Translations under genes and position numbers: made by a program
From: Treponema sp. J25
Lineage (GTDB): Bacteria; Spirochaetota; Spirochaetia; Treponematales; Breznakiellaceae
Reading direction: 5' to 3'
DNA length: 64,000 nt
Assembly (NCBI RefSeq): GCF_004343725.1
Contig: NZ_PTQW01000013.1
Coordinates: forward strand, 124,001-188,000
In this document: piece after piece, positions 1 to 64,000 of the stretch
Position numbering within the stretch: position 1 is the first letter of the stretch
How the letters are laid out: the number at the start of each line of letters is the position of its first letter
The notes under the pieces: model-generated
Database searches by the model: none
Seen by the model: the letters and a program-made list of their open reading frames with translations, nothing else
Told to the model about the DNA's origin: nothing

Positions 1-1
1 C

Positions 2-784
2 AAAATTTTAAGTCATCGGAGGGACCTTATCCAGTTTTTGCCGGTCATCATATTCTGCCATGAAGACATGGCTTTCATAAAGGGAACACCCGAACAGAGA
101 CGCTGGTTTTTTGATCAGGTGATAAGTCTTTGGGATCCCCTTTATCTTGATACGCTTCAGAGATATAAGCAGGTTTTAAAGAACAGAAATTGGCTATTAA
201 GAAACCAGGATACTCGGACATTAGACGCCATAGATTTTCAATTTGTCCAGTATGGTCTGATACTCATAGAAAAACGTCAAAAGGCCGTGGAAAGGTTTTC
301 TCAGGTTTTTTCTGAGTTGTTTTACAAAGTGGCTGGCCTGGAGGGTATTCAGATTCAATACCGGTCTTCATGGAAAGAGGGGGATCAGAACATAATTCTG
401 CGCAATTTAGAGCTTATTAGAAATAAAGAGTTGGATTTCGGCGTAAGTCTCTCGGGTCCTCACCGGGATAGGTATCTTTTTGTTCGCAATTCTGAATCCT
501 TTTCTGAGTACGCTTCCACTGGACAGGTACGACTTTTATCTCTTCTTCTTAGGATAGCTCAGGCCCGGGAATTTACTGAGAAAACAGGTCAACTTCCCAT
601 TTTATTGCTCGATGATGTTCTTCTTGAATTAGACCCAGAAAAGCGCAAGAAAATAGCCAGCGTTTTACCCGCCTATGAGCAGGCCTTTTACACGTTTCTT
701 CCTGAGGAGCCCTATGATAGGTATGCAAAAGGTGAAATCCTTGTGTATACTGTGCGGGATGGTGTCTTAGAAAGGAAAGCGTGA
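2..784 (+). CDS. recF: DNA replication/repair protein RecF (5' end outside window)
   Basis: This is the C-terminal 260 residues of RecF, the SMC-like ATPase that helps load RecA at single-strand gaps. The frame is open to the left edge, so the N-terminus with the Walker A motif lies outside the window. Visible family marks are a RecF-type KGTPEQRRWFFD segment near the start, SGPHRDR in the middle, the ABC-type signature region STGQVRLLSLLLRIA, and the Walker B/D-loop LLLDDVLLELD. Its place before dciA, rpmH and rnpA is the usual dnaA-dnaN-recF neighbourhood, so the replication origin is probably a few kb to the left. The next gene starts one base after its stop. Confidence 0.96.
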   Translation, partial: KILSHRRDLIQFLPVIIFCHEDMAFIKGTPEQRRWFFDQVISLWDPLYLDTLQRYKQVLKNRNWLLRNQDTRTLDAIDFQFVQYGLILIEKRQKAVERFSQVFSELFYKVAGLEGIQIQYRSSWKEGDQNIILRNLELIRNKELDFGVSLSGPHRDRYLFVRNSESFSEYASTGQVRLLSLLLRIAQAREFTEKTGQLPILLLDDVLLELDPEKRKKIASVLPAYEQAFYTFLPEEPYDRYAKGEILVYTVRDGVLERKA

Positions 785-785
785 T

Positions 786-1346
786 ATGAAAAAAGCGGCA
801 GAAATTTTATCTGCTTTTTTGGATGATTCTCTCCTTGCAAAAGGACAGCAGTATTCAGCCCTTTTCAATGCCTGGAAAGAGATAGCCGGTGAACAAATTG
901 CAGCTCATTCTAGAATTCGAGAATTTGAAAAGTCTATTATCATCGTGGAAGCGGAGCATCCCGGCTGGATACAGCTCTTACAGACGAAACAACGATATTT
1001 TATAGACGCTTTTCAAAAGAAATTCCCTGAACTTCAAATTCGCGGTATCTGTTTTAAGTTAGCCTTTGAAAAAATCTCAAACAAAGAATACGAAGAAAAA
1101 GAAAAAAAGATAGATGACGATTCGGAAAATAATGTATTGCAAGAAAATAGTGAGAATTTCCAGAAAAAAGATGATAGACCGGAGACAACATTAAAAGCCC
1201 AGGATCTTTCTGCAATGTCAGAAGAGAAAATATATTCTTCAATCAATGAAGATATTTATAAGAATATACATGATAAAGAATTGGTTGAACGTTTGAAACG
1301 CCTGGAGAAGGAAATAAAGAAAAGATGGGGAGAATCAAGCAGTTGA
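786..1346 (+). CDS. dciA: DUF721 / DciA-family protein
   Basis: A 186-residue protein. Residues 1-95 match the DUF721 fold: an N-terminal helix with AAEILSAFLDDSLLAKG, a conserved tryptophan region FNAWKEIAGEQIAAHS, then HPGWIQLLQTKQ. DUF721 proteins include DciA, the ancestral loader of the replicative helicase DnaB in bacteria that lack DnaC/DnaI, and a role in replication fits the recF neighbourhood. The C-terminal half (about 100-186) is highly charged, rich in Glu and Lys, and probably disordered or coiled-coil. It starts one base after the recF stop, behind an AAAGGA-type ribosome site, so the two are translationally coupled. The helicase-loading role is inferred from the family. Confidence 0.85.
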   Translation: MKKAAEILSAFLDDSLLAKGQQYSALFNAWKEIAGEQIAAHSRIREFEKSIIIVEAEHPGWIQLLQTKQRYFIDAFQKKFPELQIRGICFKLAFEKISNKEYEEKEKKIDDDSENNVLQENSENFQKKDDRPETTLKAQDLSAMSEEKIYSSINEDIYKNIHDKELVERLKRLEKEIKKRWGESSS

Positions 1347-1372
1347 CCAAAGGCAAGTTCATATTTTATACT
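1343..1372 (+). promoter_or_regulatory. Sigma-70-type promoter for rpmH-rnpA-yidD-yidC
   Basis: A -35 box TTGACC (1343-1348) and a -10 box TATACT (1367-1372) are separated by 18 bases and overlap the dciA stop. Transcription would start near 1379, leaving a leader of about 28 bases with AAGGAG before rpmH. Predicted from sequence only. Confidence 0.6.
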
Positions 1373-1406
1373 GCCTTGCCGTTATATTAGCTAAGGAGAT
1401 TGTTTC

Positions 1407-1562
1407 ATGAAGCGTACATATCAACCCAGCAAGGTAAAGCGGAACCGGAAATTTGGGTTCCGTGCTCGTATGAAGACCCGGGGTGGACGGCTTGTTCTGA
1501 AACGGCGACGGGCAAAAGGGCGGATAAAGTTAACTGTTTCGGATGAGAAGAAGCCGTACTAA
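1407..1562 (+). CDS. rpmH: 50S ribosomal protein L34
   Basis: A 51-residue, very basic protein that begins [20 protein letters not shown] and continues with the family pattern [18 protein letters not shown]. This is ribosomal protein L34 of the large subunit, only slightly longer than the usual 44-46 residues because of a short acidic/basic tail (SDEKKPY). A good ribosome site (AAGGAG, 1393-1398) lies 8 bases before the ATG. It is the first gene of the conserved rpmH-rnpA-yidD-yidC operon, and rnpA begins two bases after its stop codon. Confidence 0.97.
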
Positions 1563-1564
1563 AT

Positions 1565-1924
1565 GTGACTGAACTGTCATTTCGTTTTAGAAAATGCGAG
1601 CGTTTGAAGGACAAAAAGGAGATCCAGCGACTGTTTAAGGAGGGAAAAAAGTGTTCCTGCGAAGGGGCAAAGCTTTTTTTCCAGGGAAACCATTTATCCC
1701 ACAATAGAGTTGTTTTTACCTGTGCTCGAAACTACGGAAATGCGGTTCAGCGAAATTATTCCCGGCGTTTAAGCCGGGAAGCCTATCGGCTAATGAAACA
1801 CCAGCTTTTTTCAGGTTATGATATTGTAGTACTGATATATCCGGGGAAAGACGAATTTCAGGAACGATTGAAGCAACTGCAGGTTTTGTTTAAAAAGGCT
1901 GGTTTACTACGGAGAACAGAGTGA
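1565..1924 (+). CDS. rnpA: Ribonuclease P protein component
   Basis: A 119-residue basic protein that binds the RNase P RNA and helps mature the 5' ends of tRNAs. The family signature is clear: [13 protein letters not shown] (RNxxRR..RE) at about residues 60-72, preceded by [13 protein letters not shown]. The N-terminal [22 protein letters not shown] matches typical RnpA starts, which supports the GTG at 1565. That GTG overlaps an ATGTGA start-stop hexamer just after the rpmH stop. Its own stop overlaps the yidD start by four bases (GTGA), so rpmH, rnpA and yidD are tightly coupled. Confidence 0.96.
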
Positions 1925-2142
1925 AGAAGTTGTTAATGCGCTTGATGATAGGGTTGATCAAAGGGTATCAATACGCTATTTCTCCGCATTTTCCTCCGAG
2001 TTGTCGCTATACTCCTACCTGTTCTACCTACGCTCTCACGGCTATTGAGAAATATGGGCCTTTTAAAGGTACATGGTTGGCTATTAAACGTATTCTCCGA
2101 TGTCATCCTTTTCATCCGGGGGGGTATGATCCCGTTCCCTGA
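1921..2142 (+). CDS. yidD: Membrane protein insertion efficiency factor YidD
   Basis: A 73-residue protein with the YidD hallmarks: an amphipathic N-terminus ([19 protein letters not shown]), conserved cysteines in [19 protein letters not shown] and [15 protein letters not shown]. YidD is a peripheral inner-membrane protein that assists Sec/YidC-dependent insertion. It starts with GTG, overlaps the rnpA stop by four bases, and sits 19 bases before yidC, the usual gene order. Length is normal for the family. Confidence 0.96.
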
Positions 2143-2161
2143 AGAATAATGAGGAATACCT

Positions 2162-3982
2162 ATGAGTGAAGAAAAGCGAGTTCTTTTGGCGGTTAGTCTT
2201 TCGGTTGTGGTGATTACCGTAAGCATGATGTTGCAGGTTTATCTTGCTCCGCCCCCGAGTTCCCCGCAGGATTCAGCTGCCCAAACCTCTGGAATCCAGA
2301 GCCCAGACGCAATCCAATCAAACGAAACCTTTCAGGCACATAAGGCTGATACAGCAAACGCTTCTCCCCCGATGGATATTCTGTTAGCAGGGACAGCCTC
2401 GGAAGAGGTGCAGTTACAGGAAGAACGGGTAGTTATAGAAACGGACCTAGTTCGGGTTGTCCTGAGCAATAAGGGCGGGGATGTGGTTTCTTATAAACTC
2501 AAGGAACATCGGGACCACGATGATTTTGTGGAAATGGTTCTGCCGGGAACGGGTGAGTCCCATGCCTTTACGCTAGCCTTTGGTGGTATTGACGCGGTTC
2601 CTCGAACGGAGTTTTTTCATATAAATCGCGTGTCAGACAAGATTGTAGAATTCTATCGCGATTATAAGATTCCCGTTTCTAACGGAGAAAAAGAAGGAGT
2701 TTTTCGTTTAACTAAGCGGTACGAATTTAAACCCCAGGAATACCTCTTTGAACTTTCCGTCACTATAGATGGGGGATATTCTATTCCCTCTCTTAACTTT
2801 AATGGCGCCGCCTATACGTTAGAATTTGGTCCCCAAATAGGTCCCCGTTTTGAAAAGCTTACCCAGAATTATGAGTACCGGAATTATTATGTTTACACCA
2901 ATGGGAAGCGTAAACAAGAAAAGGTAAATAATAAGAGCCCCACAATTGTAAATGAGCGAATTTCCTGGGCTGCCATAGCAGGAAAATATTTTACGTTTAT
3001 TGCCATTCCTGATGCTACGCCGTATACCTATGCATTTTCTGCGGTTCCTGTGGCGGGTATGCCGGAAACGTCTCGGTTTTATATTGTACGGCCCGCTCTG
3101 AATGGTTCCCGTACTACCGATGTCTATCGATTTTATTTAGGGCCAAAAACTCAAAATGCTCTGGCCCGATATGATCAATCAGATAAAAATAGTTTTAAGT
3201 TACGGGATATGAACCTTACCGCCGTAGCTGATACCAGTGGTATTTTGGGGCCCCTTGAGGTAGTTTTGAAGTGGTTTTTACTGTTGTTCTATCGAATTAT
3301 ACCAAATTATGGGGTGGCCATTATTTTCCTCACCATTTTGGTAAAGCTGATATTATTCCCCCTTACCAAAAAGAGTTCCGAATCTACCCTTAGGATGCAA
3401 GAGCTGGCCCCAAAAATAAAGGAAATACAAGAAAAATATAAAGATAATCCCAACAAAATGAATCTGGAAATGGCCGAGTTCTACAAAAAAGAAGGGTACA
3501 ATCCCCTTTCCGGCTGTTTACCCATGTTGCTTCAAATACCGATTTTCTTTGCCATGTACAATCTTTTTAATAACCATTTTGATCTGCGGGGGGCTATGTT
3601 TATCCCTGGATGGATCCCCGATCTTTCCCGGCCCGAATCGGTATACAGTTTTGCACCTTACCGAATTCCGCTGTTGAACTGGAGTGATATCCGGTTATTG
3701 CCGTTCATTTATCTTGTGTCTCAACTTTTGTATGGAAAGGTTACCCAGACACCGGACCAGCAGTCTAATGCCCAGATGAAAATGATGTTGTATCTGATGC
3801 CTATTATGTTCTTCTTTATCCTCTATGAGGTTCCTTCGGGGCTTCTTATTTACTGGATCATGTCTAACCTGTTAACCTTGGTCCAGCAACTGGCTTTGAA
3901 CAAGTATTTGGCGGCGTACCGGGAACGAATTCGGGCTGCTGTAAAAGAGCCGGTTATAGCACCCCGTCGGAAAAAGAAATAG
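2162..3982 (+). CDS. yidC: Membrane protein insertase YidC
   Basis: A 606-residue Gram-negative-type YidC. Residues 7-27 form the first membrane helix, about 60-350 form the large periplasmic P1 domain, and 370-585 form the conserved insertase core with five hydrophobic segments (for example VAIIFLTILVKLILFPLTKKS, then LSGCLPMLLQIPIFFAMYNLF). The tail is basic (PVIAPRRKKK), as expected for ribosome contact. The protein inserts membrane proteins alone or with SecYEG. It lies in the rpmH-rnpA-yidD-yidC-khpB order. The start ATG follows a GAGGAA-type site. Confidence 0.97.
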   Translation: MSEEKRVLLAVSLSVVVITVSMMLQVYLAPPPSSPQDSAAQTSGIQSPDAIQSNETFQAHKADTANASPPMDILLAGTASEEVQLQEERVVIETDLVRVVLSNKGGDVVSYKLKEHRDHDDFVEMVLPGTGESHAFTLAFGGIDAVPRTEFFHINRVSDKIVEFYRDYKIPVSNGEKEGVFRLTKRYEFKPQEYLFELSVTIDGGYSIPSLNFNGAAYTLEFGPQIGPRFEKLTQNYEYRNYYVYTNGKRKQEKVNNKSPTIVNERISWAAIAGKYFTFIAIPDATPYTYAFSAVPVAGMPETSRFYIVRPALNGSRTTDVYRFYLGPKTQNALARYDQSDKNSFKLRDMNLTAVADTSGILGPLEVVLKWFLLLFYRIIPNYGVAIIFLTILVKLILFPLTKKSSESTLRMQELAPKIKEIQEKYKDNPNKMNLEMAEFYKKEGYNPLSGCLPMLLQIPIFFAMYNLFNNHFDLRGAMFIPGWIPDLSRPESVYSFAPYRIPLLNWSDIRLLPFIYLVSQLLYGKVTQTPDQQSNAQMKMMLYLMPIMFFFILYEVPSGLLIYWIMSNLLTLVQQLALNKYLAAYRERIRAAVKEPVIAPRRKKK

Positions 3983-4027
3983 GATCAGCTGATTTTTACG
4001 AGCAATCTTTCTCGCGAGGAGACGCGT

Positions 4028-4708
4028 ATGGTATATGAATTTGAAGGTCGAACCGAAAAAGAGGCGATTGATCGGGCGGCCGCTGAATTAGGACTTGAAC
4101 GGGACAAGTTCGATGTGGAGATTCTGGAAACCCAGAAGTCGGGTCTTTTTAAGAAGGGGTATGTTCGTATTCGGGTGCATACCAACGAACCAGCCCCGAA
4201 GAAGACTGCTCCAGTGGGTAAACCTGTGTACGGTAATCCTGAACCGCAGAATGAGTTTGAACAGCAGCTGGTTACCTTTATCAGTACCCTTATTGAAAAA
4301 ATGGGCTATCCCGGTAAAGTCATAATACTGTTCAGAGAGGAGCAAAAGATAGGGATAAAGATTGATTCTGAATTTTCTTCCATCCTTATTGGTAAAAAAG
4401 GAAAGAATCTGGATGCGATTCAACTGCTGGCAAATATTTACACCAATAAGCTGGGATATGATTCTATGAAGATCATAATTGATGCGGAAAATTATCGCAT
4501 CCGTCGGGAAGAATCCCTGGTTCGGCTAGCCTATTCTGTAGCTGATAAGGTCCGTGAGACCAAGGGTTCGATTCTTCTTGAACCAATGAATCCCTTTGAG
4601 CGGCGCCTGATCCATACCACGTTAAATGATATTGCCGATGTAGAAACCAAAAGTGAAGGAGAGGGTTTATATAAACAGGTGCGGGTTTTCTACAAGGGTG
4701 CCCGATAG
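4028..4708 (+). CDS. khpB: RNA-binding protein KhpB (Jag/EloR family)
   Basis: A 226-residue protein with three parts: an N-terminal Jag domain (1-50, YEFEGRTEKEAIDRAAAELG), a KH domain (about 85-160, ILIGKKGKNLDAIQLLANI with the GKKG loop) and a C-terminal R3H domain (about 165-226, with NPFERRLIHTTL carrying the R-x3-H motif). Family members bind RNA and affect cell elongation and division in Gram-positives. The role in spirochaetes is not known to me. A strong site GAGGAG precedes the ATG. It follows yidC by 45 bases and is followed by about 120 bases with no gene and then a terminator. Confidence 0.94.
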   Translation: MVYEFEGRTEKEAIDRAAAELGLERDKFDVEILETQKSGLFKKGYVRIRVHTNEPAPKKTAPVGKPVYGNPEPQNEFEQQLVTFISTLIEKMGYPGKVIILFREEQKIGIKIDSEFSSILIGKKGKNLDAIQLLANIYTNKLGYDSMKIIIDAENYRIRREESLVRLAYSVADKVRETKGSILLEPMNPFERRLIHTTLNDIADVETKSEGEGLYKQVRVFYKGAR

Positions 4709-4831
4709 CACAGTAAGCCAGAGAGTAAGGGAATAGTAGAAGGATCCATACAGTTGAAAAAGCCTTCAAAAATAAACAACGATAGGAATGTAAGCATATT
4801 TCTGTAATATGCCTTCAAGGTTTACAGGTAA

Positions 4832-4870
4832 AAAAAGGGGCTGTTCCCGAAAGGGGCAGCCTTTTTAATT
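4832..4870 (+). terminator. Rho-independent terminator after khpB
   Basis: A GC-rich stem GGCTG/CAGCC (4839-4843 with 4857-4861) continues inward through CCC/GGG and closes on a GAAA tetraloop (4849-4852). It is flanked by an A-run and followed by TTTTT. It probably ends the rpmH-khpB unit. The 120 bases between khpB and the hairpin hold no gene that I can support. Confidence 0.8.
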
Positions 4871-4886
4871 TGAATGAGAGGTTGCC

Positions 4887-5687
4887 ATGAAAAGAAATGT
4901 GATTTGTGTTGTTTTATTATTTTTGACTGTTTCTTTTAAAGGTTTTAGTAAAACAAGCGGCGAGTTCCTGGGTAAAGAACTGTATGAAAAGATTAGTTCT
5001 CAAGGAAAAATAACCTCTGTTCAAACCAAAAAAATGGATCGATTTTTTAATACCCAGGATGAAAAGCTTACTCCTTTGATTCAATCCATGTTCGAAGGGA
5101 AATTTCAGCCAACAGTTATGGTAGAATCCCTCTATCTCTACAAAAAAACAAACCCTAACAACCAGAGACCTTTAAATGAGACAGAAAAAAATCGCCTTTT
5201 TAATAGACTAACTGCTCTTAGTACTCTTACAGGGATCCAGTATTATTCAGCGAGCCGAAAAACCATGAGAACCTTGTATGAAGTTTCCTATTGTATTGAT
5301 CATCCTGAAAGTCGAAAAAAGATCCCCGATCCTTTTTTTCAGGGAATACCTAACAGCGTAACCGTATATGCCTTTCAAAAGGATCTTACCTTCGGAGAAA
5401 ATGTCTACACCTATCGATTCCAATACGATGGAGAAAATTTTTCTTTTCTTCAGAGAAATGAAACCGTGATGAAATATGGTTTTGTTCCAATAATTGATAA
5501 AGGGAACCTCCGAAGTCTTGTGGTGCTCTACGATTGTGACGATGCACTTCTTGTATATATTCTGTCATATGCGCAGGTTGCCCTTCTCCCGGGGATGGAG
5601 GCAAAAATAAAAGATTCCTTTGGGAATCGAGCGGACGCTCTCTATAACTGGCTAGTTGGTTCTATAAAAAAGGAAATGCTCTTTTAA
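4887..5687 (+). CDS. Secreted protein of unknown function (DUF6675-like)
   Basis: A 266-residue protein with a signal peptide (1-21, hydrophobic stretch VICVVLLFLTVSF, likely cleavage after GFS). The mature part is rich in aromatic and charged residues and has no cysteine lipobox, so it is probably periplasmic. I see no catalytic motif. It resembles small treponemal exported proteins grouped, as far as I recall, as DUF6675, but I cannot verify this. It has its own GAGAGG ribosome site, lies just downstream of a strong terminator, and so is likely transcribed alone. The next gene, flaB, points towards it. Confidence 0.75.
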   Translation: MKRNVICVVLLFLTVSFKGFSKTSGEFLGKELYEKISSQGKITSVQTKKMDRFFNTQDEKLTPLIQSMFEGKFQPTVMVESLYLYKKTNPNNQRPLNETEKNRLFNRLTALSTLTGIQYYSASRKTMRTLYEVSYCIDHPESRKKIPDPFFQGIPNSVTVYAFQKDLTFGENVYTYRFQYDGENFSFLQRNETVMKYGFVPIIDKGNLRSLVVLYDCDDALLVYILSYAQVALLPGMEAKIKDSFGNRADALYNWLVGSIKKEMLF

Positions 5688-5799
5688 GAAAGGATTTTTA
5701 CAGTACCAGTTTCCTATTCCTAGAGTCTTAGGACCAAATCAGGTTGATCTATCTGAATAGGGTTCTGCTTGAAAAAGTAAAAAGTATGGTTGCTCGTTT

Positions 5800-5845
5800 T
5801 TCCAAAAAATAAAAAGGGGTTACCCCCTTTACAGGATAACCCCTT
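5800..5845 (-). terminator. Rho-independent terminator of flaB
   Basis: Read on the minus strand, a perfect 9-bp stem AAGGGGTTA/TAACCCCTT (5814-5822 with 5837-5845, loop 14 bases) is followed by a T-rich run. It lies 14 bases beyond the flaB stop, as expected for an abundant structural-protein mRNA. Confidence 0.88.
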
Positions 5846-5858
5846 CCCTTCCCTTGGT

Positions 5859-6719
5859 TTACTGGAGCAACTGCAGGACTCCCTGGCTTCGCTGATTGGC
5901 CTGAGCAAGCATGGCCGTTCCTGCCTGGCTGAGGATCTGGTTCTTGGTATATCCCACCGTTTCCTTCGCCATATCCGTGTCGCGGATCCGTGATTCGGCG
6001 GCCTGTAAATTCTCTGCGCCGATATCGATGCCGCGGATGGCGTGTTCAAGTCGGTTCTGGTAGGCACCCAGATCTGCCCGTTGCTTGTTTACTTTTTTGA
6101 GGGCCTCATCGAGGGTTCCAATAGCACGGTTTGCACTGTCCGGATCTTCCAGAGTAAGAATAGTGTTGTCACCGGGGTTTCGGACACCAAGACCCTTAGC
6201 GGTCATGGTACCGATATACACCCGTTCTCGCTGATCCATGTTTGCCCCAATGTGGAACCACATGGAGGCGGTAACCACGTTTTCGCCCGTTTCTCGGGCA
6301 AACCGTCCGGTGAGCATGTTGAGTCCGTTGAACTGAGCATGGGATGCAATGCGGTCAATTTCATCCACGAGCTGAGAAATTTCAACCTGGATTTGCATCC
6401 GGTCTTCAGCGGTATAAATACCGTTTGAAGCCTGTACTGCCAGTTCACGCATGCGCTGGATGATGTCCTGAGTTTCCTGCAGGTATCCTTCCGCAGTCTG
6501 GATAAATGAGATACCATTAAGCGCATTAGTCGATGCCTGATTCAGACCGCGAATCTGACTGCGCATTTTTTCGGATACCGCTAAACCAGAAGCATCATCA
6601 CCGGCCCGATTGATCCGCAGACCGCTCGAAAGTTTCTCCATGTTCTTGTCCAGATAGGTTTGGGTAACCCGGAGAGAACGATCTGCATACATGGCACTCA
6701 GGTTGTGATTGATGATCAT
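5859..6719 (-). CDS. flaB: Flagellar filament core protein FlaB (flagellin)
   Basis: Core flagellin of the periplasmic flagella, 286 residues, exactly the usual spirochaete FlaB size. The N-terminal D0/D1 region ([16 protein letters not shown], then [18 protein letters not shown]) and the C-terminal region ([18 protein letters not shown], then [15 protein letters not shown]) are both intact, and the short central region lacks the surface domains of external flagellins. I place the start at the ATG at 6719, because AAAGGAG lies 8 bases before it; a GTG nine bases upstream would sit inside the ribosome site. The leader holds a perfect hairpin and, further up, a sigma-28-like promoter. The gene is alone in its unit. 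Confidence 0.97.
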
Positions 6720-6743
6720 ACACGACACTCCTTTGGTGTGTTC

Positions 6744-6770
6744 GCAATTTTATACAAAGTATAAAATTGC
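6744..6770 (-). promoter_or_regulatory. Perfect 12-bp hairpin in the flaB leader
   Basis: Arms GCAATTTTATAC (6744-6755) and GTATAAAATTGC (6759-6770) are exact inverse complements around a 3-base centre. On the flaB mRNA the hairpin ends about 9 bases before the ribosome site. It has no following T-run, so it is not a terminator. It could act as an mRNA-stability element, a translational control structure or a protein operator; which of these is unknown. Confidence 0.7.
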
Positions 6771-6897
6771 TATGGCCTCCCTGCCATTCTATAAAGCCTG
6801 TGCTGGAACCCCCTACCCACCAAAGAGAAGGGGAAAATTCCCTGACGCCCATTCGCAAGAACCCAACGGGTATACGAATAGTTTAACGTCTCTCTTA

Positions 6898-6924
6898 CTA
6901 TCGGAATGTTCGCAATTTACTTAA
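6898..6924 (-). promoter_or_regulatory. Sigma-28 (FliA)-like promoter upstream of flaB
   Basis: On the minus strand TTAA (6921-6924) is followed after 15 bases by TCCGATAG (6898-6905), close to the flagellar consensus TAAA-N15-GCCGATAA. This would give a flaB leader of roughly 170 bases that includes the hairpin. An FlgM-like anti-sigma-28 gene is encoded 1.4 kb away, which fits FliA control. Confidence 0.55.
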
Positions 6925-6963
6925 GAATTAAGGGGGGTATGATTGCAAAAATTCGGTGGGTCC

Positions 6964-7359
6964 TTATCCCCGGCGACACCTGGTGCATCCAAGTACGTGT
7001 ACGTGGGATCGGTTGGGACGTTCAAACATTCGAGCAATAAGGTAATCCTTAGGGGAAAGAATCGCTTTACACACCGGACAGGATCGGTCTACAGAACCTT
7101 CCAGGCAATAGGGGCACCCATAGATGTGCATAATCCGGTCGCTATTTCCCATGGCAGGGAATACCGATGACTTTACCCGTTCCCCTTTCATGAGGCGGGT
7201 TCCGCAAACTGGACAAGTTCGGGGATCGCCCGCTTTCCCCTTTGTAGAAACCCCACCTTTGGCTTTTTTTCGGGAAAGCGTAAAAAAAAGATTATACCCA
7301 AACCAGAGAAGAAGGATAGCAATAAGAACTTGCAGGAATAATTGGACGATGGTAAACAT
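6964..7359 (-). CDS. Membrane-anchored zinc-ribbon protein of unknown function
   Basis: A 131-residue protein. Residues 5-27 form one hydrophobic helix (IVQLFLQVLIAILLLWFGYNLFF), followed by a basic linker and a soluble domain with four cysteine pairs: CPVC near residue 49, CPYC near 82, CPVC near 94 and CTRC near 126. This arrangement predicts two zinc ribbons or one double ribbon. I do not recognise a named family. It is transcribed towards flaB, but flaB has its own promoter in the gap. It is divergent from rsmI. An AGGTG ribosome site precedes the ATG. Confidence 0.75.
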   Translation of the reverse strand: MFTIVQLFLQVLIAILLLWFGYNLFFTLSRKKAKGGVSTKGKAGDPRTCPVCGTRLMKGERVKSSVFPAMGNSDRIMHIYGCPYCLEGSVDRSCPVCKAILSPKDYLIARMFERPNRSHVHVLGCTRCRRG

Positions 7360-7386
7360 CGGCTACACCTCATCTTCGATTTTACC

Positions 7387-7415
7387 TTGGCTAAAGCAAC
7401 AAAAGACGGTATACT
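7387..7415 (+). promoter_or_regulatory. Promoter giving a leaderless rsmI transcript
   Basis: TTGGCT (7387-7392), 17 bases, TATACT (7410-7415), then 6 bases to the GTG start codon of rsmI at 7422. Transcription is expected to begin about seven bases past the -10 box, that is on the start codon. There is no Shine-Dalgarno sequence. Confidence 0.7.
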
Positions 7416-7421
7416 TTTTGC

Positions 7422-8114
7422 GTGTCCATATTATATGTGATTGCCACCCCTATTGGGAACCTGGGAGATATAACTATCCGCGCCCTGGAAACATTAAAGA
7501 ACGTGGACCTTGTGGCATGCGAGGATACCCGCCAGACCGCTAAACTGCTCCAGCATTATCAAATATCGGTTCCCCTTATCTCATGTCGAGCGCAGAATGA
7601 GTTAAAAGTAGCCCCCCGTGTTATATCTATCCTGAATGAAGGGAAGCTTTGTGCCTATCTTTCCGATGCGGGGACCCCAGGAATGAGTGATCCGGGGGCT
7701 TTGTTGGTTAGGGCCGTGCTTGAAGCGGGGCATGAGATTATCCCCCTTCCAGGTCCTTCGGCTTTTGCAACCCTGCTGAGTGTAGCCGGGGGGCTTGATA
7801 AGACGGTTACCTTTGAGGGTTTTGTATCCCCAAAAGGAGGAAGGCGGCGAACTCGGTTGGAAGAGCTTATGGAACGCAAAGAAGCGTTTGTTCTGTACGA
7901 GTCTCCCTTTCGTATAGTAAAGTTATTAGAGGATGTTGCCGATATAGATGGTGAACGATATGTATGCGTAGGCCGAGAAATGACCAAGTATCATGAGGAA
8001 TACCTGCGGGGAAGGGTTACTGAGGTACTTGAAAAACTCCGGCAGAGGGGTGATCAAAAAGGTGAATTTTCGGTATACATATCTGGAAAGAAAGATAATA
8101 AGATATTACAATAA
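7422..8114 (+). CDS. rsmI: 16S rRNA (cytidine-1402 2'-O)-methyltransferase
   Basis: A 230-residue SAM-dependent methyltransferase of the tetrapyrrole-methylase fold that modifies C1402 in the decoding centre of 16S rRNA. Motifs: ATPIGNLGDITIRALE near the N-terminus, ACEDTRQTAKLL, the SAM-binding LSDAGTPGMSDPG around residue 87, and PLPGPSAFATLLS. The GTG start is supported by protein similarity (family members begin one to three residues before LYVIATPIGN). No ribosome site is present; instead a promoter places the transcript start at the GTG. It heads a unit with flgM, the Fe-ADH-like gene and a TrmH-type gene. Confidence 0.95.
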   Translation: MSILYVIATPIGNLGDITIRALETLKNVDLVACEDTRQTAKLLQHYQISVPLISCRAQNELKVAPRVISILNEGKLCAYLSDAGTPGMSDPGALLVRAVLEAGHEIIPLPGPSAFATLLSVAGGLDKTVTFEGFVSPKGGRRRTRLEELMERKEAFVLYESPFRIVKLLEDVADIDGERYVCVGREMTKYHEEYLRGRVTEVLEKLRQRGDQKGEFSVYISGKKDNKILQ

Positions 8115-8159
8115 AAGATGCCCCAGAAAAGAACTGGGGGGGAAGGTAGGGGTTGTACC

Positions 8160-8447
8160 ATGATGATTGATAGAATTGGTTCGATAGATCCCGTCCAGGG
8201 AAACAAAAAGACAGAAAAACCCTCTCAGGTTCATAAGAATGTTTCGAGTGACTCGGTGTCCCTTTCACACGAAGCAATAGAAAAGGCTGAGTTATATCAG
8301 GCCCTGGAGATAGTTTCCTCTGTTCCTGATAGCCGGGCAGAGAAAATTGCGGAGTTGAAAAAGAAAATAAACGATCCCGACTATCTTACCCAGCAGGTGA
8401 TAGAGAAGACCGCCGATGCCATTATGGAATCGTTGGGTATAAAATAG
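8160..8447 (+). CDS. flgM: Anti-sigma-28 factor FlgM
   Basis: A small 95-residue protein whose C-terminal half fits the FlgM family: SDSVSLSHEAIEKAE, then VPDSRAEKIAELKKKINDPDY, then a helix VIEKTADAIMESLGI. FlgM binds and inhibits the flagellar sigma factor FliA until the hook is complete. I choose the ATG at 8160 (MMIDRIGS, the typical beginning) rather than an in-frame ATG at 8118. A 6-bp hairpin CCCCAG/CTGGGG (8121-8139) lies between rsmI and this start and could limit readthrough or translation. How FlgM would be exported or released in spirochaetes with periplasmic flagella cannot be read from this sequence. Confidence 0.82.
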   Translation: MMIDRIGSIDPVQGNKKTEKPSQVHKNVSSDSVSLSHEAIEKAELYQALEIVSSVPDSRAEKIAELKKKINDPDYLTQQVIEKTADAIMESLGIK

Positions 8448-8452
8448 CATAG

Positions 8453-9598
8453 ATGGTGGATTTTGTTTTTAAATTAGATCCAAAAGTAATCATAGGGACG
8501 GACACCATTAATTGGATCAGTAAGGTGATAGAGCCTTATGGTAATCGTGTCATGGTGGTGACCGAACCGGTTCTGTATGAAAATAACGTTATTGATAGGG
8601 TAAGCCAGGTCCTTTCGGAAGCAAATATTGAATTCATCGTGTTTGATAATGTTCCACCCCAGGCCACTGCCCAGGTGGCGGAAGAGGTTGCAGAACTGGC
8701 TCGCGCTGCCCGATGTTCAGTAATCATCGGTCTAGGTGGAATAAAAACCCAGGCAATCGCAAAAATAGCATCCCTTGTCTTTCCTGCAGGAACCTATTTG
8801 TTTGATATTCTGGATAACGAGATCCGGCCTTCTTCTTTTTTGCCTTATGTGGCGGTCCCTACCAGTGGGCGGGATCCCTTTTTATTTGCCAATTCCTGTG
8901 TTGCGGTGGATCCTCGGGATCGTTCTGTAAAGCTCGTCGAAACCCCGGAATCTCTCTGTGTGGCTACCATTCTGGATGAAAATGTATCCGAGTCCCTTTC
9001 GGAAAAGTTCGCCGCCACCACCGCCTTTGATGGCTTTCTTATCGCCTTTGAGGCCTATCTTTCTACGAAAATAAGTTTCATTGGTGAAGCCCTCCTAGAA
9101 CGGGCCTTTGTGCTGTATCGACAACTGTTTGATTCTTTTTCCACGAATAAAATGGGGGATTTAGGGAAAATTTCTTCTCAGGCAGGGTTTCTGACTTCCC
9201 TGGGGGCTTCAGTCAGTAGCCCCGGGATTGGTACGGCCCTGGCCTATGCTTTAAACGCCCGTTTCCCGGTAGCAAAATCCTGGTGCTCCACGATTTTACT
9301 GCCCCATATTATGGAGTTTTTACTATCTGCCCGTCCAGAACGACTTGCCCGTATAGCGGAGTTGATAGGAGAGCCCACTGAGGGCGTTTCGAAATCTGAG
9401 GCGGCCCATATGGCTATCGAGGCGATTCGGCGCTGGATGGGGATACTCCAGGTTCCTGCCCGTCTAAAGGATCTTGATTTAGTCCTGGAACGACTTGTCC
9501 CGGTGGCCGAAACCGCCCGAGCCCTTCCTTTTGTAGCCTATAGCCCTCGTCCTATTACGGTTGAAGAAACCTATGAGCTTTTAAAAGAAGCGTATTGA
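8453..9598 (+). CDS. Iron-alcohol-dehydrogenase-fold protein, catalytic residues lost
   Basis: A 381-residue protein with the length and overall layout of group III (iron-containing) alcohol/glycerol dehydrogenases: an N-terminal dinucleotide domain and a C-terminal helical domain. Key positions are changed. The nucleotide loop GGGSxxD reads GGIKTQA, the GTGSE loop reads GRDPF, and of the four metal ligands only Asp195 (AFDGF) remains; the expected histidines are Ile199, about Tyr264 (ALAY) and Lys near 277 (AKSW). It is therefore probably not a dehydrogenase. There is no ribosome site; it starts 5 bases after the flgM stop and is likely coupled to it. Its function is unknown. Confidence 0.85.
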   Translation: MVDFVFKLDPKVIIGTDTINWISKVIEPYGNRVMVVTEPVLYENNVIDRVSQVLSEANIEFIVFDNVPPQATAQVAEEVAELARAARCSVIIGLGGIKTQAIAKIASLVFPAGTYLFDILDNEIRPSSFLPYVAVPTSGRDPFLFANSCVAVDPRDRSVKLVETPESLCVATILDENVSESLSEKFAATTAFDGFLIAFEAYLSTKISFIGEALLERAFVLYRQLFDSFSTNKMGDLGKISSQAGFLTSLGASVSSPGIGTALAYALNARFPVAKSWCSTILLPHIMEFLLSARPERLARIAELIGEPTEGVSKSEAAHMAIEAIRRWMGILQVPARLKDLDLVLERLVPVAETARALPFVAYSPRPITVEETYELLKEAY

Positions 9599-9602
9599 CC
9601 CT

Positions 9603-10484
9603 ATGATTCCTCTTTCCAAATTAGCCCGCCTGCCCCTGCATCAACAATTCCGCAAAATAGAAAAGCAATGTGCCTTTTGGGAAGCCCATCCTGATCACCT
9701 GTATTCCCATATCCCATATCTGGAAGAAATGCTAGCCCTGCTTCTGAACCCTTCGGTGTCCTCCGATTCTCAAGAGAAGCGGTTCTCCTCCCGTGAGGAA
9801 GAGGGTATTCGTTCTGTCTATCAATACGTGAAAGGGATAAGAAATCTTAGTAGAGCCGAGACAGACAAAAATGCCCTTATTCGGAACGTAAACCAGTTAC
9901 GGCATATTCTGTTACAGGTTTTAGGTGTTTCTGTGGCGGATTGGGATTTTATGGACCCCGAGGGGAACATTGATGTTTCAAAACGTCGGGTATTCTCAGG
10001 GGTGCACCTTTATCTAGATGATGTGCGGTCTCCGTTCAACATTGGCTCCATTTTTAGAACCGCCGAGTCCTTTGGAGTAGAAAAAATCTGGCTTTCTCCA
10101 TTTTGTGCGGATCCCAATCATTCCCGGGCAGTACGGTCTGCTATGGGGTGTATCGAAATAGTTCCCTGGGAAAGACTTGATAGCCTTGAAAAGAAAAGAA
10201 TTTTTTTTGATGGATGCCTCAGGGATAGGGTACCTCTTTTTGCTCTTGAAACGGGAGGGACAGCTCTTTCTCGCTTTCCGTTCCCTCAGAAAGGAATCAT
10301 GATAATAGGCTCAGAGGAATTAGGGGTTTCTCCAGAACTCTTGACACTTGCTGATCGTTCCCTTGGCCGGGTAAGTATTCCTACCCTTGGGGCTAAGGGA
10401 TCATTAAACGTAGCGGTCGCCACAGGAATTGCTGTGCAGGCCTGGGCCTCTTCTTTGATTAGTGATTCTGGGTTTCCCGTTTAA
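9603..10484 (+). CDS. TrmH/SpoU-family RNA 2'-O-methyltransferase
   Basis: A 293-residue SPOUT methyltransferase. The three knot motifs are visible in the C-terminal half: RSPFNIGSIFRTAESFGV (motif 1, about residue 144), IIGSEELGVSPELL (motif 2) and IPTLGAKGSLNVAVATGIA (motif 3, about 260-280). Residues 1-130 form an extra helical domain that probably gives RNA specificity. The substrate (tRNA Gm18 or an rRNA site) cannot be decided here. It starts 4 bases after the preceding stop and its 3' end overlaps the convergent HDOD gene by 26 bases. Confidence 0.88.
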   Translation: MIPLSKLARLPLHQQFRKIEKQCAFWEAHPDHLYSHIPYLEEMLALLLNPSVSSDSQEKRFSSREEEGIRSVYQYVKGIRNLSRAETDKNALIRNVNQLRHILLQVLGVSVADWDFMDPEGNIDVSKRRVFSGVHLYLDDVRSPFNIGSIFRTAESFGVEKIWLSPFCADPNHSRAVRSAMGCIEIVPWERLDSLEKKRIFFDGCLRDRVPLFALETGGTALSRFPFPQKGIMIIGSEELGVSPELLTLADRSLGRVSIPTLGAKGSLNVAVATGIAVQAWASSLISDSGFPV

Positions 10485-11985
10485 AGCTTTCGGAGAATCG
10501 CTGGAGTAAAAGTTCGATTTGTTTTTCATTCCCGATACCAAACGAAGTAAGAACACTTTTCTCCAATTGATCAAAGGTAATGTTGCCGTTTTCGTATTCG
10601 CACAGCATGTTTGCTAAATAGACTGTTTCTACGAGGTCTTTAAACTCTGGCGGAGCTTGGTTGGGTTCATGGTGGAGACGAATGGCGGTGATAAGATTGT
10701 CGGGGAAGTTCCATTTTTCTGCAATCATGGCGCCGATTTCTGCATGGTTCATCCCTGCAGCCAGGTCTTCAAAAGTGGCGGCAGGAATTCCCTTTTCAGC
10801 GAAAAAACTACGAATTTTCTGCAGTAGGTCGGGGTGGACGGTGGAAAAAATTATCTTCCCCATATCGTGGAGAATCCCCCCCACGTACACATCATCCAGG
10901 AGATTCTTATCTTTTCTGAAATTTTTGGCCAGATTATAGGCATAATAAGCGGTCTTGTATGAATGTTCCCACAGCGCCTTTTTGTCTGAGGTGTCTTCTC
11001 CGAGAATTTTCTGGGTCCCATAGGAATAAAGGAGATTCTTGATGCCCCGAATACCCACCAGCTTTACTGCTTCGGAAATGCTGTCTACCTTTTTAGAGAG
11101 CATGAACTGGGCCGAATTCACTACTTTGAGGAGATCCGCCGTCATGGCAGGATCCATGGAGATATGTCGGGCGATATCTGCCATTTCAGAGCGGGGGTCG
11201 TTGATAAGCTTCTGAATAGCCACAATGTTTTCGGGGAACTGAGGAAGGGCGGTAATCTGATCGACGATCGCTTTGGAAAGGATGGATAGATTTTCTACCC
11301 TTGTTTTGTCCATGGGGATAGAGATTCGGGCTATGGTTTCGGTTTCTCCTGGGATGATATCAAAGCAATCTTCATCGAGCCCTATTTTTTTGAGCATCAG
11401 AATCAGGATTACAAGCCCTAGACCGGCTCCTTCTGAATCATCCAGAACCTGGGTGAGGGCTTCTTCCAGTGTATGGTACTGACGAGAGCGGGCAAGTTTG
11501 TCGTGAATTCGAATCAATTCGGTTTTAGTGATGACCACATTGTTTCGTACTTCTAAAATGATGGTATGACCTTTTACCTGAAAGAGTATTTTGATATAAA
11601 GGCCCTTTTCTTTCTGGAGCTGCAGGTAGTGGCCAATATTGTTAAAAGTATCCTCTTTAAATGAGGTTATCCCTTCTTTATATTCCTGAGGGATCGTAAT
11701 ATCGAGACCCCGCTCCATAAAGTACACCCGTTTAGTATTGGCCTTTTTTGCGTTAACCGCCAGCTCCCGGATGCAGTAGGCAAGGTAATCCTTAAGATGC
11801 TGTTGCCCTAGCTCTTTAAGGAAGGCTTCCAGTACCTGCTCAATGTAGAGTTCTATTTCATGGGGAAGGGTGTAGGTGGTGATGGTAAGCGGCACCCCCG
11901 AGATAATCGCTTTTTTGATTCTCGCCTGGTCGATAGTAAGTTCCTGCGTTTGACTGGTGGTAGCCATGGTACTTTCCTTAATCAA
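10459..11985 (-). CDS. HATPase-like + HDOD domain signalling protein
   Basis: About 508 residues. The N-terminal 230 residues resemble a GHKL ATPase: an N-box-like RELAVNAKKAN (about residue 73) and a G2-box-like SEGAGLGL (about 188). The first glycine box is not clear (VRNNVVITKTEL replaces the usual D-x-G-x-G). Residues 235-440 form an HDOD domain: LPQFPENIVAIQKLINDP, ISMDPAMTADLLKVVNSAQF, and a retained HD-like pair in GGILHDMGKIIF. Such proteins act in signalling rather than catalysis. The start may be TTG at 11985 (TAAGGAG, 8 bases) or ATG at 11967 (AAGGAA, 6 bases). It is a single-gene unit with its own promoter. Confidence 0.85.
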   Translation of the reverse strand: MIKESTMATTSQTQELTIDQARIKKAIISGVPLTITTYTLPHEIELYIEQVLEAFLKELGQQHLKDYLAYCIRELAVNAKKANTKRVYFMERGLDITIPQEYKEGITSFKEDTFNNIGHYLQLQKEKGLYIKILFQVKGHTIILEVRNNVVITKTELIRIHDKLARSRQYHTLEEALTQVLDDSEGAGLGLVILILMLKKIGLDEDCFDIIPGETETIARISIPMDKTRVENLSILSKAIVDQITALPQFPENIVAIQKLINDPRSEMADIARHISMDPAMTADLLKVVNSAQFMLSKKVDSISEAVKLVGIRGIKNLLYSYGTQKILGEDTSDKKALWEHSYKTAYYAYNLAKNFRKDKNLLDDVYVGGILHDMGKIIFSTVHPDLLQKIRSFFAEKGIPAATFEDLAAGMNHAEIGAMIAEKWNFPDNLITAIRLHHEPNQAPPEFKDLVETVYLANMLCEYENGNITFDQLEKSVLTSFGIGNEKQIELLLQRFSESFKRETQNH

Positions 11986-12023
11986 GGGCTGTTCTCCTTA
12001 TGGGCTGCTTCTATCCTTTCTAC

Positions 12024-12052
12024 ACTATAAAAGATATTAGCATAATTCGCAA
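12024..12052 (-). promoter_or_regulatory. Promoter of the HDOD gene
   Basis: Minus strand: TTGCGA (12047-12052), 17 bases, TATAGT (12024-12029). The transcript would start near 12017 and carry the TAAGGAG ribosome site. The rest of the 140-base gap to the Lon-like gene shows nothing else I can support. Confidence 0.6.
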
Positions 12053-12125
12053 GAATTTTTATTTAGTCTTGGCACTGGGCAATTTTAACCTTGAAGGTAA
12101 ACTAAAAGTCTCACTGGCCCCTATT

Positions 12126-14525
12126 TTAGGTTTCAAATGTGTGAATAACCTCAGCCATCCGTCGCAGTTCCTGAGAAACCGCGTAGTTTACGGTTCCTGG
12201 GGGGAAATTCCCATTTTTATCCAGCTCTCCGGCGGGATTACCCGTAAGGATTTCTAGAGCCTGATCTATAGTTTCTACCGCATATATATGGAATAGCCCC
12301 TGTTGTATTGCTTCTTCTACCCGCTCGTTAAGAATAAGATTCGCAATGTTTCGTTTGGGGATTATCACCCCCTGGGACCCTGTAAGTCCCCGTTTTTCAC
12401 AAATAGCAAAGAAGCCTTCTACTTTCTCCGAGACTCCACCCACGGGCTGCATATCTCCAAGCTGATTGACACTGCCGGTCATTGCCAGATCCTGTCGGAG
12501 GGGGATGCCGCTAATAGCAGAGAGAATAGTGCAGAGCTGAACCGCCGTCGCCGAATCTCCATCAATAGGGGTATACATTTGTTCAAAACAGACACTGGCC
12601 GTAATAGAAAGGGGAAAATTGCGGGCATATCGACTCCGGAGATAGCCAGACAGAATAAGCACCGCCTTGTCGAAAATTTCTCCGGAAAGCCCCGATTCTC
12701 CTTCGATATTGATGACTCCTCCATCACCGGGAGCAACCCGGGCGGAGACCACCACCGGAATCCCATAGGCGTAGTATCCCCGGTCGTGGACAGCGATACC
12801 ATTAGCTTTCCCTACGGCGGTTCCTTCAAGCTGGATGATAATCTCGTCAGAGAGAATCATGGCCTGCAGGGTTTCTTCCGGCAGGTTGTAGAAATTCTGT
12901 TTTTGTTCCAGGGTATACCGGACTGTTTTGCTATCAATAGTTGCATACCCCTGTCGGCTTGCATACCAGCTGGCTTCCCGCAAGAGGTCTACCACCAGAG
13001 AAAACTGGGTGCTGAGCTTCTGACGATGTTCTGCCTGGCGGGCACTCCACCGAAGTATGGCACAGAGTCCTTCGCTTGTAAGAGGGAGTAGGTGTTCTTC
13101 ATGAACAACCCGTTGTAAGAACGAACAGTAAAGTTGTTCTGTTTCGGGGAGCCGGGGCATAGTATTGCTAAATTCGGCACAGATTTTAAAAAGTTTTTGA
13201 AAATCCGGGTCCTGTTGGTAGAGAACATCATAGGTCATTTCCCCACCCATCAAAATGACTTTGACATCTATTTCGATCGGTTCTGGTTTGATTATAGAAG
13301 GGGGACTATAGGGGTTGGGTTGATTCTGAATCTCCGCAATGCCGCTCTGGAGAACCCGTTTAAGGTAGGTCCAGCTTTCTTCTTCGTCGAGAATATCCTC
13401 TGCCCGGAGTACAAGGATTCCCCCCGCGGCCTGAAGCAGACTCCCGGAGCGGATCCGGAGATAGGCCGTACGGAGGTCTTCCTGGCCGCTCAGGGGACTT
13501 TCGATACTTCCAAACAAATTGGGTAAGGTCGGTCGGTTTTCGAATATAACAGGAAGTTCGGTGGTGGTACTACGATCGACGATGATGTTTATCCCATAGC
13601 GGGAAAGAAGGGACGTATGAGAACGACGGGAGTTCTGTTCTTGTCCGCCCCGATCTTTTAAAAACAAAGAAAGATGGGAAAGAATGTCTTCTTGAAGGGT
13701 GGTAATCCACTGGTTGATTTTGGGTGAAGGGTACGTTTCTTTTAGCCGGCCAAGGACCGTTTCTATAGGATGGCGAAGCATTTCCCGGGTGAGTTCTGTA
13801 ATTTTTTGATCAACCGTAAGGCGGGACTGCCGGAGATCTTCAAAGATATGCCGCATCCGATCCATTAAGCCATAGTATTGTTCTCGAAGGGTATTCCATT
13901 CTTGAGGAGAAACCTCGCCACTCGCAACCTGACTTTGGAGCTCTTCGAAAGATATAGGCTTCCCTTCTTTTACAGGAAGGAGTTCGGTGCTCTGTTCTTC
14001 TCCATCGTTAATCTGTACTATCTGAAAACCCGCAGTAGTTGCCTCTTGTTCAAACATACTCAGACGGCGATTCTCTTCTTGTTCAAAGGAAGAAAGGAGC
14101 AGGCCCTTTTTGTTTTTGAATTCTTCGCTTTCACTGTGTACAAGGATGATCCTTTTGATTTCTTCTATGGTATTATGGAGATCCTGCTTGAACTCCCGGG
14201 CTTTTCCTCGAGGAAAGGTTAACAGGATAGGTTCGGTGGGGTTGGTGAAATTAGATACGTACGCGTAATCCCGCAGATGTTCTAGGGAAGGTTTATATTG
14301 GGAAAGGGCCCGTAAAAGGGCGGTACGTCGTCCTGTTCCGGGGGCGCCTTGAATGTATACATTGTAGCCCTTTGCTTTTATTCCTAATCCAAGGGATAAG
14401 GCGGCAAGGGCTTTGCCCTGCCCTATGATGGTTGCATCAGAGGCCGGGGGAAGGTTTTCTATTTTTATAGGAAGAATAGAGAAGCGGATCTCTTCTGGTG
14501 ATAATTCATAAGGTTGTGTGCTCAT
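12126..14525 (-). CDS. Lon-related ATP-dependent protease (AAA_32 / LonB-like)
   Basis: A 799-residue cytoplasmic protease of the bacterial LonB-like group. An N-terminal P-loop reads GAPGTGRRT (about residue 62), followed by a long coiled-coil insertion (about 115-300), a Walker B-like GGILVLRAEDIL (about 370), and a C-terminal Lon protease domain with the catalytic serine in DGDSATAVQLC (about 655) and the lysine in GGVSEKVEGFF (about 697). It degrades proteins processively; specific substrates are unknown. I choose ATG at 14525 over TTG at 14531, because GGAG lies 10 and 4 bases upstream respectively and 4 is too close. Confidence 0.9.
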   Translation of the reverse strand: MSTQPYELSPEEIRFSILPIKIENLPPASDATIIGQGKALAALSLGLGIKAKGYNVYIQGAPGTGRRTALLRALSQYKPSLEHLRDYAYVSNFTNPTEPILLTFPRGKAREFKQDLHNTIEEIKRIILVHSESEEFKNKKGLLLSSFEQEENRRLSMFEQEATTAGFQIVQINDGEEQSTELLPVKEGKPISFEELQSQVASGEVSPQEWNTLREQYYGLMDRMRHIFEDLRQSRLTVDQKITELTREMLRHPIETVLGRLKETYPSPKINQWITTLQEDILSHLSLFLKDRGGQEQNSRRSHTSLLSRYGINIIVDRSTTTELPVIFENRPTLPNLFGSIESPLSGQEDLRTAYLRIRSGSLLQAAGGILVLRAEDILDEEESWTYLKRVLQSGIAEIQNQPNPYSPPSIIKPEPIEIDVKVILMGGEMTYDVLYQQDPDFQKLFKICAEFSNTMPRLPETEQLYCSFLQRVVHEEHLLPLTSEGLCAILRWSARQAEHRQKLSTQFSLVVDLLREASWYASRQGYATIDSKTVRYTLEQKQNFYNLPEETLQAMILSDEIIIQLEGTAVGKANGIAVHDRGYYAYGIPVVVSARVAPGDGGVINIEGESGLSGEIFDKAVLILSGYLRSRYARNFPLSITASVCFEQMYTPIDGDSATAVQLCTILSAISGIPLRQDLAMTGSVNQLGDMQPVGGVSEKVEGFFAICEKRGLTGSQGVIIPKRNIANLILNERVEEAIQQGLFHIYAVETIDQALEILTGNPAGELDKNGNFPPGTVNYAVSQELRRMAEVIHTFET

Positions 14526-14574
14526 TATCAAGTTGCTCCTTCTATTGTTATTCCCACGTTATTTTACTAATATA

Positions 14575-14583
14575 TGATATACT
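14575..14583 (+). promoter_or_regulatory. Extended -10 promoter of the oxygen-sensor operon
   Basis: TGATATACT forms an extended -10 element (TGn plus TATACT, 14578-14583). No good -35 is seen at 17 bases, which an extended -10 can tolerate. The leader would be about 55 bases and carries GGAGGAAGGAGG before the ATG at 14644. Confidence 0.45.
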
Positions 14584-14643
14584 GATACAGAGGTTAAACT
14601 TTTTGCAATAAGCCGGTAATGGCGCCGGAGGAAGGAGGAAAAC

Positions 14644-15417
14644 ATGATTGCGGCGGAAGATATAAATGGCAAGATATTGTTCCAGGATGGGGATCATCAA
14701 TTTATTTGGCTGGGGGCCGATCCTGAAGCAGTTTCGGGGGTAGTTCAAACTAATCAATATCTTATTATAGAAAAAGGGCGGGGAATGCTGTTGGATCCGG
14801 GTGGGGTCCATCTCTTTGCCCGGGTGGTGGCCGTGGTAAGCCGCTATATTTCGCTAGACAAAATAGAGGCAATCTTTTTTTCTCATCAGGATCCGGATGT
14901 TTCATCTGGTATTGCTCTCTGGTTGGGGGTTACGTCGGCTAAAATATATGTAAGTAGTCTCTGGCTACGGTTTCTTCCCCATTTTGGGATTGTGGACCAA
15001 AGCCGGGTAATAGGTATCGAAGAGCATGGAAATACCTATAAGCTAGCAGGAAGTAGTACCATACAATTTATTCCGGCCCATTTCTTGCATTCTACCGGTA
15101 ATTATTCTGCCTTTGATGAAAAATCCCGGATTCTGTTTTCGGGAGATGTGGGGGCTGCGGTGTTTCCTCCCGGAAAAGAACAGTTGTTTATTGAAGATTT
15201 TGACCAGGCCCTTCCCTATGTGGAGCCCTTTCATAAACGATACATGGCCTCTAATCGGGCCGCTCTCCAATGGATAAAGCGGGTTCGTCCCCTTAACCCC
15301 ATTATGCTCGCTGCCCAGCATGGAGGGGTGTATAAGGGAAAGGGGGTTACCGAGTTTCTTGATTGGTTTGAGCGGCTTTCATGCGGTATCGATATCATAG
15401 AAACCATTTATAAATAG
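14644..15417 (+). CDS. MBL-fold di-iron oxygen-sensor protein (ODP family)
   Basis: A 257-residue metallo-beta-lactamase-fold protein without the flavodoxin domain of flavo-di-iron proteins. Metal-ligand motifs appear in order: SHQDPDVSSG (about residue 81), PAHFLHSTGNY (about 141), FSGDVGA (about 164) and AQHGG (about 219). This pattern and the adjacent soluble chemoreceptor match the Treponema denticola ODP (oxygen-binding di-iron protein), which is known to sense Fe(II)/O2 and act on the chemotaxis kinase. I infer the same job here: reporting oxygen to CheA. A strong ribosome site is present. The receptor gene starts 9 bases after its stop. Confidence 0.88.
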   Translation: MIAAEDINGKILFQDGDHQFIWLGADPEAVSGVVQTNQYLIIEKGRGMLLDPGGVHLFARVVAVVSRYISLDKIEAIFFSHQDPDVSSGIALWLGVTSAKIYVSSLWLRFLPHFGIVDQSRVIGIEEHGNTYKLAGSSTIQFIPAHFLHSTGNYSAFDEKSRILFSGDVGAAVFPPGKEQLFIEDFDQALPYVEPFHKRYMASNRAALQWIKRVRPLNPIMLAAQHGGVYKGKGVTEFLDWFERLSCGIDIIETIYK

Positions 15418-15426
15418 GGGCCTGCC

Positions 15427-16284
15427 ATGGAAAGTATGCCGTTTGATAACAACTACGTTGCTATCCGTCATTTTGCAAAGGGATACCACAAAAGTGTGGT
15501 CCTGAATTCGGTAACCTTAAAATCCCTGGATATCATTAACTATAATCTGGAACGTATCGGTACGAGCCTTTCGGCTATTGTGGCGGCCTTTGAAGAGATT
15601 CGGGCCACAAGCCAGAACACCTCCCAAAACGCCGATAAAATTGATTCAATGATGGATAAGATCCTGAATAAAAACGCCGTTACGGGAGAAGAGATTTCAA
15701 AACGAGTAGAAGATATTAATAAGGCCGCCGATGGGGCCAATAGAATAGCAACCCTATTCCAAGAACTAGAAGAAAAAGCAAAAAGCATTGCCTCCGTTAC
15801 CGGTTCTATCCAGGATGTTTCGGACCGGACCAATATCCTTGCTATCAATGCTTCAATAGAAGCTGCCCGGGCTGGTTCGGTGGGTAAGGGCTTTCGCATC
15901 ATTGCCAATGAGGTTCGAACGCTGGCGGGTCAAACCGGGGATTTTGCAAAAACTATCGAAAAAACTATCAACGAGTTCGATGGGGTAGTAAAGGATATAA
16001 CCGCCGAAATTCAGGGCTTTGTAACCATGCTGGAATCTTTTCGAAGGTCCTTTACCACCGTTCTGGAAAGTTTCCGGGCTAATGCGCAGAGTATCGATGA
16101 AGCGGGCGCCTTCTTGAATCAGATTTCAGGGTCTATCCGGGAAGAAACCCTGGCCCTTACGGAGGGCCTCAATTCTCTTGAAGCGGTTTCCTCTTCATTA
16201 AAAGATAGTCGGGTGGTATTCAATGCGCTCCTTAAGACCTATATGAACCTTGATAAGCTGCTCGAAAAAGGGGAAAACCATTAA
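15427..16284 (+). CDS. Soluble methyl-accepting chemotaxis protein, partner of the oxygen sensor
   Basis: A 285-residue chemoreceptor with no transmembrane segment and no recognisable sensor domain. Residues 1-50 are a short N-terminal segment, and the rest is a coiled-coil signalling domain whose hairpin tip reads [19 protein letters not shown] followed by [14 protein letters not shown]. It should dock with CheA/CheW in cytoplasmic arrays. Lying 9 bases behind the ODP gene, it is the likely route by which the di-iron protein influences motility, as described for the T. denticola pair. The hairpin is short, with fewer heptads than membrane receptors. Confidence 0.9.
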
Positions 16285-16286
16285 AA

Positions 16287-17780
16287 ATGGATTTGATTCT
16301 CGTAGAAAGTATTGTGATTCTTTGTGCTTTTCTCACGTTGATACGCCCTTTCGTTAAGTCCTTTCAGGATATTGAAGGAACCCATTTTCTTTCATTTTTT
16401 GGCTCCCTTCTTCTGATACTCATTTTTGTGGTGTATGGTTTTCGACCTGAGCTTGTTCCGCTGAGTATATTTGTCTTTTTTTTATTTCTTACGGATATCC
16501 CGGGTATTATTCGAATATGGCGTCACTTAAAGTACGATGATTATGGAGAGGGTTCCCTAGTCCTGCGCGGTCTAGCCCTGCTTGTGCTGGTAGGGGTAAG
16601 CTTTATAGCGATTCGGTATGCGCCATTTTCTGAACAAAAATCGGATTTTGCGTCGCTTTTTACGAAAAAACAACTCCCCACTACAAGTGATATTAATCTT
16701 TTTGTTAAGGAGGCCATCCCGACTGCGCCCGTAGTTTTAGTGGCCCCCCCGGTGGTAGGCTCGGCAGAAAGTCTCTCTTCTCTTCTTACAATCCTCTGTG
16801 AGCGGGGCTTTACGGTAGTGACCTTTAGACAGGAATCGGTGGACCTTTTCCCGTTCCTATCGGGATCGTTAAAAGACCGAAGACGACAGGGAAACCTTTT
16901 ACAAATAGGAAGTGCCCTTTTATTGGGAGAACACTGGAGTGTGGCTAATCAATTAGGGAAGGAATTAGTGAAAAAGCGGGAGGCGGCTTTAAAAGCGGTT
17001 TTTCCCTGGGTGTATCAGCAATATGTGCTTCGGCAGGAAGGACTTGAGGTTCCCTTTTTTTGTATTGCCTATGATGTTTCGGCAGAGGCCATAGAAAACC
17101 TGTTCCTCAGAGGAGAAATAGGAGTTTCTCGGACAGGACCCCTGATGGGTGGTTCAGAAAAGGTTGAACTGCCCCACGAGGAAAAAAATCAAAGCGAGGT
17201 AGCCGTGGTACCCCCCTCCGAGGAAAAGGGAAAAACCTCTTTTTTGAGGGCCCTTGTATTAGTAGAAAAAACGACCTTTACTTCGTATGTTTTTGAAAAT
17301 CTGGATGATCAAGAAAGCAATAATAAGTGGCAAAATGTCTTTAAATCCTTCTCATTTGGTGTAAAAAAGGAAAGGCAAGAACAGAAGGAATTACCCATAC
17401 CGGTTTTATTTGCAGTTTCTGATAGGATTACGTCCGAAAAGGTCCGTCACTCCCGGTATTTCTTTGTGGAAGAAAACATGGCTCAAAATTCATATCCCCG
17501 GCTCCTGGTGGCGGTGGAAGGGGCTGGCGTATTTGATTATTCGGATATAGTTCAATTCTATCCTTTGCTTGAACTGTTTTTTCAGGGTACGGGTAAACGG
17601 GTTATCACAGCGGGATATTATCCAGAAACGCTGGGGAACCTCATAGGGAATTTTTTTGTTAATTTCCTGGTTCCCCCCTGGATTGAGGGCATACAAAAAG
17701 TGCCTGTTTATGGTAAAACTTTTGTAGAAACAAATCGGTGGTGGAAACAACCGGGAAAGGAGCTCATAGGAATACCATGA
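16287..17780 (+). CDS. Membrane protein of unknown function
   Basis: A 497-residue protein with four hydrophobic segments in the first 125 residues (near 3-18, 32-50, 54-70 and 90-110), then a soluble part of about 370 residues. Two stretches recall alpha/beta-hydrolase strands (PVVLVAPPVVGSAES about 147, LLVAVEGAGVFDYSD about 408), but no GxSxG nucleophile motif is present, so enzymatic activity is not supported. A charged, Glu/Lys-rich linker lies between about 295 and 315. It starts two bases after the chemoreceptor stop and overlaps the next gene by four bases, so it belongs to the oxygen-sensor unit by position. Confidence 0.7.
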   Translation: MDLILVESIVILCAFLTLIRPFVKSFQDIEGTHFLSFFGSLLLILIFVVYGFRPELVPLSIFVFFLFLTDIPGIIRIWRHLKYDDYGEGSLVLRGLALLVLVGVSFIAIRYAPFSEQKSDFASLFTKKQLPTTSDINLFVKEAIPTAPVVLVAPPVVGSAESLSSLLTILCERGFTVVTFRQESVDLFPFLSGSLKDRRRQGNLLQIGSALLLGEHWSVANQLGKELVKKREAALKAVFPWVYQQYVLRQEGLEVPFFCIAYDVSAEAIENLFLRGEIGVSRTGPLMGGSEKVELPHEEKNQSEVAVVPPSEEKGKTSFLRALVLVEKTTFTSYVFENLDDQESNNKWQNVFKSFSFGVKKERQEQKELPIPVLFAVSDRITSEKVRHSRYFFVEENMAQNSYPRLLVAVEGAGVFDYSDIVQFYPLLELFFQGTGKRVITAGYYPETLGNLIGNFFVNFLVPPWIEGIQKVPVYGKTFVETNRWWKQPGKELIGIP

Positions 17781-18538
17781 ATACCTGCGAACTGGATCGG
17801 TATTTTCGATCATTTTTAAATCTGGAGAATTTTAGTGGTATCGATGACTCGTTGAATGGTCTTCAGGTAGATAATGATGGGAAGGACATCAATAAAATCG
17901 CCTTTGCGGTGGATGCCTGCCAGGAAAGTTTTCAGTTAGCCGCTCAGCGGGGCGCAGGCTTGCTGTTTGTTCATCATGGTCTTTTCTGGGGTAAGCCCCT
18001 TGCGGTAAAAGGTAGTTTGCGGTCCCGCCTGGAGATTCTTTTAAAACATAATGTGGCATTGTATGCGGTGCATCTTCCCCTGGATCAACATCCGGAGGTG
18101 GGGAATAACGCCGCTTTAAGTCAGCTTCTTGGTCTCGAAAACCTAGAACCTTTTGGCTCGTATCATGGCAAGAAAATAGGCTATAAGGGTGTTTTTTCGA
18201 AACCCATTACTATCGAAGAGGCGGTGCAGCGAATTAGTTTTATGAATAGACCGCCCCTGGGGGTGTATCCCTTTGGAAATCGAGAAATTCATTCCTGTGG
18301 GGTTGTGTCTGGCGGTGCCCCCTGGGAAGCCCTTGAGGCAATCGATGAAGGGTTGGATTTGTATATAACCGGAGAGATGTCTCACAGCCTGTACCACTAT
18401 GCGTGGGAAGGAAAATTAAACATGATAGCTGGCGGTCACTATTCTACGGAAGTCTGGGGGGTGAAGAAGGTGATGGAGAAGGTGGCCCATGATACGGGCC
18501 TGGAAGTGGAATTCTTAGATATTCCCACGGGCTTATAA
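17777..18538 (+). CDS. Nif3-like dinuclear metal-centre protein
   Basis: A 253-residue member of the Nif3/YbgI/YqfO family, which form ring-shaped hexamers binding two metal ions; the physiological reaction is not settled, although a GTP cyclohydrolase-like role has been proposed for related proteins. Family motifs: DDSLNGLQVDN near the start, FVHHGLFWG with the metal-binding HH pair (about residue 65), AVHLPLDQHPEVGNN (about 100), SGGAPWEALEAIDEGLD (about 176) and AGGHYSTEVWG near the C-terminus. The start ATG overlaps the previous stop in an ATGA, preceded by AGGA. Confidence 0.92.
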   Translation: MNTCELDRYFRSFLNLENFSGIDDSLNGLQVDNDGKDINKIAFAVDACQESFQLAAQRGAGLLFVHHGLFWGKPLAVKGSLRSRLEILLKHNVALYAVHLPLDQHPEVGNNAALSQLLGLENLEPFGSYHGKKIGYKGVFSKPITIEEAVQRISFMNRPPLGVYPFGNREIHSCGVVSGGAPWEALEAIDEGLDLYITGEMSHSLYHYAWEGKLNMIAGGHYSTEVWGVKKVMEKVAHDTGLEVEFLDIPTGL

Positions 18539-18557
18539 TTTAAAAGGAGTGATGGAG

Positions 18558-19100
18558 ATGCACCTAGGGCAACGGAGTTTCTTGCGAGAAAAACTAATAC
18601 CTCTTATACTTGGCGCTTTTGTGATTCTGGCGGACCAGATAAGCAAAGCAATAATTGTGCACTATTGGCCCAAAGAAGGAACTTTTATTACGGATGTCTT
18701 TAATAACGGCTTTTTGTGGATTATCCATGTGCGCAATAAAGCCATAGCCTTTAGTATTGGGGAAGGGTTACCAGACCTCTGGCGTACCCTCTTATTTATT
18801 TTATTCCCCTTAGTTGTACTTGCTCTTTTATTGGCGTATTACTTTAAAACTGATGAATTCACCTTTTTCCAGCGCTGGTGTGTGGCCGGTATTATCGGGG
18901 GCGGACTGGGAAACCTTATCGATAGAATTGTACGCCCCGCCGGGGTGGTAGACTTTGTAAGTGTAAATGTATATGGTTTTTTAGGTTTTTCTCGCTGGCC
19001 CACCTTTAATGTGGCCGATGCTACGGTGGTGGTATGTGGGATTCTGTTACTGGGGTCTATGCTTTTTAAGCCCCAACCTCGTAAGGGAGAAGCCTCATGA
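18558..19100 (+). CDS. lspA: Lipoprotein signal peptidase (signal peptidase II)
   Basis: A 180-residue inner-membrane aspartyl protease that removes signal peptides from lipoproteins. Four hydrophobic segments are visible (about 11-28, 65-85, 105-125 and 150-170). The catalytic aspartates lie in NLIDRIVRPAGVVDF and FNVADATVV. AAGGAG (18544-18549) lies 8 bases before the ATG at 18558, so I prefer this start to nearby GTG/ATG codons at 18549 and 18552, which sit on or against the ribosome site. The product serves the many lipoproteins expected here, two of which are encoded in this window. Confidence 0.95.
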   Translation: MHLGQRSFLREKLIPLILGAFVILADQISKAIIVHYWPKEGTFITDVFNNGFLWIIHVRNKAIAFSIGEGLPDLWRTLLFILFPLVVLALLLAYYFKTDEFTFFQRWCVAGIIGGGLGNLIDRIVRPAGVVDFVSVNVYGFLGFSRWPTFNVADATVVVCGILLLGSMLFKPQPRKGEAS

Positions 19101-19384
19101 ATAAGAAAGCAAATACCATTTTTTTTATGTTAGGGGCAACTATTTTTAATGTGGTAATAACCGTTGTTTCTTTTGTCATACTATTAGTGATTTACGGGAA
19201 ATGGATAGTACCCCTCTTACCCGCTGAGTCTGCCCCGATGGGGTTACCCCTTGTGTTTGTGGGAGCCATCGTTGTTTCTTTTGTGGTTTATCGACGTGCC
19301 CTCAAGTGGTTTATGAAGCGGGTAGATGTGGATAAACATTTCGATCCCCTTTTCAGAAGTAAAAGGTCGGTACGGCGAGACTAA
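19097..19384 (+). CDS. Small two-helix membrane protein
   Basis: A 95-residue protein with two long hydrophobic segments (about 10-34 and 47-64) and a basic C-terminal tail (RRALKWFMKRVDVDKHFDPL). I do not recognise a named function; similar small proteins follow lspA in treponemes as far as I recall. Its start overlaps the lspA stop by four bases (ATGA), so the two are translationally coupled and co-produced in the membrane. It is the last gene of the unit; the next gene is convergent. Confidence 0.75.
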   Translation: MNKKANTIFFMLGATIFNVVITVVSFVILLVIYGKWIVPLLPAESAPMGLPLVFVGAIVVSFVVYRRALKWFMKRVDVDKHFDPLFRSKRSVRRD

Positions 19385-19417
19385 GGATGGGGATATCGCT
19401 GGGTAAACTAAAGGAGA

Positions 19418-21046
19418 TCAGTAGCCATCCGAAAGGGCCCGGTTGATATCCCGTTGATAGAGTTCCTGATAGATGAAACTGCGGGTCTTAAGTTTTTCTT
19501 TTATGGGTTGGGCAAAGGGAATGTAGCGCCAGAAAATCCCCCGAACTTCCTTGTCGAGTTTCTGAATTGCGTCACTTTCTTTAGTTATCCAGAGAATATA
19601 ATCCTGGATAAAGTATTCTTTTACATCGCCCTTAAGCTTTTGAGCCTGGAACCACTGATAGTAGTTCCCTGTAAGCCCTTCTTCCATCCAGTAGTAAGAA
19701 GCCTTTTCTTTTGCCACCTGCCAGCGAAGGTCTCCCACCGCCGTAAGGAGCGCCAGGGTCAGACTTTTAGGATACATTGGGATTGCAAGGCGGGCCCGAC
19801 TCGTGGCTCGATTGTACCGATCAAAGGGTTCCCAGCAGATACCGTAATCTCCATAGGTAGGTATAAGGATAAAATACGGGACGATTCGGTGGAGTTTGTT
19901 TTTATAGCTCCGACAGAAAGCTTCAGGATCTATAGATTCTAACCAGGCGAGCTGTTTTATAAGGTTTTCCCGGGTCGCAATATCGTTGGGACCACTACGG
20001 AAATACTCCCGGGTAAGGATAGGAAAGTGGTTCCCTTGTCGGCCAATGGTCATTTTGGCCATCTGGCGGACTGTGTCAAATTCAGTGTCTATAGCGCGAA
20101 TATCGACTGCCACATCGGCTCCCGCTGCCCGGACCTTTTCTTCCAGGGTGTGCACATCTGCTTCGGCCTGGGAGTATTCTTTCATAAACTCCGATAATTC
20201 CCGGTCCGATTTGGCAATACTTTTAAGCAGTTCTTGAATATCGGTAAAGATTCGTTTTTGTGCTTCTGAATATGTAGAAAACACATTAGCTAATCCCGGT
20301 ACGGGGGCATGGTCGCATAGCTGTTGGCATCGCTGAAGGAGGGTCTGTTCTAAGCGGGACCGTTCATCACTTTTGGCCCGCAGTAACCCCAGGGCTGCAT
20401 CTCGCTTACCTACTGCCTTGTCCAAAAGCTGTTTTAGCCGTAGTTGTTCATTGGTTTTGGCCACCCGTACTTCGTCGGTGGTAGAATTTTTTATGACCCC
20501 CGTACCGATAGCTTTGAACCATTCATCAAGATAGTAAATGGGTTGGCCCCACTCATTGTTAAGAAGAATTTTCCCAAACAAGTCCCGGTCTTCAGGGGTA
20601 AGAAAGGTGGGATGTAAAATACCGTACCGTAAAAGAAATTGTTTGGCCAGGGGGAGCTTACCGGGAGTTCGCCGAGCGATCCCTGAAAGGAAGTCCCAGT
20701 AGGCGGTCACAATTTGTTGACGGTATACTCCCCGGTCCTTTGGGTCTTTGGTGGTTAGGTATTTTTGTAAAATGGTGTGGAGCCGTTGGGCCTTATCGCC
20801 TTCGCCGGAAAGGGCCTGCTTGTAGTATTCCGGGTCATTAAGGATAGGGTTGGGGGCTGCTTCGTATTGCCTGGTGATTTCTGGAAAGCTTTGCTGGGTT
20901 AAATCAACCTGATCTGCTTCCCCTGCTTCAATTTCTTCTTCCCCAAAAAGGGATTTAAAGTCCGGTGTTCCCGAAGACTTTTGAGGGGTAGAATTGTTTA
21001 GATTGAGGATATTAGCAAGTTCTGGATCCAGATCTCCTTCAAACAT
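19418..21046 (-). CDS. Conserved-looking cytoplasmic protein of unknown function
   Basis: About 542 residues, with no signal peptide or membrane segment. It starts acidic (MFEGDLDPELANILN), has a low-complexity acidic stretch to about residue 65, a predicted coiled coil at about 210-330, and a C-terminal half rich in Tyr, Trp and basic residues. I recognise no domain. I place the start at the ATG at 21046; the frame stays open upstream through the tRNA-Ala gene, but a protein start inside a tRNA is unlikely. No Shine-Dalgarno is visible. The gene lies 29 bases behind tRNA-Ala on the same strand, with no promoter or terminator between them that I can see. Confidence 0.75.
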   Translation of the reverse strand: MFEGDLDPELANILNLNNSTPQKSSGTPDFKSLFGEEEIEAGEADQVDLTQQSFPEITRQYEAAPNPILNDPEYYKQALSGEGDKAQRLHTILQKYLTTKDPKDRGVYRQQIVTAYWDFLSGIARRTPGKLPLAKQFLLRYGILHPTFLTPEDRDLFGKILLNNEWGQPIYYLDEWFKAIGTGVIKNSTTDEVRVAKTNEQLRLKQLLDKAVGKRDAALGLLRAKSDERSRLEQTLLQRCQQLCDHAPVPGLANVFSTYSEAQKRIFTDIQELLKSIAKSDRELSEFMKEYSQAEADVHTLEEKVRAAGADVAVDIRAIDTEFDTVRQMAKMTIGRQGNHFPILTREYFRSGPNDIATRENLIKQLAWLESIDPEAFCRSYKNKLHRIVPYFILIPTYGDYGICWEPFDRYNRATSRARLAIPMYPKSLTLALLTAVGDLRWQVAKEKASYYWMEEGLTGNYYQWFQAQKLKGDVKEYFIQDYILWITKESDAIQKLDKEVRGIFWRYIPFAQPIKEKLKTRSFIYQELYQRDINRALSDGY

Positions 21047-21075
21047 GGCATACAACTTGTTTAATTTTTTGATGA

Positions 21076-21149
21076 TGGAGGTGAGGGGAATTGAACCCCT
21101 GACCTTTTGAATGCCATTCAAACGCTCTAGCCAACTGAGCTACACCCCC
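21076..21149 (-). tRNA. tRNA-Ala (anticodon GGC)
   Basis: On the minus strand the sequence folds into a full cloverleaf. The acceptor stem GGGGGTG/CACCTCC contains the G3-U70 wobble pair that identifies alanine tRNAs, the D arm begins TAGCTCAGTTGG, the anticodon loop ATGGCAT carries GGC, and the T arm contains GGTTCAATTCC. Discriminator base A; the CCA end is not encoded. A strong promoter precedes it by about 20 bases. No terminator follows, and a protein gene continues on the same strand. Confidence 0.97.
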
Positions 21150-21176
21150 ATATGGTTACTTCAAAAGGATATATGC

Positions 21177-21205
21177 ACTATACTTAAAACAAACCGAGAT
21201 GTCAA
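21177..21205 (-). promoter_or_regulatory. Promoter of tRNA-Ala
   Basis: Minus strand: consensus TTGACA (21200-21205), 17 bases, TATAGT (21177-21182). Transcription would start near 21170, about 20 bases before the mature tRNA 5' end. It may also drive the downstream protein gene. Confidence 0.8.
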
Positions 21206-21238
21206 GGTAACAAGAGAAATAATGGGGGTATTCGTGGG

Positions 21239-22078
21239 ATGATTGTGAGTGTGAGCAGGAGAACCGATATTCCCCGTTTTTATTGGGATGATTTTATCAA
21301 GGCCCTTGAGCGAGGATGGGTTGAGGTGACGAATCCCTTTAACCAGGCCCAGCGCCGGATTGTCTCCTTACAGCCCTCTGCGGTTGATGCCCTGGTTTTC
21401 TGGACCCGGGATCCTGAGCGGATCCTCGCTGATGCCCTCTGGCTCGAAAAAAGGGGCTTCTGGTTTTATGTGATGGTCACCATCACGGGGTACCCTTCGC
21501 TTCTGGAGCCGAACCAACCAAAAGAGGAGGCTTTGTTTTTTTCGCTGGAAAGGCTTTCTCAGTTGCTGGGAAAAGAGCGGATTATATGGCGCTATGATCC
21601 CGTTTTCCTTTCAAATATTACCAATTATCAGTTTCATCAAGACAATTTTTCTCGTCTTTGTATGGTAATGGGCAATCTGGTGCAGCGAGTAGTTATTAGT
21701 TTGTACGATCCCTACAAAAAAGCGCAGAAACGGCTTCAACAATGTGAAGCAAAGGGGCTTGAGGTTTTTCCCCTCTATACTTCAGAGGGGGAAAACCCAC
21801 AAGGGGAACTACAGGAACTGTTGGGGTATTTTCGGGATTGTGCCGTAATGAATGGGCTTGATATTCGCAGTTGTGCTGAAGGTCCCTGGATGGAAGCGCT
21901 AGGAATAGGGCCAAACGCGTGTATTGATGGGGACCTCATAAAACGATTGGCTGGTTGCGAGGGAAAGGTTATAAAAAAAGATCCCTATCAGCGGCCGGGG
22001 TGTCGTTGTGTTTCCAGCGTAGATATCGGTCGCTATGGAACCTGTCAGGCCCGCTGTGTGTATTGTTATGCCTGGTAA
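21239..22078 (+). CDS. DUF1848 family protein (cysteine-cluster, radical-SAM-like)
   Basis: A 279-residue protein of the DUF1848 family. It begins MIVSVSRRTDIPRFYWDDF, a typical family start, has VFWTRDPERIL (about residue 54) and RIIWRYDPVFLSN (about 117), and ends with a cysteine cluster: CRCVSSVDIGRYGTCQARCVYCYA. The last part resembles a metal-cluster site, and the family is often considered related to radical-SAM or spore-photoproduct-lyase-like enzymes; no reaction is established that I know of. It is probably co-transcribed with the lipase-like gene 14 bases downstream. No strong ribosome site is visible. Confidence 0.88.
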   Translation: MIVSVSRRTDIPRFYWDDFIKALERGWVEVTNPFNQAQRRIVSLQPSAVDALVFWTRDPERILADALWLEKRGFWFYVMVTITGYPSLLEPNQPKEEALFFSLERLSQLLGKERIIWRYDPVFLSNITNYQFHQDNFSRLCMVMGNLVQRVVISLYDPYKKAQKRLQQCEAKGLEVFPLYTSEGENPQGELQELLGYFRDCAVMNGLDIRSCAEGPWMEALGIGPNACIDGDLIKRLAGCEGKVIKKDPYQRPGCRCVSSVDIGRYGTCQARCVYCYAW

Positions 22079-22092
22079 GAGGAGGATGGGTT

Positions 22093-22968
22093 ATGAAAAT
22101 TCCCGCCGATTGGCATCCCAGCAATCCCCGATTTCGGTCCTTCTATGGGTGGGACGAACAGGCAGGACGATGGGAACTTTCCCTGGTTCCTGTGGATGAT
22201 GGCGATTTTGTGGCCTGTCATTATTTTACTGCTGCTCAGTCTGGAAAAGAACCAAAGGGAACCCTCTTTATTATCCATGGATATCTTGAACACACGGCCC
22301 TTCGCATGCCCCTCATTCTGGAAGCCCTCCGGGCAGGATGGGATGTGGTGGGGATGGATCTTTTGGGACATGGTTTTTCTACCGGGCCTGTGGCGGATAT
22401 TGATTCATTTAATCGATATGGAAGGGCCTTTCGTGAGGTTCTTCGTTTTCGGGAATGGAAAAAACCCTGGCGTTTTGCAGGACATTCAACGGGGTGTGCC
22501 ACGGCTCTCCTCTGTATAAAAGAGATAGGCAATCCTTTTGAATGGGTCTTGCTTGAGGCGCCGGTGATTCGGACCTTTCTGTGGCAGCCCACAATGGTGG
22601 CAAAACGCTTACTCCGGGGCGCTATAAATACCTTACCCCGACGGCATGCAGGGATGGCCCGCAATAAGACCTTTTATCGCCTTTTGTTTAAGGATCCCCT
22701 GTATATCGGTGAGGCACCGGTGCATTGGTTTGATGCCCTTGAACAGTATGAGGCGGATAGCCGCAACTGGGGGAAAATAGGAGGTTATTTTTTAATTCTT
22801 CAAGGCACAGCAGATACGGTGCTGGATTGGAATTATAACATTCGTTTCTTGCGCGATCACCTTCCGGAATCGGAAATTGTGTTGATTAAAGGAGGGCATC
22901 ACCATTTGCTGCGAGATGAGGGGCCAGCAGGGAAAGAGGCCCGAGAGGCGGTTCGGCAACGCTGGTAG
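22093..22968 (+). CDS. Alpha/beta hydrolase (monoacylglycerol-lipase-like serine hydrolase)
   Basis: A 291-residue hydrolase. The catalytic triad is recognisable: nucleophile serine in AGHSTGCATALL (about residue 137), aspartate in LQGTADTVLDW (about 240), and histidine in IKGGHHHLLRDE (about 270). FIIHGYLEHTALRM (about 60) supplies the oxyanion HG motif and GMDLLGHGFSTGP the conserved loop, together pointing to the monoacylglycerol lipase/lysophospholipase group. No signal peptide, so it is cytoplasmic. The ATG at 22093 follows GAGGAGG by 7 bases; the frame extends upstream into the preceding gene but that part is not expected to be translated. Confidence 0.9.
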   Translation: MKIPADWHPSNPRFRSFYGWDEQAGRWELSLVPVDDGDFVACHYFTAAQSGKEPKGTLFIIHGYLEHTALRMPLILEALRAGWDVVGMDLLGHGFSTGPVADIDSFNRYGRAFREVLRFREWKKPWRFAGHSTGCATALLCIKEIGNPFEWVLLEAPVIRTFLWQPTMVAKRLLRGAINTLPRRHAGMARNKTFYRLLFKDPLYIGEAPVHWFDALEQYEADSRNWGKIGGYFLILQGTADTVLDWNYNIRFLRDHLPESEIVLIKGGHHHLLRDEGPAGKEAREAVRQRW

Positions 22969-22993
22969 ATGAAGGGGCTTGCAGAAACAATTT

Positions 22994-23404
22994 TTATGTA
23001 TTGTGTTGCTTCTCTGGTTTCAGGCCCGGGAGATCCCACTGCGGAGGTATTTTGGTAGGTCTTCCCTGGGAATCGACAAAAGCCCAGTGAACCCGGGCCT
23101 GGCAAATCAGGTCCTGTCCCCGATATATTTCCTGGGCCATTACACCGCTTACCGCTCCTTTTTTTTCTGGCCAGGAGATTATTGTAAGTTCGTCATCGAG
23201 GTAGGCGCTTTTTTTATAGTCAATTTCTATGCGGGCCACATACAGACCGTAGCCCGACTGAATTACTTCAAGGTAATTAAAACCTACTGCTCTAAGGTAT
23301 TCATGGCGGGCATATTCCAGGTAGTTAAGATATACCGCGTTATTTACATGGCCATAGGCATCACATTCATAGGTCCGAACCCGGAGCGTACAGCTATGTT
23401 TCAT
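22994..23404 (-). CDS. Acyl-CoA thioesterase (4HBT hotdog family)
   Basis: A 136-residue single hotdog-fold protein. The family motif RTYECDAYGHVNNAVYLNYLEYAR (about residues 10-33) carries the catalytic aspartate and the helix start GHVNN seen in 4-hydroxybenzoyl-CoA thioesterase and YbgC relatives. It hydrolyses acyl-CoA thioesters; chain-length preference is unknown. I choose the ATG at 23404 rather than 23428, because a promoter (TTGATG, 17 bases, TACAAT) ends exactly 6 bases before it and would make the transcript start at this codon. It is convergent with the lipase-like gene. Confidence 0.9.
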   Translation of the reverse strand: MKHSCTLRVRTYECDAYGHVNNAVYLNYLEYARHEYLRAVGFNYLEVIQSGYGLYVARIEIDYKKSAYLDDELTIISWPEKKGAVSGVMAQEIYRGQDLICQARVHWAFVDSQGRPTKIPPQWDLPGLKPEKQHNT

Positions 23405-23410
23405 GGTCCT

Positions 23411-23439
23411 ATTGTAAAAAGGTGGCATAAAATCATCAA
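23411..23439 (-). promoter_or_regulatory. Promoter giving a leaderless thioesterase transcript
   Basis: Minus strand: TTGATG (23434-23439), 17 bases, TACAAT (23411-23416), 6 bases, ATG at 23404. Same geometry as the rsmI promoter. The AGGA in the 6-base gap is too close to act as a normal ribosome site. Confidence 0.65.
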
Positions 23440-23458
23440 GATGTTATTAAAAAGGGTA

Positions 23459-23487
23459 TTGTCCCTTAGGGATGAATACTGTATATA
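23459..23487 (+). promoter_or_regulatory. Promoter of the PutP-like symporter gene
   Basis: TTGTCC (23459-23464), 17 bases, TATATA (23482-23487). The leader would be about 75 bases and carries AAGGAGG before the ATG at 23569. Confidence 0.55.
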
Positions 23488-23568
23488 TATGCAGATTTGT
23501 TGAAATTATATGTAATTTCTCACCCTTCTTTGGGAAAGGGGCAACGTGGAGTAAAAGGAGGATTTTTC

Positions 23569-25044
23569 ATGTGGGGAACGATTAGCGCCTTTGTGGTGTA
23601 CTTAGGGGCCATGGTTGTTATTGGTGCCCTCTATGTGAAGCAAACGGGGAGTGTGTCGGATTTTTTCCTCGGCGGTCGACGCTTAGGGCCCTTTACGGCG
23701 GCTATCAGCGCAGAAGCCTCGGATATGTCGAGCTGGCTCCTGATGGGACTGCCTGGGGTGGCATATCTTTTTGGAATTCAAGAGGCCCTCTGGACGGCGG
23801 TAGGTTTGGCGGTAGGCACCTATCTTAACTGGCTTCTCGTGGCCCGGCGCCTGAGAAAATATACCTTTCATGCGGGGGATGCGATTACCATCCCCGAGTT
23901 TCTGAAGAATCGGTATAAGGACGCTTCCCATGTTTTGCCGGTGGTTTCTGCTATTTTTATTTTGATCTTTTTCGGAATATATACCGCCAGTGGTTTTGTG
24001 GCGGTGGGAAAGCTCTTTAGTTCTGTTTTTGGTCTACCCTATATTCTTTCAGTTTTAATTGGGGTTCTTGTAATTCTGGCATACACCTTACTGGGTGGGT
24101 TCCTGGCGGTATGCAGTACCGATGTCGTTCAGGGGCTTCTTATGTTTTTTGCGTTAGTGATAGCTCCCATTGGAGCTACCCTAGCCTTGGGTGGCCCTGG
24201 GGTAGTGGCGGAACGTATAGCCACTTTGGGAGAAACCTATATGAACCCCTTCGTGGATCCTTCAGGGAAGCCCCTTTCACTGCTTGTCTTGCTTTCTACC
24301 CTTTCCTGGGGGCTTGGCTATTTTGGGATGCCCCATATTTTGGTGCGATTTATGGCGGTTCGCTCTGATAAAGATATGGTTATCTCTCGGCGGGTGGCCA
24401 TGGTATGGGTTATCATTGCCATGGGTGCGGCTATTCTGGTGGGACTCGTAGGCCGGGTGTATGTGCAGCCGGTGTTAGAAGGTGCTAGCTCAGAAACGGT
24501 GTTTATTAAAATGATTAGTGGCCTCTTCCCCTCTTTTATTGCAGGGATTTTCCTTTGTGCCATTTTGGCAGCTACAATGAGCACCGCCGATTCTCAGCTT
24601 CTGGTTACGGCTTCCGCCATTGCAAAGGATTTTTATCAACCCCTCTTAAGAAAAAATGCATCTGAGAAGGAAATCGTCTTAGTGAGCCGCCTTACTATTT
24701 TGATTGTTGCCCTCGTGGCCTTTTTTATGGCCCTTAATCCTAACTCAAGTATATTCCGCCTGGTAAGCTATGCCTGGGCAGGTTTTGGGGCGACCTTTGG
24801 TCCCATTATGCTTTTTTCTCTTTTCTGGAAACGGACTACCCGGAATGGAGCCCTGGCGGGCCTTATTGTGGGGGGCCTTACGACGATTATCTGGAAACAA
24901 CTTTCGGGGGGTATTTTTGATTTGTATGAGTTGCTTCCAGGTTTTATTATCGGAAGCTTGGCTATCCTTGTGGCCAGTCTGTTAGATAATCCTCCGAGCA
25001 AAGAAATTGAACAGGAATTCGAATTTGTTCACAGTACCAAATAA
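23569..25044 (+). CDS. putP: Sodium/proline symporter (SSS family, PutP-like)
   Basis: A 491-residue integral membrane protein with about 13 hydrophobic segments. The SSS family marks are clear: [20 protein letters not shown] then [12 protein letters not shown] in helices 1-2 (substrate and Na+ site), [12 protein letters not shown] in the first loop, and [26 protein letters not shown] in helix 8. Closest to PutP, sodium-coupled proline uptake; exact substrate is inferred. The ATG at 23569 follows AAGGAGG by 8 bases. Its 3' end overlaps the Nudix gene by about 20 bases in another frame. Confidence 0.92.
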
Positions 25045-25561
25045 ACTGTTTGAGTATTGCCCCCACTGTGGGAAATCCACTCCGGAGTTTAAGGGGGGAC
25101 ACTATGTTCTCTGCTCATCCTGTGGGTTTCAATATTTTCATAACGTAGCCACCGCAGTGGGGGCCCTGCTCATCATTGATAACAAGCTTTTGCTCCTGGA
25201 GCGGGCCCAGGAGCCCCGGGCAGGGAAACTTGCCCTGCCGGGGGGCTTTGTGGATCCCGGGGAATCTCTGGAAGAAGCACTGCGACGGGAATGTCAAGAA
25301 GAAGTAGGCCTTATCCTTGAAGAGGAACCCTTACAATTTGTGGCATCTTTCCCTAACCAGTACCTGTATAAAGAGGTGTGGTATAACACCTGCGATGTGT
25401 TTTTTCGGATTTTTCTTAGCCGGGAAAAGATAGCCTCTCTTAAAGCAGACCCTGCTGAAGTCCGGAGTCTCCGCTGGATAGAGGTGGATAAGATTCCCGT
25501 AGAAGAGCTTGCCTTTGAATCTTCCCGGAAGGCGATAGAATATCTCAAGAAAGGGTGTTGA
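25025..25561 (+). CDS. Nudix hydrolase with N-terminal zinc ribbon
   Basis: A 178-residue protein. Residues 1-35 form a zinc ribbon (CPHCGK and CSSCGF pairs), followed by a Nudix domain whose box is complete: [24 protein letters not shown] (the GX5EX7REUXEEXGU pattern, about residues 73-95). The architecture resembles NADH pyrophosphatase/NudC-like proteins, but the substrate cannot be assigned. I prefer a TTG start at 25025, with AGGA 8 bases upstream; a TTG at 25007 has no such site. It is coupled to putP by overlap. The promoter of the next gene begins inside its stop region. Confidence 0.88.
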
Positions 25562-25586
25562 GGGTTCAAAAAAGCAGGTTTATACT
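25558..25586 (+). promoter_or_regulatory. Promoter giving a leaderless transcript of the sugar-sensing operon
   Basis: TTGAGG (25558-25563, overlapping the Nudix stop), 17 bases, TATACT (25581-25586), 6 bases, GTG at 25593. The geometry is identical to the rsmI promoter. No Shine-Dalgarno is present. Confidence 0.7.
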
Positions 25587-25592
25587 AGCCCT

Positions 25593-26540
25593 GTGAAACG
25601 GCTTTTAATTATTTCTTTATTTGTTTTTGGTTTTCTTTCGCTTCTCACCCTTTCATTTTCTATCAGTTTAATGTTGGGTCTGGGACTTCGAGATTCCCTT
25701 ATCGATTCCCAGAACCCTCGGTATCATTTTTCGGTATACTTACCTGATGCGGAAAACTCTTTTTTTGCTTCTATCAAGAAAGGAATGGAAAAGGGGGCTG
25801 GCGAATACCATGTGGCCATTTCGTATCATTCTATCAATCCCGTAAAGCTTGAACTGCAATATGCTTCTTATACCGGGGTAGATGGAATAATAGTGTGCCC
25901 TTATCTTGATGATGCCTTTGCAAAAGCCCAGATCGAAAAAATTTCAAGCCGGGCTATCCCGGTGGTTTTGATTAATCACATGATTGCCCCTGATCAGCCC
26001 TGGCCCTATGTAGGGCCAAACAGTTTTGATATGGGCAAAAAAATAGGCTCCCGCCTGAGAACGGTAGACGGCCCCCTGATACCAGCCATTGTGTATAGCG
26101 AGAAATCTCCGGGGATTTACGCGGAACGGGAATTGTTAGAGATGGGGCTTACCCTTGCGGTAGGGAATCGGCTCACTCATCCGGTGTACCGTTTGTATAC
26201 TACCACAAACCCCCTGGATGCGGAACGGATCGTGTATCGTTTAAGTCGGGAACATCCTTCCGTTAATATTCTCATATTTACGGATGCTCGGGATACGATA
26301 GCGGCTACCCAGGCCCTGATAGACATGAATTTAGTGGGCAAAGTGCGAATTATTGGTTTTGGAGAAGAAGATGCGATTCTTGATTTTATTCAAAAAGGGG
26401 TCATAGAAGCTACGATAATAATCAATCCTGAAAAAATAGGATACGAAGCTATCCGTTCCCTTTATGAATTAAAAGCAGGGGGATATACCTCTACCTCGGT
26501 GGATACCGGGATAGAACTTGTTGGCGGAGTTCGTAAATGA
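25593..26540 (+). CDS. Membrane-anchored sugar-binding protein, sensory (XylFII-like)
   Basis: A 315-residue type I periplasmic binding protein of the Peripla_BP_4 class. The first 35 residues form an uncleaved-looking membrane anchor (LLIISLFVFGFLSLLTLSFS) with no lipobox cysteine, and the rest is the two-lobed ligand-binding part (YHFSVYLPDAENSFFASIKKGMEKG; VDGIIVCPYLDD). It lies directly before a LytS/YesM kinase and a YesN regulator, with overlapping genes. The same order is known from the clostridial XylFII-LytS-YesN system, in which the anchored protein binds D-xylose and controls the kinase. A sensing rather than transport role is inferred. GTG start, likely leaderless. Confidence 0.85.
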   Translation: MKRLLIISLFVFGFLSLLTLSFSISLMLGLGLRDSLIDSQNPRYHFSVYLPDAENSFFASIKKGMEKGAGEYHVAISYHSINPVKLELQYASYTGVDGIIVCPYLDDAFAKAQIEKISSRAIPVVLINHMIAPDQPWPYVGPNSFDMGKKIGSRLRTVDGPLIPAIVYSEKSPGIYAERELLEMGLTLAVGNRLTHPVYRLYTTTNPLDAERIVYRLSREHPSVNILIFTDARDTIAATQALIDMNLVGKVRIIGFGEEDAILDFIQKGVIEATIIINPEKIGYEAIRSLYELKAGGYTSTSVDTGIELVGGVRK

Positions 26541-28027
26541 AAAAGGGAGTGGGTAATTCCTTTAGGGTTCAGATGGTTATCAGCGTTTTTGGTGTTTTTG
26601 CGCTTTTAGTGGTTTCTACTACCTATATTTTATTTTCTACTATTCGTATTCAGTCAATCATCGAAGAAAGTTTTGAAAAAGAACGGTACTTAAAATCAAT
26701 CCAGGAGGCCCTACAAAAGTACCAGGGACCGCTTTTAGAATATTTATCCAGCAGGTCTTCCAATGCCTTAGCGCAGCATCTTATAGAATCGCAGAATCTT
26801 AAGGATCGCTTACCCGACAATTTCCCTATTCTGAAAGATCCGGGGGCTTTGCGAGAACGGGAATTATATATACTTATCCAATCATACCTGGAGCTTGCCG
26901 AAAAAGCGGTGGAATTAAAACGGGGAAGGAACATCGAAGCCTATATCACCCTGTATGATGAGTTATCAAATCTTCTCACCTATATTAATAATGAAATAGA
27001 ACGAATTAATTCTGAGCGTTTTAGAAATCAAATTGATCAGTTTGGGATTTACATAAATCATTCTCGCAATATTTTACAATGGAATTTGCTTTTTATTATT
27101 TGTATTTCACTCTTTTCGATTTCTTTGTTGTTGCGATCGGTGGAAAAAATGACCGCCCCGATGGTGCACCTTTCTGCTATGGCCAGTGAGCTTTCATCAG
27201 GGAATTTTGCTATTGAAGATATCAAGATGAGTTCGATCCATGAGATAGACCGGGTGGTGGCTGCCTTTAACCAGATGAAACATGAAATTGGCCATTACAT
27301 CGAAGAAATTAAGTTGCAGGAAACGATAAAGCAGGAGTATTTACAGGAACGAATGCGGAACTTAAAAATGCAGGAACTCCTTCGCAGAATGGAAATTTAT
27401 ACCCTTCAATCTCAGATGAATCCCCACTTTCTGTTTAATACCCTGAACACGGGGGTGCAGCTGGCTATTATCGAGGGAGCCGAACGGACCAGTGAATTTA
27501 TGGAGAATTTGGCGCTCCTGTTTCGTCATAACATTAAAAACAAGGAGAGTCTTGTTCCTTTACGCTATGAAATAGAGGGATTACAATATTATTTTTATAT
27601 ACTTAAAATTCGTTTTTCTCATACGCTGCACCTGGTTCTTGATTACCCGGAAGATATTCTTGATGCCTATAAAGTGCCTGTTTCAATATTACAACCCTTG
27701 GTGGAAAATAGCATAGTTCATGCCTTTAAGAGTAAGGAAGATCAAAAGGAAATTATTGTCCGGGTAGAAAAAGATGCGGATTATATAATCCTTAACGTGA
27801 TTGATAATGGGTGCGGTATGTCAGAGGATACCATCTATAAGCTTTTACATCCACTTCCAATCGAAGAATCTTCTACTCGTATTATGGGGCTTGAAAATGT
27901 TATCCAACGTCTTCGTTTTTATTACCCTGAAGAACCGGAAGTTATTTCTATTAAAAGTAGTCCCGGAGAAGGTACCCATATCACCATAAAAATCCCGAGA
28001 GGAAAAGAGCCATGTATCGAGTATTAA
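26537..28027 (+). CDS. Sensor histidine kinase, LytS/YesM type
   Basis: A 496-residue membrane kinase. Transmembrane helices lie at about 10-32 and 175-197, flanking a helical periplasmic region of about 140 residues, then a HAMP-like segment (MASELSSGNFAIEDIKMSS) and a coiled coil. The His_kinase domain carries the phospho-accepting histidine in QSQMNPHFLFNTLNT (about residue 298), followed by the ATPase domain with the N box VENSIVHAF and G box NVIDNGCGMS. Its start overlaps the binding-protein stop by four bases, and it overlaps the regulator gene by 16 bases. The short periplasmic part fits sensing through the neighbouring binding protein. Confidence 0.93.
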   Translation: MKKGVGNSFRVQMVISVFGVFALLVVSTTYILFSTIRIQSIIEESFEKERYLKSIQEALQKYQGPLLEYLSSRSSNALAQHLIESQNLKDRLPDNFPILKDPGALRERELYILIQSYLELAEKAVELKRGRNIEAYITLYDELSNLLTYINNEIERINSERFRNQIDQFGIYINHSRNILQWNLLFIICISLFSISLLLRSVEKMTAPMVHLSAMASELSSGNFAIEDIKMSSIHEIDRVVAAFNQMKHEIGHYIEEIKLQETIKQEYLQERMRNLKMQELLRRMEIYTLQSQMNPHFLFNTLNTGVQLAIIEGAERTSEFMENLALLFRHNIKNKESLVPLRYEIEGLQYYFYILKIRFSHTLHLVLDYPEDILDAYKVPVSILQPLVENSIVHAFKSKEDQKEIIVRVEKDADYIILNVIDNGCGMSEDTIYKLLHPLPIEESSTRIMGLENVIQRLRFYYPEEPEVISIKSSPGEGTHITIKIPRGKEPCIEY

Positions 28028-29490
28028 TTGTGGATGACGAGGAACCCGTCCTGGAAAGTTTTTCCATGCTGTTGGAAAAAGAGTCTCCTGCTTTTGCTGT
28101 AGCAGGAAAAGCCAGGACAGGATACGAAGCGCTTCGTCTTATCCATGAATTACGGCCTGATGTGGTTTTCATGGATATTAATATTCCAGGTATTGATGGG
28201 ATTAAAGTAATTGAAGAAGTCCACCTGGTGGTGCCTGAAACGGTTTTTATTCTTTCTACGGCCTATGAACGTTTTGATCTTGCCCAGCGAGCTTTACCGT
28301 TGGGGGTTTTTGCATACCTTGTAAAACCGATTTCCAGAAAAATTTTTCAACAAACCCTTGATGCGGTAAGGCACCATCTGGAAAAGCGACAGAATCAAGG
28401 TATGCAAAAAAATATCAATCTCTTAGAACGCCAGTTTATGTCAGAAATAATCTGGAAACCCATGAAAGAAGAAGAATGGGAACATTATAAAGAGCTTTTT
28501 AGTCTGGTGTCGGAAAAGGGTTTTGTTGGTATTGTAGAAATTGAAAAGTCGGCTAATGAAATAGGTGAAAAGATAATTCAAAAATTATTAATCCACCATC
28601 GTTGTTTATTTATTATTCAGACCCATCGACTTGTTTTTCTTGTGCCTGAGTCAGTAGATCTTGCTCTTTTTAAAAGGGAATTCATTCGAATTTTAGAAGA
28701 GCTTGAGGTAGATTCCCTTCTGATGTATGGGATCGGTAACGTATACTCGGGCCCAGAAATTTACAAATCCTGTGCCGAGGCTCTGGAAGAGATTCGAAAA
28801 AATAAAAAAAACAAAGATGTTTTCATGAAAGAAAGAATAAAATTTCTAGAGATTCGCAGAAAAATAGGTATTGCTCCTCTGGAAGAAATTCAAGGATTGG
28901 TTTCTGATTTATGGGTAGAAATAAATTCTGCCTATCCTTTTGATGTGGCAAAAGCAAAAATAGCTTCGTTTTTTACTCTTCTTATTGATGATTGCAGCAG
29001 CGTTTTTAAAGGACAAGAAGATATAGTTGTTCCCTTTTTTCCTGTAGAAGAGATAATGAAGATTCAAGATGATAGGGAATGGTACCAATGGAGCGCCCTT
29101 TCGGTGCCAAAATTGTATCATTGTTTTTCTTTAAACCGTAAGGTACATTTTCCGCTTCCTTTAGTTAAGGCACTCAATTATATTAATGAGCATTTTACCG
29201 AGCCGCTCCAATTATCCTCTGTGGCAGAAGAAGTACAGGTTTCTCCTGCGTATTTAAGCCGTCTTTTTTCAGACTTTCTTCAATCTAATTTTGTGGATTA
29301 TGTAACCCAGTTACGGATGGATCGGGCGGAAACACTTTTAAAAACCACTGCTTTAAGTATTAAAGAGATTGCTTTTCAGGTTGGTTATCAGGACCCTAAT
29401 TATTTCAGTAAAATTTTTAAGAAAATCAAGGGTGTTTCACCGTCTACGTTTGGGAGGGAAGAGCAAGAAAACAAACAAAATGTGGAATGA
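28012..29490 (+). CDS. Response regulator, YesN/AraC type
   Basis: A 492-residue regulator. Residues 1-120 are a receiver domain with the acidic pair DDEE, the phosphorylation aspartate in VFMDINIPGIDG (about residue 54) and the lysine in LVKPIS. Residues 130-380 form a linker without recognised fold. The C-terminal 100 residues are an AraC/XylS DNA-binding domain with two helix-turn-helix units (LQLSSVAEEVQVSPAYLSRLF and IKEIAFQVGYQDPNYFSKIFKK). It is the cognate partner of the overlapping kinase and probably activates the sugar-transport genes downstream. Confidence 0.94.
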   Translation: MYRVLIVDDEEPVLESFSMLLEKESPAFAVAGKARTGYEALRLIHELRPDVVFMDINIPGIDGIKVIEEVHLVVPETVFILSTAYERFDLAQRALPLGVFAYLVKPISRKIFQQTLDAVRHHLEKRQNQGMQKNINLLERQFMSEIIWKPMKEEEWEHYKELFSLVSEKGFVGIVEIEKSANEIGEKIIQKLLIHHRCLFIIQTHRLVFLVPESVDLALFKREFIRILEELEVDSLLMYGIGNVYSGPEIYKSCAEALEEIRKNKKNKDVFMKERIKFLEIRRKIGIAPLEEIQGLVSDLWVEINSAYPFDVAKAKIASFFTLLIDDCSSVFKGQEDIVVPFFPVEEIMKIQDDREWYQWSALSVPKLYHCFSLNRKVHFPLPLVKALNYINEHFTEPLQLSSVAEEVQVSPAYLSRLFSDFLQSNFVDYVTQLRMDRAETLLKTTALSIKEIAFQVGYQDPNYFSKIFKKIKGVSPSTFGREEQENKQNVE

Positions 29491-29502
29491 AAGGAGGGGC
29501 AA

Positions 29503-30561
29503 ATGAAACAGTGTAGATGGCTTTGGAAGATTGGTGTGACCGTATTATTAGTAGTATCTCTGGTTATTTCTTGTGATAAACAAAAGGACCATAATAAAGA
29601 AAAAAAATTGGTAATAGGTTTTTCGGTTGCTACTGATACCTTTATCCTTGAACGCTGGAATAAGGATGTTAAAATATTTAGTGGGGCTGCGCGAGATTTA
29701 GGGGCAGATGTTATTGTGCAACTTTCTGCGGGAGGCACAAAAGAACAGATAGCCCAGATTAAATATCTTATTCAACGGCGCATCAATGCCCTGGTGGTGA
29801 TCGCCCACGACATGGAAATGATAGCAGGGGTTATAAAACAGGCAAAGGATGAGGGGATTCCGGTGATTGCCTATGACCGGATGATTTTAGGAATACCCAT
29901 AGATGCCTATGTATCCTTTGATAATGTGGAGGTAGGTCGTTTATTTGCCCGAGCCCTGACTCGAGCAGTTCCTCGAGGAAATTATCTCATTGTCAATGGA
30001 TCGGTGCGGGATAATAATAGTTATCTTGTGAATCAGGGTGTTTACGAAATTCTTAATCCCTTTATAAAGACGGGCCAGATAAAGATTGTACGGGATATCT
30101 GGCTTGATGAATGGAGTTATGATGAGGCCCTGGAAAAAATCGGCAAAGTCTTTGAGGAAACCACCAGTATTGATGCAGTTTCCTGTGGAAACGACCAGAT
30201 TGCCAGTGCGGCTATCCAGAATCTGGCAGAGCGCCGCCTGGCAGGAAAGGTGGCAGTGGTGGGCCAGGATGCGGACCTTATTTCCTGTCAGCGGGTGGTG
30301 GAGGGTACCCAGCTTATGACGGTGTATAAACCTATTGCCCGGCTTGCAAGCCGGGCGGCCTATCTTGCGGTATCCCTGGCAAAGAAAGAAATTCCCTCTC
30401 CACCGGATACCTATATGGATAATAAAAGCGGAACTCCAATCCCTTCGTACATAGAAAAACCTATCGCGGTATATAAACACAATATGGATGAAACGGTCAT
30501 AAGAGATGGATTTCATTCTAGTTCTGATGTGTATCGAAATATCGTAGAAGTAAAAAATTGA
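29503..30561 (+). CDS. Sugar-binding lipoprotein of an ABC transporter (XylF-like)
   Basis: A 352-residue periplasmic binding protein of the xylose/ribose class. A lipoprotein signal ends VSLVISC with Cys24 as the likely lipidation site (a relaxed spirochaete lipobox). The mature protein has LVIGFSVATDTFILERWNKD, INALVVIAHDMEMI, VIAYDRMIL and SFDNVEVG, all typical of XylF/ChvE proteins. It would present sugar to the ABC transporter encoded 1.4 kb downstream. AAAGGAGGGG precedes the ATG. It is one of three binding proteins in this locus, and the only lipoprotein among them. Confidence 0.92.
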   Translation: MKQCRWLWKIGVTVLLVVSLVISCDKQKDHNKEKKLVIGFSVATDTFILERWNKDVKIFSGAARDLGADVIVQLSAGGTKEQIAQIKYLIQRRINALVVIAHDMEMIAGVIKQAKDEGIPVIAYDRMILGIPIDAYVSFDNVEVGRLFARALTRAVPRGNYLIVNGSVRDNNSYLVNQGVYEILNPFIKTGQIKIVRDIWLDEWSYDEALEKIGKVFEETTSIDAVSCGNDQIASAAIQNLAERRLAGKVAVVGQDADLISCQRVVEGTQLMTVYKPIARLASRAAYLAVSLAKKEIPSPPDTYMDNKSGTPIPSYIEKPIAVYKHNMDETVIRDGFHSSSDVYRNIVEVKN

Positions 30562-30603
30562 CATCAAAATATTCTAGAAGAGAGGTATTAAAAAGGACGT
30601 GAT

Positions 30604-30699
30604 ATGAAGAGAGTACAGAAAAATATCAAAATTTTCCCGTATACGGAATTTAAAAGTGACCGCTACACTATGCATACATATTATACCAAGGAGGTATGA
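30604..30699 (+). CDS. Possible 31-codon leader ORF upstream of the sugar-binding protein gene
   Basis: A short frame with an AAGGA ribosome site 7 bases before its ATG, encoding a basic, tyrosine/threonine-rich peptide (starts MKRVQKNIKIF, ends HTYYTKEV). Its last codons cover the AGGAGG ribosome site of the next gene, and its stop (30697-30699) is 5 bases before that gene's ATG. This arrangement would allow translational coupling or leader-peptide control. There is no protein-family support; it may be chance. Confidence 0.35.
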   Translation: MKRVQKNIKIFPYTEFKSDRYTMHTYYTKEV

Positions 30700-30704
30700 G
30701 CGGT

Positions 30705-31820
30705 ATGAAAAAATTTGTAGCCCTACTAGGGATCCTCCTATTAGGAGGATCGATGGTGTTTGCGTCCGGGTCCCAACAAGGATCTGGAACAGGGGGGGGT
30801 GCTCCCCTAATTGGTATTGCTATGCCAGAAACCCATGTGGAACGGTGGCAAAAGGATGGGGCTGATCTTAAGGCCTTCGCTGAAGCAAAAGGGTATCGGG
30901 CAGTAGTTACCTATGGCGATGCGGACCAGAGCAAGCAGAATCAACAAATCCAGGATATGCTTACCAAAGGGGCAAAGCTCCTGATCATCGGTAATATCAA
31001 TGAAGGGGTTATTTCGGTAGTAGCCGATGCGGCCCGGGAAAAGGTCCCTGTCATTGCCTATGACCGCCTTATTCTGGGGTCGGGAGATTATGAGTATTAC
31101 ATTACCTTTGATAACTTTAAGGTTGGTGTTCTTCAAGGGAAGGCTCTGGAAAAGGCATTGAATCTTGCCTCTGCTACAAAAGACAAGCCGAAGATTATCA
31201 CCCTCTTTGCAGGATCTCCGACGGATAACAACTCGAAAATGTTCTTTGATGGGGCCATGAGTGTGCTTAAACCCTATGTAGAGAAGGGAGTACTCCAGAT
31301 CGTCGGACCTGCGCCCTTAAGTTCTGCTGATACGGCTAACTTTACCCGGATTACCACCGAAAACTGGCGGGCCGATATTGCCAAGGCTCGGATGGAAAAC
31401 CTGCTTAATAATGATGCCAAGAATGTGGTATTGGATGGTATTCTTGCCCCCAACGATACCCTTGCTCGGGCAATCATCGAAGCCTGTTCTTCCGATGCAA
31501 AGTATGCGGGCGGCAAGTTGCCGGTGGTAACTGGCCAGGATGGAGAACTTGCCTCTATCAAGTACATTAAAGATGGTAAGCAGTACATGACGGTCTTTAA
31601 AGACACTCGTATGTTAGCCAAGGCTGCCATCGAATTGGCCGATGCGATCCTCAAGGGCCAGACCCCCAATATCCCCGGTGCCCGGTTGGATACCACTACC
31701 TATAATACTGGGAAGAAAGCTGTAAAATCTTACCTGCTCGAACCAGTGGAGGTGACCAAAGAAAATTACAAGAAAATAATGATCGATAGTGGATATTACA
31801 AGGCTTCGGATATTGAATAA
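30705..31820 (+). CDS. Periplasmic multiple-sugar-binding protein (ChvE/XylF-like)
   Basis: A 371-residue soluble binding protein. The signal peptide (1-20, FVALLGILLLGGSMVFA) is followed by SGSQQGSG and a glycine-rich linker, with no cysteine. The ligand-binding body has LIGIAMPETHVERWQKDG, KLLIIGNINEGVIS, VPVIAYDRLIL, LAPNDTLARAI and VVTGQDGELASI, close to ChvE. I choose the ATG at 30705, 10 bases after AGGAGG; the ATG at 30696 is only one base from it. It precedes the ABC ATPase gene, separated by a stable 14-bp hairpin that may raise its mRNA level over that of the transporter genes. Confidence 0.93.
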   Translation: MKKFVALLGILLLGGSMVFASGSQQGSGTGGGAPLIGIAMPETHVERWQKDGADLKAFAEAKGYRAVVTYGDADQSKQNQQIQDMLTKGAKLLIIGNINEGVISVVADAAREKVPVIAYDRLILGSGDYEYYITFDNFKVGVLQGKALEKALNLASATKDKPKIITLFAGSPTDNNSKMFFDGAMSVLKPYVEKGVLQIVGPAPLSSADTANFTRITTENWRADIAKARMENLLNNDAKNVVLDGILAPNDTLARAIIEACSSDAKYAGGKLPVVTGQDGELASIKYIKDGKQYMTVFKDTRMLAKAAIELADAILKGQTPNIPGARLDTTTYNTGKKAVKSYLLEPVEVTKENYKKIMIDSGYYKASDIE

Positions 31821-31845
31821 TAGGTTTTAAATCAGCCTCTAGGAT

Positions 31846-31879
31846 ACTGGATGGGGACCCGAAAAGGTTCCCATCCAGT
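31846..31879 (+). promoter_or_regulatory. Intercistronic 14-bp hairpin between binding protein and ABC ATPase genes
   Basis: Arms 31846-31859 and 31866-31879 pair over 14 positions (one G-T) around a 6-base loop CGAAAA, followed only by TTTG. It is probably an mRNA-stabilising or partly terminating element that lets the binding protein be made in excess over membrane components, as seen in other ABC operons. Confidence 0.7.
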
Positions 31880-31923
31880 TTGTGCATGGTAGGAGAGGAT
31901 AAGTATCTAAAGGAACGCCGGTT

Positions 31924-33447
31924 ATGAGTGATTATATATTAGAGATTAAGAATCTGACAAAAGACTTTCCCGGCGTACGGGCGCTGGATAACGTAAGTTT
32001 AAAAGTAAAACGAGGAGAAATTCATTCTATCTGTGGAGAAAACGGGGCAGGAAAATCCACGTTAATGAGTGTTATTAGTGGAGTATATCCCAAAGGAAGC
32101 TATGAAGGGAAAGTTTTTTTTAAAGGGACCGAAACCCACTATCATAGTGTAAAAGACAGCGAACGGGATGGACTTGCTATCATTCATCAAGAATTGGCCT
32201 TAAGCCCCTATCTTTCCATTTACGAAAACATTTTTCTTGGACACATGAAAACCCGTTTTGGAATTATTAATTGGAATAAATATATTAAGGAGTCTCGTCG
32301 TTATCTTGAGCAGGTTGGCTTACATGAAAATCCGGCAACTATTGTTAGTAAGATGGGTGTGGGAAAACAGCAGCTTGTAGAGATTGCCCGGGCCCTTTCC
32401 AAGAAAGTAGAACTTTTAATTCTAGATGAACCCACTTCCTCTTTAAATGACGAAGAGAGTGAAAAGCTGCTTCAATTAATCAAGCAATTAAAAACGCAGG
32501 GTATTACCTGCATTATGATATCTCACAAGCTGAATGAAGTATTAGAGATAGCCGACACGGTTACCGTTTTACGGGATGGTAAATCTATTTCTACCTATGA
32601 CGTGAAGCAGGATCAGCTTACTGAATCACGGTTAATCCGTGATATGGTGGGGAGGGATCTCACCACCCGTTTCCCGGAACGGGAGCATAAGGTCGGTGAA
32701 ATAGTGATGGAAGTAAAAAACTGGTCTGTGTATCACCCCGACTATCACAGTATTAAAGTGGTGGATTCGGCTTCTTTTTATGTGCGAAAAGGTGAAATTG
32801 TGGCCTTTTGTGGACCCATGGGGGCAGGCCGTACCGAACTGATGATGAGCCTTTATGGCCAATCGTATGGGTCCCGATCAGAAGGAGAATTATACCTTTT
32901 TGGGAAAAAAGTGGAACTCCGTTCGCCCCGGGAAGCAATCCAGGCAGGTCTGGGATATGTTTCGGAGGATAGAAAAAATCTGGGTCTTATTCTTATTCAG
33001 GATGTAAAAAGTAATATATCTATTTCGAGTTTGCCCAAATTGTCCCGTTTTGGGGTTGTAAACAGCCATGAGGAAATATCGGCAGCGGAGCACTACAAAG
33101 AGGAGTTACGAATTAAAACTCCTTCGATCATGCAATTGACGCGGAATCTTTCAGGAGGAAACCAGCAAAAGGTGGCGCTAAGTAAATGCCTTCTGGCGGA
33201 TCCTGAAATATTTATTGTCGATGAACCAACCCGGGGAATCGATGTAGGGGCTAAATCGGAAATTTATCATATCCTCACTGATATTGTTCAGAAAGGTAAA
33301 AGTATAATTCTTGTTACCTCCGAATTGCCTGAAGCGATAGGACTTGCAGATCGAATCTACGTTATGAATGAGGGATGTATTAAAGGGATGCTTACTCGGG
33401 AAGAGGCAACCCAGGAAAAAATCATGCATATTGCATTGCTTAACTAA
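31924..33447 (+). CDS. Sugar ABC transporter ATP-binding protein (XylG/MglA-like)
   Basis: A 507-residue protein with two ABC domains in tandem, typical of the monosaccharide CUT2 class. Domain 1: Walker A GENGAGKST (about residue 40), a changed signature MGVGKQQLVEIARALS, Walker B LLILDEPTSSL. Domain 2: Walker A-like GPMGAGRTEL (about 298), signature LSGGNQQKVALSKCL, Walker B IFIVDEPTRGID. The two sites are unequal, as usual for this class. It powers uptake with the permease encoded 9 bases downstream. The ribosome site is AAAGGAA. Confidence 0.95.
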   Translation: MSDYILEIKNLTKDFPGVRALDNVSLKVKRGEIHSICGENGAGKSTLMSVISGVYPKGSYEGKVFFKGTETHYHSVKDSERDGLAIIHQELALSPYLSIYENIFLGHMKTRFGIINWNKYIKESRRYLEQVGLHENPATIVSKMGVGKQQLVEIARALSKKVELLILDEPTSSLNDEESEKLLQLIKQLKTQGITCIMISHKLNEVLEIADTVTVLRDGKSISTYDVKQDQLTESRLIRDMVGRDLTTRFPEREHKVGEIVMEVKNWSVYHPDYHSIKVVDSASFYVRKGEIVAFCGPMGAGRTELMMSLYGQSYGSRSEGELYLFGKKVELRSPREAIQAGLGYVSEDRKNLGLILIQDVKSNISISSLPKLSRFGVVNSHEEISAAEHYKEELRIKTPSIMQLTRNLSGGNQQKVALSKCLLADPEIFIVDEPTRGIDVGAKSEIYHILTDIVQKGKSIILVTSELPEAIGLADRIYVMNEGCIKGMLTREEATQEKIMHIALLN

Positions 33448-33456
33448 GGAGTTATT

Positions 33457-34647
33457 ATGGCACAGGGAACAGTTCGAAGTATGAATCTTCGCAACATGAT
33501 CAAACAGAATATTCGAAATTACTCGATGGTTATGATGCTGGCGGTCATAATGATTGCCTTTGCATTTTTAACCGATGGGGTCAATCTTAATTCCCGGAAT
33601 TTCACCAATATTATTATTCAAAATAGTTATATTTTGCTTCTTGCGGTAGGAATGATCCTTGTGATAATCGTGGGCAATATTGATCTCTCGGTTGGCTCGG
33701 TGGTGGCTTTTATTGGCGCGATCAGTGCCATGTTGTATAACAGTGGTATTGGTCTTTTCTGGACGGTGCTGCTGAGTATCATAGTAGGCCTTTTGATTGG
33801 GGTGTTTCAGGGAGCCTGGATTGCTTATGCAAAAATCCCTGCCTTTATTGTAACCCTTGCAGGCATGATGCTTTTCCGAGGGCTCACCTATATTATCACC
33901 AATGTAAGCCCTATCGCTATAAAGGATGATGAATTTAAACAACTTGCCAGTGGAATGGTGAATATCGATGCTCTGACGGTAAATAATGTGTATTACACCG
34001 CTATTGTTGTGGGAGCAGTAGTGTACCTGTTGTACATCCTGTCGGAGATTATTGGGCGACGCAGCAAAATTAAATACGGATTCGAAGTTCCTCCTATAGG
34101 AGTGTTTCTTTTTAAAATTATCATTATTGGCCTTTTGATAATGGGGCTGAGTCAACGTTTTTCTACCTATCGGGGCATCCCCACAGTAGTGCTTGTTCTG
34201 GGAGTAACAATTCTTCTTTTTAGTTTTATTACCAATAATACCGTTATTGGACGATACATTTATGCGGTGGGTGGTAATGCCCGTTCGGCCAAACTTTCGG
34301 GGATAAATTCGGAACTGGTCGTTTTTGTGGTTCATGTTATCATGGGGGGGATTTGTGGTCTTGCGGCGGTTATCTTTACCGGGTATATGAACTCTGCATT
34401 GCCCCAGGCGGGCGTAAACTTTGAATTGGATGCCATATCGGCCTGCTTTATCGGTGGGGCCTCTACATCGGGTGGTATCGGTACGGTTATAGGGGCTATT
34501 GTAGGTGGTTTAGTTATGGCCGCCATTAACAATGGGATGTCCCTCATGAATATTCAAGCTCCCTGGCAGTATGTGGTAAAAGCTCTCGTCTTGCTCCTGG
34601 CGGTCTACTATGATATTTATACTCGCCGAAAGACCGGCCTTGGATGA
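33457..34647 (+). CDS. Sugar ABC transporter permease (XylH/MglC-like)
   Basis: A 396-residue membrane protein with about ten hydrophobic segments. CUT2 permease marks: ILLAVGMILVIIVGNIDLSVGSV (about residues 60-82), PAFIVTLAGMMLFRGLTYI, YAVGGNARSAKLSGIN (about 270, the coupling region) and IGGASTSGGIGTVIGAIVGG. The length, near 400, resembles XylH rather than the shorter RbsC. AAGGAG precedes the ATG. It is the last gene of the sugar locus and is followed by a strong terminator. Confidence 0.94.
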   Translation: MAQGTVRSMNLRNMIKQNIRNYSMVMMLAVIMIAFAFLTDGVNLNSRNFTNIIIQNSYILLLAVGMILVIIVGNIDLSVGSVVAFIGAISAMLYNSGIGLFWTVLLSIIVGLLIGVFQGAWIAYAKIPAFIVTLAGMMLFRGLTYIITNVSPIAIKDDEFKQLASGMVNIDALTVNNVYYTAIVVGAVVYLLYILSEIIGRRSKIKYGFEVPPIGVFLFKIIIIGLLIMGLSQRFSTYRGIPTVVLVLGVTILLFSFITNNTVIGRYIYAVGGNARSAKLSGINSELVVFVVHVIMGGICGLAAVIFTGYMNSALPQAGVNFELDAISACFIGGASTSGGIGTVIGAIVGGLVMAAINNGMSLMNIQAPWQYVVKALVLLLAVYYDIYTRRKTGLG

Positions 34648-34684
34648 TCAAATAGTTTGTGCACAATAACTACGATGCGGTATG

Positions 34685-34722
34685 AATGAGGGGGAAGGTA
34701 GTCTCTCCCCCTCATTTTTTAT
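34685..34722 (+). terminator. Rho-independent terminator of the sugar locus
   Basis: A perfect 11-bp stem AATGAGGGGGA/TCCCCCTCATT (34685-34695 with 34706-34716), loop 10 bases, followed by a T-rich run. The remaining 100 bases before the convergent gene hold nothing I can support. Confidence 0.9.
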
Positions 34723-34822
34723 TCTAAAAAATGTAGAAGGAAATAAGAAAACGACTGAATGGCTGTTTTTAGGTATGAGTACTAGTTATTCATTAGGTAA
34801 TGAAAAGATTTTGGTAATCCTT

Positions 34823-36898
34823 CTAGGGATTGGGAGAATTTTTCTTCTTAAAAACTTTTGCTAATAGAAGAAAGAGTGGGTTTTTCTGTACCACGGAGGA
34901 AGGGCTTCCAAAGGTATGGGCTATCATCTGCTGGGTAATCTGCTGGATTTCTTCTTTAGGGAGGGGAACCTGCTGTTCCTCGAGTGCTGCAAGCCAGCCT
35001 GTCCAGCCAAGGCGATCAGGACCGGCGATTCCGTATCGACGGGCTTTTTTAACGAAGCGACGAGCTCTGGCTCGAATTTGGTTAAAAGGTGTTGTGCGGA
35101 TCCGGAACCACAGGACCAGGCTGCTCAAAGCAAAAAGAAAAACTATGAAAAGTGCTAGGTAATAAAGAGGAGCCCACTCTTGTTCTTTACCAGAAGGAGT
35201 CCCCTCCGAAGTGTTGTATTGGTTTGTGTGAATGCTATCTTGTGTGGCTACTTCTTCTGGAAGGTTCTGTGCAGGGGTTGGATCAAAACGAAGCCACTGA
35301 CCATCAATGAATACTTCGGTCCATGCGTGGGCATTTGTTCCCCGAATCTCTCCAGACCCCTTCTCGTCAAGATAAATCCGATAACCTTCCACAAGACGGG
35401 CGGGAATTCCCCGTTCTCGGGCAAGGGCGACGAGAGCACTGGCGAAATGCAAACAGTACCCCCTTTTTTCTTCGGAAAGAAAACGTTCGATCGTTTGAAT
35501 GATCGGTCCCCCTTTGGTTTCTTCCGAGTAGATATAGTTTTTCTTTAGAAAAGAGGTCATCTCTTGAACGACCTGTACGGAATCAGAAGAATGTTCCCAT
35601 TGTTGAACAAGACGCCGAATTATACCTTGCGGGTCGGGAAGGGGCTCCAGAAAATCTTCTGGTTTCCCCACAGTATAGCCCGCTGGTATGCCATGATAAA
35701 GGGTATTTGATGTGGGAGTATACATCACGTAAAATTCGGTGTGTTTTTTAATGGGGCTAGGAAATAAAAGCCCCCCGCTCATAAGAAGCTGAGTAAATCC
35801 CTGGGCCCTTGATATAAATTTCTGGTTTTCTGTTTCGCTTTTGTCTAGATTCTTTAGAATTTCGGAGGTGAGGTAGATGCCGTTAGCTTCTGCAGGAAGG
35901 GGGAGCACCTGAAAAAAATCGCTGGTTAATGTTAGCTTTAACAGGAGGCTATTTTCTCTGAGAACAGAAGGTTTCTCTTGTAATAGCCGAAATGAAGCTT
36001 CTGATGGAGTAACATAAAAAGGAACCCAGCCTTCATCGGAAAAACTCCGGTATATATGGGTAGCAAGATAAAGTTCCGTGTTTGCCGGTCCTTGTATTTG
36101 ATAGAGCGGGAGTGGAGAAAGAATAAGACGGGGAGGAAACTCTCCACTGTTTATAGAGGTCCCATATCCTGGTATTTCAAGAAGAAGGGGAAGATCCGGG
36201 AAATATCGATATACCAGCGGGGTAAGATCTACAATAGAAATGGGAGAAGGGTTTTTTACAAGAAAGAACAAATTTCCACTTAGTAAGATAAGAAGAACGG
36301 GGAAAAAGGAAATAAGTAAAGAAAAGAATATACGTTTGAAAAAATAAAAAGGATTTTTTGTTTTTTTCATGATTATAAAGGTGAGGGTAATAAAAGTTCC
36401 TATTCCAGCAAAAAACCACCCAATCGGAAAATTGAAGAGAATCGCTGCGATTAAACCTGCGGTAGTGAAAAAAGCACTCAAGGCTGATAGTGGGCCCGTG
36501 TAAACATACAAAAGGGCACTTCCGTGAGTAAGCACCCCAATAAGGAGAACCGCAAAATATGAAAAAAATCCTTCTGCCTGACCCTGGCGAACCATATCAA
36601 ACCATAACTCTGCCTGGGAACGGCGACTAACATTAATAAGAATTAAGAAAATACCTATCCAGATAAAGGCGATAGAAAAGACAAGAAAAGAGAGAATTGT
36701 TTTAATGCGTAAATGCTTTGTTTCTGTTATCCATAAAGAAAGGGTTGTTATCAGCACACTGGAAAGGGCTGGTAAAAACCAGGGGCCCTGCGCTTTAAGG
36801 TACCAGGCAAGGAATACCAGAGGGAGGTCCGCCAGTGCCAAAAGAAGTATTAGCTTGCTTGAGAAAAAAAAGATTTTCTTAAAAAGCTTCCAGTTCAT
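34823..36898 (-). CDS. Transglutaminase-like membrane protein (TgpA/DUF3488 type)
   Basis: A 691-residue inner-membrane protein. Several hydrophobic helices lie in the first 220 residues, then a large extracytoplasmic part, one more helix near 600, and a cytoplasmic tail with a basic stretch (RARARRFVKKARRYG). The transglutaminase core holds the triad Cys (RGYCLHFASALV, about 480), His (NAHAWTEVF, about 521) and Asp (RFDPTPA, about 536). Similar proteins occur with MoxR and DUF58, exactly as here, and are thought to act in envelope maturation; the substrate is unknown. The ATG at 36898 overlaps the DUF58 gene by 20 bases. Confidence 0.9.
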   Translation of the reverse strand: MNWKLFKKIFFFSSKLILLLALADLPLVFLAWYLKAQGPWFLPALSSVLITTLSLWITETKHLRIKTILSFLVFSIAFIWIGIFLILINVSRRSQAELWFDMVRQGQAEGFFSYFAVLLIGVLTHGSALLYVYTGPLSALSAFFTTAGLIAAILFNFPIGWFFAGIGTFITLTFIIMKKTKNPFYFFKRIFFSLLISFFPVLLILLSGNLFFLVKNPSPISIVDLTPLVYRYFPDLPLLLEIPGYGTSINSGEFPPRLILSPLPLYQIQGPANTELYLATHIYRSFSDEGWVPFYVTPSEASFRLLQEKPSVLRENSLLLKLTLTSDFFQVLPLPAEANGIYLTSEILKNLDKSETENQKFISRAQGFTQLLMSGGLLFPSPIKKHTEFYVMYTPTSNTLYHGIPAGYTVGKPEDFLEPLPDPQGIIRRLVQQWEHSSDSVQVVQEMTSFLKKNYIYSEETKGGPIIQTIERFLSEEKRGYCLHFASALVALARERGIPARLVEGYRIYLDEKGSGEIRGTNAHAWTEVFIDGQWLRFDPTPAQNLPEEVATQDSIHTNQYNTSEGTPSGKEQEWAPLYYLALFIVFLFALSSLVLWFRIRTTPFNQIRARARRFVKKARRYGIAGPDRLGWTGWLAALEEQQVPLPKEEIQQITQQMIAHTFGSPSSVVQKNPLFLLLAKVFKKKNSPNP

Positions 36899-38132
36899 CA
36901 AAAATATCTTTCCATCCTTCTGGTCCAAGATTGCTGTTTACTACCTGTAAAACTCCATTTTTGCGAAAAGGGTAAAGGGCTTCTTTCGATTTTTCGGCAA
37001 GCATTTTGTAGGTGCTATACAAAGAGGGAGGACTGAACAGAACGCAATGGGTATTTTTCTCTGATCGTACTCGCTGTTCGATGTGAGTATACAGATCAAC
37101 CTGGATAAGGGGATCTTCTTCCCACAGGGACTGCAGGGTTACTAATAACACAGTATAATCTCCGGTAAAGGCAGTAAAGGGGAAACGAGGGTCGGTAAAG
37201 GATATCCCCGTTGAAATCTGATAAAGATAATCAAAGTCTTTTCTTTCCATTATAGGGTAGGTAGTTTCTGCGTTTCCCAACACCAACTCGGCGGGGATCC
37301 CCCTCTCTATCATATGGTTCAGAAGAGAAAAGATAAAGCTTATCGCTCCATCTTCGGCTAGAAGCCTTTCTTCTGAAAGGATTCCCTGGGATAGGGGCCT
37401 CTGATCCAGGACAATTTTTAGAAAACGGCCAGAGGCTTTACCATACTGATATCGACAGGGAACCCCGGTGCTTGCAAAACGCTTCCAGGCAATGTACCGA
37501 TCTCCTTCTCCATCCCGAAGGGGGATAAGGTTTTCAAAAACCCCTACCTCTTCTGTAAATCCCCCATACAATACCGATTGTTCTCCTGAACTAGAAAAAA
37601 AGGTGTCTATGGAAGATGGCAGCCTGTGAATTTCAGGATATACATAAAAGATTTTCGGTTCCGCGATGTATGAAAGTTCGATAATTCCCAGCATATCCCG
37701 GAATATCAGTCGACGAATACCTACTGAGTATACCCCTCGATACTGACAGTAAAAGGTAAACTCAGTTTTTTGATTCTCATGGGGCAATAATATACATCCC
37801 TGTAACCCTTCATAAAAAAAGGTTTCCAATCCAGGACCGGTATAGGAGAATTCGTATCGGATAAGGGTAGTGGGAAGGAAACCTTCATTATGAATAACCA
37901 GTGAATAACGAACCGGTTCTCCACGGACAGGATGGTCGGTAGAAAAATCCTGATGAAACCCAAAGTGGGCGTAGGTATAAAAAAGCTGGAACAAGGATCC
38001 CCCTACTAAAGATACGGGGATGAACAATAAAATTCCTGAGTAGGGACCCACAAGCCCCTGGAGACTATTAAAGAGGGCCAGAATAAAAAATAGTACCATA
38101 ATGACGGGCAAAGAAAGGCGGACCTGGAGCAT
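36879..38132 (-). CDS. DUF58 domain protein
   Basis: A 417-residue protein with two N-terminal membrane helices (about 5-22 and 28-48), a beta-rich part, and a DUF58/vWA-like domain marked by RDGEGDRYIAWKRFASTG (about 217-234). DUF58 proteins are regularly encoded with MoxR ATPases and transglutaminase-like proteins, and the three are believed to form a chaperone-like system. The start is fixed by the MoxR stop: TAA, one base, ATG at 38132. No separate ribosome site is needed for such coupling. Confidence 0.9.
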   Translation of the reverse strand: MLQVRLSLPVIMVLFFILALFNSLQGLVGPYSGILLFIPVSLVGGSLFQLFYTYAHFGFHQDFSTDHPVRGEPVRYSLVIHNEGFLPTTLIRYEFSYTGPGLETFFYEGLQGCILLPHENQKTEFTFYCQYRGVYSVGIRRLIFRDMLGIIELSYIAEPKIFYVYPEIHRLPSSIDTFFSSSGEQSVLYGGFTEEVGVFENLIPLRDGEGDRYIAWKRFASTGVPCRYQYGKASGRFLKIVLDQRPLSQGILSEERLLAEDGAISFIFSLLNHMIERGIPAELVLGNAETTYPIMERKDFDYLYQISTGISFTDPRFPFTAFTGDYTVLLVTLQSLWEEDPLIQVDLYTHIEQRVRSEKNTHCVLFSPPSLYSTYKMLAEKSKEALYPFRKNGVLQVVNSNLGPEGWKDIFDELEAF

Positions 38133-38133
38133 G

Positions 38134-39096
38134 TTACAGTCCCGTTGGTTTTGGGATACTCTGTACAATAGTTCGTACTACCTGTTCTGGGCCTTTCCCT
38201 GAAAGTCGCACCTGGGAACTTACCGTAAGTCTGTGGACCAATACGGGAATGGCTATGGCCTCTACATCCTCAGGGATAACGAAGCTTCGACCTTCCATAT
38301 AGGCCCTTCCGCGAGCGGCCTGTTGCAGGAACAACGCTGCCCGAGGGCTTGCGCCCAGCCGAATGTCTGGATGGTTTCTGGTGGCCCTGCAAAGAGAAAC
38401 GATATACTGTTGAATTACGGGGGTTACCAGAACTTTTTGTACCTGCTGCCGAATTCGATTAATTTCCTCGATAGTTGTAATGGGGTTGATTGTTTCAATA
38501 CCTTTGGGCCCTTGCCAGCGTTCTAATAAAAGTACCTCGTCCTTTTCAGCGGGATACCCAATAGAAAAAAATAGCCCAAATCGATCGAGCTCTGCTTCGG
38601 GTAGGGGAAAGGTTCCCACAAAGTTCTGAGGATTCTGGGTGGCTATTACAAAAAAAGGTTGAGGGAGGGGGATCGTTTTCCCATCAAGGGTGATCTGTTC
38701 TTCCTGCATGGCTTCGAGGAACGCTGCCTGGGTGCGGGGAGAGGCCCGATTCAATTCGTCGGCCAGAACAAAGTGGGCCATGATAGGCCCCTGTTTGAAT
38801 ACAAATTTCCGGCCTTCTTGATCCCAGATGTTTACGCCGAGAATATCGGCAGGAAGGAGATCGGGGGTACATTGGATACGGGCAAAATCGAGTCCCGTCG
38901 CGCGGGCAAGGGCCATGGCAAGGGTAGATTTGCCAACCCCCGGGATGTCTTCTATCAGAACATGGAGTCCGCTGATAAGTCCCAACATTGCGAGACGAAC
39001 AATCCGGAGGTCTCCCACAAAAATTTGAAGGACTTCTTTTTCAATTCTTTGTAGGATTTCTAGTTGTTTCTCAATCTCTGTGTTTTTGTTGTCCAT
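38134..39096 (-). CDS. MoxR-family AAA+ ATPase
   Basis: A 320-residue AAA+ ATPase. Walker A is GVGKST (about residue 54), Walker B is FVLADELNRASPRTQAAFLEAMQE (about 110-133), followed by sensor 1 FVIATQNP and the arginine-finger region PEAELDRF. The C-terminal lid includes GASPRAALFLQQAARG. MoxR proteins act as chaperones for membrane-linked vWA or transglutaminase partners; both are encoded directly downstream. GAGG lies 7 bases before the ATG. The 130 bases upstream are shared with the divergent chemoreceptor gene. Confidence 0.95.
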   Translation of the reverse strand: MDNKNTEIEKQLEILQRIEKEVLQIFVGDLRIVRLAMLGLISGLHVLIEDIPGVGKSTLAMALARATGLDFARIQCTPDLLPADILGVNIWDQEGRKFVFKQGPIMAHFVLADELNRASPRTQAAFLEAMQEEQITLDGKTIPLPQPFFVIATQNPQNFVGTFPLPEAELDRFGLFFSIGYPAEKDEVLLLERWQGPKGIETINPITTIEEINRIRQQVQKVLVTPVIQQYIVSLCRATRNHPDIRLGASPRAALFLQQAARGRAYMEGRSFVIPEDVEAIAIPVLVHRLTVSSQVRLSGKGPEQVVRTIVQSIPKPTGL

Positions 39097-39149
39097 GATT
39101 TGCCTCTGTTTAGTGTATCACAATTTTACATTTTTTGAAGTTAAGGCTC

Positions 39150-39178
39150 TTGTATAAAAAAATAAGAATGCTTATAAA
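39150..39178 (+). promoter_or_regulatory. Promoter of the first chemoreceptor gene
   Basis: TTGTAT (39150-39155), 17 bases, TATAAA (39173-39178). The leader would be about 45 bases, with GGAGG before the ATG at 39230. Confidence 0.6.
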
Positions 39179-39229
39179 AATACATAATTTCTTAAAAAAG
39201 GTTAGGTAAAAATAATCATGGGAGGAAAA

Positions 39230-41311
39230 ATGAAATATTCCATTCGCAAAAAGATGTATCTGTGGCTATTACTGCCTGTCATGGTACTCCTGGCTCTTAT
39301 TGGTTCGATAACCTTTGGAGTAACCCGGCTTATCACCGAAAAAATAATAAAGGATTCGGCCCTTGAAACCGCTGTTCATGCCACCCAGCGGATAGATGTG
39401 GTTTTTAAGAATTACCGAACGCGGGTAGAACAACTTGCGCGGGATCCCCGTATTTCATCTCTGGACTGGAACCGCTTTATGGAAGTAGCGGTAGAAGAAA
39501 AGGCCTATGATAGCTTCCTGGAGGGACTTATTCTGGTATACCCTGATGGAAGTGCCCGTAGCTCCGATGGTCAGTATTTACAGGTGAATGATAGGGATTA
39601 CTATCAAGAAATCTTCTCTCGTCAAAAAAGCGTTGTTATGAGTAATGCTATCATTTCCAAAACATCGGGGAACCCTGTGATTGTTGCAGGAACAGCTATA
39701 AAAGATCGGTATGCCCAGAGTACCAAAGCAATGATAGGTCTCCTCATAGATTTAAATTATCTTTCACGGATTTTTACCCTTACGAGCGATAAAAGTACCA
39801 CTAATATCTTAGTAGATGGAAAAGGCCTCATAGTTTACCACCCTGATTCGCAGGTGCGGATGCGTCTTAAGATTACCGAAGCGGATGCGGCTGGCTATCG
39901 GGGACTTAAACTGGTAGGCCGGAGGATGATTAATGGAGAACAGGGGGAAAGTGTTTTTTGGGGACCCGACAAGAAGTTGTATCATATTTTCTTTATGCCC
40001 CTAGAAAGTCTTGCTGGGTGGAGTTATGGCATTATTATTCCTGAAAAAGACCTCTTACAACCGGCAGAGCAAATTCTCTGGTTTGTGGGATTCGCCTTTG
40101 TGGGGCTTTCTTTAGTTCTTGCTTTTCTTATATTTATGGCAAGTGCTTTTGTGAGTAAACCTATCCGAGCAACCAGGGAAGCCATCGAGCTCCTTGCCCA
40201 GGGCGAAGGAGATCTGCGACACCGACTTTCTATTCATACCCAGGATGAACTGGAAGAGATGGGACAAAAATTGAATCTGTTTCTGGATCTTATTCATACG
40301 ATTGTACGTTCTGTAAAGATGACCATACAGGAAATGCATACACTGGGAGAAGAATTGCGGGCAAATGCGGTCCAAACTACCGCTGGAGCCCATCAAATTG
40401 CCGGTAATAGTGCCAATGTGAAGGACCGACTTCTCCAACAGTCCGCTGGTATTACCGAAACACTGGCTACCACTGAGCAGATTTCTCGTAATATTCAATC
40501 TTTTTTGCAGATGATTGAAACCCAGAATAACCATTTGAAAGAGGTTTCCAGGGCTATCGAAGAGGTTGTTGCAAGCATCACGGTGGTAACATTGAAAACT
40601 GTCCAGAATCACGAAGCGGTTGCTCAGCTTTCGCAGGAAGCTGCTACCGGCAAGGATCTTCTTAACGAAGTAGAAAAACTCATTCTAAGAATTAATCAGA
40701 CTAGCGAGAACATGATGGAGGCCAATACGATTATAGCTACTATTGCGAGTCAAACTAATTTGCTCTCCATGAATGCGGCTATAGAGGCGGCTCATGCGGG
40801 AGAAGCTGGAAGGGGTTTTGCGGTGGTGGCCGAGGAAATTCGAAAACTTGCGGAAAATGCTAATGAACAGAGCAAAACTATTGCCCAGGTTCTCCGGACT
40901 GTAAAAGAACTTATCGAGGCCGCAGTGGAGTACACCGGTCAGGCACAACAGAAGTATGGAGTTATTTTTGAAGGAATTAAAGCGGTGGGGGATCAGGAGT
41001 TGGAAGTAAAAAATGCCATGACCGGTCAAGAACAGGAATCCCGGCAGGTTTTACTTGCGTTAAAAGAATTAAATCATATTACCAGTGAAATCCGCTCTGG
41101 TTCAGAAGAAATTCGGCTGGGAAGCCAGGCGATCTTAGAAGAAATGCGGCGAATTATGCAAGGGACAGCTGAGATTGAGGCTGCCTCAAAAGAAAATGCC
41201 GATGGAGCCAGGGAGATTCTCCAGGCCATGGAACATCTAGAAACCCTGAGTACTCGAAATACGGAAGCTCTTGCTGAACTAGATCAATTGGTCGGAAAGT
41301 TTACGGTTTAA
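39230..41311 (+). CDS. Methyl-accepting chemotaxis protein (dCache sensor)
   Basis: A 693-residue transmembrane chemoreceptor. Helices at about 10-32 and 280-305 bracket a periplasmic dCache-type sensor ([20 protein letters not shown], the usual Cache ligand-pocket motif, then SKTSGNPVI). A HAMP-like region follows, then a long coiled-coil signalling domain with the tip [20 protein letters not shown] and [17 protein letters not shown]. No CheR-binding pentapeptide is seen at the C-terminus. It closely resembles the next gene, so the two arose by tandem duplication. The ATG at 39230 follows GGAGG. Confidence 0.94.
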
Positions 41312-41451
41312 GATTCAGAAATTGAAGTTCCGGGAGGGCCCTATCGAAAGAGGAAAAAAATGGGCCCCCTCTGAACTCAATATTTTTTGCCAATGCGGCG
41401 GTCAGATAAGAATAAAAACCGAAAAAAAGACACATTTTTTGTCTCTTATCC

Positions 41452-41480
41452 TTGAATACTGATAAGGTGCCTTCTATAAT
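41452..41480 (+). promoter_or_regulatory. Promoter of the second chemoreceptor gene
   Basis: TTGAAT (41452-41457), 17 bases, perfect TATAAT (41475-41480). The gap between the two chemoreceptor genes (about 210 bases) also holds an imperfect GC-rich inverted repeat near 41330-41372, without a directly adjoining T-run. Confidence 0.75.
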
Positions 41481-41519
41481 ATAGACAATCATACAAAAAC
41501 TGTAATGGAGGCACCTCAT

Positions 41520-43610
41520 ATGAAAGTTAAATTAACAATTCAAAAACGCATGTATTTATTTTTATTGGCTCCTGTTTTTGTGATTCTCTGCGGTGTAGGC
41601 TTTTTTTCTTACTCTACGGCCTTGCAAGCCGATGCTCAGTTAATTACCGATTATACGGGACATATAGCAGAGCATGTACAGGAAAATACGGATGCTTTTT
41701 TTGTTACTTATATTGAACGGGCCCTGCATCTAGCCCGAAACCCCTTTATCGTAAAAATGAATCTGGAAGAAGTTGTTCCCTACCTGGCTCAAGAAAAGGC
41801 TCTGGATAGCAATATGGCAGCCCTTTTTATAGGGCTCCCCGATGGGAGTGTAACCTATTCCGACGGAAACCGTACCAACCTGGCTGAACGGGACTACTAC
41901 AAGCAGATTTTCCAGGAAAAAAAGCCCTTTGTGGTAAGCAATCCCCTTATCTCAAAAAGCACGGGAAAACCGGTCGTTGTTGTGGCAGCGGGGATTTACG
42001 AAAAGGGTGTCTCTACCCCCAAAGGGATTATCGCCTTTTCCCTTGACCTGCAGAAGGTAAGTACTATTACGGAACTTAACCTGGGAGAAGGTATTTATAG
42101 CTTTGTAGCCGACAATAAAGGCACCATTGTGGTGCATCCCAATGCGGGTTTTGTAATGAAGTTGAATCTCCTTACCTCAGAACAGGAAGGCTTCCGAGGG
42201 CTTGAGCCCCTGGCCCAGCGCATGGTTGCTGGAGAAATAGGTATCGGCCGCTATGTAGATAATCAGGGGGTTAAAAAGCTCTTCTTTTTTAGGCCCCTCA
42301 AAAGTCTTCCAGGCTGGAGCTTTGCCATTGTACTTCCCGAACAGGTATTGGTTCGGTCAGCCCAGAGGGTGATGTGGTCAGTGGTTCTCAGTTATGCTGG
42401 TCTTGCGATGTTGCTCGGCGTGCTTATCTTTATAGTAAGCCGCTTTATCAGTCGTTCGGCCCAGGAGGCCCGCCATGCCGTGGCAGACCTTGCCCGGGGC
42501 GAGGGAGACCTTACCCGGCGCATCCATATCCGTAGCCGGGATGAACTTGGCGAAATGGCAGAGCATATCAATAAATTTCTGGATCTGGTGCATACTATTG
42601 TGACTTCTATTCGCACAATCGTAAAAGATATGCGCCTTCTGGGAGAAGAATTGCAGAGCAACACGGTAGAATCGGCGGCCTCTGCAAAGCAAATTGCGGC
42701 TAATACCAAACACATTCAGGATCAACTGATAAGCCAATCCGCAGGGGTAAGCGAAACTTTGGCCACGGTAGAACAGATAAACCGCAATATTCAATCTTTC
42801 CTTCAAATGATTGAAACCCAGACCACCAGTCTTGGTCAGGCTTCCAGTGCCATCGAAGAAATGGTGGCTAATATCGCATCGGTGGCCCAAAGCATTAATC
42901 GAAATCAGGAAACCCTTCAGAACCTGGTTCGTGATTCGGATCAGGGTAAGGAACTTTTGAATACGGTTGAATCGGTAATCCACGAAATAGAAAAAGCGAG
43001 CGAAGGCATGATGGAAGCCAATACAATTATAGCTACCATTGCAAGCCAGACCAATTTGCTTTCCATGAATGCGGCTATCGAAGCGGCCCATGCGGGAGAA
43101 GCCGGTAAGGGCTTTGCAGTGGTGGCTGAAGAAATTCGAAAGCTTGCGGAAAATGCGAATGATCAAAGTAAGTCCATCGCCCAGGTACTCCAGAATGTTA
43201 AGGACCTGGTAGAACAGGCGGTTCAGTCTACTACGGAAGCCCAGAACAAAATTGATAGTGTCTTTGTTGGTATTAAGCGGGTAGAAAACCAGGAACTGGA
43301 AGTAAAACATGCTATGGATGAGCAACAAGAGGGGTCTCAACAGGTTCTGGAAGCTATGAAAGAGCTTAACCATATTACCAGTGAAATTCGATCGGGTTCG
43401 GAAGAAATTCGTATTGGAAGCCAGACCATCCTTGAAGAAATGGGGCGCCTTATGAAAGGAACCCAGGATATCGAAGAAGCTACCCATGAGATGGCCCGGG
43501 GCTCCGATGAAATTGCCCAGGCCATGGAGCACATCAGTGGCCTTACGGGTAAAAACACCGAGGCCCTCCATCGTCTGGATAGTCTTGTGGCAAAGTTTAA
43601 GATAGAATAA
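41520..43610 (+). CDS. Methyl-accepting chemotaxis protein (dCache sensor), paralogue
   Basis: A 696-residue receptor built like the preceding gene: helices at about 8-30 and 282-305, a periplasmic dCache domain ([29 protein letters not shown]), HAMP, and a signalling domain whose tip reads [20 protein letters not shown]. The signalling halves of the two receptors are nearly the same, while the sensor halves differ, so ligand specificity has probably diverged. GGAGG lies 8 bases before the ATG at 41520. It has its own promoter. An 80-base GC-rich gap follows. Confidence 0.94.
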
Positions 43611-43694
43611 GAGGGGAGCATACAGGATAGGGAAGAGGGGCGGGGCTCTCCAGGGGCCCCTAGAAACAAATCCCGGGGGTAGGGCCTTTTCGGT

Positions 43695-44393
43695 ATGATT
43701 TATCTCGTGGAAGACAATCCGCAGATTCGAGAAGTGGTCAGTGAGTACTTAAAAATAAAAGAGTATCAGGTCCGGGAATTCGAGGGGGTCTCGGGGGTTC
43801 TAGAATCGATGCAACAGCACCGGCCAGACCTTTGTATTCTTGATGTGGCCCTTCCTGATGGCAATGGATTTGCCTTGGCAAAAGCGATACGGCAACAATA
43901 TCCAGGGGTGCCTTTTATTTTTCTTACTGCCCGGGAAAGTGAATCCGACAGGATCCTTGGTTTTGAAATTGGCGCTGACGATTATGTGGTAAAACCCTTT
44001 TCACCCCGGGAACTGGTCTTACGGGTAGAAGCGATACTTCGGCGTTCTCAATCTCAGAAAGGGAATCAGGGAGCCCGTACCCGCTGGTATCTGGAAAGCG
44101 ATGTTCTGGAAATTGATGAGGTTAGCCAAAAGGTGTTGATAAATGGCTCGGAGTGTCTTCTTACCAGTGCGGAGTGGAAAATCCTTTCTTATTTGGGCCG
44201 GCATCCTGGCCAGGTGTTTTCCCGGGAGCAGCTCTTGGGGGCCTGCCTTGAGTATTATTATACGGGCTCGGAACGAACAATCGATACCCATATCAAAAAT
44301 ATTCGGCACAAATTGGGAAAAGAAGGATGGATAGAAACTCGCCGGGGCTTTGGGTATCGCTTTGCCGGTAAGGTGGCGGACTCCTCTCAATGA
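43695..44393 (+). CDS. Response regulator, OmpR/PhoB type
   Basis: A 232-residue regulator. The receiver domain (1-120) has the acidic pair in LVEDNPQIREV, the phosphorylation aspartate in CILDVALPDGNG (about residue 52), the conserved threonine in FLTARES and lysine in VVKPFSPREL. The C-terminal winged helix-turn-helix (130-228) includes LTSAEWKILSYLGRHPGQVFSREQLL and RTIDTHIKNIRHKLG. Its target genes are unknown. It overlaps the kinase gene by four bases (ATGA). The ribosome site is weak. Confidence 0.94.
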   Translation: MIYLVEDNPQIREVVSEYLKIKEYQVREFEGVSGVLESMQQHRPDLCILDVALPDGNGFALAKAIRQQYPGVPFIFLTARESESDRILGFEIGADDYVVKPFSPRELVLRVEAILRRSQSQKGNQGARTRWYLESDVLEIDEVSQKVLINGSECLLTSAEWKILSYLGRHPGQVFSREQLLGACLEYYYTGSERTIDTHIKNIRHKLGKEGWIETRRGFGYRFAGKVADSSQ

Positions 44394-45814
44394 AAAGGTT
44401 CTCTTTTAAACTCAGTGGTAGGATTTTTCAAAGGGTTCCCCGCTTAAAAGGCAAGAGTCTGTTCATTCAAACCTTGTTGGGTTTTTCCGTTGCCAGCCTT
44501 ATGGTACTGGGACTTTTTACCCTCCTGCTTTCCTGGGGGATTTCTTCCTCCGTAAAAGGATGGAACGAATCGGTAAATGCCTCCATTCGACGGGATACCC
44601 GGGACCTTCTCGAAAACCTATATCGTACTAAGGGCCTTCTTACAACGGTAGATATCGAACATGCGGTAGCACCACTTATCAATCCAAATATTTACCTCTA
44701 TGTAGAAGATGCCCTAGGAAATCTTTTATACCTCTATCGGCAAGGTGAGCAAATACGGCCAGGTTCAGATCCGGGACAGGGGAAGAATTTCTTACGCCGT
44801 CACGGAAATACTGTTACGCTTGAAACCCTCGATATTCAGGGAAAGATTGTCGCCCGTTTTGCCGCTGGGACCTTTGGGTTTAATGCATCTGAATCGAATG
44901 CCCGTTTTTTATCTACCCTGACCCAAACCCTCTGGATAGGATTGGGAATATCTCTTGGGATATCTCTGGGTATCGCCTATGGTTTTTCAAGAATCCTGGC
45001 CCGTCAGGGGCGTATTGTGGCCCAGGGGTTAATTGCGATCAAAGCAGGCAAGCGGGATGTTACTTTCCCTGCTGATCTGGTAGAGGAACTCCATACAATT
45101 GCCCAAACGGCTCAGCAACTACAAGAGCGGTTAACCAGGGAAGAGGACCTCCGTAAGCAATGGACCGCTGATATTGCCCATGACCTGCGAACCCCTCTTA
45201 GTAGTTTACGCGGCCAGTTAGAAGGGATTATTGATGGGGTATTACCTGTAAGTAACGAACGGCTCTCCCATCTTTACCATGAAGTATTGCGGCTCCAGCA
45301 ATTGGTTCAGGATCTTGCAGAGCTGAGCCGGATAGAGGCTCCTGAATTTAAGCCCCAGTACCACACCATTCACTGTGAATCCCTTTTTTCCGAACTTCTT
45401 TCCCGCTTTGATATTCCTGCCCGCGAAAGGGGTTTTACTCTTACCGGAAAATGGGACCTTCCTTCTTTTGAAGGGGATGAAAAACTTCTTCTTCGTGCTT
45501 TAAGTAATCTTGTACATAATGCCCTTCTCTATGGTACGCCGGGACTACTTCAGCTATTTTTTACTAAAGAAAAGGAGGGAATTTCTATTTCCGTTTGTAA
45601 TCAGGGGACTATCGCAGAGGAGCATATTCCATACCTTTTTCAACGTTCTTACCGGGCCGATGCCGCCCGGAGAACTGAAGGTTCCGGTTTGGGGCTTGCG
45701 ATTGTAAAGGCTGTGGCGCAAGCCCATGGAGGAACCGTGGAATTTAAAAATACTCCCCAAGGAACCAGTGTGTTTACCCTCTATCTTCACAAAAAAAACA
45801 CAGAATCTCCCTAA
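44390..45814 (+). CDS. Sensor histidine kinase
   Basis: A 474-residue kinase. Membrane helices lie at about 23-47 and 178-202, with a 130-residue periplasmic part between them. A HAMP-like region and coiled coil follow, then the H box DIAHDLRTPLSSLRGQLEG (about residue 260), N box LSNLVHNALLYG and G2 box GSGLGLAIVKAVAQAHGG. It is the cognate kinase of the overlapping response regulator. The arrangement resembles BaeS/EnvZ-type envelope sensors, but the stimulus is unknown. Confidence 0.94.
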   Translation: MKRFSFKLSGRIFQRVPRLKGKSLFIQTLLGFSVASLMVLGLFTLLLSWGISSSVKGWNESVNASIRRDTRDLLENLYRTKGLLTTVDIEHAVAPLINPNIYLYVEDALGNLLYLYRQGEQIRPGSDPGQGKNFLRRHGNTVTLETLDIQGKIVARFAAGTFGFNASESNARFLSTLTQTLWIGLGISLGISLGIAYGFSRILARQGRIVAQGLIAIKAGKRDVTFPADLVEELHTIAQTAQQLQERLTREEDLRKQWTADIAHDLRTPLSSLRGQLEGIIDGVLPVSNERLSHLYHEVLRLQQLVQDLAELSRIEAPEFKPQYHTIHCESLFSELLSRFDIPARERGFTLTGKWDLPSFEGDEKLLLRALSNLVHNALLYGTPGLLQLFFTKEKEGISISVCNQGTIAEEHIPYLFQRSYRADAARRTEGSGLGLAIVKAVAQAHGGTVEFKNTPQGTSVFTLYLHKKNTESP

Positions 45815-45903
45815 AAATTTGCATAAGCAGATAATACAATTAACATGAAAAGCCAAACAGGGCGATTTTTATACAGCCTTGTTAATTTTGGGGAGGTGCT
45901 GAT

Positions 45904-46785
45904 ATGCCAGCAAAGAAAAAGGGCGTGGCTTCAAAACTACGGTTGGGAATTCAACTCATGTTTTTGCTTCTTATTACGCTTATTAGCGTGAACCATGGAT
46001 TGTCTGAAACGGGAATCCAAATTCCCTTTATAGGTAATCCATCGTTACATGGGATTTGTCCCTTTGGTGGAGTGGTGTCTCTCTATCAACTTGTTACCAC
46101 GGGGAGTCTTGTACAAAAAGTACATGAAGCTTCAGTAGTGCTCATGGCTCTTGTGTTCTTCCTGGCTGTTCTTTTTGGTCCCGTATTTTGTGGCTGGGTA
46201 TGTCCCATGGGGACGGTGCAGGAACTTATCGGTAAACTGGGAAAAAAGCTCTTTAAGAAACGGTATAATCATTTTGTTCCCTCTCGTCTGGATGGTTACC
46301 TCCGGTTCTTACGGTACGGCGTATTGGTGTGGGTTGTGTATGTTACGGCCACTTCCATGAAACTGGTGTTTTCTGATGTGGATCCCTATTACGCTCTTTT
46401 TAACTTCTGGACCGGTGAAGTGCCCCTTACGGCGTTGATTATCCTGGGGCTTACTTTAATAGCCTCTCTTTTTATTGAACGGCCCTTCTGTAAGTATGCC
46501 TGTCCCTACGGCGCCCTCCTGGGAATTTTTAATATCTTCCGTATTTTTGGAATTAAACGGAATCAGAATACCTGTATTAACTGTAAGGCCTGCGATCGGG
46601 CATGTCCCATGAACATATCTGTTTCTACGAGTACAACCGTTCGTCACCATCAGTGTATTACCTGTCTTCAGTGCACCTCTGAAACGGCCTGTCCTGTGCC
46701 TGCTACGGTAGAACTTATGGCAGGGAATTTTTCTTTAGAAGCCAAGGGGGCGCAAAAAGTGTCCACAGAAGGGGGTGCCCAATGA
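45904..46785 (+). CDS. 4Fe-4S membrane protein (NapH/CcoG-like)
   Basis: A 293-residue membrane protein with about five hydrophobic segments and several cysteine motifs. Polyferredoxin-type membrane motifs are GPVFCGWVCPMGTVQE (about residues 95-110) and PFCKYACPYGALLG (about 196-209). Two ferredoxin-like clusters follow: CINCKACDRACPMNIS and CITCLQCTSETACPVPA. Such proteins pass electrons across or along the membrane (NapH, NosR, RnfB-like groups); donor and acceptor are unknown. GGGGAGG precedes the ATG. The next gene overlaps by four bases, so the pair is a functional unit. Confidence 0.9.
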   Translation: MPAKKKGVASKLRLGIQLMFLLLITLISVNHGLSETGIQIPFIGNPSLHGICPFGGVVSLYQLVTTGSLVQKVHEASVVLMALVFFLAVLFGPVFCGWVCPMGTVQELIGKLGKKLFKKRYNHFVPSRLDGYLRFLRYGVLVWVVYVTATSMKLVFSDVDPYYALFNFWTGEVPLTALIILGLTLIASLFIERPFCKYACPYGALLGIFNIFRIFGIKRNQNTCINCKACDRACPMNISVSTSTTVRHHQCITCLQCTSETACPVPATVELMAGNFSLEAKGAQKVSTEGGAQ

Positions 46786-47720
46786 AGGTTTTTGTAAAAT
46801 CATACGTGTTGGTGGGAATTATAGTTGGAACCCTAGTAATCGGTATAGGAGGGGCTAAAGCCCTCGGGTGGTGGATTACGGCTTCGCAAAAGGTGGCCAA
46901 GAAGATCACCACCGGGGATTTTGCGGGAATGAGTGACCCCGCGGATCTTCGAGGATCCTATACCTTTGCGGATATGGAAAAAAATTATGGGGTCCCTGTT
47001 TCTGTTCTTGCCCAGGCTTTTGGATATACCGATGTGCCTGATCCTTCTCTCATTAAAGCAAAGGATATTGAAGGCCGCTATGGAACCATGGGAGATAAGG
47101 AAATTGGTACCGATTCGGTGCGGCTCTTTGTTGCCCTGTATACGGGTATCCCGTACACTCCAAAAGAAGAAAGTACCGGTATCCTGGATACGGCGATAAA
47201 GGTGCTCCGGGACTTAAGTAAGCTTACGGATGAACAAATAGCCCAGCTACAACCCCGCCTGGTGGTTACCCAGGAGCAGAACACTGAATCGCCCGCCTCT
47301 GCGAGCGATCCAAAGGTTCCTGAAACTAAAACGTCCGATTCAGGAGAAACGGGGGTCCCTCAGAAAGTGCCTGCGGCAACCACCAATGTTGACCAAACTC
47401 AACCGGTTGCGGCCACCAAAGGAACGGGTTCGGATGGACAAAGTGTATCTTCTACTGCAGTATCGAATTCCCAGACTCAGCGAACCTCCCCTGCTACCGA
47501 AGCAACCCATACACCCCTTCCCCAGACAAGCTCAGAAAATCTTATTCGGGGAAAAACTACCTTTGCAGAGGTTTTAGCCTGGGGTGTTTCAAAAGCTCAA
47601 ATAGAGCAGGTGTTGGGTAAACCGATGCCACCCGAACAAACGGTTATTCGGGATTGGTGCCTTGCGGAAGGACTGGAATTCAGTACTGTCCGGGATGCGC
47701 TACAAAAATTAAAACCTTAG
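46782..47720 (+). CDS. Membrane-anchored repeat protein paired with the 4Fe-4S protein
   Basis: A 312-residue protein with one N-terminal membrane helix (7-29) and two copies of a small helical motif: RGSYTFADMEKNYGVPVSVL (about 57-76) and RGKTTFAEVLAWGVSKAQIE (about 252-271). Each copy is followed by a Gly/Pro-rich turn and a second short helix region. Between them lies about 100 residues rich in Thr, Ser, Pro and Gln. I know the motif only as a recurrent partner of membrane ferredoxin proteins; no reaction is known to me. It overlaps the 4Fe-4S gene by four bases and is followed by a terminator. Confidence 0.72.
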   Translation: MKVFVKSYVLVGIIVGTLVIGIGGAKALGWWITASQKVAKKITTGDFAGMSDPADLRGSYTFADMEKNYGVPVSVLAQAFGYTDVPDPSLIKAKDIEGRYGTMGDKEIGTDSVRLFVALYTGIPYTPKEESTGILDTAIKVLRDLSKLTDEQIAQLQPRLVVTQEQNTESPASASDPKVPETKTSDSGETGVPQKVPAATTNVDQTQPVAATKGTGSDGQSVSSTAVSNSQTQRTSPATEATHTPLPQTSSENLIRGKTTFAEVLAWGVSKAQIEQVLGKPMPPEQTVIRDWCLAEGLEFSTVRDALQKLKP

Positions 47721-47782
47721 GGAAGGGAAAGACTGGGTTTTATCTTTAAAATAACTTAATAACTTACATTACTCCCATGTAA

Positions 47783-47815
47783 CCCCAGGGCGTTTGTGCC
47801 GCTGGGGATTTTCTT
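47783..47815 (+). terminator. Terminator after the 4Fe-4S pair
   Basis: Stem CCCCAGGGC/GCC-CTGGGG (47783-47791 with 47798-47807, one bulged G) followed by a T-rich run. The remaining bases up to the MFS gene (about 165) hold an extended -10-like TGTGATACA at 47932-47940 and GGAGG before the start. Confidence 0.75.
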
Positions 47816-47979
47816 AATGGGACGATTCTTTGAAGAAGGGCCCCCGTTAAAGTGAAAGAGTCCTTTTTGTGTCTTGTTGCCGCCGCTGGGGTGTTTATCT
47901 GGGTGGTTTGTATAGAAAAACATAAAAAACCTGTGATACAGTTACACAACGTATTTCCTAATTTTGTGGAGGACCTATC

Positions 47980-49206
47980 ATGAAATCAGAGAAAGAACCC
48001 ATATTAGACAAGAAAATGGCGATTCTGTTTATAGTTCTTTTCGGCGTGATAAGCCTTTTTGCGGATATGAACTATGAGGGTGGCCGCAGTGTGGTGGGCC
48101 AGTACCTTAAACTCCTGGGAACCAGTGCCTTTGCCCTGGGGCTTGCGGCGGGCCTTGGAGAATTTGTGGGATATGCCCTCCGGTTTGTCTCTGGTTCTAT
48201 CGCCGATAAAACAAGGAAATACTGGCTTTTAATCATCCTGGGGTATACCATCGGCCTTACCTCTCTTCCTATGATGGCCTTTTTTAGTGGCTGGCAACTG
48301 GCTATTATCTTCCTTTTTTTAGAGAGGGTAGGCAAGGCCATTCGTAAGCCCGCGGTAGATGCGGTGCTTTCCTTTGCCTCTAAACAGACCGGCAGTGGTT
48401 TCGGGTTTGGACTCCACGAAGCCATGGACCAGTTAGGGGCTTTCCTGGGGCCAGCCCTTTTTTCTCTTCTTTTGTTTACCACAAAAAACGGAGAGTCCCT
48501 AGCGGGATACCGAAAAGGGCTACTCCTATTGTTTATTCCGGCGGGTATTGCGGTAGGAACCGCCATAGTGGCCCGTTTTTTGTTCCCCCATCCTCAAAAA
48601 TTTGAATTAAAAACGGTCCGATCCGTCTTAGGGACAACCGGTTACAGTCGGGAATACTGGATTATTGTGGCGGCGGCGGCCCTCTTAGCTATGGGAATCA
48701 CCGACTTTCCCCTTATTGGGCTTCACCTTAAAAAGACGAATGGTTTTGTGGAAGAGGCCATACCTCTTTTGTATGCCGGGGCCATGGCAGTGGATGCGGC
48801 GGCGGCCATCGTGTTTGGGTTCCTCTATGATCGTTTTGGATTGAAAGCCCTTTTAGGGCTCTTTGTGGTAGAAGTGTTTACCGCTCCTCTTATTTTTATG
48901 GGGAATATTCCGCTTATTCTGGCAGGTATGGTGTTGTGGGGAATCAGTGTGGGAACCCAGGAATCGATTCTGAGGGCCGCCATTGGCGATTGGGTTGATG
49001 AATCGGTTCGAGGGAGGGCGTATGGGCTCTTTCATACGGTGTTTGGATTTTTCTGGTTTGTGGGAAGCGCCATTATTGGGGTCTTCTATGACCTCTGGGG
49101 TGCCTTACCACTGGTGATTTTCTCGGTGATAACCCAACTGGGGGCCCTGGTGTTGTTCAGTATGTTGTTAGTGTATAGGAAAAAAAACCAGGGAGCAGGA
49201 AAATAA
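47980..49206 (+). CDS. MFS transporter
   Basis: A 408-residue membrane protein with 11-12 hydrophobic segments and the major-facilitator loop pattern: a motif A-like GSIADKTRKYW (between helices 2 and 3) and a second-half counterpart FGFLYDRFGLKALLG. ERVGKAIRKPAVDAVLSFA and ESILRAAIGDWVDESVRGRAYG are conserved in a group of uncharacterised bacterial MFS proteins. I cannot assign the substrate. GGAGG precedes the ATG. It is probably monocistronic; the next gene is convergent. Confidence 0.9.
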   Translation: MKSEKEPILDKKMAILFIVLFGVISLFADMNYEGGRSVVGQYLKLLGTSAFALGLAAGLGEFVGYALRFVSGSIADKTRKYWLLIILGYTIGLTSLPMMAFFSGWQLAIIFLFLERVGKAIRKPAVDAVLSFASKQTGSGFGFGLHEAMDQLGAFLGPALFSLLLFTTKNGESLAGYRKGLLLLFIPAGIAVGTAIVARFLFPHPQKFELKTVRSVLGTTGYSREYWIIVAAAALLAMGITDFPLIGLHLKKTNGFVEEAIPLLYAGAMAVDAAAAIVFGFLYDRFGLKALLGLFVVEVFTAPLIFMGNIPLILAGMVLWGISVGTQESILRAAIGDWVDESVRGRAYGLFHTVFGFFWFVGSAIIGVFYDLWGALPLVIFSVITQLGALVLFSMLLVYRKKNQGAGK

Positions 49207-49219
49207 TCCTCCTTCCATA

Positions 49220-49269
49220 GACGGGGCCGCGACTGGCCCCGTCCTAGGCTCTGAGGGCCCGCCGGCCCT
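49220..49269. repeat. Two GC-rich hairpins between convergent genes
   Basis: GACGGGGCC/GGCCCCGTC (49220-49228 with 49235-49243, loop 6) and AGGGCC/GGCCCT (49254-49259 with 49264-49269, loop 4). Neither is followed by a T-run on either strand, so they are not standard terminators. They may still block transcription from the MFS and acyl-CoA synthetase genes. Confidence 0.5.
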
Positions 49270-49334
49270 TACGGAAAAAGAGCCAGGGCTGAGCGCCTTT
49301 GGGGCTTGAGGATCATGGCTAACACTCTCCGTAG

Positions 49335-51044
49335 TTATTGGCGGACGGTGTTCCGTTTTATCTTTTTGGTGGTGGTCATTTCCATAGGTTCATCTATAAT
49401 TGTAAGCCGTTCAATTCTTTGATAGGGTAAAAGCCTGCCATTAACTTCTGCGATAATTTCTTCTATCCGTTTTTTTATGTCTGCTTTTGGTCGCAATCCT
49501 CCCTGTTCGTCTTTGAAAGCTTCCTGATTGGGATACACCAGGGCTTCGATTTTTTCTATCTTCATTTTTCCATCCGCCATATACCCTCGTACCAGAATTT
49601 GTTCGATTTCAGGATAGAGTTGAAATTCGTTTTCTATCTCTTCGGGGTATACGTTTTTACCCCCTTCGGTGACAATGAGGTTTTTAGCTCGACCTGTCAG
49701 ATACAGGTAGTTTTCCCGATCGAGATACCCCACATCCCCTGTTTTAAGGTAGCCATCGTCGGTAAAAACAGCCCTGGTTTCGTCGGGCATTTTGTAATAC
49801 CCCTGCATAACCATGGGCCCTTTTACGATGATTTCTCCCACCCCGCGGGCATCGGGATTAAGAATTTTCATATCCACCTGGGGAAGCACCTTTCCTACAC
49901 TCGTCTCTTTGTAATGCTCTTTAGGGTTTAACGTAAGAATAGGACTTGTTTCGGTAAGCCCATAACCCTGGATAAAATCGATACCAAGCTGGTTGTATTG
50001 ACGAAACACCGCTGGTGCAAGGGGCCCGCCGCCGGAGATACAGATTCGTATTGAAGAAAGCGAAGCCTTTTCCAGGATTGAGTGGAACATTTTCTTACCT
50101 GGATTCACCTTAAATAGTTTTTTAATAAAACCGCTTATGGCCATCATGCTTCGAATAAGAAGATACACCAGAAGCCCCTTTTCTCGAATACCTTTCATTA
50201 TCCCCTTGAGTACCGCATTAAACAGCATGGGTACCCCGAGGAACATGGTTACCTGGGCTTCTTTAAGTTCTTTAAGAATTGCTTTGGTTACGATCCGTTT
50301 TCCAAACACTACCTCTGCTCCGACGGAAATCGCTTCGATAAAAACCGCCAGCATGGTGTACGAATGATGGATCGGCAGAAGAGCATAAAATACATCGGTA
50401 GGATAAATGGTAAGATGACTTTGGGCGAGGTAGCAATCGGATACAAGGTTCTTATGGGTAAGCATCACCCCCTTGGGGTTCCCGGTTGTCCCGGATGTAA
50501 AAAGGATGGCCGCCAGGTCCTCTTCCTTAGTTTGAGGAAGGGTATTGTCGGGACCATCAAGATCGTAGATATACGTACCGATTCCTTTCTTAAGGGAAAC
50601 AATTTCCCGGAGAAGGCCGGATTTTTCGGCAAAATAGGGATATTTTTCTTCATCTACAAAAAGAATTTGAACATCCGCGGTCCGCAAAAGTAGTTCTATT
50701 TCTTCCTGTTTCAGTTGATAATCGATAGGAACCACCACGGCCCCGGCGAACAAAATCCCTAAGTAAGCTATGGCCCATTCGGGGCTATTCTTCCCCGTCA
50801 CTCCTACGGTGGAACCCTTATGAATCCCCTTGCTTGCAAGCCATCGGGCTACGGCTTCTATTTTTTTTAAGGCCTCGGCATAGCTTAAGCTTATTCGATC
50901 CGGTTCATATACGGTAAAGCAGGGTCGCTCCCCATACCGGCTACAGGTAATCCGAAACATCTCAGGAAGGGTTGGCCACTGGCCTGAAAAAAAAGTGCCC
51001 CGATAGTCGTCAAGAAATGCCCAGGGGGTGGTTGTGGTTTTCAT
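49335..51044 (-). CDS. Long-chain acyl-CoA synthetase (AMP-binding family)
   Basis: A 569-residue adenylate-forming enzyme that would activate fatty acids to acyl-CoA. Motifs: P-loop FTSGTTGNPKGVMLTHKN (about residue 185), YGLTETSPILTLN (about 365), DGYLKTGDVGYLDRENYLYL (about 425) and RAKNLIVTEGGKNVYPEEIE (about 450), with the catalytic lysine region near the C-terminus (MTTTKKIKRNTV). The C-terminal part is somewhat longer than in acetate-type ligases, as in FadD-like proteins. AGAGG precedes the ATG. Divergent from the lipoprotein gene. Confidence 0.92.
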   Translation of the reverse strand: MKTTTTPWAFLDDYRGTFFSGQWPTLPEMFRITCSRYGERPCFTVYEPDRISLSYAEALKKIEAVARWLASKGIHKGSTVGVTGKNSPEWAIAYLGILFAGAVVVPIDYQLKQEEIELLLRTADVQILFVDEEKYPYFAEKSGLLREIVSLKKGIGTYIYDLDGPDNTLPQTKEEDLAAILFTSGTTGNPKGVMLTHKNLVSDCYLAQSHLTIYPTDVFYALLPIHHSYTMLAVFIEAISVGAEVVFGKRIVTKAILKELKEAQVTMFLGVPMLFNAVLKGIMKGIREKGLLVYLLIRSMMAISGFIKKLFKVNPGKKMFHSILEKASLSSIRICISGGGPLAPAVFRQYNQLGIDFIQGYGLTETSPILTLNPKEHYKETSVGKVLPQVDMKILNPDARGVGEIIVKGPMVMQGYYKMPDETRAVFTDDGYLKTGDVGYLDRENYLYLTGRAKNLIVTEGGKNVYPEEIENEFQLYPEIEQILVRGYMADGKMKIEKIEALVYPNQEAFKDEQGGLRPKADIKKRIEEIIAEVNGRLLPYQRIERLTIIDEPMEMTTTKKIKRNTVRQ

Positions 51045-51112
51045 AGATGTACCTCTATTAGGTTGATTTTTTTGATTATAGGGGGAATTTGAGTAAAAAA
51101 GAAGGGGGTTCT

Positions 51113-51140
51113 TTGTACAATTTTTGTCCCCTGTGATACA
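51113..51140 (+). promoter_or_regulatory. Promoter of the lipoprotein gene, near-leaderless
   Basis: TTGTAC (51113-51118), 16 bases, extended -10 TGTGATACA (-10 hexamer 51135-51140). The ATG at 51150 is 9 bases past it, so the transcript would have a leader of about 0-3 bases. No Shine-Dalgarno is seen. Confidence 0.5.
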
Positions 51141-51149
51141 TTGAAAGCT

Positions 51150-51839
51150 ATGAAGAATAGAACTTTATTTTTAGTCTGGCTAGGTGCTCTTGTTTTTTGG
51201 TCCTGTGCGGATGGGCGCCTTGCGGTTAAGCTGGATTCTCCCCAGGCCGCTACCATCCAGTTTTCCTTTGCCCTGGGAGAAAAAACACTCAATCTTATTC
51301 GGAACCTTTCTGGAAACCCTAATTTAGGAATTGATAACCGACCTATTGAGGAAGGGCTTAAGGACTTGCCGGGTGTGGAAAGGGTGTCGCTGAAAAGTGT
51401 ATCTCCCTCTGCTCTTGAAGGGACCCTCCAGATGAATAATATTCCCCTTTTCTTGAATCGGATCCCCGTGGGAACGGTTTCTTTTCTTTCTTCGGGAGGG
51501 GGAACCCTGGAATTGCAGTTTTCTCGAAACCATCGGGAAGCCCTGCTTGCCCTGTTTTCTCCGGATGTCCGAGACTATCTTGATGCCCTTATGGCCCCTG
51601 TGATGACGGGAGAACGGCTGTCTCGAAAGGAATACCTCTCGCTCCTGGAATCGGTGTATGGCGTTGCCCTGCGACGGGAAATTGAGCAGAGTCGATTACG
51701 GGTTAGTTGCACCGTCCCGGGGACTATTACGACCATCACGGGAGGCACCAGCGATGGAAAGGTGGGTAATTTCTCTTTATCTGTTATAGATTTTCTGGTG
51801 CTCGAACAACCGGTTGTTCTGAGGCTTAGCTGGAAGTAA
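51150..51839 (+). CDS. Lipoprotein of unknown function
   Basis: A 229-residue exported protein. The signal peptide ends GALVFWSC with Cys19 as the likely lipidation site, a lipobox accepted in spirochaetes though not by the strict E. coli rule. The mature part has no domain I recognise; it looks like an alpha/beta fold with repeated hydrophobic strands (VERVSLKSVS, VGTVSFLSSGGGTLELQFS). I choose the ATG at 51150; a TTG at 51141 lies directly against the -10 box. It stands alone between the acyl-CoA synthetase and the hydrogenase operon. Confidence 0.75.
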   Translation: MKNRTLFLVWLGALVFWSCADGRLAVKLDSPQAATIQFSFALGEKTLNLIRNLSGNPNLGIDNRPIEEGLKDLPGVERVSLKSVSPSALEGTLQMNNIPLFLNRIPVGTVSFLSSGGGTLELQFSRNHREALLALFSPDVRDYLDALMAPVMTGERLSRKEYLSLLESVYGVALRREIEQSRLRVSCTVPGTITTITGGTSDGKVGNFSLSVIDFLVLEQPVVLRLSWK

Positions 51840-51895
51840 GCCTTTTCTAACATAATGATAAAAATATATAGATAAAAATTGAAATAGAAGGGTGC

Positions 51896-51940
51896 TTGTC
51901 TAATTTTTTATAGTATTATAGAATACCCCTGTATTAATAC
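51896..51940 (+). promoter_or_regulatory. Hydrogenase operon promoter with repeated GTATT/AATAC operator-like sites
   Basis: TTGTCT (51896-51901), 17 bases, TAGAAT (51919-51924). GTATT at 51913 and AATAC at 51922 form an inverted repeat over the -10 box; a second, GTATTAATAC (51931-51940), lies on the expected transcript start. Half-sites start at 51913, 51922 and 51931, nine bases apart. A dimeric regulator binding here would block or tune the promoter. No known regulator consensus (for example Rex) is matched. Confidence 0.55.
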
Positions 51941-51975
51941 GATATTTTTTTATCTATTTGTTAGGGGGTTGTTTC

Positions 51976-52470
51976 ATGGCACAGGTAGGCGCCACCGTAA
52001 CGCGGGACATAGAGTTCCCTCCGGAACTTACCGCTTTTATCGATGAATGGAAGGTAAAACCGGGCAGTCTCATCATGATTCTCCATAAGATCCAAGAAAC
52101 CTTTGGATATATTCCCCGACCAGCGGCCGAGAAGGTTTCAAAGGTAACCGGGATACCCCTTGCCCGGATCTATGGGGTAATAACCTTTTACCATTTCTTT
52201 AAAACGACGAAGCCGGGGAAATACAAGATCTCCGTATGTCTGGGAACAGCCTGCTACCTGAAGGGTGGGCAGGAACTTATCGAAGAGGCCCGGAATATCC
52301 TGAGCCTCTCTGAGGGGGGAGTGACGGAAGACGGTCTTTTTTCCATCGATCCGGTCCGCTGTGTTGGTTGTTGCGGCCTTGCGCCGGTCATTACCATTGG
52401 AAATGATGTATATGGTAAGGTAACAAAGGATCAGCTACCTGACATCATTGCCAAGTATCAAAATGCGTAA
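51976..52470 (+). CDS. hndA: NAD-linked [FeFe]-hydrogenase subunit HndA (NuoE-like)
   Basis: A 164-residue thioredoxin-like [2Fe-2S] protein of the NuoE/24-kDa family. The four cluster cysteines lie in CLGTACYLKGG (about residues 92-97) and CVGCCGLAPV (about 132-136). PPELTAFIDEWK and LIMILHKIQETFGYIP mark the helical N-terminal domain, and ARIYGVITFYHFF is a typical family stretch. It passes electrons between the flavin subunit and the hydrogenase. GGGGG precedes the ATG at 51976. It is the first gene of the operon hndA-ATPase-hndB-hndC-hndD. Confidence 0.94.
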   Translation: MAQVGATVTRDIEFPPELTAFIDEWKVKPGSLIMILHKIQETFGYIPRPAAEKVSKVTGIPLARIYGVITFYHFFKTTKPGKYKISVCLGTACYLKGGQELIEEARNILSLSEGGVTEDGLFSIDPVRCVGCCGLAPVITIGNDVYGKVTKDQLPDIIAKYQNA

Positions 52471-52473
52471 CCG

Positions 52474-53022
52474 ATGCATTTTACTCTGAGCGATCTGGTA
52501 CTTGATGTGGCCCAGAATGCGGCAGAGGCACATTCCAAAAGGGTGAGGGTACAAATAGAAGAGACAGAAAAGAGATTCTATTTTTCTGTTCAGGATGATG
52601 GAAAAGGGATGGACAGGGAAAGCCTTCAGCGGGCTCTGGATCCCTTTTATACGGATGGAACAAAACATCCGGGGCGAAAGGTGGGGCTGGGGCTTCCTTT
52701 TTTGGTCCAGACCGCCGAGCAGAGTGGGGGTGGCTGGAACGTTCAATCTGAACCGGGGAAAGGAACAACCGTGGCAGGGTGGTTCGATCTTGAAAATGTG
52801 GATTGTCCCCCGGTGGGCGATATTCCCGGATTGATTCGGACCATCCTTCTGTTGCCGGGGCCAGAGGAGTGGATCCTGTACCGCTCTCTGGTTCGGCAGG
52901 GTCGCCGCATCGAGTATGAGGTTCGACGCTCTGAGCTAGAAAACGTGTTGGGGAATCTGGAAGAAGGGGAAAATCTCATACTGCTGGATCAGTATTTGAG
53001 ATCCCAGGAAACAGAAGAATAA
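52474..53022 (+). CDS. GHKL ATPase-domain protein in the hydrogenase operon
   Basis: A 182-residue protein. Residues 1-105 are a histidine-kinase-type ATPase domain: N box LDVAQNAAEAHS, G1 box VQDDGKGMDRE, F-like DPFYTDGT, G2 box GRKVGLGLPFLVQ and G3-like EPGKGTT. There is no phospho-accepting histidine domain and no sensor. Residues 110-182 are a short alpha/beta tail without known match. Similar lone ATPase genes occur in other bacterial hydrogenase operons; I infer a regulatory or kinase role. It has no ribosome site of its own and starts three bases after the hndA stop. Confidence 0.82.
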   Translation: MHFTLSDLVLDVAQNAAEAHSKRVRVQIEETEKRFYFSVQDDGKGMDRESLQRALDPFYTDGTKHPGRKVGLGLPFLVQTAEQSGGGWNVQSEPGKGTTVAGWFDLENVDCPPVGDIPGLIRTILLLPGPEEWILYRSLVRQGRRIEYEVRRSELENVLGNLEEGENLILLDQYLRSQETEE

Positions 53023-53041
53023 GGACGATAAGGAGCGTGAT

Positions 53042-53437
53042 ATGGCAAAGATGACCCTGGAGGAGCTGAGGAAGCTCAGGGAATCCAAAAAAACAGACCT
53101 CCGCAAGCGAGACACGGAGGGAAAAAACATTCAAATCATTGTAGGGATGGGAACCTGTGGTATTGCTGCTGGGGCCAAGGCAACCTTAGACGCCTTCTTA
53201 AAGTTGCTTGATGAAAAACACCTGGTGGATCAGGTGATGGTGCGGCAAACCGGCTGCATGGGACTCTGTCATTCAGAACCAACCGTGGAAGTTGTGGTTC
53301 CAGGGATGCCTACCATCATTTATGGCAAGGTAGATGCGGCAGCGGCGGCCCAGATAGTGGAAAAGCATATCATTGGCAGGGAACTGGTAAATAACTTGAT
53401 TCTTGACCGACCTGCTGCAGATATTATTGCGAAGTAA
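53042..53437 (+). CDS. hndB: Hydrogenase subunit HndB ([2Fe-2S] ferredoxin, thioredoxin-like)
   Basis: A 131-residue protein with an N-terminal helical, basic segment (EELRKLRESKKTDLRKR) and a thioredoxin-like [2Fe-2S] domain. Likely cluster cysteines are in VGMGTCGIAAGAK (about residue 37) and RQTGCMGLCHSEP (about 75-79). It matches HndB of NADP(H)-linked [FeFe]-hydrogenases, where it relays electrons within the complex. AAGGAG precedes the ATG. It is 13 bases before hndC. Confidence 0.9.
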   Translation: MAKMTLEELRKLRESKKTDLRKRDTEGKNIQIIVGMGTCGIAAGAKATLDAFLKLLDEKHLVDQVMVRQTGCMGLCHSEPTVEVVVPGMPTIIYGKVDAAAAAQIVEKHIIGRELVNNLILDRPAADIIAK

Positions 53438-53450
53438 GGGGGACAAGCGC

Positions 53451-55241
53451 ATGGCCTATAATCATTATATTTTAGTCTGTGGCGGTACGGGCTGTGAATC
53501 CAATAAAAGCGATGAAATTTACCGGAATTTACTCGCCGAAGCCGAAAAACAGGGTGTAAAAGATCAGGTTCAGATTGTTAAAACCGGTTGTTTTGGGTTC
53601 TGCGAAAAGGGACCTATTGTAAAGGTTTTGCCGGAGGATTCTTTCTATGTGGAAGTGAAGCCCGAGGATGCGCCGACTATTATTGCGGAACAGATTGTTA
53701 AGGGACGCGAAGTCCAGCGGCTTCTGTACAAAAAAGATGCAAGCCAGAAAGTAAAAACCGCGGTAGAGGATATCGAATTTTACCAGAAACAGGTCCGGGT
53801 GGTCCTGAGAAACTGTGGGGTTATCAATCCGGAAAATATCGATGAATACATAGCACGGGAAGGCTATGTGGCTCTCGAAAAGGCCCTCTTTGAAATGACC
53901 CCCGAACAGATCATCGAAGAACTTAAGATTTCCGGTCTCCGGGGCCGGGGTGGGGCTGGATTCCCCACCTGGCTTAAGTGGGATATTGCCCGAAAGGTTC
54001 CCGGCGATGTGAAATACATGATCTGCAACGCCGATGAAGGAGACCCCGGGGCCTATATGGACCGTTCCACCATCGAAGGGGATCCCCATTCTATCATCGA
54101 GGCCATGATTATCGCCGGAAAGGTGATTGGGGCTCATCAGGGCTTTGTGTATATCCGGGCCGAATACCCCCTTGCTATTGACCGGCTTAAGATTGCTATC
54201 CAGCAAGCAAAGGAGTATGGCCTGTTAGGGAAAAATATCCTCGGCAGCGGTTTTGATTTTGATATCGAAATTCGGCTTGGGGCCGGGGCCTTTGTGTGTG
54301 GGGAAGAAACGGCCCTCATTCAGTCTATCGAAGGTAAGCGGGGAATGCCAGTTCCCAAGCCCCCCTTCCCGGCTCAACAGGGACTCTGGGGAAAGCCCAC
54401 GGTTATCAATAATGTGGAAACCCTGGCCAATATCCCGGTTATCCTTACCAAGGGGGGGGCCTGGCTCGCTAAGATTGGTACTGAAAAATCCAAGGGAACC
54501 AAGGTCTTTGCTCTTACCGGAAAGGTGAATAACTCAGGGTTGGTGGAAGTTCCCATGGGGACCACCCTTCGGGAGATTGTGTTTGATATCGGTGGGGGCA
54601 TTAAAAACGGGAAGAAGTTCAAGGGAGTTCAGACCGGTGGTCCTTCCGGTGGAATCCTTACCGAAGCGAGTCTGGACACACCCATCGATTATGAAAGTCT
54701 TACCGCCCTGGGCTCCATGATGGGATCCGGGGGGATGATTGTCATGGATGAAGACGACTGCGTAGTGGACGTTTCCCGCTTCTACATGGAATTCTGCGTG
54801 GATGAATCCTGTGGGAAATGTGCTCCCTGTCGTATTGGCACCACCCAGATTAAGAATATCCTTGAGAAAATTGCCCGAGGCAACGGAGAGATGGAGGACC
54901 TTCAGCGGCTTGAAGACATTGGGAAGGCTATGACCAAGGCCTCCCTCTGTATGCTTGGGGGTTCTGCGGCGAATCCTACCCTTTCTACCATTAAGAATTT
55001 CCGGGACGAATATATTGAACACATTGTAGATAAGAAATGTCGGGCCGGTAAGTGTAAGCACCTCGTGCGATTCGAGATTGATCCCTCTAAGTGTATCGGT
55101 TGTGGCCTCTGTGCCCGTCGGTGCCCCGTAAATTGTATCAGTGGCGAAAAGCGGCAGCCCCACGTGATCGATGCTTCCAAGTGTATCAAGTGTGGGGAAT
55201 GTTTTAACACCTGTAAATTTGGCGCAGTGCTTAAGAAGTAA
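53451..55241 (+). CDS. hndC: Hydrogenase flavin subunit HndC (NuoF-like)
   Basis: A 596-residue diaphorase subunit. Order of domains: thioredoxin-like [2Fe-2S] (1-110, CGGTGCESN and KTGCFGFCEKG), NADH/FMN domain (130-430, LRGRGGAGFPTWLKW for NADH, CNADEGDPGAYMDRS for FMN, GAGAFVCGEETALIQSIEG), a [4Fe-4S] site (ESCGKCAPCRIGTTQ, about 463), and two C-terminal 4Fe-4S ferredoxin motifs (CIGCGLCARRCPVNC, CIKCGECFNTC). It oxidises or reduces NAD(P)H and is the flavin centre at which electron bifurcation is thought to occur in this enzyme class. The ATG at 53451 follows AAGGGGG. Confidence 0.95.
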   Translation: MAYNHYILVCGGTGCESNKSDEIYRNLLAEAEKQGVKDQVQIVKTGCFGFCEKGPIVKVLPEDSFYVEVKPEDAPTIIAEQIVKGREVQRLLYKKDASQKVKTAVEDIEFYQKQVRVVLRNCGVINPENIDEYIAREGYVALEKALFEMTPEQIIEELKISGLRGRGGAGFPTWLKWDIARKVPGDVKYMICNADEGDPGAYMDRSTIEGDPHSIIEAMIIAGKVIGAHQGFVYIRAEYPLAIDRLKIAIQQAKEYGLLGKNILGSGFDFDIEIRLGAGAFVCGEETALIQSIEGKRGMPVPKPPFPAQQGLWGKPTVINNVETLANIPVILTKGGAWLAKIGTEKSKGTKVFALTGKVNNSGLVEVPMGTTLREIVFDIGGGIKNGKKFKGVQTGGPSGGILTEASLDTPIDYESLTALGSMMGSGGMIVMDEDDCVVDVSRFYMEFCVDESCGKCAPCRIGTTQIKNILEKIARGNGEMEDLQRLEDIGKAMTKASLCMLGGSAANPTLSTIKNFRDEYIEHIVDKKCRAGKCKHLVRFEIDPSKCIGCGLCARRCPVNCISGEKRQPHVIDASKCIKCGECFNTCKFGAVLKK

Positions 55242-55252
55242 GGAGTGTGATG

Positions 55253-56995
55253 ATGGTAAATATTAAGGTAAATGGCGTGCCCCTCCAGGTAGAAGAAGGG
55301 ACCACTATTCTGGATGCGGCGAAAAAAATCAACATAAAAATTCCTACCCTTTGTTATAATCCCGATCTCCACCCCTGGGCGGCCTGTGGAATCTGTATCG
55401 TCCGTATGGAAGGGTCACCAAAAATGGTCCGTGCCTGCTGCACTCCTGTTTCAGAAGGTATGGCTATCGTTACCCACGATCCCGAGATCATCAAGGTGCG
55501 CCGGACGGTGGTGGAACTCATTCTTTCCAATCACCCTAACGATTGTCTCCAGTGCCCCCGGAACGGCAACTGTGAACTCCAGCGGTTGGCCGCGGAGTTT
55601 GGAATTCGGCAGGTTCCCTATCAGAGTATCGTGAAGGACCTGCCTATCGACGATTCGAATCCTGCCATTGTCCTTAACCCAGAAAAATGCGTGCGCTGTG
55701 GGCGCTGTGTGAAGGTGTGTCAGGACATGCAGAATGTCTGGGCCATTGAATTCCTCGGTCGTGGTATCAACGGCCGGATTGCGTCGGCGGCCGATGTGCC
55801 CCTGGGGGACAGCCCCTGTATCAAGTGTGGTCAGTGTGCAGCCCACTGTCCTGTCGGTGCCATTTACGAACGGGATGATACCACGAAAGTGTGGGCTGCT
55901 CTGCAGAATCCGAATGTTCACCCGGTGGTACAGATTGCTCCTGCCGTTCGGGTGGCTCTCGGGGAAGAGTTCGGTCTTGAGCCTGGAACTATCATCACCA
56001 AAAAAATCTATGCGGCCCTGCGGCGTCTTGGGTTTAAGACCGTGTTTGATACCAACTTTTCGGCGGACCTTACCATTATGGAAGAGGGAACAGAGCTGGT
56101 AAAACGCCTTACCCAGGGTGGTGATATTCCCCTTATCACCAGTTGTTGTCCTGCCTGGGTCGACTATATGGAAAAATATTACACCGACTTCATTCCCAAT
56201 TTCTCTACTGCCAAGAGCCCTCAGCAGATGATGGGGGCCATGATTAAGACCTACTGGGCTCAGAAAGCAGGGGTGGATCCGGCCAAGATTTTCTCCGTGT
56301 CCGTCATGCCCTGTACGGCTAAGAAGTGGGAAACCACCCGTAACGACGATATGCGGTCTTCTGGTTATCAGGATGTGGATGTGTCTATTACTACCCGGGA
56401 ATTAGCCCGGATGATTAAACAGGCGGGTATCGATATCCTGAACCTGCCGGACGAAGAAGCGGACAGTCCCCTCGGGCCCTATACGGGGGCGGGTACCATT
56501 TTTGGTGCCACCGGTGGAGTTATGGAAGCGGCGGTGCGGACGGCCTACTACCTGGTGACCAAAAAGGAACTGGGGGATGTAAACTTTGTGGCTGCCCGGG
56601 GACTTAAGGGAGTAAAAGAAGCGGAAGTGGACCTGGACGGAAAGAAAATCCGTATTGCTGTGGCCCATCAGATGGGAAACATTGCCGCCGTCCTGGATAA
56701 GATTCGGGAAGCCCGAGAAGCCGGCAAGGAACCGCCCTATCACTTTGTAGAAGTGATGGCCTGCCGTGGTGGTTGTATCGGTGGTGGTGGGCAGCCCTAT
56801 GGGTGTACCGACGAGGTACGGGCCAAACGGATTTCAGGTATCTATCATGATGATGAAAAGAGCACCTACCGCTGTTCTCACCAGAACCCCTATATTAAGC
56901 AGGTATATGATGAGTTCCTTGGTGAGCCTAATAGTCACAAGGCGCACGAACTCCTTCATACCCACTATGTGGCCCGGCCCTTGTATTTAAAATAA
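55253..56995 (+). CDS. hndD: [FeFe]-hydrogenase catalytic subunit (HndD/HydA)
   Basis: A 580-residue catalytic subunit. N-terminal [2Fe-2S] (CYNPDLHPWAACGICIV, CCTP), a His-ligated [4Fe-4S] (HPNDCLQCPRNGNCELQ), two [4Fe-4S] clusters (CVRCGRCVKVCQDM, CIKCGQCAAHCPVGA), then the H-cluster domain with L1 TSCCPAWVDYMEKYY, L2 MPCTAKKWE and L3 EVMACRGGCIGGGGQP; all ligand cysteines are present. It makes or consumes H2. I choose the ATG at 55253, 7 bases after AAGGAG; earlier GTG/ATG codons at 55247 and 55250 lie too close. Maturase genes are not in this window. A terminator follows. Confidence 0.96.
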   Translation: MVNIKVNGVPLQVEEGTTILDAAKKINIKIPTLCYNPDLHPWAACGICIVRMEGSPKMVRACCTPVSEGMAIVTHDPEIIKVRRTVVELILSNHPNDCLQCPRNGNCELQRLAAEFGIRQVPYQSIVKDLPIDDSNPAIVLNPEKCVRCGRCVKVCQDMQNVWAIEFLGRGINGRIASAADVPLGDSPCIKCGQCAAHCPVGAIYERDDTTKVWAALQNPNVHPVVQIAPAVRVALGEEFGLEPGTIITKKIYAALRRLGFKTVFDTNFSADLTIMEEGTELVKRLTQGGDIPLITSCCPAWVDYMEKYYTDFIPNFSTAKSPQQMMGAMIKTYWAQKAGVDPAKIFSVSVMPCTAKKWETTRNDDMRSSGYQDVDVSITTRELARMIKQAGIDILNLPDEEADSPLGPYTGAGTIFGATGGVMEAAVRTAYYLVTKKELGDVNFVAARGLKGVKEAEVDLDGKKIRIAVAHQMGNIAAVLDKIREAREAGKEPPYHFVEVMACRGGCIGGGGQPYGCTDEVRAKRISGIYHDDEKSTYRCSHQNPYIKQVYDEFLGEPNSHKAHELLHTHYVARPLYLK

Positions 56996-57056
56996 TCCGG
57001 ACTTAAAAAACCCAAAAATGAAGATGCGGGTGGTTTAACGAATAGCGAACACCGCA

Positions 57057-57090
57057 GGCCCCGGAGCGATCGCCGGGGCCTTTTTATTTT
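57057..57090 (+). terminator. Terminator of the hydrogenase operon
   Basis: Perfect stem GGCCCCGG/CCGGGGCC (57057-57064 with 57073-57080) around a partly self-complementary loop, followed by TTTTTATTTT. Confidence 0.92.
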
Positions 57091-57174
57091 GAAAAATTTT
57101 TGGAAGAAACAAATTAACGAGAGGGAATAGTCAGAAAAATTCAGAGTTTATGATGCCTTCCTGAAAAAATATAT

Positions 57175-57205
57175 GGGGGGACAAGTTCTGTCCCCCCACG
57201 TTTTT
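57175..57205. terminator. Bidirectional terminator serving hsp20
   Basis: Stem GGGGGGACA/TGTCCCCCC (57175-57183 with 57189-57197, loop 5). It is followed by TTTTT on the plus strand, and on the minus strand by a run including TTTTTT. It lies 55 bases past the hsp20 stop. The stretch between this and the previous terminator holds no gene. Confidence 0.8.
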
Positions 57206-57258
57206 AGAATCTCCGGTCCCTCAAGAATTTCGGGTTGGGAAATACTTGAAAAATAGCC

Positions 57259-57789
57259 TTACTCTCCTTCTTTTATTATTTCGATTTTAATCCCCTCGTT
57301 TTGTTCTACCTCTTCTTTAGGTGGGATGGTTACCTTAAGAACTCCATTTCGGTACACGGCCTTTACTTTTTCCTGGGCAAACTTATCCAACGGGACATAG
57401 TATTTTTGTTTTTCAATATCCTTCAGTTTAAGTCGCCGTTTAAGGAACCGGACATTTTCGTCCAGTTGGTATTCGGGGTTAATCTTGGCAGAAAATACCA
57501 TATAGTCCCCCTGGAAAGAGAGGCTGATGTTTTTTTCATCAAACCCTGCCAGGGCGAACTCAAATACCAGGGTGCGGTCAGGGAGCATGTAGACATTCAT
57601 GGGAGGATACGAATAGTTGGGATAGTAATCCACATTTTCGTCCTGCCCATAGCCAAATCCTCCAAAAGGCCCCCGTCCTTCTCCAAAGGTGCCAAAATTC
57701 CGATGGAATTCGTCACTGAAATTCTGGGCCGCTTCGAAGATTTCGTCGAAGATGGTCCCCAAATCCACGTACACCTTGTTCCCTTTCAT
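57259..57789 (-). CDS. Small heat-shock protein (Hsp20/alpha-crystallin)
   Basis: A 176-residue chaperone that holds unfolding proteins. The N-terminal region (1-60) is Phe/Gly-rich (GTFGEGRGPFGGFGYG), as usual for the variable arm. The alpha-crystallin domain covers about 65-165 with FALAGFDEKNISLSFQGDYM and the hallmark YRNGVLKVTIPP (A-x-x-x-n-GVL). The C-terminal I-x-I contact motif is present as IKIEII. It has its own promoter about 100 bases upstream. No CIRCE element (TTAGCACTC inverted repeat) is seen, so HrcA control is not supported. Confidence 0.9.
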   Translation of the reverse strand: MKGNKVYVDLGTIFDEIFEAAQNFSDEFHRNFGTFGEGRGPFGGFGYGQDENVDYYPNYSYPPMNVYMLPDRTLVFEFALAGFDEKNISLSFQGDYMVFSAKINPEYQLDENVRFLKRRLKLKDIEKQKYYVPLDKFAQEKVKAVYRNGVLKVTIPPKEEVEQNEGIKIEIIKEGE

Positions 57790-57897
57790 ATGGAACTCCT
57801 TACTCCTACCGTCCTGCTGGCACGGTAAAATTGATGATCCTCCCTACGGAGCGATCTGTGAGCCCTCCTCTGAGGTTACTCACCTTCTCTAGTATAA

Positions 57898-57926
57898 AGT
57901 ATACCTGTTTTTATAACTCTTGACAA
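57898..57926 (-). promoter_or_regulatory. Promoter of hsp20
   Basis: Minus strand: TTGTCA (57921-57926), 17 bases, TATACT (57898-57903). A second TATACT lies 7 bases further on (57891-57896). The leader of about 100 bases includes an AAGGAG site before the ATG. Confidence 0.65.
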
Positions 57927-57943
57927 TGAAAATAGGTGTTTAG

Positions 57944-58369
57944 CTACCCGTTGGATTCTAGGGATGCTTCTATGATTCGGATGATACGGGGTCCTCCCCC
58001 CAAGGGTTTTCCCTTTCTTATGAAATATTGTAGTCCCCATACCCCAAAGATGCCTCCTATCCCCAGGGCAACCCGAAGGTCCTGAGCCAAAGAGGGAAAA
58101 AGGTAGCCACTCCCCCAGAAAAGTACCCCAAACACTATAAGGGGTGGCAAAAAGAGAAGCAGGGTCTGTTTCCATACTGCTTCCTGGGCTTGTTCTATTT
58201 CCACTGTTTGACCCACCTGGAGCGGTAAACCCAGGGGATTTTCTGCCACAAAGCGTTTCCCGTTGGCCCGACATTCCTGGTTCATGCAACCAAAACAGGC
58301 CGCTAACTCCCCTCCCTGAATGGTTATGTGGGATCCTTCAATCTTCACTATCGTGCCGATCTCTTTCAT
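57944..58369 (-). CDS. RseC/MucC-family membrane protein
   Basis: A 141-residue protein of the RseC family (positive regulator of sigma-E in E. coli, and linked to reduction of SoxR via the Rsx/Rnf complex). The N-terminal soluble domain has a cysteine cluster CFGCMNQEC (about residues 25-33), and two membrane helices lie at about 68-90 and 97-115. In anaerobes, RseC-like proteins accompany Rnf-type electron transport; no Rnf genes are in this window. It overlaps the preceding YmdB-like gene by 32 bases and has GGAG before its ATG. Confidence 0.85.
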   Translation of the reverse strand: MKEIGTIVKIEGSHITIQGGELAACFGCMNQECRANGKRFVAENPLGLPLQVGQTVEIEQAQEAVWKQTLLLFLPPLIVFGVLFWGSGYLFPSLAQDLRVALGIGGIFGVWGLQYFIRKGKPLGGGPRIIRIIEASLESNG

Positions 58370-59153
58370 GAGGAAGCTCCTTACAATCTATACGAAGAGG
58401 TTCTATTTTTTCTGCTTTTCCTTCAGGATTAACCTCGACGATAACCCCTTGCAGTTGAGGCCGATCCCAGGCGTCCCGGCTCCAGTCGGGAACACCGGTC
58501 TGGTATTCCCGGATGCGACTGAAAATTTCGGTGCCTCCTACCGAATCAAGGCTTCCCGTCCGCCCTGCGTCGGTAAGCACCGCCGTTCCCCCGCCAAGGA
58601 TTCGGGCATCCGCGGTTTGAACCCGTCCATGGGACCCGATAACGGCGCTGGCCTTGCCTGCCGCTAGAGCAAAGAGGGCCTGCTTTTCTGCCGTGGTGGC
58701 TCCATGGAAATCTACTAGTACTATGGGAGTTTCCTGATGAAGCCGCTCTAGAAGTACTGGTAATAGAACAAAAGGGTTATCTCCATGGATGCGATTAAAA
58801 CCGCTTTGCCCCAGGAGTACTGCCACTCCCACCTTCGTGGCCCCCACGGAGTATACTCGACTCCCGTACCCCGGGGCATAGGGACCGATGTTCGCAGGCC
58901 GCAACACATAGGGGAGTTTCTCCATATTTTGAACAAGATCTTTTTTATAAAAGCAGCAATCCCCGGTAGTAATAACATCTACCCCTAGCTTTCGGATATA
59001 GCCCGCGTGATTTCGCCCAAGACCGTATCCATTGGTGGCCCCATCTCCACAGGCAATAACAAAGTCTACGTTGTTTTTTATTTGTGGTAACACCTGTTTA
59101 AGGGTAAAAATGCCTGCCTTTCCTACAATTTCGGCTACATAGAGGATCTTCAA
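58338..59153 (-). CDS. YmdB-family metallophosphoesterase-fold protein, altered metal site
   Basis: A 271-residue protein aligned over its whole length with the YmdB family (2',3'-cyclic phosphodiesterases that act on nucleotides and RNA-related targets). Numbering matches B. subtilis YmdB, but most metal ligands differ: Asp8 is Glu8, Glu39-Asn40 is Asp37-Gly38, Asn67-His68 is Asp65-Cys66, and His177 is Arg177; His150 (DFHGA) and His175 (GSH) remain. Activity is therefore doubtful or changed. It starts with TTG at 59153, with GGGAG 8 bases upstream, and follows a TPR gene. Confidence 0.85.
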   Translation of the reverse strand: MKILYVAEIVGKAGIFTLKQVLPQIKNNVDFVIACGDGATNGYGLGRNHAGYIRKLGVDVITTGDCCFYKKDLVQNMEKLPYVLRPANIGPYAPGYGSRVYSVGATKVGVAVLLGQSGFNRIHGDNPFVLLPVLLERLHQETPIVLVDFHGATTAEKQALFALAAGKASAVIGSHGRVQTADARILGGGTAVLTDAGRTGSLDSVGGTEIFSRIREYQTGVPDWSRDAWDRPQLQGVIVEVNPEGKAEKIEPLRIDCKELPHERDRHDSED

Positions 59154-59177
59154 TTTGGGATCTCCCTGCTATCGTAG

Positions 59178-59708
59178 TTATCGGTAATCCCGGAGAGGGC
59201 CCAGTTCAGTAAGTCGCCGTTCATATTCTTTGCCTGCCTTTTCATCCCCTAGTTCATAGCAAGTATCACGGATATTGAAAAGGGCATCGTAATAGAGGGG
59301 AAAAAGCCGGAGTGCTTCTTCGAAACAGCGACGGGCTTCTTCATAGTTCCCCTGGGTAAAATATAATACCCCAAAGTTGTTCCATGTTTTGGGAGCCAGG
59401 GGAGCGATTTCCAGGGCTTTGCGGTACAGGGTCTCCGCTTCTTCGTATTGTTCTAGCTCATAGCAGATAAGCCCCATGGAAGCCCAGGCCTCTGATACAA
59501 AAGGATCGAGCTCGATGGTGCGTTTAAAACTCTCCAGGGCGTTTGCATAATCCCCTATCCGTTGCTGGGCGATACCAAGATTAAGCCATATGAGGGGATT
59601 CGCAGGCTCAAGGGCCAGGGCCTTTTGAAACAGAGGTATCGCATCGAGTGCCCGATTTGCTTCGGTAAGGGCAATGCCAGAATCATTCAACATCGCTGCC
59701 GTTTCCAT
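59178..59708 (-). CDS. Tetratricopeptide-repeat protein
   Basis: A 176-residue protein made almost entirely of TPR units of 34 residues, four complete and one partial, with the usual consensus (for example NPLIWLNLGIAQQRIGDYANALESF, PLAPKTWNNFGVLYFTQGNYEEA). No signal peptide or membrane segment, so it is a cytoplasmic interaction protein. The partner is unknown; it lies in a cluster with a YmdB-like, an RseC-like and an Hsp20 gene. AGGAGG precedes the ATG. The 200 bases upstream contain an imperfect stem-loop (59810-59852) but no gene. Confidence 0.85.
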   Translation of the reverse strand: METAAMLNDSGIALTEANRALDAIPLFQKALALEPANPLIWLNLGIAQQRIGDYANALESFKRTIELDPFVSEAWASMGLICYELEQYEEAETLYRKALEIAPLAPKTWNNFGVLYFTQGNYEEARRCFEEALRLFPLYYDALFNIRDTCYELGDEKAGKEYERRLTELGPLRDYR

Positions 59709-59809
59709 GGGTACCTCCTATTACAAATATACGACAATTCCCGTTACATTACACGAAAATAAAAAACATTGATACCCGTCAGGATACGGAATTTTTGGAA
59801 TGTAAGGAG

Positions 59810-59852
59810 CAGCGCCTGGAACAAGAAATTAGGTTCCGGGGAATTGGCGCTG
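59810..59852. repeat. Imperfect two-helix stem-loop in the TPR-MtgA gap
   Basis: Outer arms CAGCGCC/GGCGCTG (59810-59816 with 59846-59852) and inner arms GGAAC/GTTCC (59818-59822 with 59833-59837). No T-run follows on either strand, so it is not a standard terminator. No function assigned. Confidence 0.35.
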
Positions 59853-59912
59853 GGTAAAGGTGGCCACGAGAGCATTATTATGTGTGCCCCACAGGTTTTA
59901 CAGGGAGGGGCT

Positions 59913-60764
59913 TTAAGGGGACTCAAACCTTTGGACCAGGTACTGGTATCGACTGCGAAGAATACCGTTCTTTGTGAGGGTTTGCGGAGTATATCGAATA
60001 GGGGAGGAAAGAAGGGTAACTAATCGAATTGCCTGGTTAGTTGTTAAGGATTGAACCCCTTTGTTGTAATGAAAGCGGGCTGCCCCTTCTATACCAAAGA
60101 TACCCTTTCCCCATTCAGCGTAGTTAAGGTACAGTTCCAGGATCCGATCCTTCGATAATATCAGTTCCATTTCCAGGGCTATGATTATTTCTAGGTATTT
60201 TCGGAGATAGGATTTTTCGGGAATTAAAAAGAGGGTCCGGGCGGTTTGCATGGTAATCGTGCTTCCCCCATATACGGGCCTTCCAATCTGTTGATTCAGG
60301 CGATAGGCGTTCTTTATCGCGGCAGGTAAAATCCCCCGATGGTTGTAAAATTCCCCATCTTCTACCCGAATTACCATGTTACGTACGTATCGAGGAATTT
60401 TGTTAAGTGGTAAGTAGCGAGGCGCTTTTATCTCCCAACCGTATACTACCCGCCGGTATAACATGAGCGTTGTGGCCGGTGGATTTATAAAACGGAATAT
60501 GCCCAAACAAAGGGACGTAGAAAGAATAAAAATTCCGTGCAGGATAACTACCCATTTAATGCTTATCTTGAGAAGGTTGATGAGCCTGGCCGCCCAGAGA
60601 GAAGGGGAGGTAGGGGATACTTTCTGGTGGGATTTCCTTTGTTGGGCCAACCATCGGTAGTGTTTTTTTATATAGAAAAGACTTGCAGTTTTTGTTCGCT
60701 CCAGATCTTCTTCAGTAAAACAAAGGAACGGTTCTGTTGGCGATTTATTTTTCTTCCGTGGCAC
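59913..60764 (-). CDS. mtgA: Monofunctional peptidoglycan glycosyltransferase (GT51)
   Basis: A 283-residue membrane-bound enzyme that polymerises lipid II into glycan strands, without a transpeptidase domain. One membrane helix lies at about 65-90. GT51 motifs: RVEDGEFYNHRGI (motif 1 with the catalytic Glu, about residue 133), YGGSTITMQTARTLFL (motif 2), YLRKYLEIIIALEME (motif 3) and LELYLNYAEWGKGIFGIE (motif 4). GTG start at 60764 without a ribosome site; TATATT lies 6 bases upstream, so the transcript may be leaderless. A palindrome lies just behind that -10 box. Confidence 0.92.
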   Translation of the reverse strand: MPRKKNKSPTEPFLCFTEEDLERTKTASLFYIKKHYRWLAQQRKSHQKVSPTSPSLWAARLINLLKISIKWVVILHGIFILSTSLCLGIFRFINPPATTLMLYRRVVYGWEIKAPRYLPLNKIPRYVRNMVIRVEDGEFYNHRGILPAAIKNAYRLNQQIGRPVYGGSTITMQTARTLFLIPEKSYLRKYLEIIIALEMELILSKDRILELYLNYAEWGKGIFGIEGAARFHYNKGVQSLTTNQAIRLVTLLSSPIRYTPQTLTKNGILRSRYQYLVQRFESP

Positions 60765-60770
60765 AAAGAA

Positions 60771-60801
60771 AATATACCCTATCTTGATAGGGCTGCGGCA
60801 A
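60771..60801 (-). promoter_or_regulatory. mtgA -10 box with adjacent palindrome
   Basis: Minus strand: TATATT (60771-60776) lies 6 bases before the GTG start. Directly upstream is the inverted repeat CCCTATC-TT-GATAGGG (60777-60783 with 60786-60792), placed where a repressor would block the promoter. The -35 is weak: TTGCCG at 60796-60801, 19 bases from the -10. Confidence 0.45.
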
Positions 60802-60911
60802 GAGGGGAAAAACAGTCGGGAAATTAATTGTTTTATAGGGCCACGACAAGTGGGATAGCACGCAATTGATGCTTATGTGGCCGCCTGGTGCGGCTCGCCC
60901 CCATCATCACA

Positions 60912-62033
60912 TTACTGATATTCTTTTGCAAGAGCACTAATACGATGCGCCATATTGGCCAGGCTTACCTGCTCCTGAACGTGACCCAATTCGTAGGCTA
61001 CCCGGGGCATTCCATACACGACTGATGAAGCCTCGTCCTGCCCAAGGGTAATCCCGCCGGCCCTCAGAATTTCACCAAGCTCCCGGGCCCCATCCCGCCC
61101 CATCCCGGTCATGATTACCCCCATGGCGCGGTTCCCAAATTCTCGGGCTACCGAGGCAAAGAGAACATCCGCTGAGGGACGGTGGCCATTTACCGGTGGA
61201 CTGTCACTGATACGGGCCACCGTGGCAAGGGGCCGCTTTTCTACTTCCAGATGACGATCCCCCGGAGCGATGAGGATTCTTCCGGGGCGGATGATGTCCC
61301 CGTCCTGGGCTTCTTTTACTTCCAGAGGGCAAATGCTATCCAGACTTTTGGCAAATTCGCTGGTAAAACCGGCGGGCATGTGTTGAACTACCACAATCGG
61401 GGCAGGCAAGTCCCTATCGATCTTTGAAAAAACCTCTCGCAGCGCGTTGGGGCCGCCGGTGGAAATCCCTATCGCAATGATTTCAATGGGTCCCGGTTTC
61501 CGTTCGGGCACTATTTTAGTGACCGGTGGTACTGGTTTTTTGTGTTCCTCTGCCGGTATTGCCGTTGGTATTTCGGAAGGAGCAAGGGGTTCGCCGGTGG
61601 GGAGGGGTTTCCCTTTTTTTTGCCGGTACTGACAGCCATAGGCGTACAACATGTTTACCAGCTGTTCCCGGATCTGTTGAACATTTTCAGGATTGGTGTC
61701 CGAGGGCTTCATGATGAAGTCGCTTGCCCCCAGAGCCAGGGCTTCCATGGTGATTTCTGCACCCCGACGGGCTATGGAAGAAAGGATGATAACGGGAATA
61801 TCTATGCCCAGCCTTCGGCGTTCTTTCAGGAACTCAATGCCGTTCATCTGGGGCATTTCGAGATCCAGAACGATGACATCGGGGGTGCACCGCTCTAGTT
61901 TTTGAAGCGCGAAGAGGCCATTCATGGCCTTATCGATGACCACAAGGCCACTCTTGCTTGCCACCATCCGGCTTATGAGGTTCCGCATCAAAGCGGAGTC
62001 ATCAACAATTAGGACCCCAATTTCGTGTGCCAC
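60912..62033 (-). CDS. cheB: Chemotaxis response regulator protein-glutamate methylesterase CheB
   Basis: A 373-residue two-domain enzyme that removes methyl groups from chemoreceptors. Receiver domain (1-125): VDDSALMRN, phosphorylation aspartate in VIVLDLEMPQMNG (about residue 57), lysine in FIMKPSD. A proline-rich linker (about 150-180) leads to the methylesterase domain (185-370) with the triad Ser (GISTGGPNAL), His (VVQHMPAGFT) and Asp (MTGMGRDGA). It starts with GTG at 62033 behind AAGGAG and lies 15 bases after cheR. It serves the three receptors in this window, among others. Confidence 0.96.
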   Translation of the reverse strand: MAHEIGVLIVDDSALMRNLISRMVASKSGLVVIDKAMNGLFALQKLERCTPDVIVLDLEMPQMNGIEFLKERRRLGIDIPVIILSSIARRGAEITMEALALGASDFIMKPSDTNPENVQQIREQLVNMLYAYGCQYRQKKGKPLPTGEPLAPSEIPTAIPAEEHKKPVPPVTKIVPERKPGPIEIIAIGISTGGPNALREVFSKIDRDLPAPIVVVQHMPAGFTSEFAKSLDSICPLEVKEAQDGDIIRPGRILIAPGDRHLEVEKRPLATVARISDSPPVNGHRPSADVLFASVAREFGNRAMGVIMTGMGRDGARELGEILRAGGITLGQDEASSVVYGMPRVAYELGHVQEQVSLANMAHRISALAKEYQ

Positions 62034-62048
62034 ACAGGACTCCTTGCT

Positions 62049-62864
62049 TTAGATGTATTTTCTATAGAATGTAGCCCATTCGGTCTTTACAAACTCAAAC
62101 TTGGTGTTCATGCCAAAAAGGGACTCCGAGTGTCCGATGAAAAGAAAGGACTTTGGCGCCATGGCTTCCCAGAAACGTTCTATGGTAGCTTTTTGAGAGG
62201 CCTCATCAAAATAGATGAGCACATTGCGACAAAATACCACGTCCATGTTTCGGAGTCCGGAGTCGTACATAAGATTATGGTAGTCAAAGCGGATCATCTG
62301 TTTAATCTCATCCCGGATCTGATAGCCCCCATCCACCCGGGTGAAATACTTTTTTAGGTAATGATCGGGGACTCCTACCACACGGGCATCCGCATAAAAT
62401 CCCTCTTTCCCAACCATAAGAGATTTAAGACTGATATCGCTGGCCACGATTTCGGCGAACCACGGCGAAGGAAGGGTCTCTTTCATCAACATTGCAATAG
62501 TATAGGGCTCTTCACCGGTAGAACAGCCGGCACTCCAGACCTTTATCTTAAAATCGTTAAGAGGTTTTTTGATCTTTATTAACTCGGGGATCACGTATTT
62601 TTCCAGAGCGTCGAAATGGGCCTGGTTTCGAAAAAATCGGGTAAGGTTGGTAGTGATGGAGTCCAGAAAGAGTTTAAGTTCTTCTTTATCTTTACTAACT
62701 AAGTCATAATAGGCTCGTACTTCATTCAATCCCTTTTCGCGTAACTGTTCCTTTAATCGGCTTTCAAGAATAGCCCGGTTAGTATCGGAGAAATGAATAC
62801 CACTTTGATTATAGATGAGTTTTCGAAAAAGCTCGAAATCTCCGTCGGATAAAAAACTACTCAT
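62049..62864 (-). CDS. cheR: Chemotaxis protein methyltransferase CheR
   Basis: A 271-residue SAM-dependent methyltransferase that methylates glutamates of chemoreceptors. The N-terminal helical domain (FELFRKLIYNQSGIHFSD) is followed by LFLDSITTNLTRFFRNQAHF, the SAM-binding WSAGCSTGEEPYTIAM (about residue 112) and DVVFCRNVLIYFDE (about 215). I choose the ATG at 62864: the frame is open further upstream, but that part has no similarity and covers a promoter. There is no ribosome site; TTGACA, 17 bases, TACACT ends 7 bases before the ATG, giving a leaderless mRNA. cheB follows. Confidence 0.95.
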   Translation of the reverse strand: MSSFLSDGDFELFRKLIYNQSGIHFSDTNRAILESRLKEQLREKGLNEVRAYYDLVSKDKEELKLFLDSITTNLTRFFRNQAHFDALEKYVIPELIKIKKPLNDFKIKVWSAGCSTGEEPYTIAMLMKETLPSPWFAEIVASDISLKSLMVGKEGFYADARVVGVPDHYLKKYFTRVDGGYQIRDEIKQMIRFDYHNLMYDSGLRNMDVVFCRNVLIYFDEASQKATIERFWEAMAPKSFLFIGHSESLFGMNTKFEFVKTEWATFYRKYI

Positions 62865-62871
62865 AAAATAA

Positions 62872-62922
62872 AGTGTAAAAAGGCAAATATAGGCTGTCAA
62901 TTGAATTTCGACGTGATATACT
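62872..62922. promoter_or_regulatory. Divergent overlapping promoters of cheR and the BFN gene
   Basis: For cheR (minus): consensus TTGACA (62895-62900), 17 bases, TACACT (62872-62877). For the BFN gene (plus): CTGTCA (62894-62899), 17 bases, extended -10 TGATATACT (-10 hexamer 62917-62922). The two -35 boxes are the same bases read on opposite strands, so the promoters should exclude each other. Both would start transcription at or next to their start codon. Confidence 0.7.
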
Positions 62923-62928
62923 ACAAAT

Positions 62929-63414
62929 ATGAGCAAAATATCTATTCCCTGTGAATTAATAGGCCTTGCCTATGAAGAAAGACGGGAATTACCCTTTGTG
63001 TTGCTCCGGGAACCCCAGAGCGGCAAAGTAGTCTCGTTTCCGGTAAATCATGCGGAGGCGAGCAGTATTATTTTTGGGGCAGAGGGAATTCGGGGGCCCC
63101 AGCCGGGAATTCACGATGCCTTTATTCAATTCTTTGTAAATCATGGATATAAAGCTGATTATGTCTATATCTGGGGGGATGGGGATACCCATTTTTATGG
63201 ATATTTAAAGTATCATGCTCGGTTTGTGTCCCATCGGCTTGAGATGAATCCCGCCGATGCCATTTCCCTGGCTATTCGCTTTAAGGTTCCTATTATGGTA
63301 GATGAAACTCTTCTTGCCCATATGCCGGATAGGGATAAGAAAGAACAGGAAGCGGGTTTTTCTTTTCAGCAGGTTCTTGTTTTTGATCATCCGCCGGTTT
63401 CCTGGGTTTCGTAA
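62929..63414 (+). CDS. Bifunctional-nuclease (BFN/DUF151) domain protein
   Basis: A 161-residue protein dominated by a DUF151/BFN domain: LPFVLLREPQSGKVVSFPVNHAEASSI near the N-terminus, then THFYGYLKYHARFVSHRLEMNPADAISLAIRFKVPIMV. Family members are described as having DNase and RNase activity, best known from a plant protein; the bacterial role is unclear. The C-terminal tail (about 135-161) is extra. The ATG at 62929 has no ribosome site and lies 6 bases after the -10 box, so it should be leaderless. Divergent from cheR. The 170 bases before pyrG contain the pyrG promoter. Confidence 0.85.
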   Translation: MSKISIPCELIGLAYEERRELPFVLLREPQSGKVVSFPVNHAEASSIIFGAEGIRGPQPGIHDAFIQFFVNHGYKADYVYIWGDGDTHFYGYLKYHARFVSHRLEMNPADAISLAIRFKVPIMVDETLLAHMPDRDKKEQEAGFSFQQVLVFDHPPVSWVS

Positions 63415-63551
63415 GCCCTTTGGGTTTTCTTTTTATGGGGGAACTTGTCTACTCCTCTTCGTTGTTGTGTTGTGAGGGGTGGCGGCTCTGGCTGTTGTTT
63501 TTGAATGGGTCCCCCTCTTCTCCACGAAGGCACACATCAGCTTTTTGTTAG

Positions 63552-63580
63552 TTGACGAAACGGAAGCCCCTCGTAATAAT
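63552..63580 (+). promoter_or_regulatory. Promoter of pyrG, near-leaderless
   Basis: TTGACG (63552-63557), 17 bases, AATAAT (63575-63580; TAATAA one base earlier), then 8 bases to the ATG at 63589. No Shine-Dalgarno precedes the start. A leader of 0-3 bases would leave no room for the pyrG attenuator known from Bacillus. Confidence 0.55.
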
Positions 63581-63588
63581 GCCCATAC

Positions 63589-64000
63589 ATGAACAAGTAT
63601 ATTTTCGTGACCGGTGGGGTATGTTCCAGTTTAGGGAAAGGGGTGGCCGCCTCTTCTCTCGGGGCTCTGCTGGAATGCCGGGGACTCAATGTCCGGATGA
63701 TCAAGTGTGATCCCTACATTAACGTAGATGCCGGAACCATGAGTCCCTACCAGCATGGGGAAGTCTACGTAACCGATGATGGGGCAGAGACGGATCTGGA
63801 CCTGGGAAATTACGCTCGTTTTACATCGAGCCCCCTTTCCCGGGCAAATTCGATTACCACGGGACAGGTGTATGATGCAGTTATTCGAAAGGAGCGGGAG
63901 GGACGGTTCCTTGGTCGTACGGTACAGGTAATTCCCCATATTACCGATGAAATAAAGGGCCGAATTTATGCGGTAGGAAAGGATCCTGACGTCGATGTGG
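63589..64000 (+). CDS. pyrG: CTP synthase (3' end outside window)
   Basis: The first 137 codons of CTP synthase, which makes CTP from UTP, ATP and glutamine. The synthetase-domain P-loop reads [20 protein letters not shown] (residues 6-25), followed by [20 protein letters not shown] (about 40-59), [13 protein letters not shown] and [17 protein letters not shown]. These are near-invariant in the family. The glutaminase domain lies beyond the right edge. The start is fixed by the conserved [10 protein letters not shown] beginning. Confidence 0.97.

Follow-up and report, generated by a model that had tools for sequence, protein, structure and literature searches.

The window analysed here, a stretch of DNA of 64,000 nucleotides, contains a chemotaxis methyltransferase gene (cheR) and a gene for a bifunctional-nuclease-domain protein (bfn) that face away from each other across 64 bp. 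The two putative promoters in this space meet at what appears to be a single -35 box, and the locus raises the question of whether one box serves both directions and whether sharing it makes the expression of the two genes reciprocal.

Promoter elements between cheR and bfn

The genes and promoter elements of the locus are as follows, with positions given for the window.

60912..62033, minus strand: cheB (Pfam PF01339 and PF00072), separated from the end of cheR by 15 bp
62049..62864, minus strand: cheR, chemotaxis methyltransferase, 271 aa (Pfam PF01739, E=3e-67, and PF03705)
62872-62877, minus strand: cheR -10 box TACACT (AGTGTA on the plus strand), 7 nt to the ATG; invariant in the clade that shares the box
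62894-62899, plus strand: bfn -35 box CTGTCA, a 4/6 match, spacer 17
62895-62900, minus strand: cheR -35 box TTGACA (TGTCAA on the plus strand), spacer 17
62914-62916, plus strand: extended -10 motif TGA of bfn, the TG invariant in five sharing sequences
62917-62922, plus strand: bfn -10 box TATACT, 6 nt to the ATG
62929..63414, plus strand: bfn, bifunctional-nuclease-domain protein, 161 aa, predicted leaderless (Pfam PF02577, BFN_dom, E=1e-18)

The original prediction placed a -35 box for both directions in CTGTCAA (62894-62900), with spacers of N17 on either side, an extended TGA and gaps of 7 and 6 bases to the start codons. Every one of these coordinates was confirmed by direct reading. 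The cheR promoter reads TTGACA-N17-TACACT-N7-ATG on the minus strand and the bfn promoter reads CTGTCA-N17-TATACT-N6-ATG, with its extended -10, on the plus strand. The two -35 hexamers have five bases in common, and the -10 boxes are separate. By sequence match, both -35/-10 pairs lie on opposite strands with spacers in the range of 16-18, as in a back-to-back divergent pair of sigma70-type promoters.

The term leaderless is used here as a prediction from the distance between the -10 box and the ATG, and both genes have a -10 box that lies 5-8 nt before the start codon. The cheR start codon is the CAT at 62862-62864, from which a leaderless start is predicted at 62864, and the alignment of the CheR amino terminus with its orthologues begins at the same methionine. 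The predicted starts of cheR and bfn are approximately 64 bp apart.

With respect to the neighboring genes, cheB and cheR probably form one transcript. The window CheR is 79-81% identical to those of the genomes of one genus that includes Gracilinema caldarium (L063). The bfn product has a weak match to TM0160 (1sj5), and the same genome (labelled G000) has another, diverged BFN-domain gene at G000:C20:46583-46906 with 26% identity. The bfn gene is followed in the window by pyrG, which is preceded by TTGACG-N16-TAATAA (63552-63589) at 9 nt before its own ATG. From this sequence, pyrG may also be nearly leaderless with a promoter of its own behind bfn.

Predicted leaderless cheR promoters

Upstream of cheR, 94 distinct spirochaete sequences were compared, and 75 have a TANNNT box 4-9 nt before the ATG. 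Among these 75 leaderless-looking promoters, the -35 box matches TTGACA in at least 5/6 positions in 61 and exactly in 54. The TTGACA-N17-TANNNT promoter of cheR is kept across the order, as is the divergent cheR and bfn pair itself. Judged by this conservation, the cheR promoter is ancient and the predicted leaderless cheR is a trait of the family.

To estimate the base rate of leaderless genes, 392 kb of the window's genome were sampled with crude gene calls, and 19 -10-like hexamers were found at gaps of 6-7 compared to approximately 8 expected (P ~7e-4). None of the 27 leaderless candidates in this sample had an SD core, compared to 47% overall; this difference is partly mechanical since the -10 box occupies the SD region. 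In two relatives, G167 (L165) and G036 (L012), the cheR -35 and -10 boxes are kept and the leader is 21-24 nt in length, with an SD-like GAGGAG in G167. Such sequences would represent a change between leaderless and leadered cheR with the promoter unaltered.

Conservation of the shared box

Divergent cheR and bfn genes were found at 26 linked loci. The cheR TTGACA is present at a spacer of 17 or 18 from a TANNNT box in 24 of them, with TTGACG in one more, and most of the 26 have a -10-like box 6-9 nt before the bfn ATG. At seven loci the box is shared and lies 17 bp from the bfn -10: G000, G021, G027, G066, G067, G068 and G036. In the CheR tree, the first six, which come from three genera, belong to one clade (93/88), and G036, a member of another family, is placed elsewhere. 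Sharing requires two changes on this tree, and a single clade of all sharers has a p-AU of 0.077. Since a single origin of the sharing loci is still allowed by this value, an independent gain in G036 is not claimed.

The expectation that the overlap would be conserved in related spirochaetes thus holds for the three genera of the clade and for G036 and fails beyond them. Within the same family, the gene pair and the cheR promoter are retained in G016 and G167, where bfn looks leaderless and the two boxes are 42-48 bp apart. The boxes are separate as well at nearly all of the loci in other families where the genes are linked.

Where the box is shared, conservation follows the proposed elements closely. 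From five distinct sequences of the clade, representing its three genera, 18 of 19 columns are invariant in the elements compared to 5 of 30 in the spacers (p=4.7e-8), and the stretch from one -10 box through to the other contains no indel. The proposal of two sigma70-type promoters on one -35 box with two leaderless-looking genes is therefore supported: the elements and their spacing are kept, the letters of the spacers are not, and the layout recurs elsewhere.

A more difficult matter is whether bfn uses the -35 box at all. The box may serve cheR alone, with bfn transcribed from an extended -10 promoter (TGn-TATACT) and its apparent -35 a by-product of a palindromic TTGACA and a short intergenic distance. 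The palindrome gives any cheR -35 box a 4/6 match on the opposite strand for free, which is the score of the bfn box, and the bfn promoters of relatives with separate boxes also have poor -35 hexamers (2-4/6). A conserved C in CTGTCAA might have pointed to a -35 box specific to bfn; this argument was dropped, since CTGTCAA is also common in cheR promoters that have no adjoining bfn. With its weak -35 box and a TGn that does not vary among the sequences of the sharing clade, the bfn promoter may be driven chiefly by the extended -10. Against exclusive use by cheR, the 17-bp spacing to the bfn -10 is kept in five sequences without indels and is found again in G036; furthermore, at other gene pairs the -35 box on the second strand is TTGTCA (5/6), a better match than that of bfn, and TTGNCAA symmetry is the rule. 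Use of the box by cheR alone is the strongest rival interpretation for cheR and bfn, and it is considered rather unlikely.

Recurrence of the layout at other gene pairs

A loose form of the layout (ANNNTA-N17-TGTCAA-N16-TANNNT) had 6 matches in the window's genome compared to 3 and 2 for controls in which the second -10 was shifted. Overall, there were 66 matches compared to 54 and 41 for the shifted controls, which is a modest excess. A reversed-pattern control (66 compared to 2) was set aside as misleading since it does not control for real promoters. With a background of a few loose matches per genome, a single example would prove little. The gene context is more informative: in seven genomes, divergent pairs with both genes leaderless accounted for 13 of 27 shared-box matches and 0 of 39 shifted-control matches (p=1e-6), where the 13 pairs fall into four or five kinds with orthologues counted more than once.

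A strict symmetric form (CAT-N6-ANNNTA-N17-TGNCA-N17-TANNNT-N6-ATG) was found at 18 sites in 15 of 200 genomes of the family, where base composition predicts 0.1-0.9. In the same 200 genomes, no match was obtained when the central core was displaced by 3 bp, and the reversed strict pattern also had none. It is highly improbable that the elements at cheR and bfn are promoter-like matches that arose by chance and have no promoter function. The loose-pattern background would allow for this; however, the conservation of elements over spacers, the family-wide cheR promoter and the empty strict-pattern controls all argue against it.

In a phylum-wide draw of 393 genomes, the strict pattern was present in 25, all of which belong to Spirochaetia, the class of the window. 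With group sizes counted by hand, this amounts to 25 of ~215 genomes in the class and 0 of ~178 in other classes (p ~1e-7). Although the pattern asked only for TGNCA, 28 of the 30 sites in this draw read TTGNCAA, an excess with p=5e-13 if the second T is taken at 0.3 and with sites that are partly orthologous. Since TTGNCAA is a near-palindrome, in which one strand presents TTGACA and the opposite one TTGTCA, its prevalence argues for selection on the -35 boxes of both strands in the class. As far as sampled, the sequences indicate that cheR and bfn are one case of a recurrent layout confined to Spirochaetia.

Several other gene pairs have a -35 box in common. In the window's genome, a PEGA/FGE-sulfatase-domain membrane protein is paired with signal peptidase I (lepB) on contig C29, and an SBP-like lipoprotein with an unknown protein on C37. 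In seven relatives, secA and a lipoprotein-like protein have a box in common with gaps of 6-9. The PEGA and lepB layout also extends to a second family of the class (L343, L344). In two genomes of that second family, the layout joins an endonuclease IV-like and a peptidase-like gene, both named by the look of their sequences, and a third site has a very short second frame (L341, L342, L345).

Two further observations concern sequences near such boxes. A 160-aa protein with no Pfam family (MQIREPDIIRLIERIGDH / MQVKDSEVMRLIERLGEH) has a shared -35 box in L249 (G000:C37) and L300 (G016:C69) with a different-looking partner in each genus. A dispersed repeat, CGAATTGCCTCATAACTAATCT in G029 and CGCGTTGCCTCATAAATAATCT in G028, lies a few bases downstream of TGTCAA at many loci; promoter-like sites with the repeat beside them (for example, G029:C116:14473 and G028:C1:306406) are found in two genera.

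The reason for the overlap is a separate question from its use. Deletions between leaderless genes may have continued until their -35 boxes met, in which case the overlap is tolerated rather than selected. This explanation by genome compaction alone concerns only why the boxes overlap and is compatible with two functional promoters. It draws on the cousins that have lost bfn (L170, L174, L176, L177, L179, L182, L191, L193, L194), where cheR faces pyrG at 54-56 bp, the pyrG -10 is ~7-8 nt before the ATG and the promoters are more interleaved than those of cheR and bfn. From these tighter pairs, compaction around an old, fixed cheR promoter would be a recurring theme, and sharing also comes and goes on the CheR tree. 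In contrast, compaction alone does not account for a strict pattern that needs a centred box and vanishes with a shift of 3 bp, for the TTGNCAA symmetry, or for a PEGA and lepB layout that spans the window's family and another family of the class. Compaction alone is a serious possibility with a little under an even chance of being correct, and sharing at cheR and bfn may be its tolerated outcome even if sharing is selected elsewhere.

A more far-reaching reading is that Spirochaetia possess dedicated -35-centred bidirectional promoters (a near-palindromic TTGWCAA, a -10 box at 17 bp on each side and 6-7 nt to the ATG of each leaderless gene) in which one docking site would serve a fixed gene pair, such as cheR and bfn, PEGA and lepB, secA and the lipoprotein, and others, and would link their initiation. 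This broader proposal is tentative and is held with somewhat less than even confidence. The layout links leaderless expression with intergenic compaction. Genomes can be searched for it, as a central TTGWCAA between divergent ATGs that lie 63-65 bp apart, and such searches can make the calling of start sites in spirochaetes more accurate.

Proposed mechanism and the question of reciprocity

The 64-bp region is probably a compact pair of divergent leaderless promoters for the housekeeping sigma factor, centred on one -35 box and nearly independent at ordinary occupancy. The elements, with their spacing, conservation and recurrence, are seen directly in the sequences; the use of both boxes, the transcript starts, leaderlessness, exclusion and independence at the basal level are all predicted from them. 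In this mechanism, CTGTCAA/TTGACAG would be bound by sigma region 4 in one orientation or the other, and the -10 box 17 bp away, on one side or the other, would set the direction. Since the -10 boxes are six or seven bases from the ATGs, each transcript is predicted to begin at the A of its ATG or one or two bases away at most, and cheR (with cheB) and bfn would be expressed from leaderless mRNAs. A single sigma region 4 fits a -35 box in one orientation at a time, which should make opposite initiation complexes mutually exclusive. Each docking event would thus physically exclude the other direction.

Exclusion does not necessarily lead to reciprocal expression. It had been proposed that polymerase competition at the shared box would make the chemotaxis methylation genes and bfn reciprocal, for which there is a physical basis since two polymerases cannot sit on one -35 box. 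In an E. coli bidirectional promoter, strong activation of one side does repress the other (PMC12825309). However, at all five of the E. coli promoters tested, which are bidirectional around a common -10, basal activity was too low to cause more than negligible competition, and the partner was repressed only on strong activation (PMC12825309). By analogy, cheR and bfn probably fire almost independently at ordinary occupancy, with coupling expected only if one side were very strong. A reciprocal switch would also be expected to keep the overlap wherever the gene pair is kept, whereas relatives retain the pair without it and only 7 of the 26 linked loci share the box. Moreover, the same layout occurs at housekeeping pairs (secA, lepB) where reciprocity has no evident purpose. 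A reciprocal switch at cheR and bfn is therefore unsupported and considered improbable.

Comparison with known promoters

A text search of the open-access literature found no description of a shared -35 arrangement. Judged by its sequence conservation, the putative shared -35 pair is real and conserved and is a new form of divergent promoters. Its closest counterparts each differ in some respect. Leptospira interrogans is, like the organism of the window, a spirochaete; its leaderless mRNAs are well documented, and approximately 440 of its mRNAs have a 5' leader under 10 nt (PMC5243855). The shared -35 pattern with gaps of 6 and 6 was absent from the ~178 genomes of other classes, among which Leptospira is presumably included.

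The Pc and Pr promoters of plasmid pLS20 are divergent sigmaA promoters that, like the putative ones of cheR and bfn, overlap on the DNA so that polymerase can be on only one of them at a time (PMC4207663). In pLS20, the -10 of one promoter is the -35 of the other and the switch is made by RcoLS20 (PMC4207663), whereas no regulator is known for cheR and bfn.

The bidirectional promoters described by Warman, Grainger and colleagues resemble the cheR and bfn pair in having a near-symmetric core element that is read both ways, with one polymerase excluding the other (PMC12825309, PMC10268837). They are defined by a shared -10 with starts 7-25 bp apart, and separate divergent promoters are placed outside the class (PMC12825309, PMC10268837). 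With a shared -35, predicted starts that are much further apart and two mRNAs predicted to be leaderless, cheR and bfn fall outside this definition. Bacterial bidirectional promoters in earlier descriptions have the -10 as their common element. A pair centred on the -35, with both mRNAs predicted to be leaderless, would be a second geometry and a simple test bed for how polymerase chooses its orientation.
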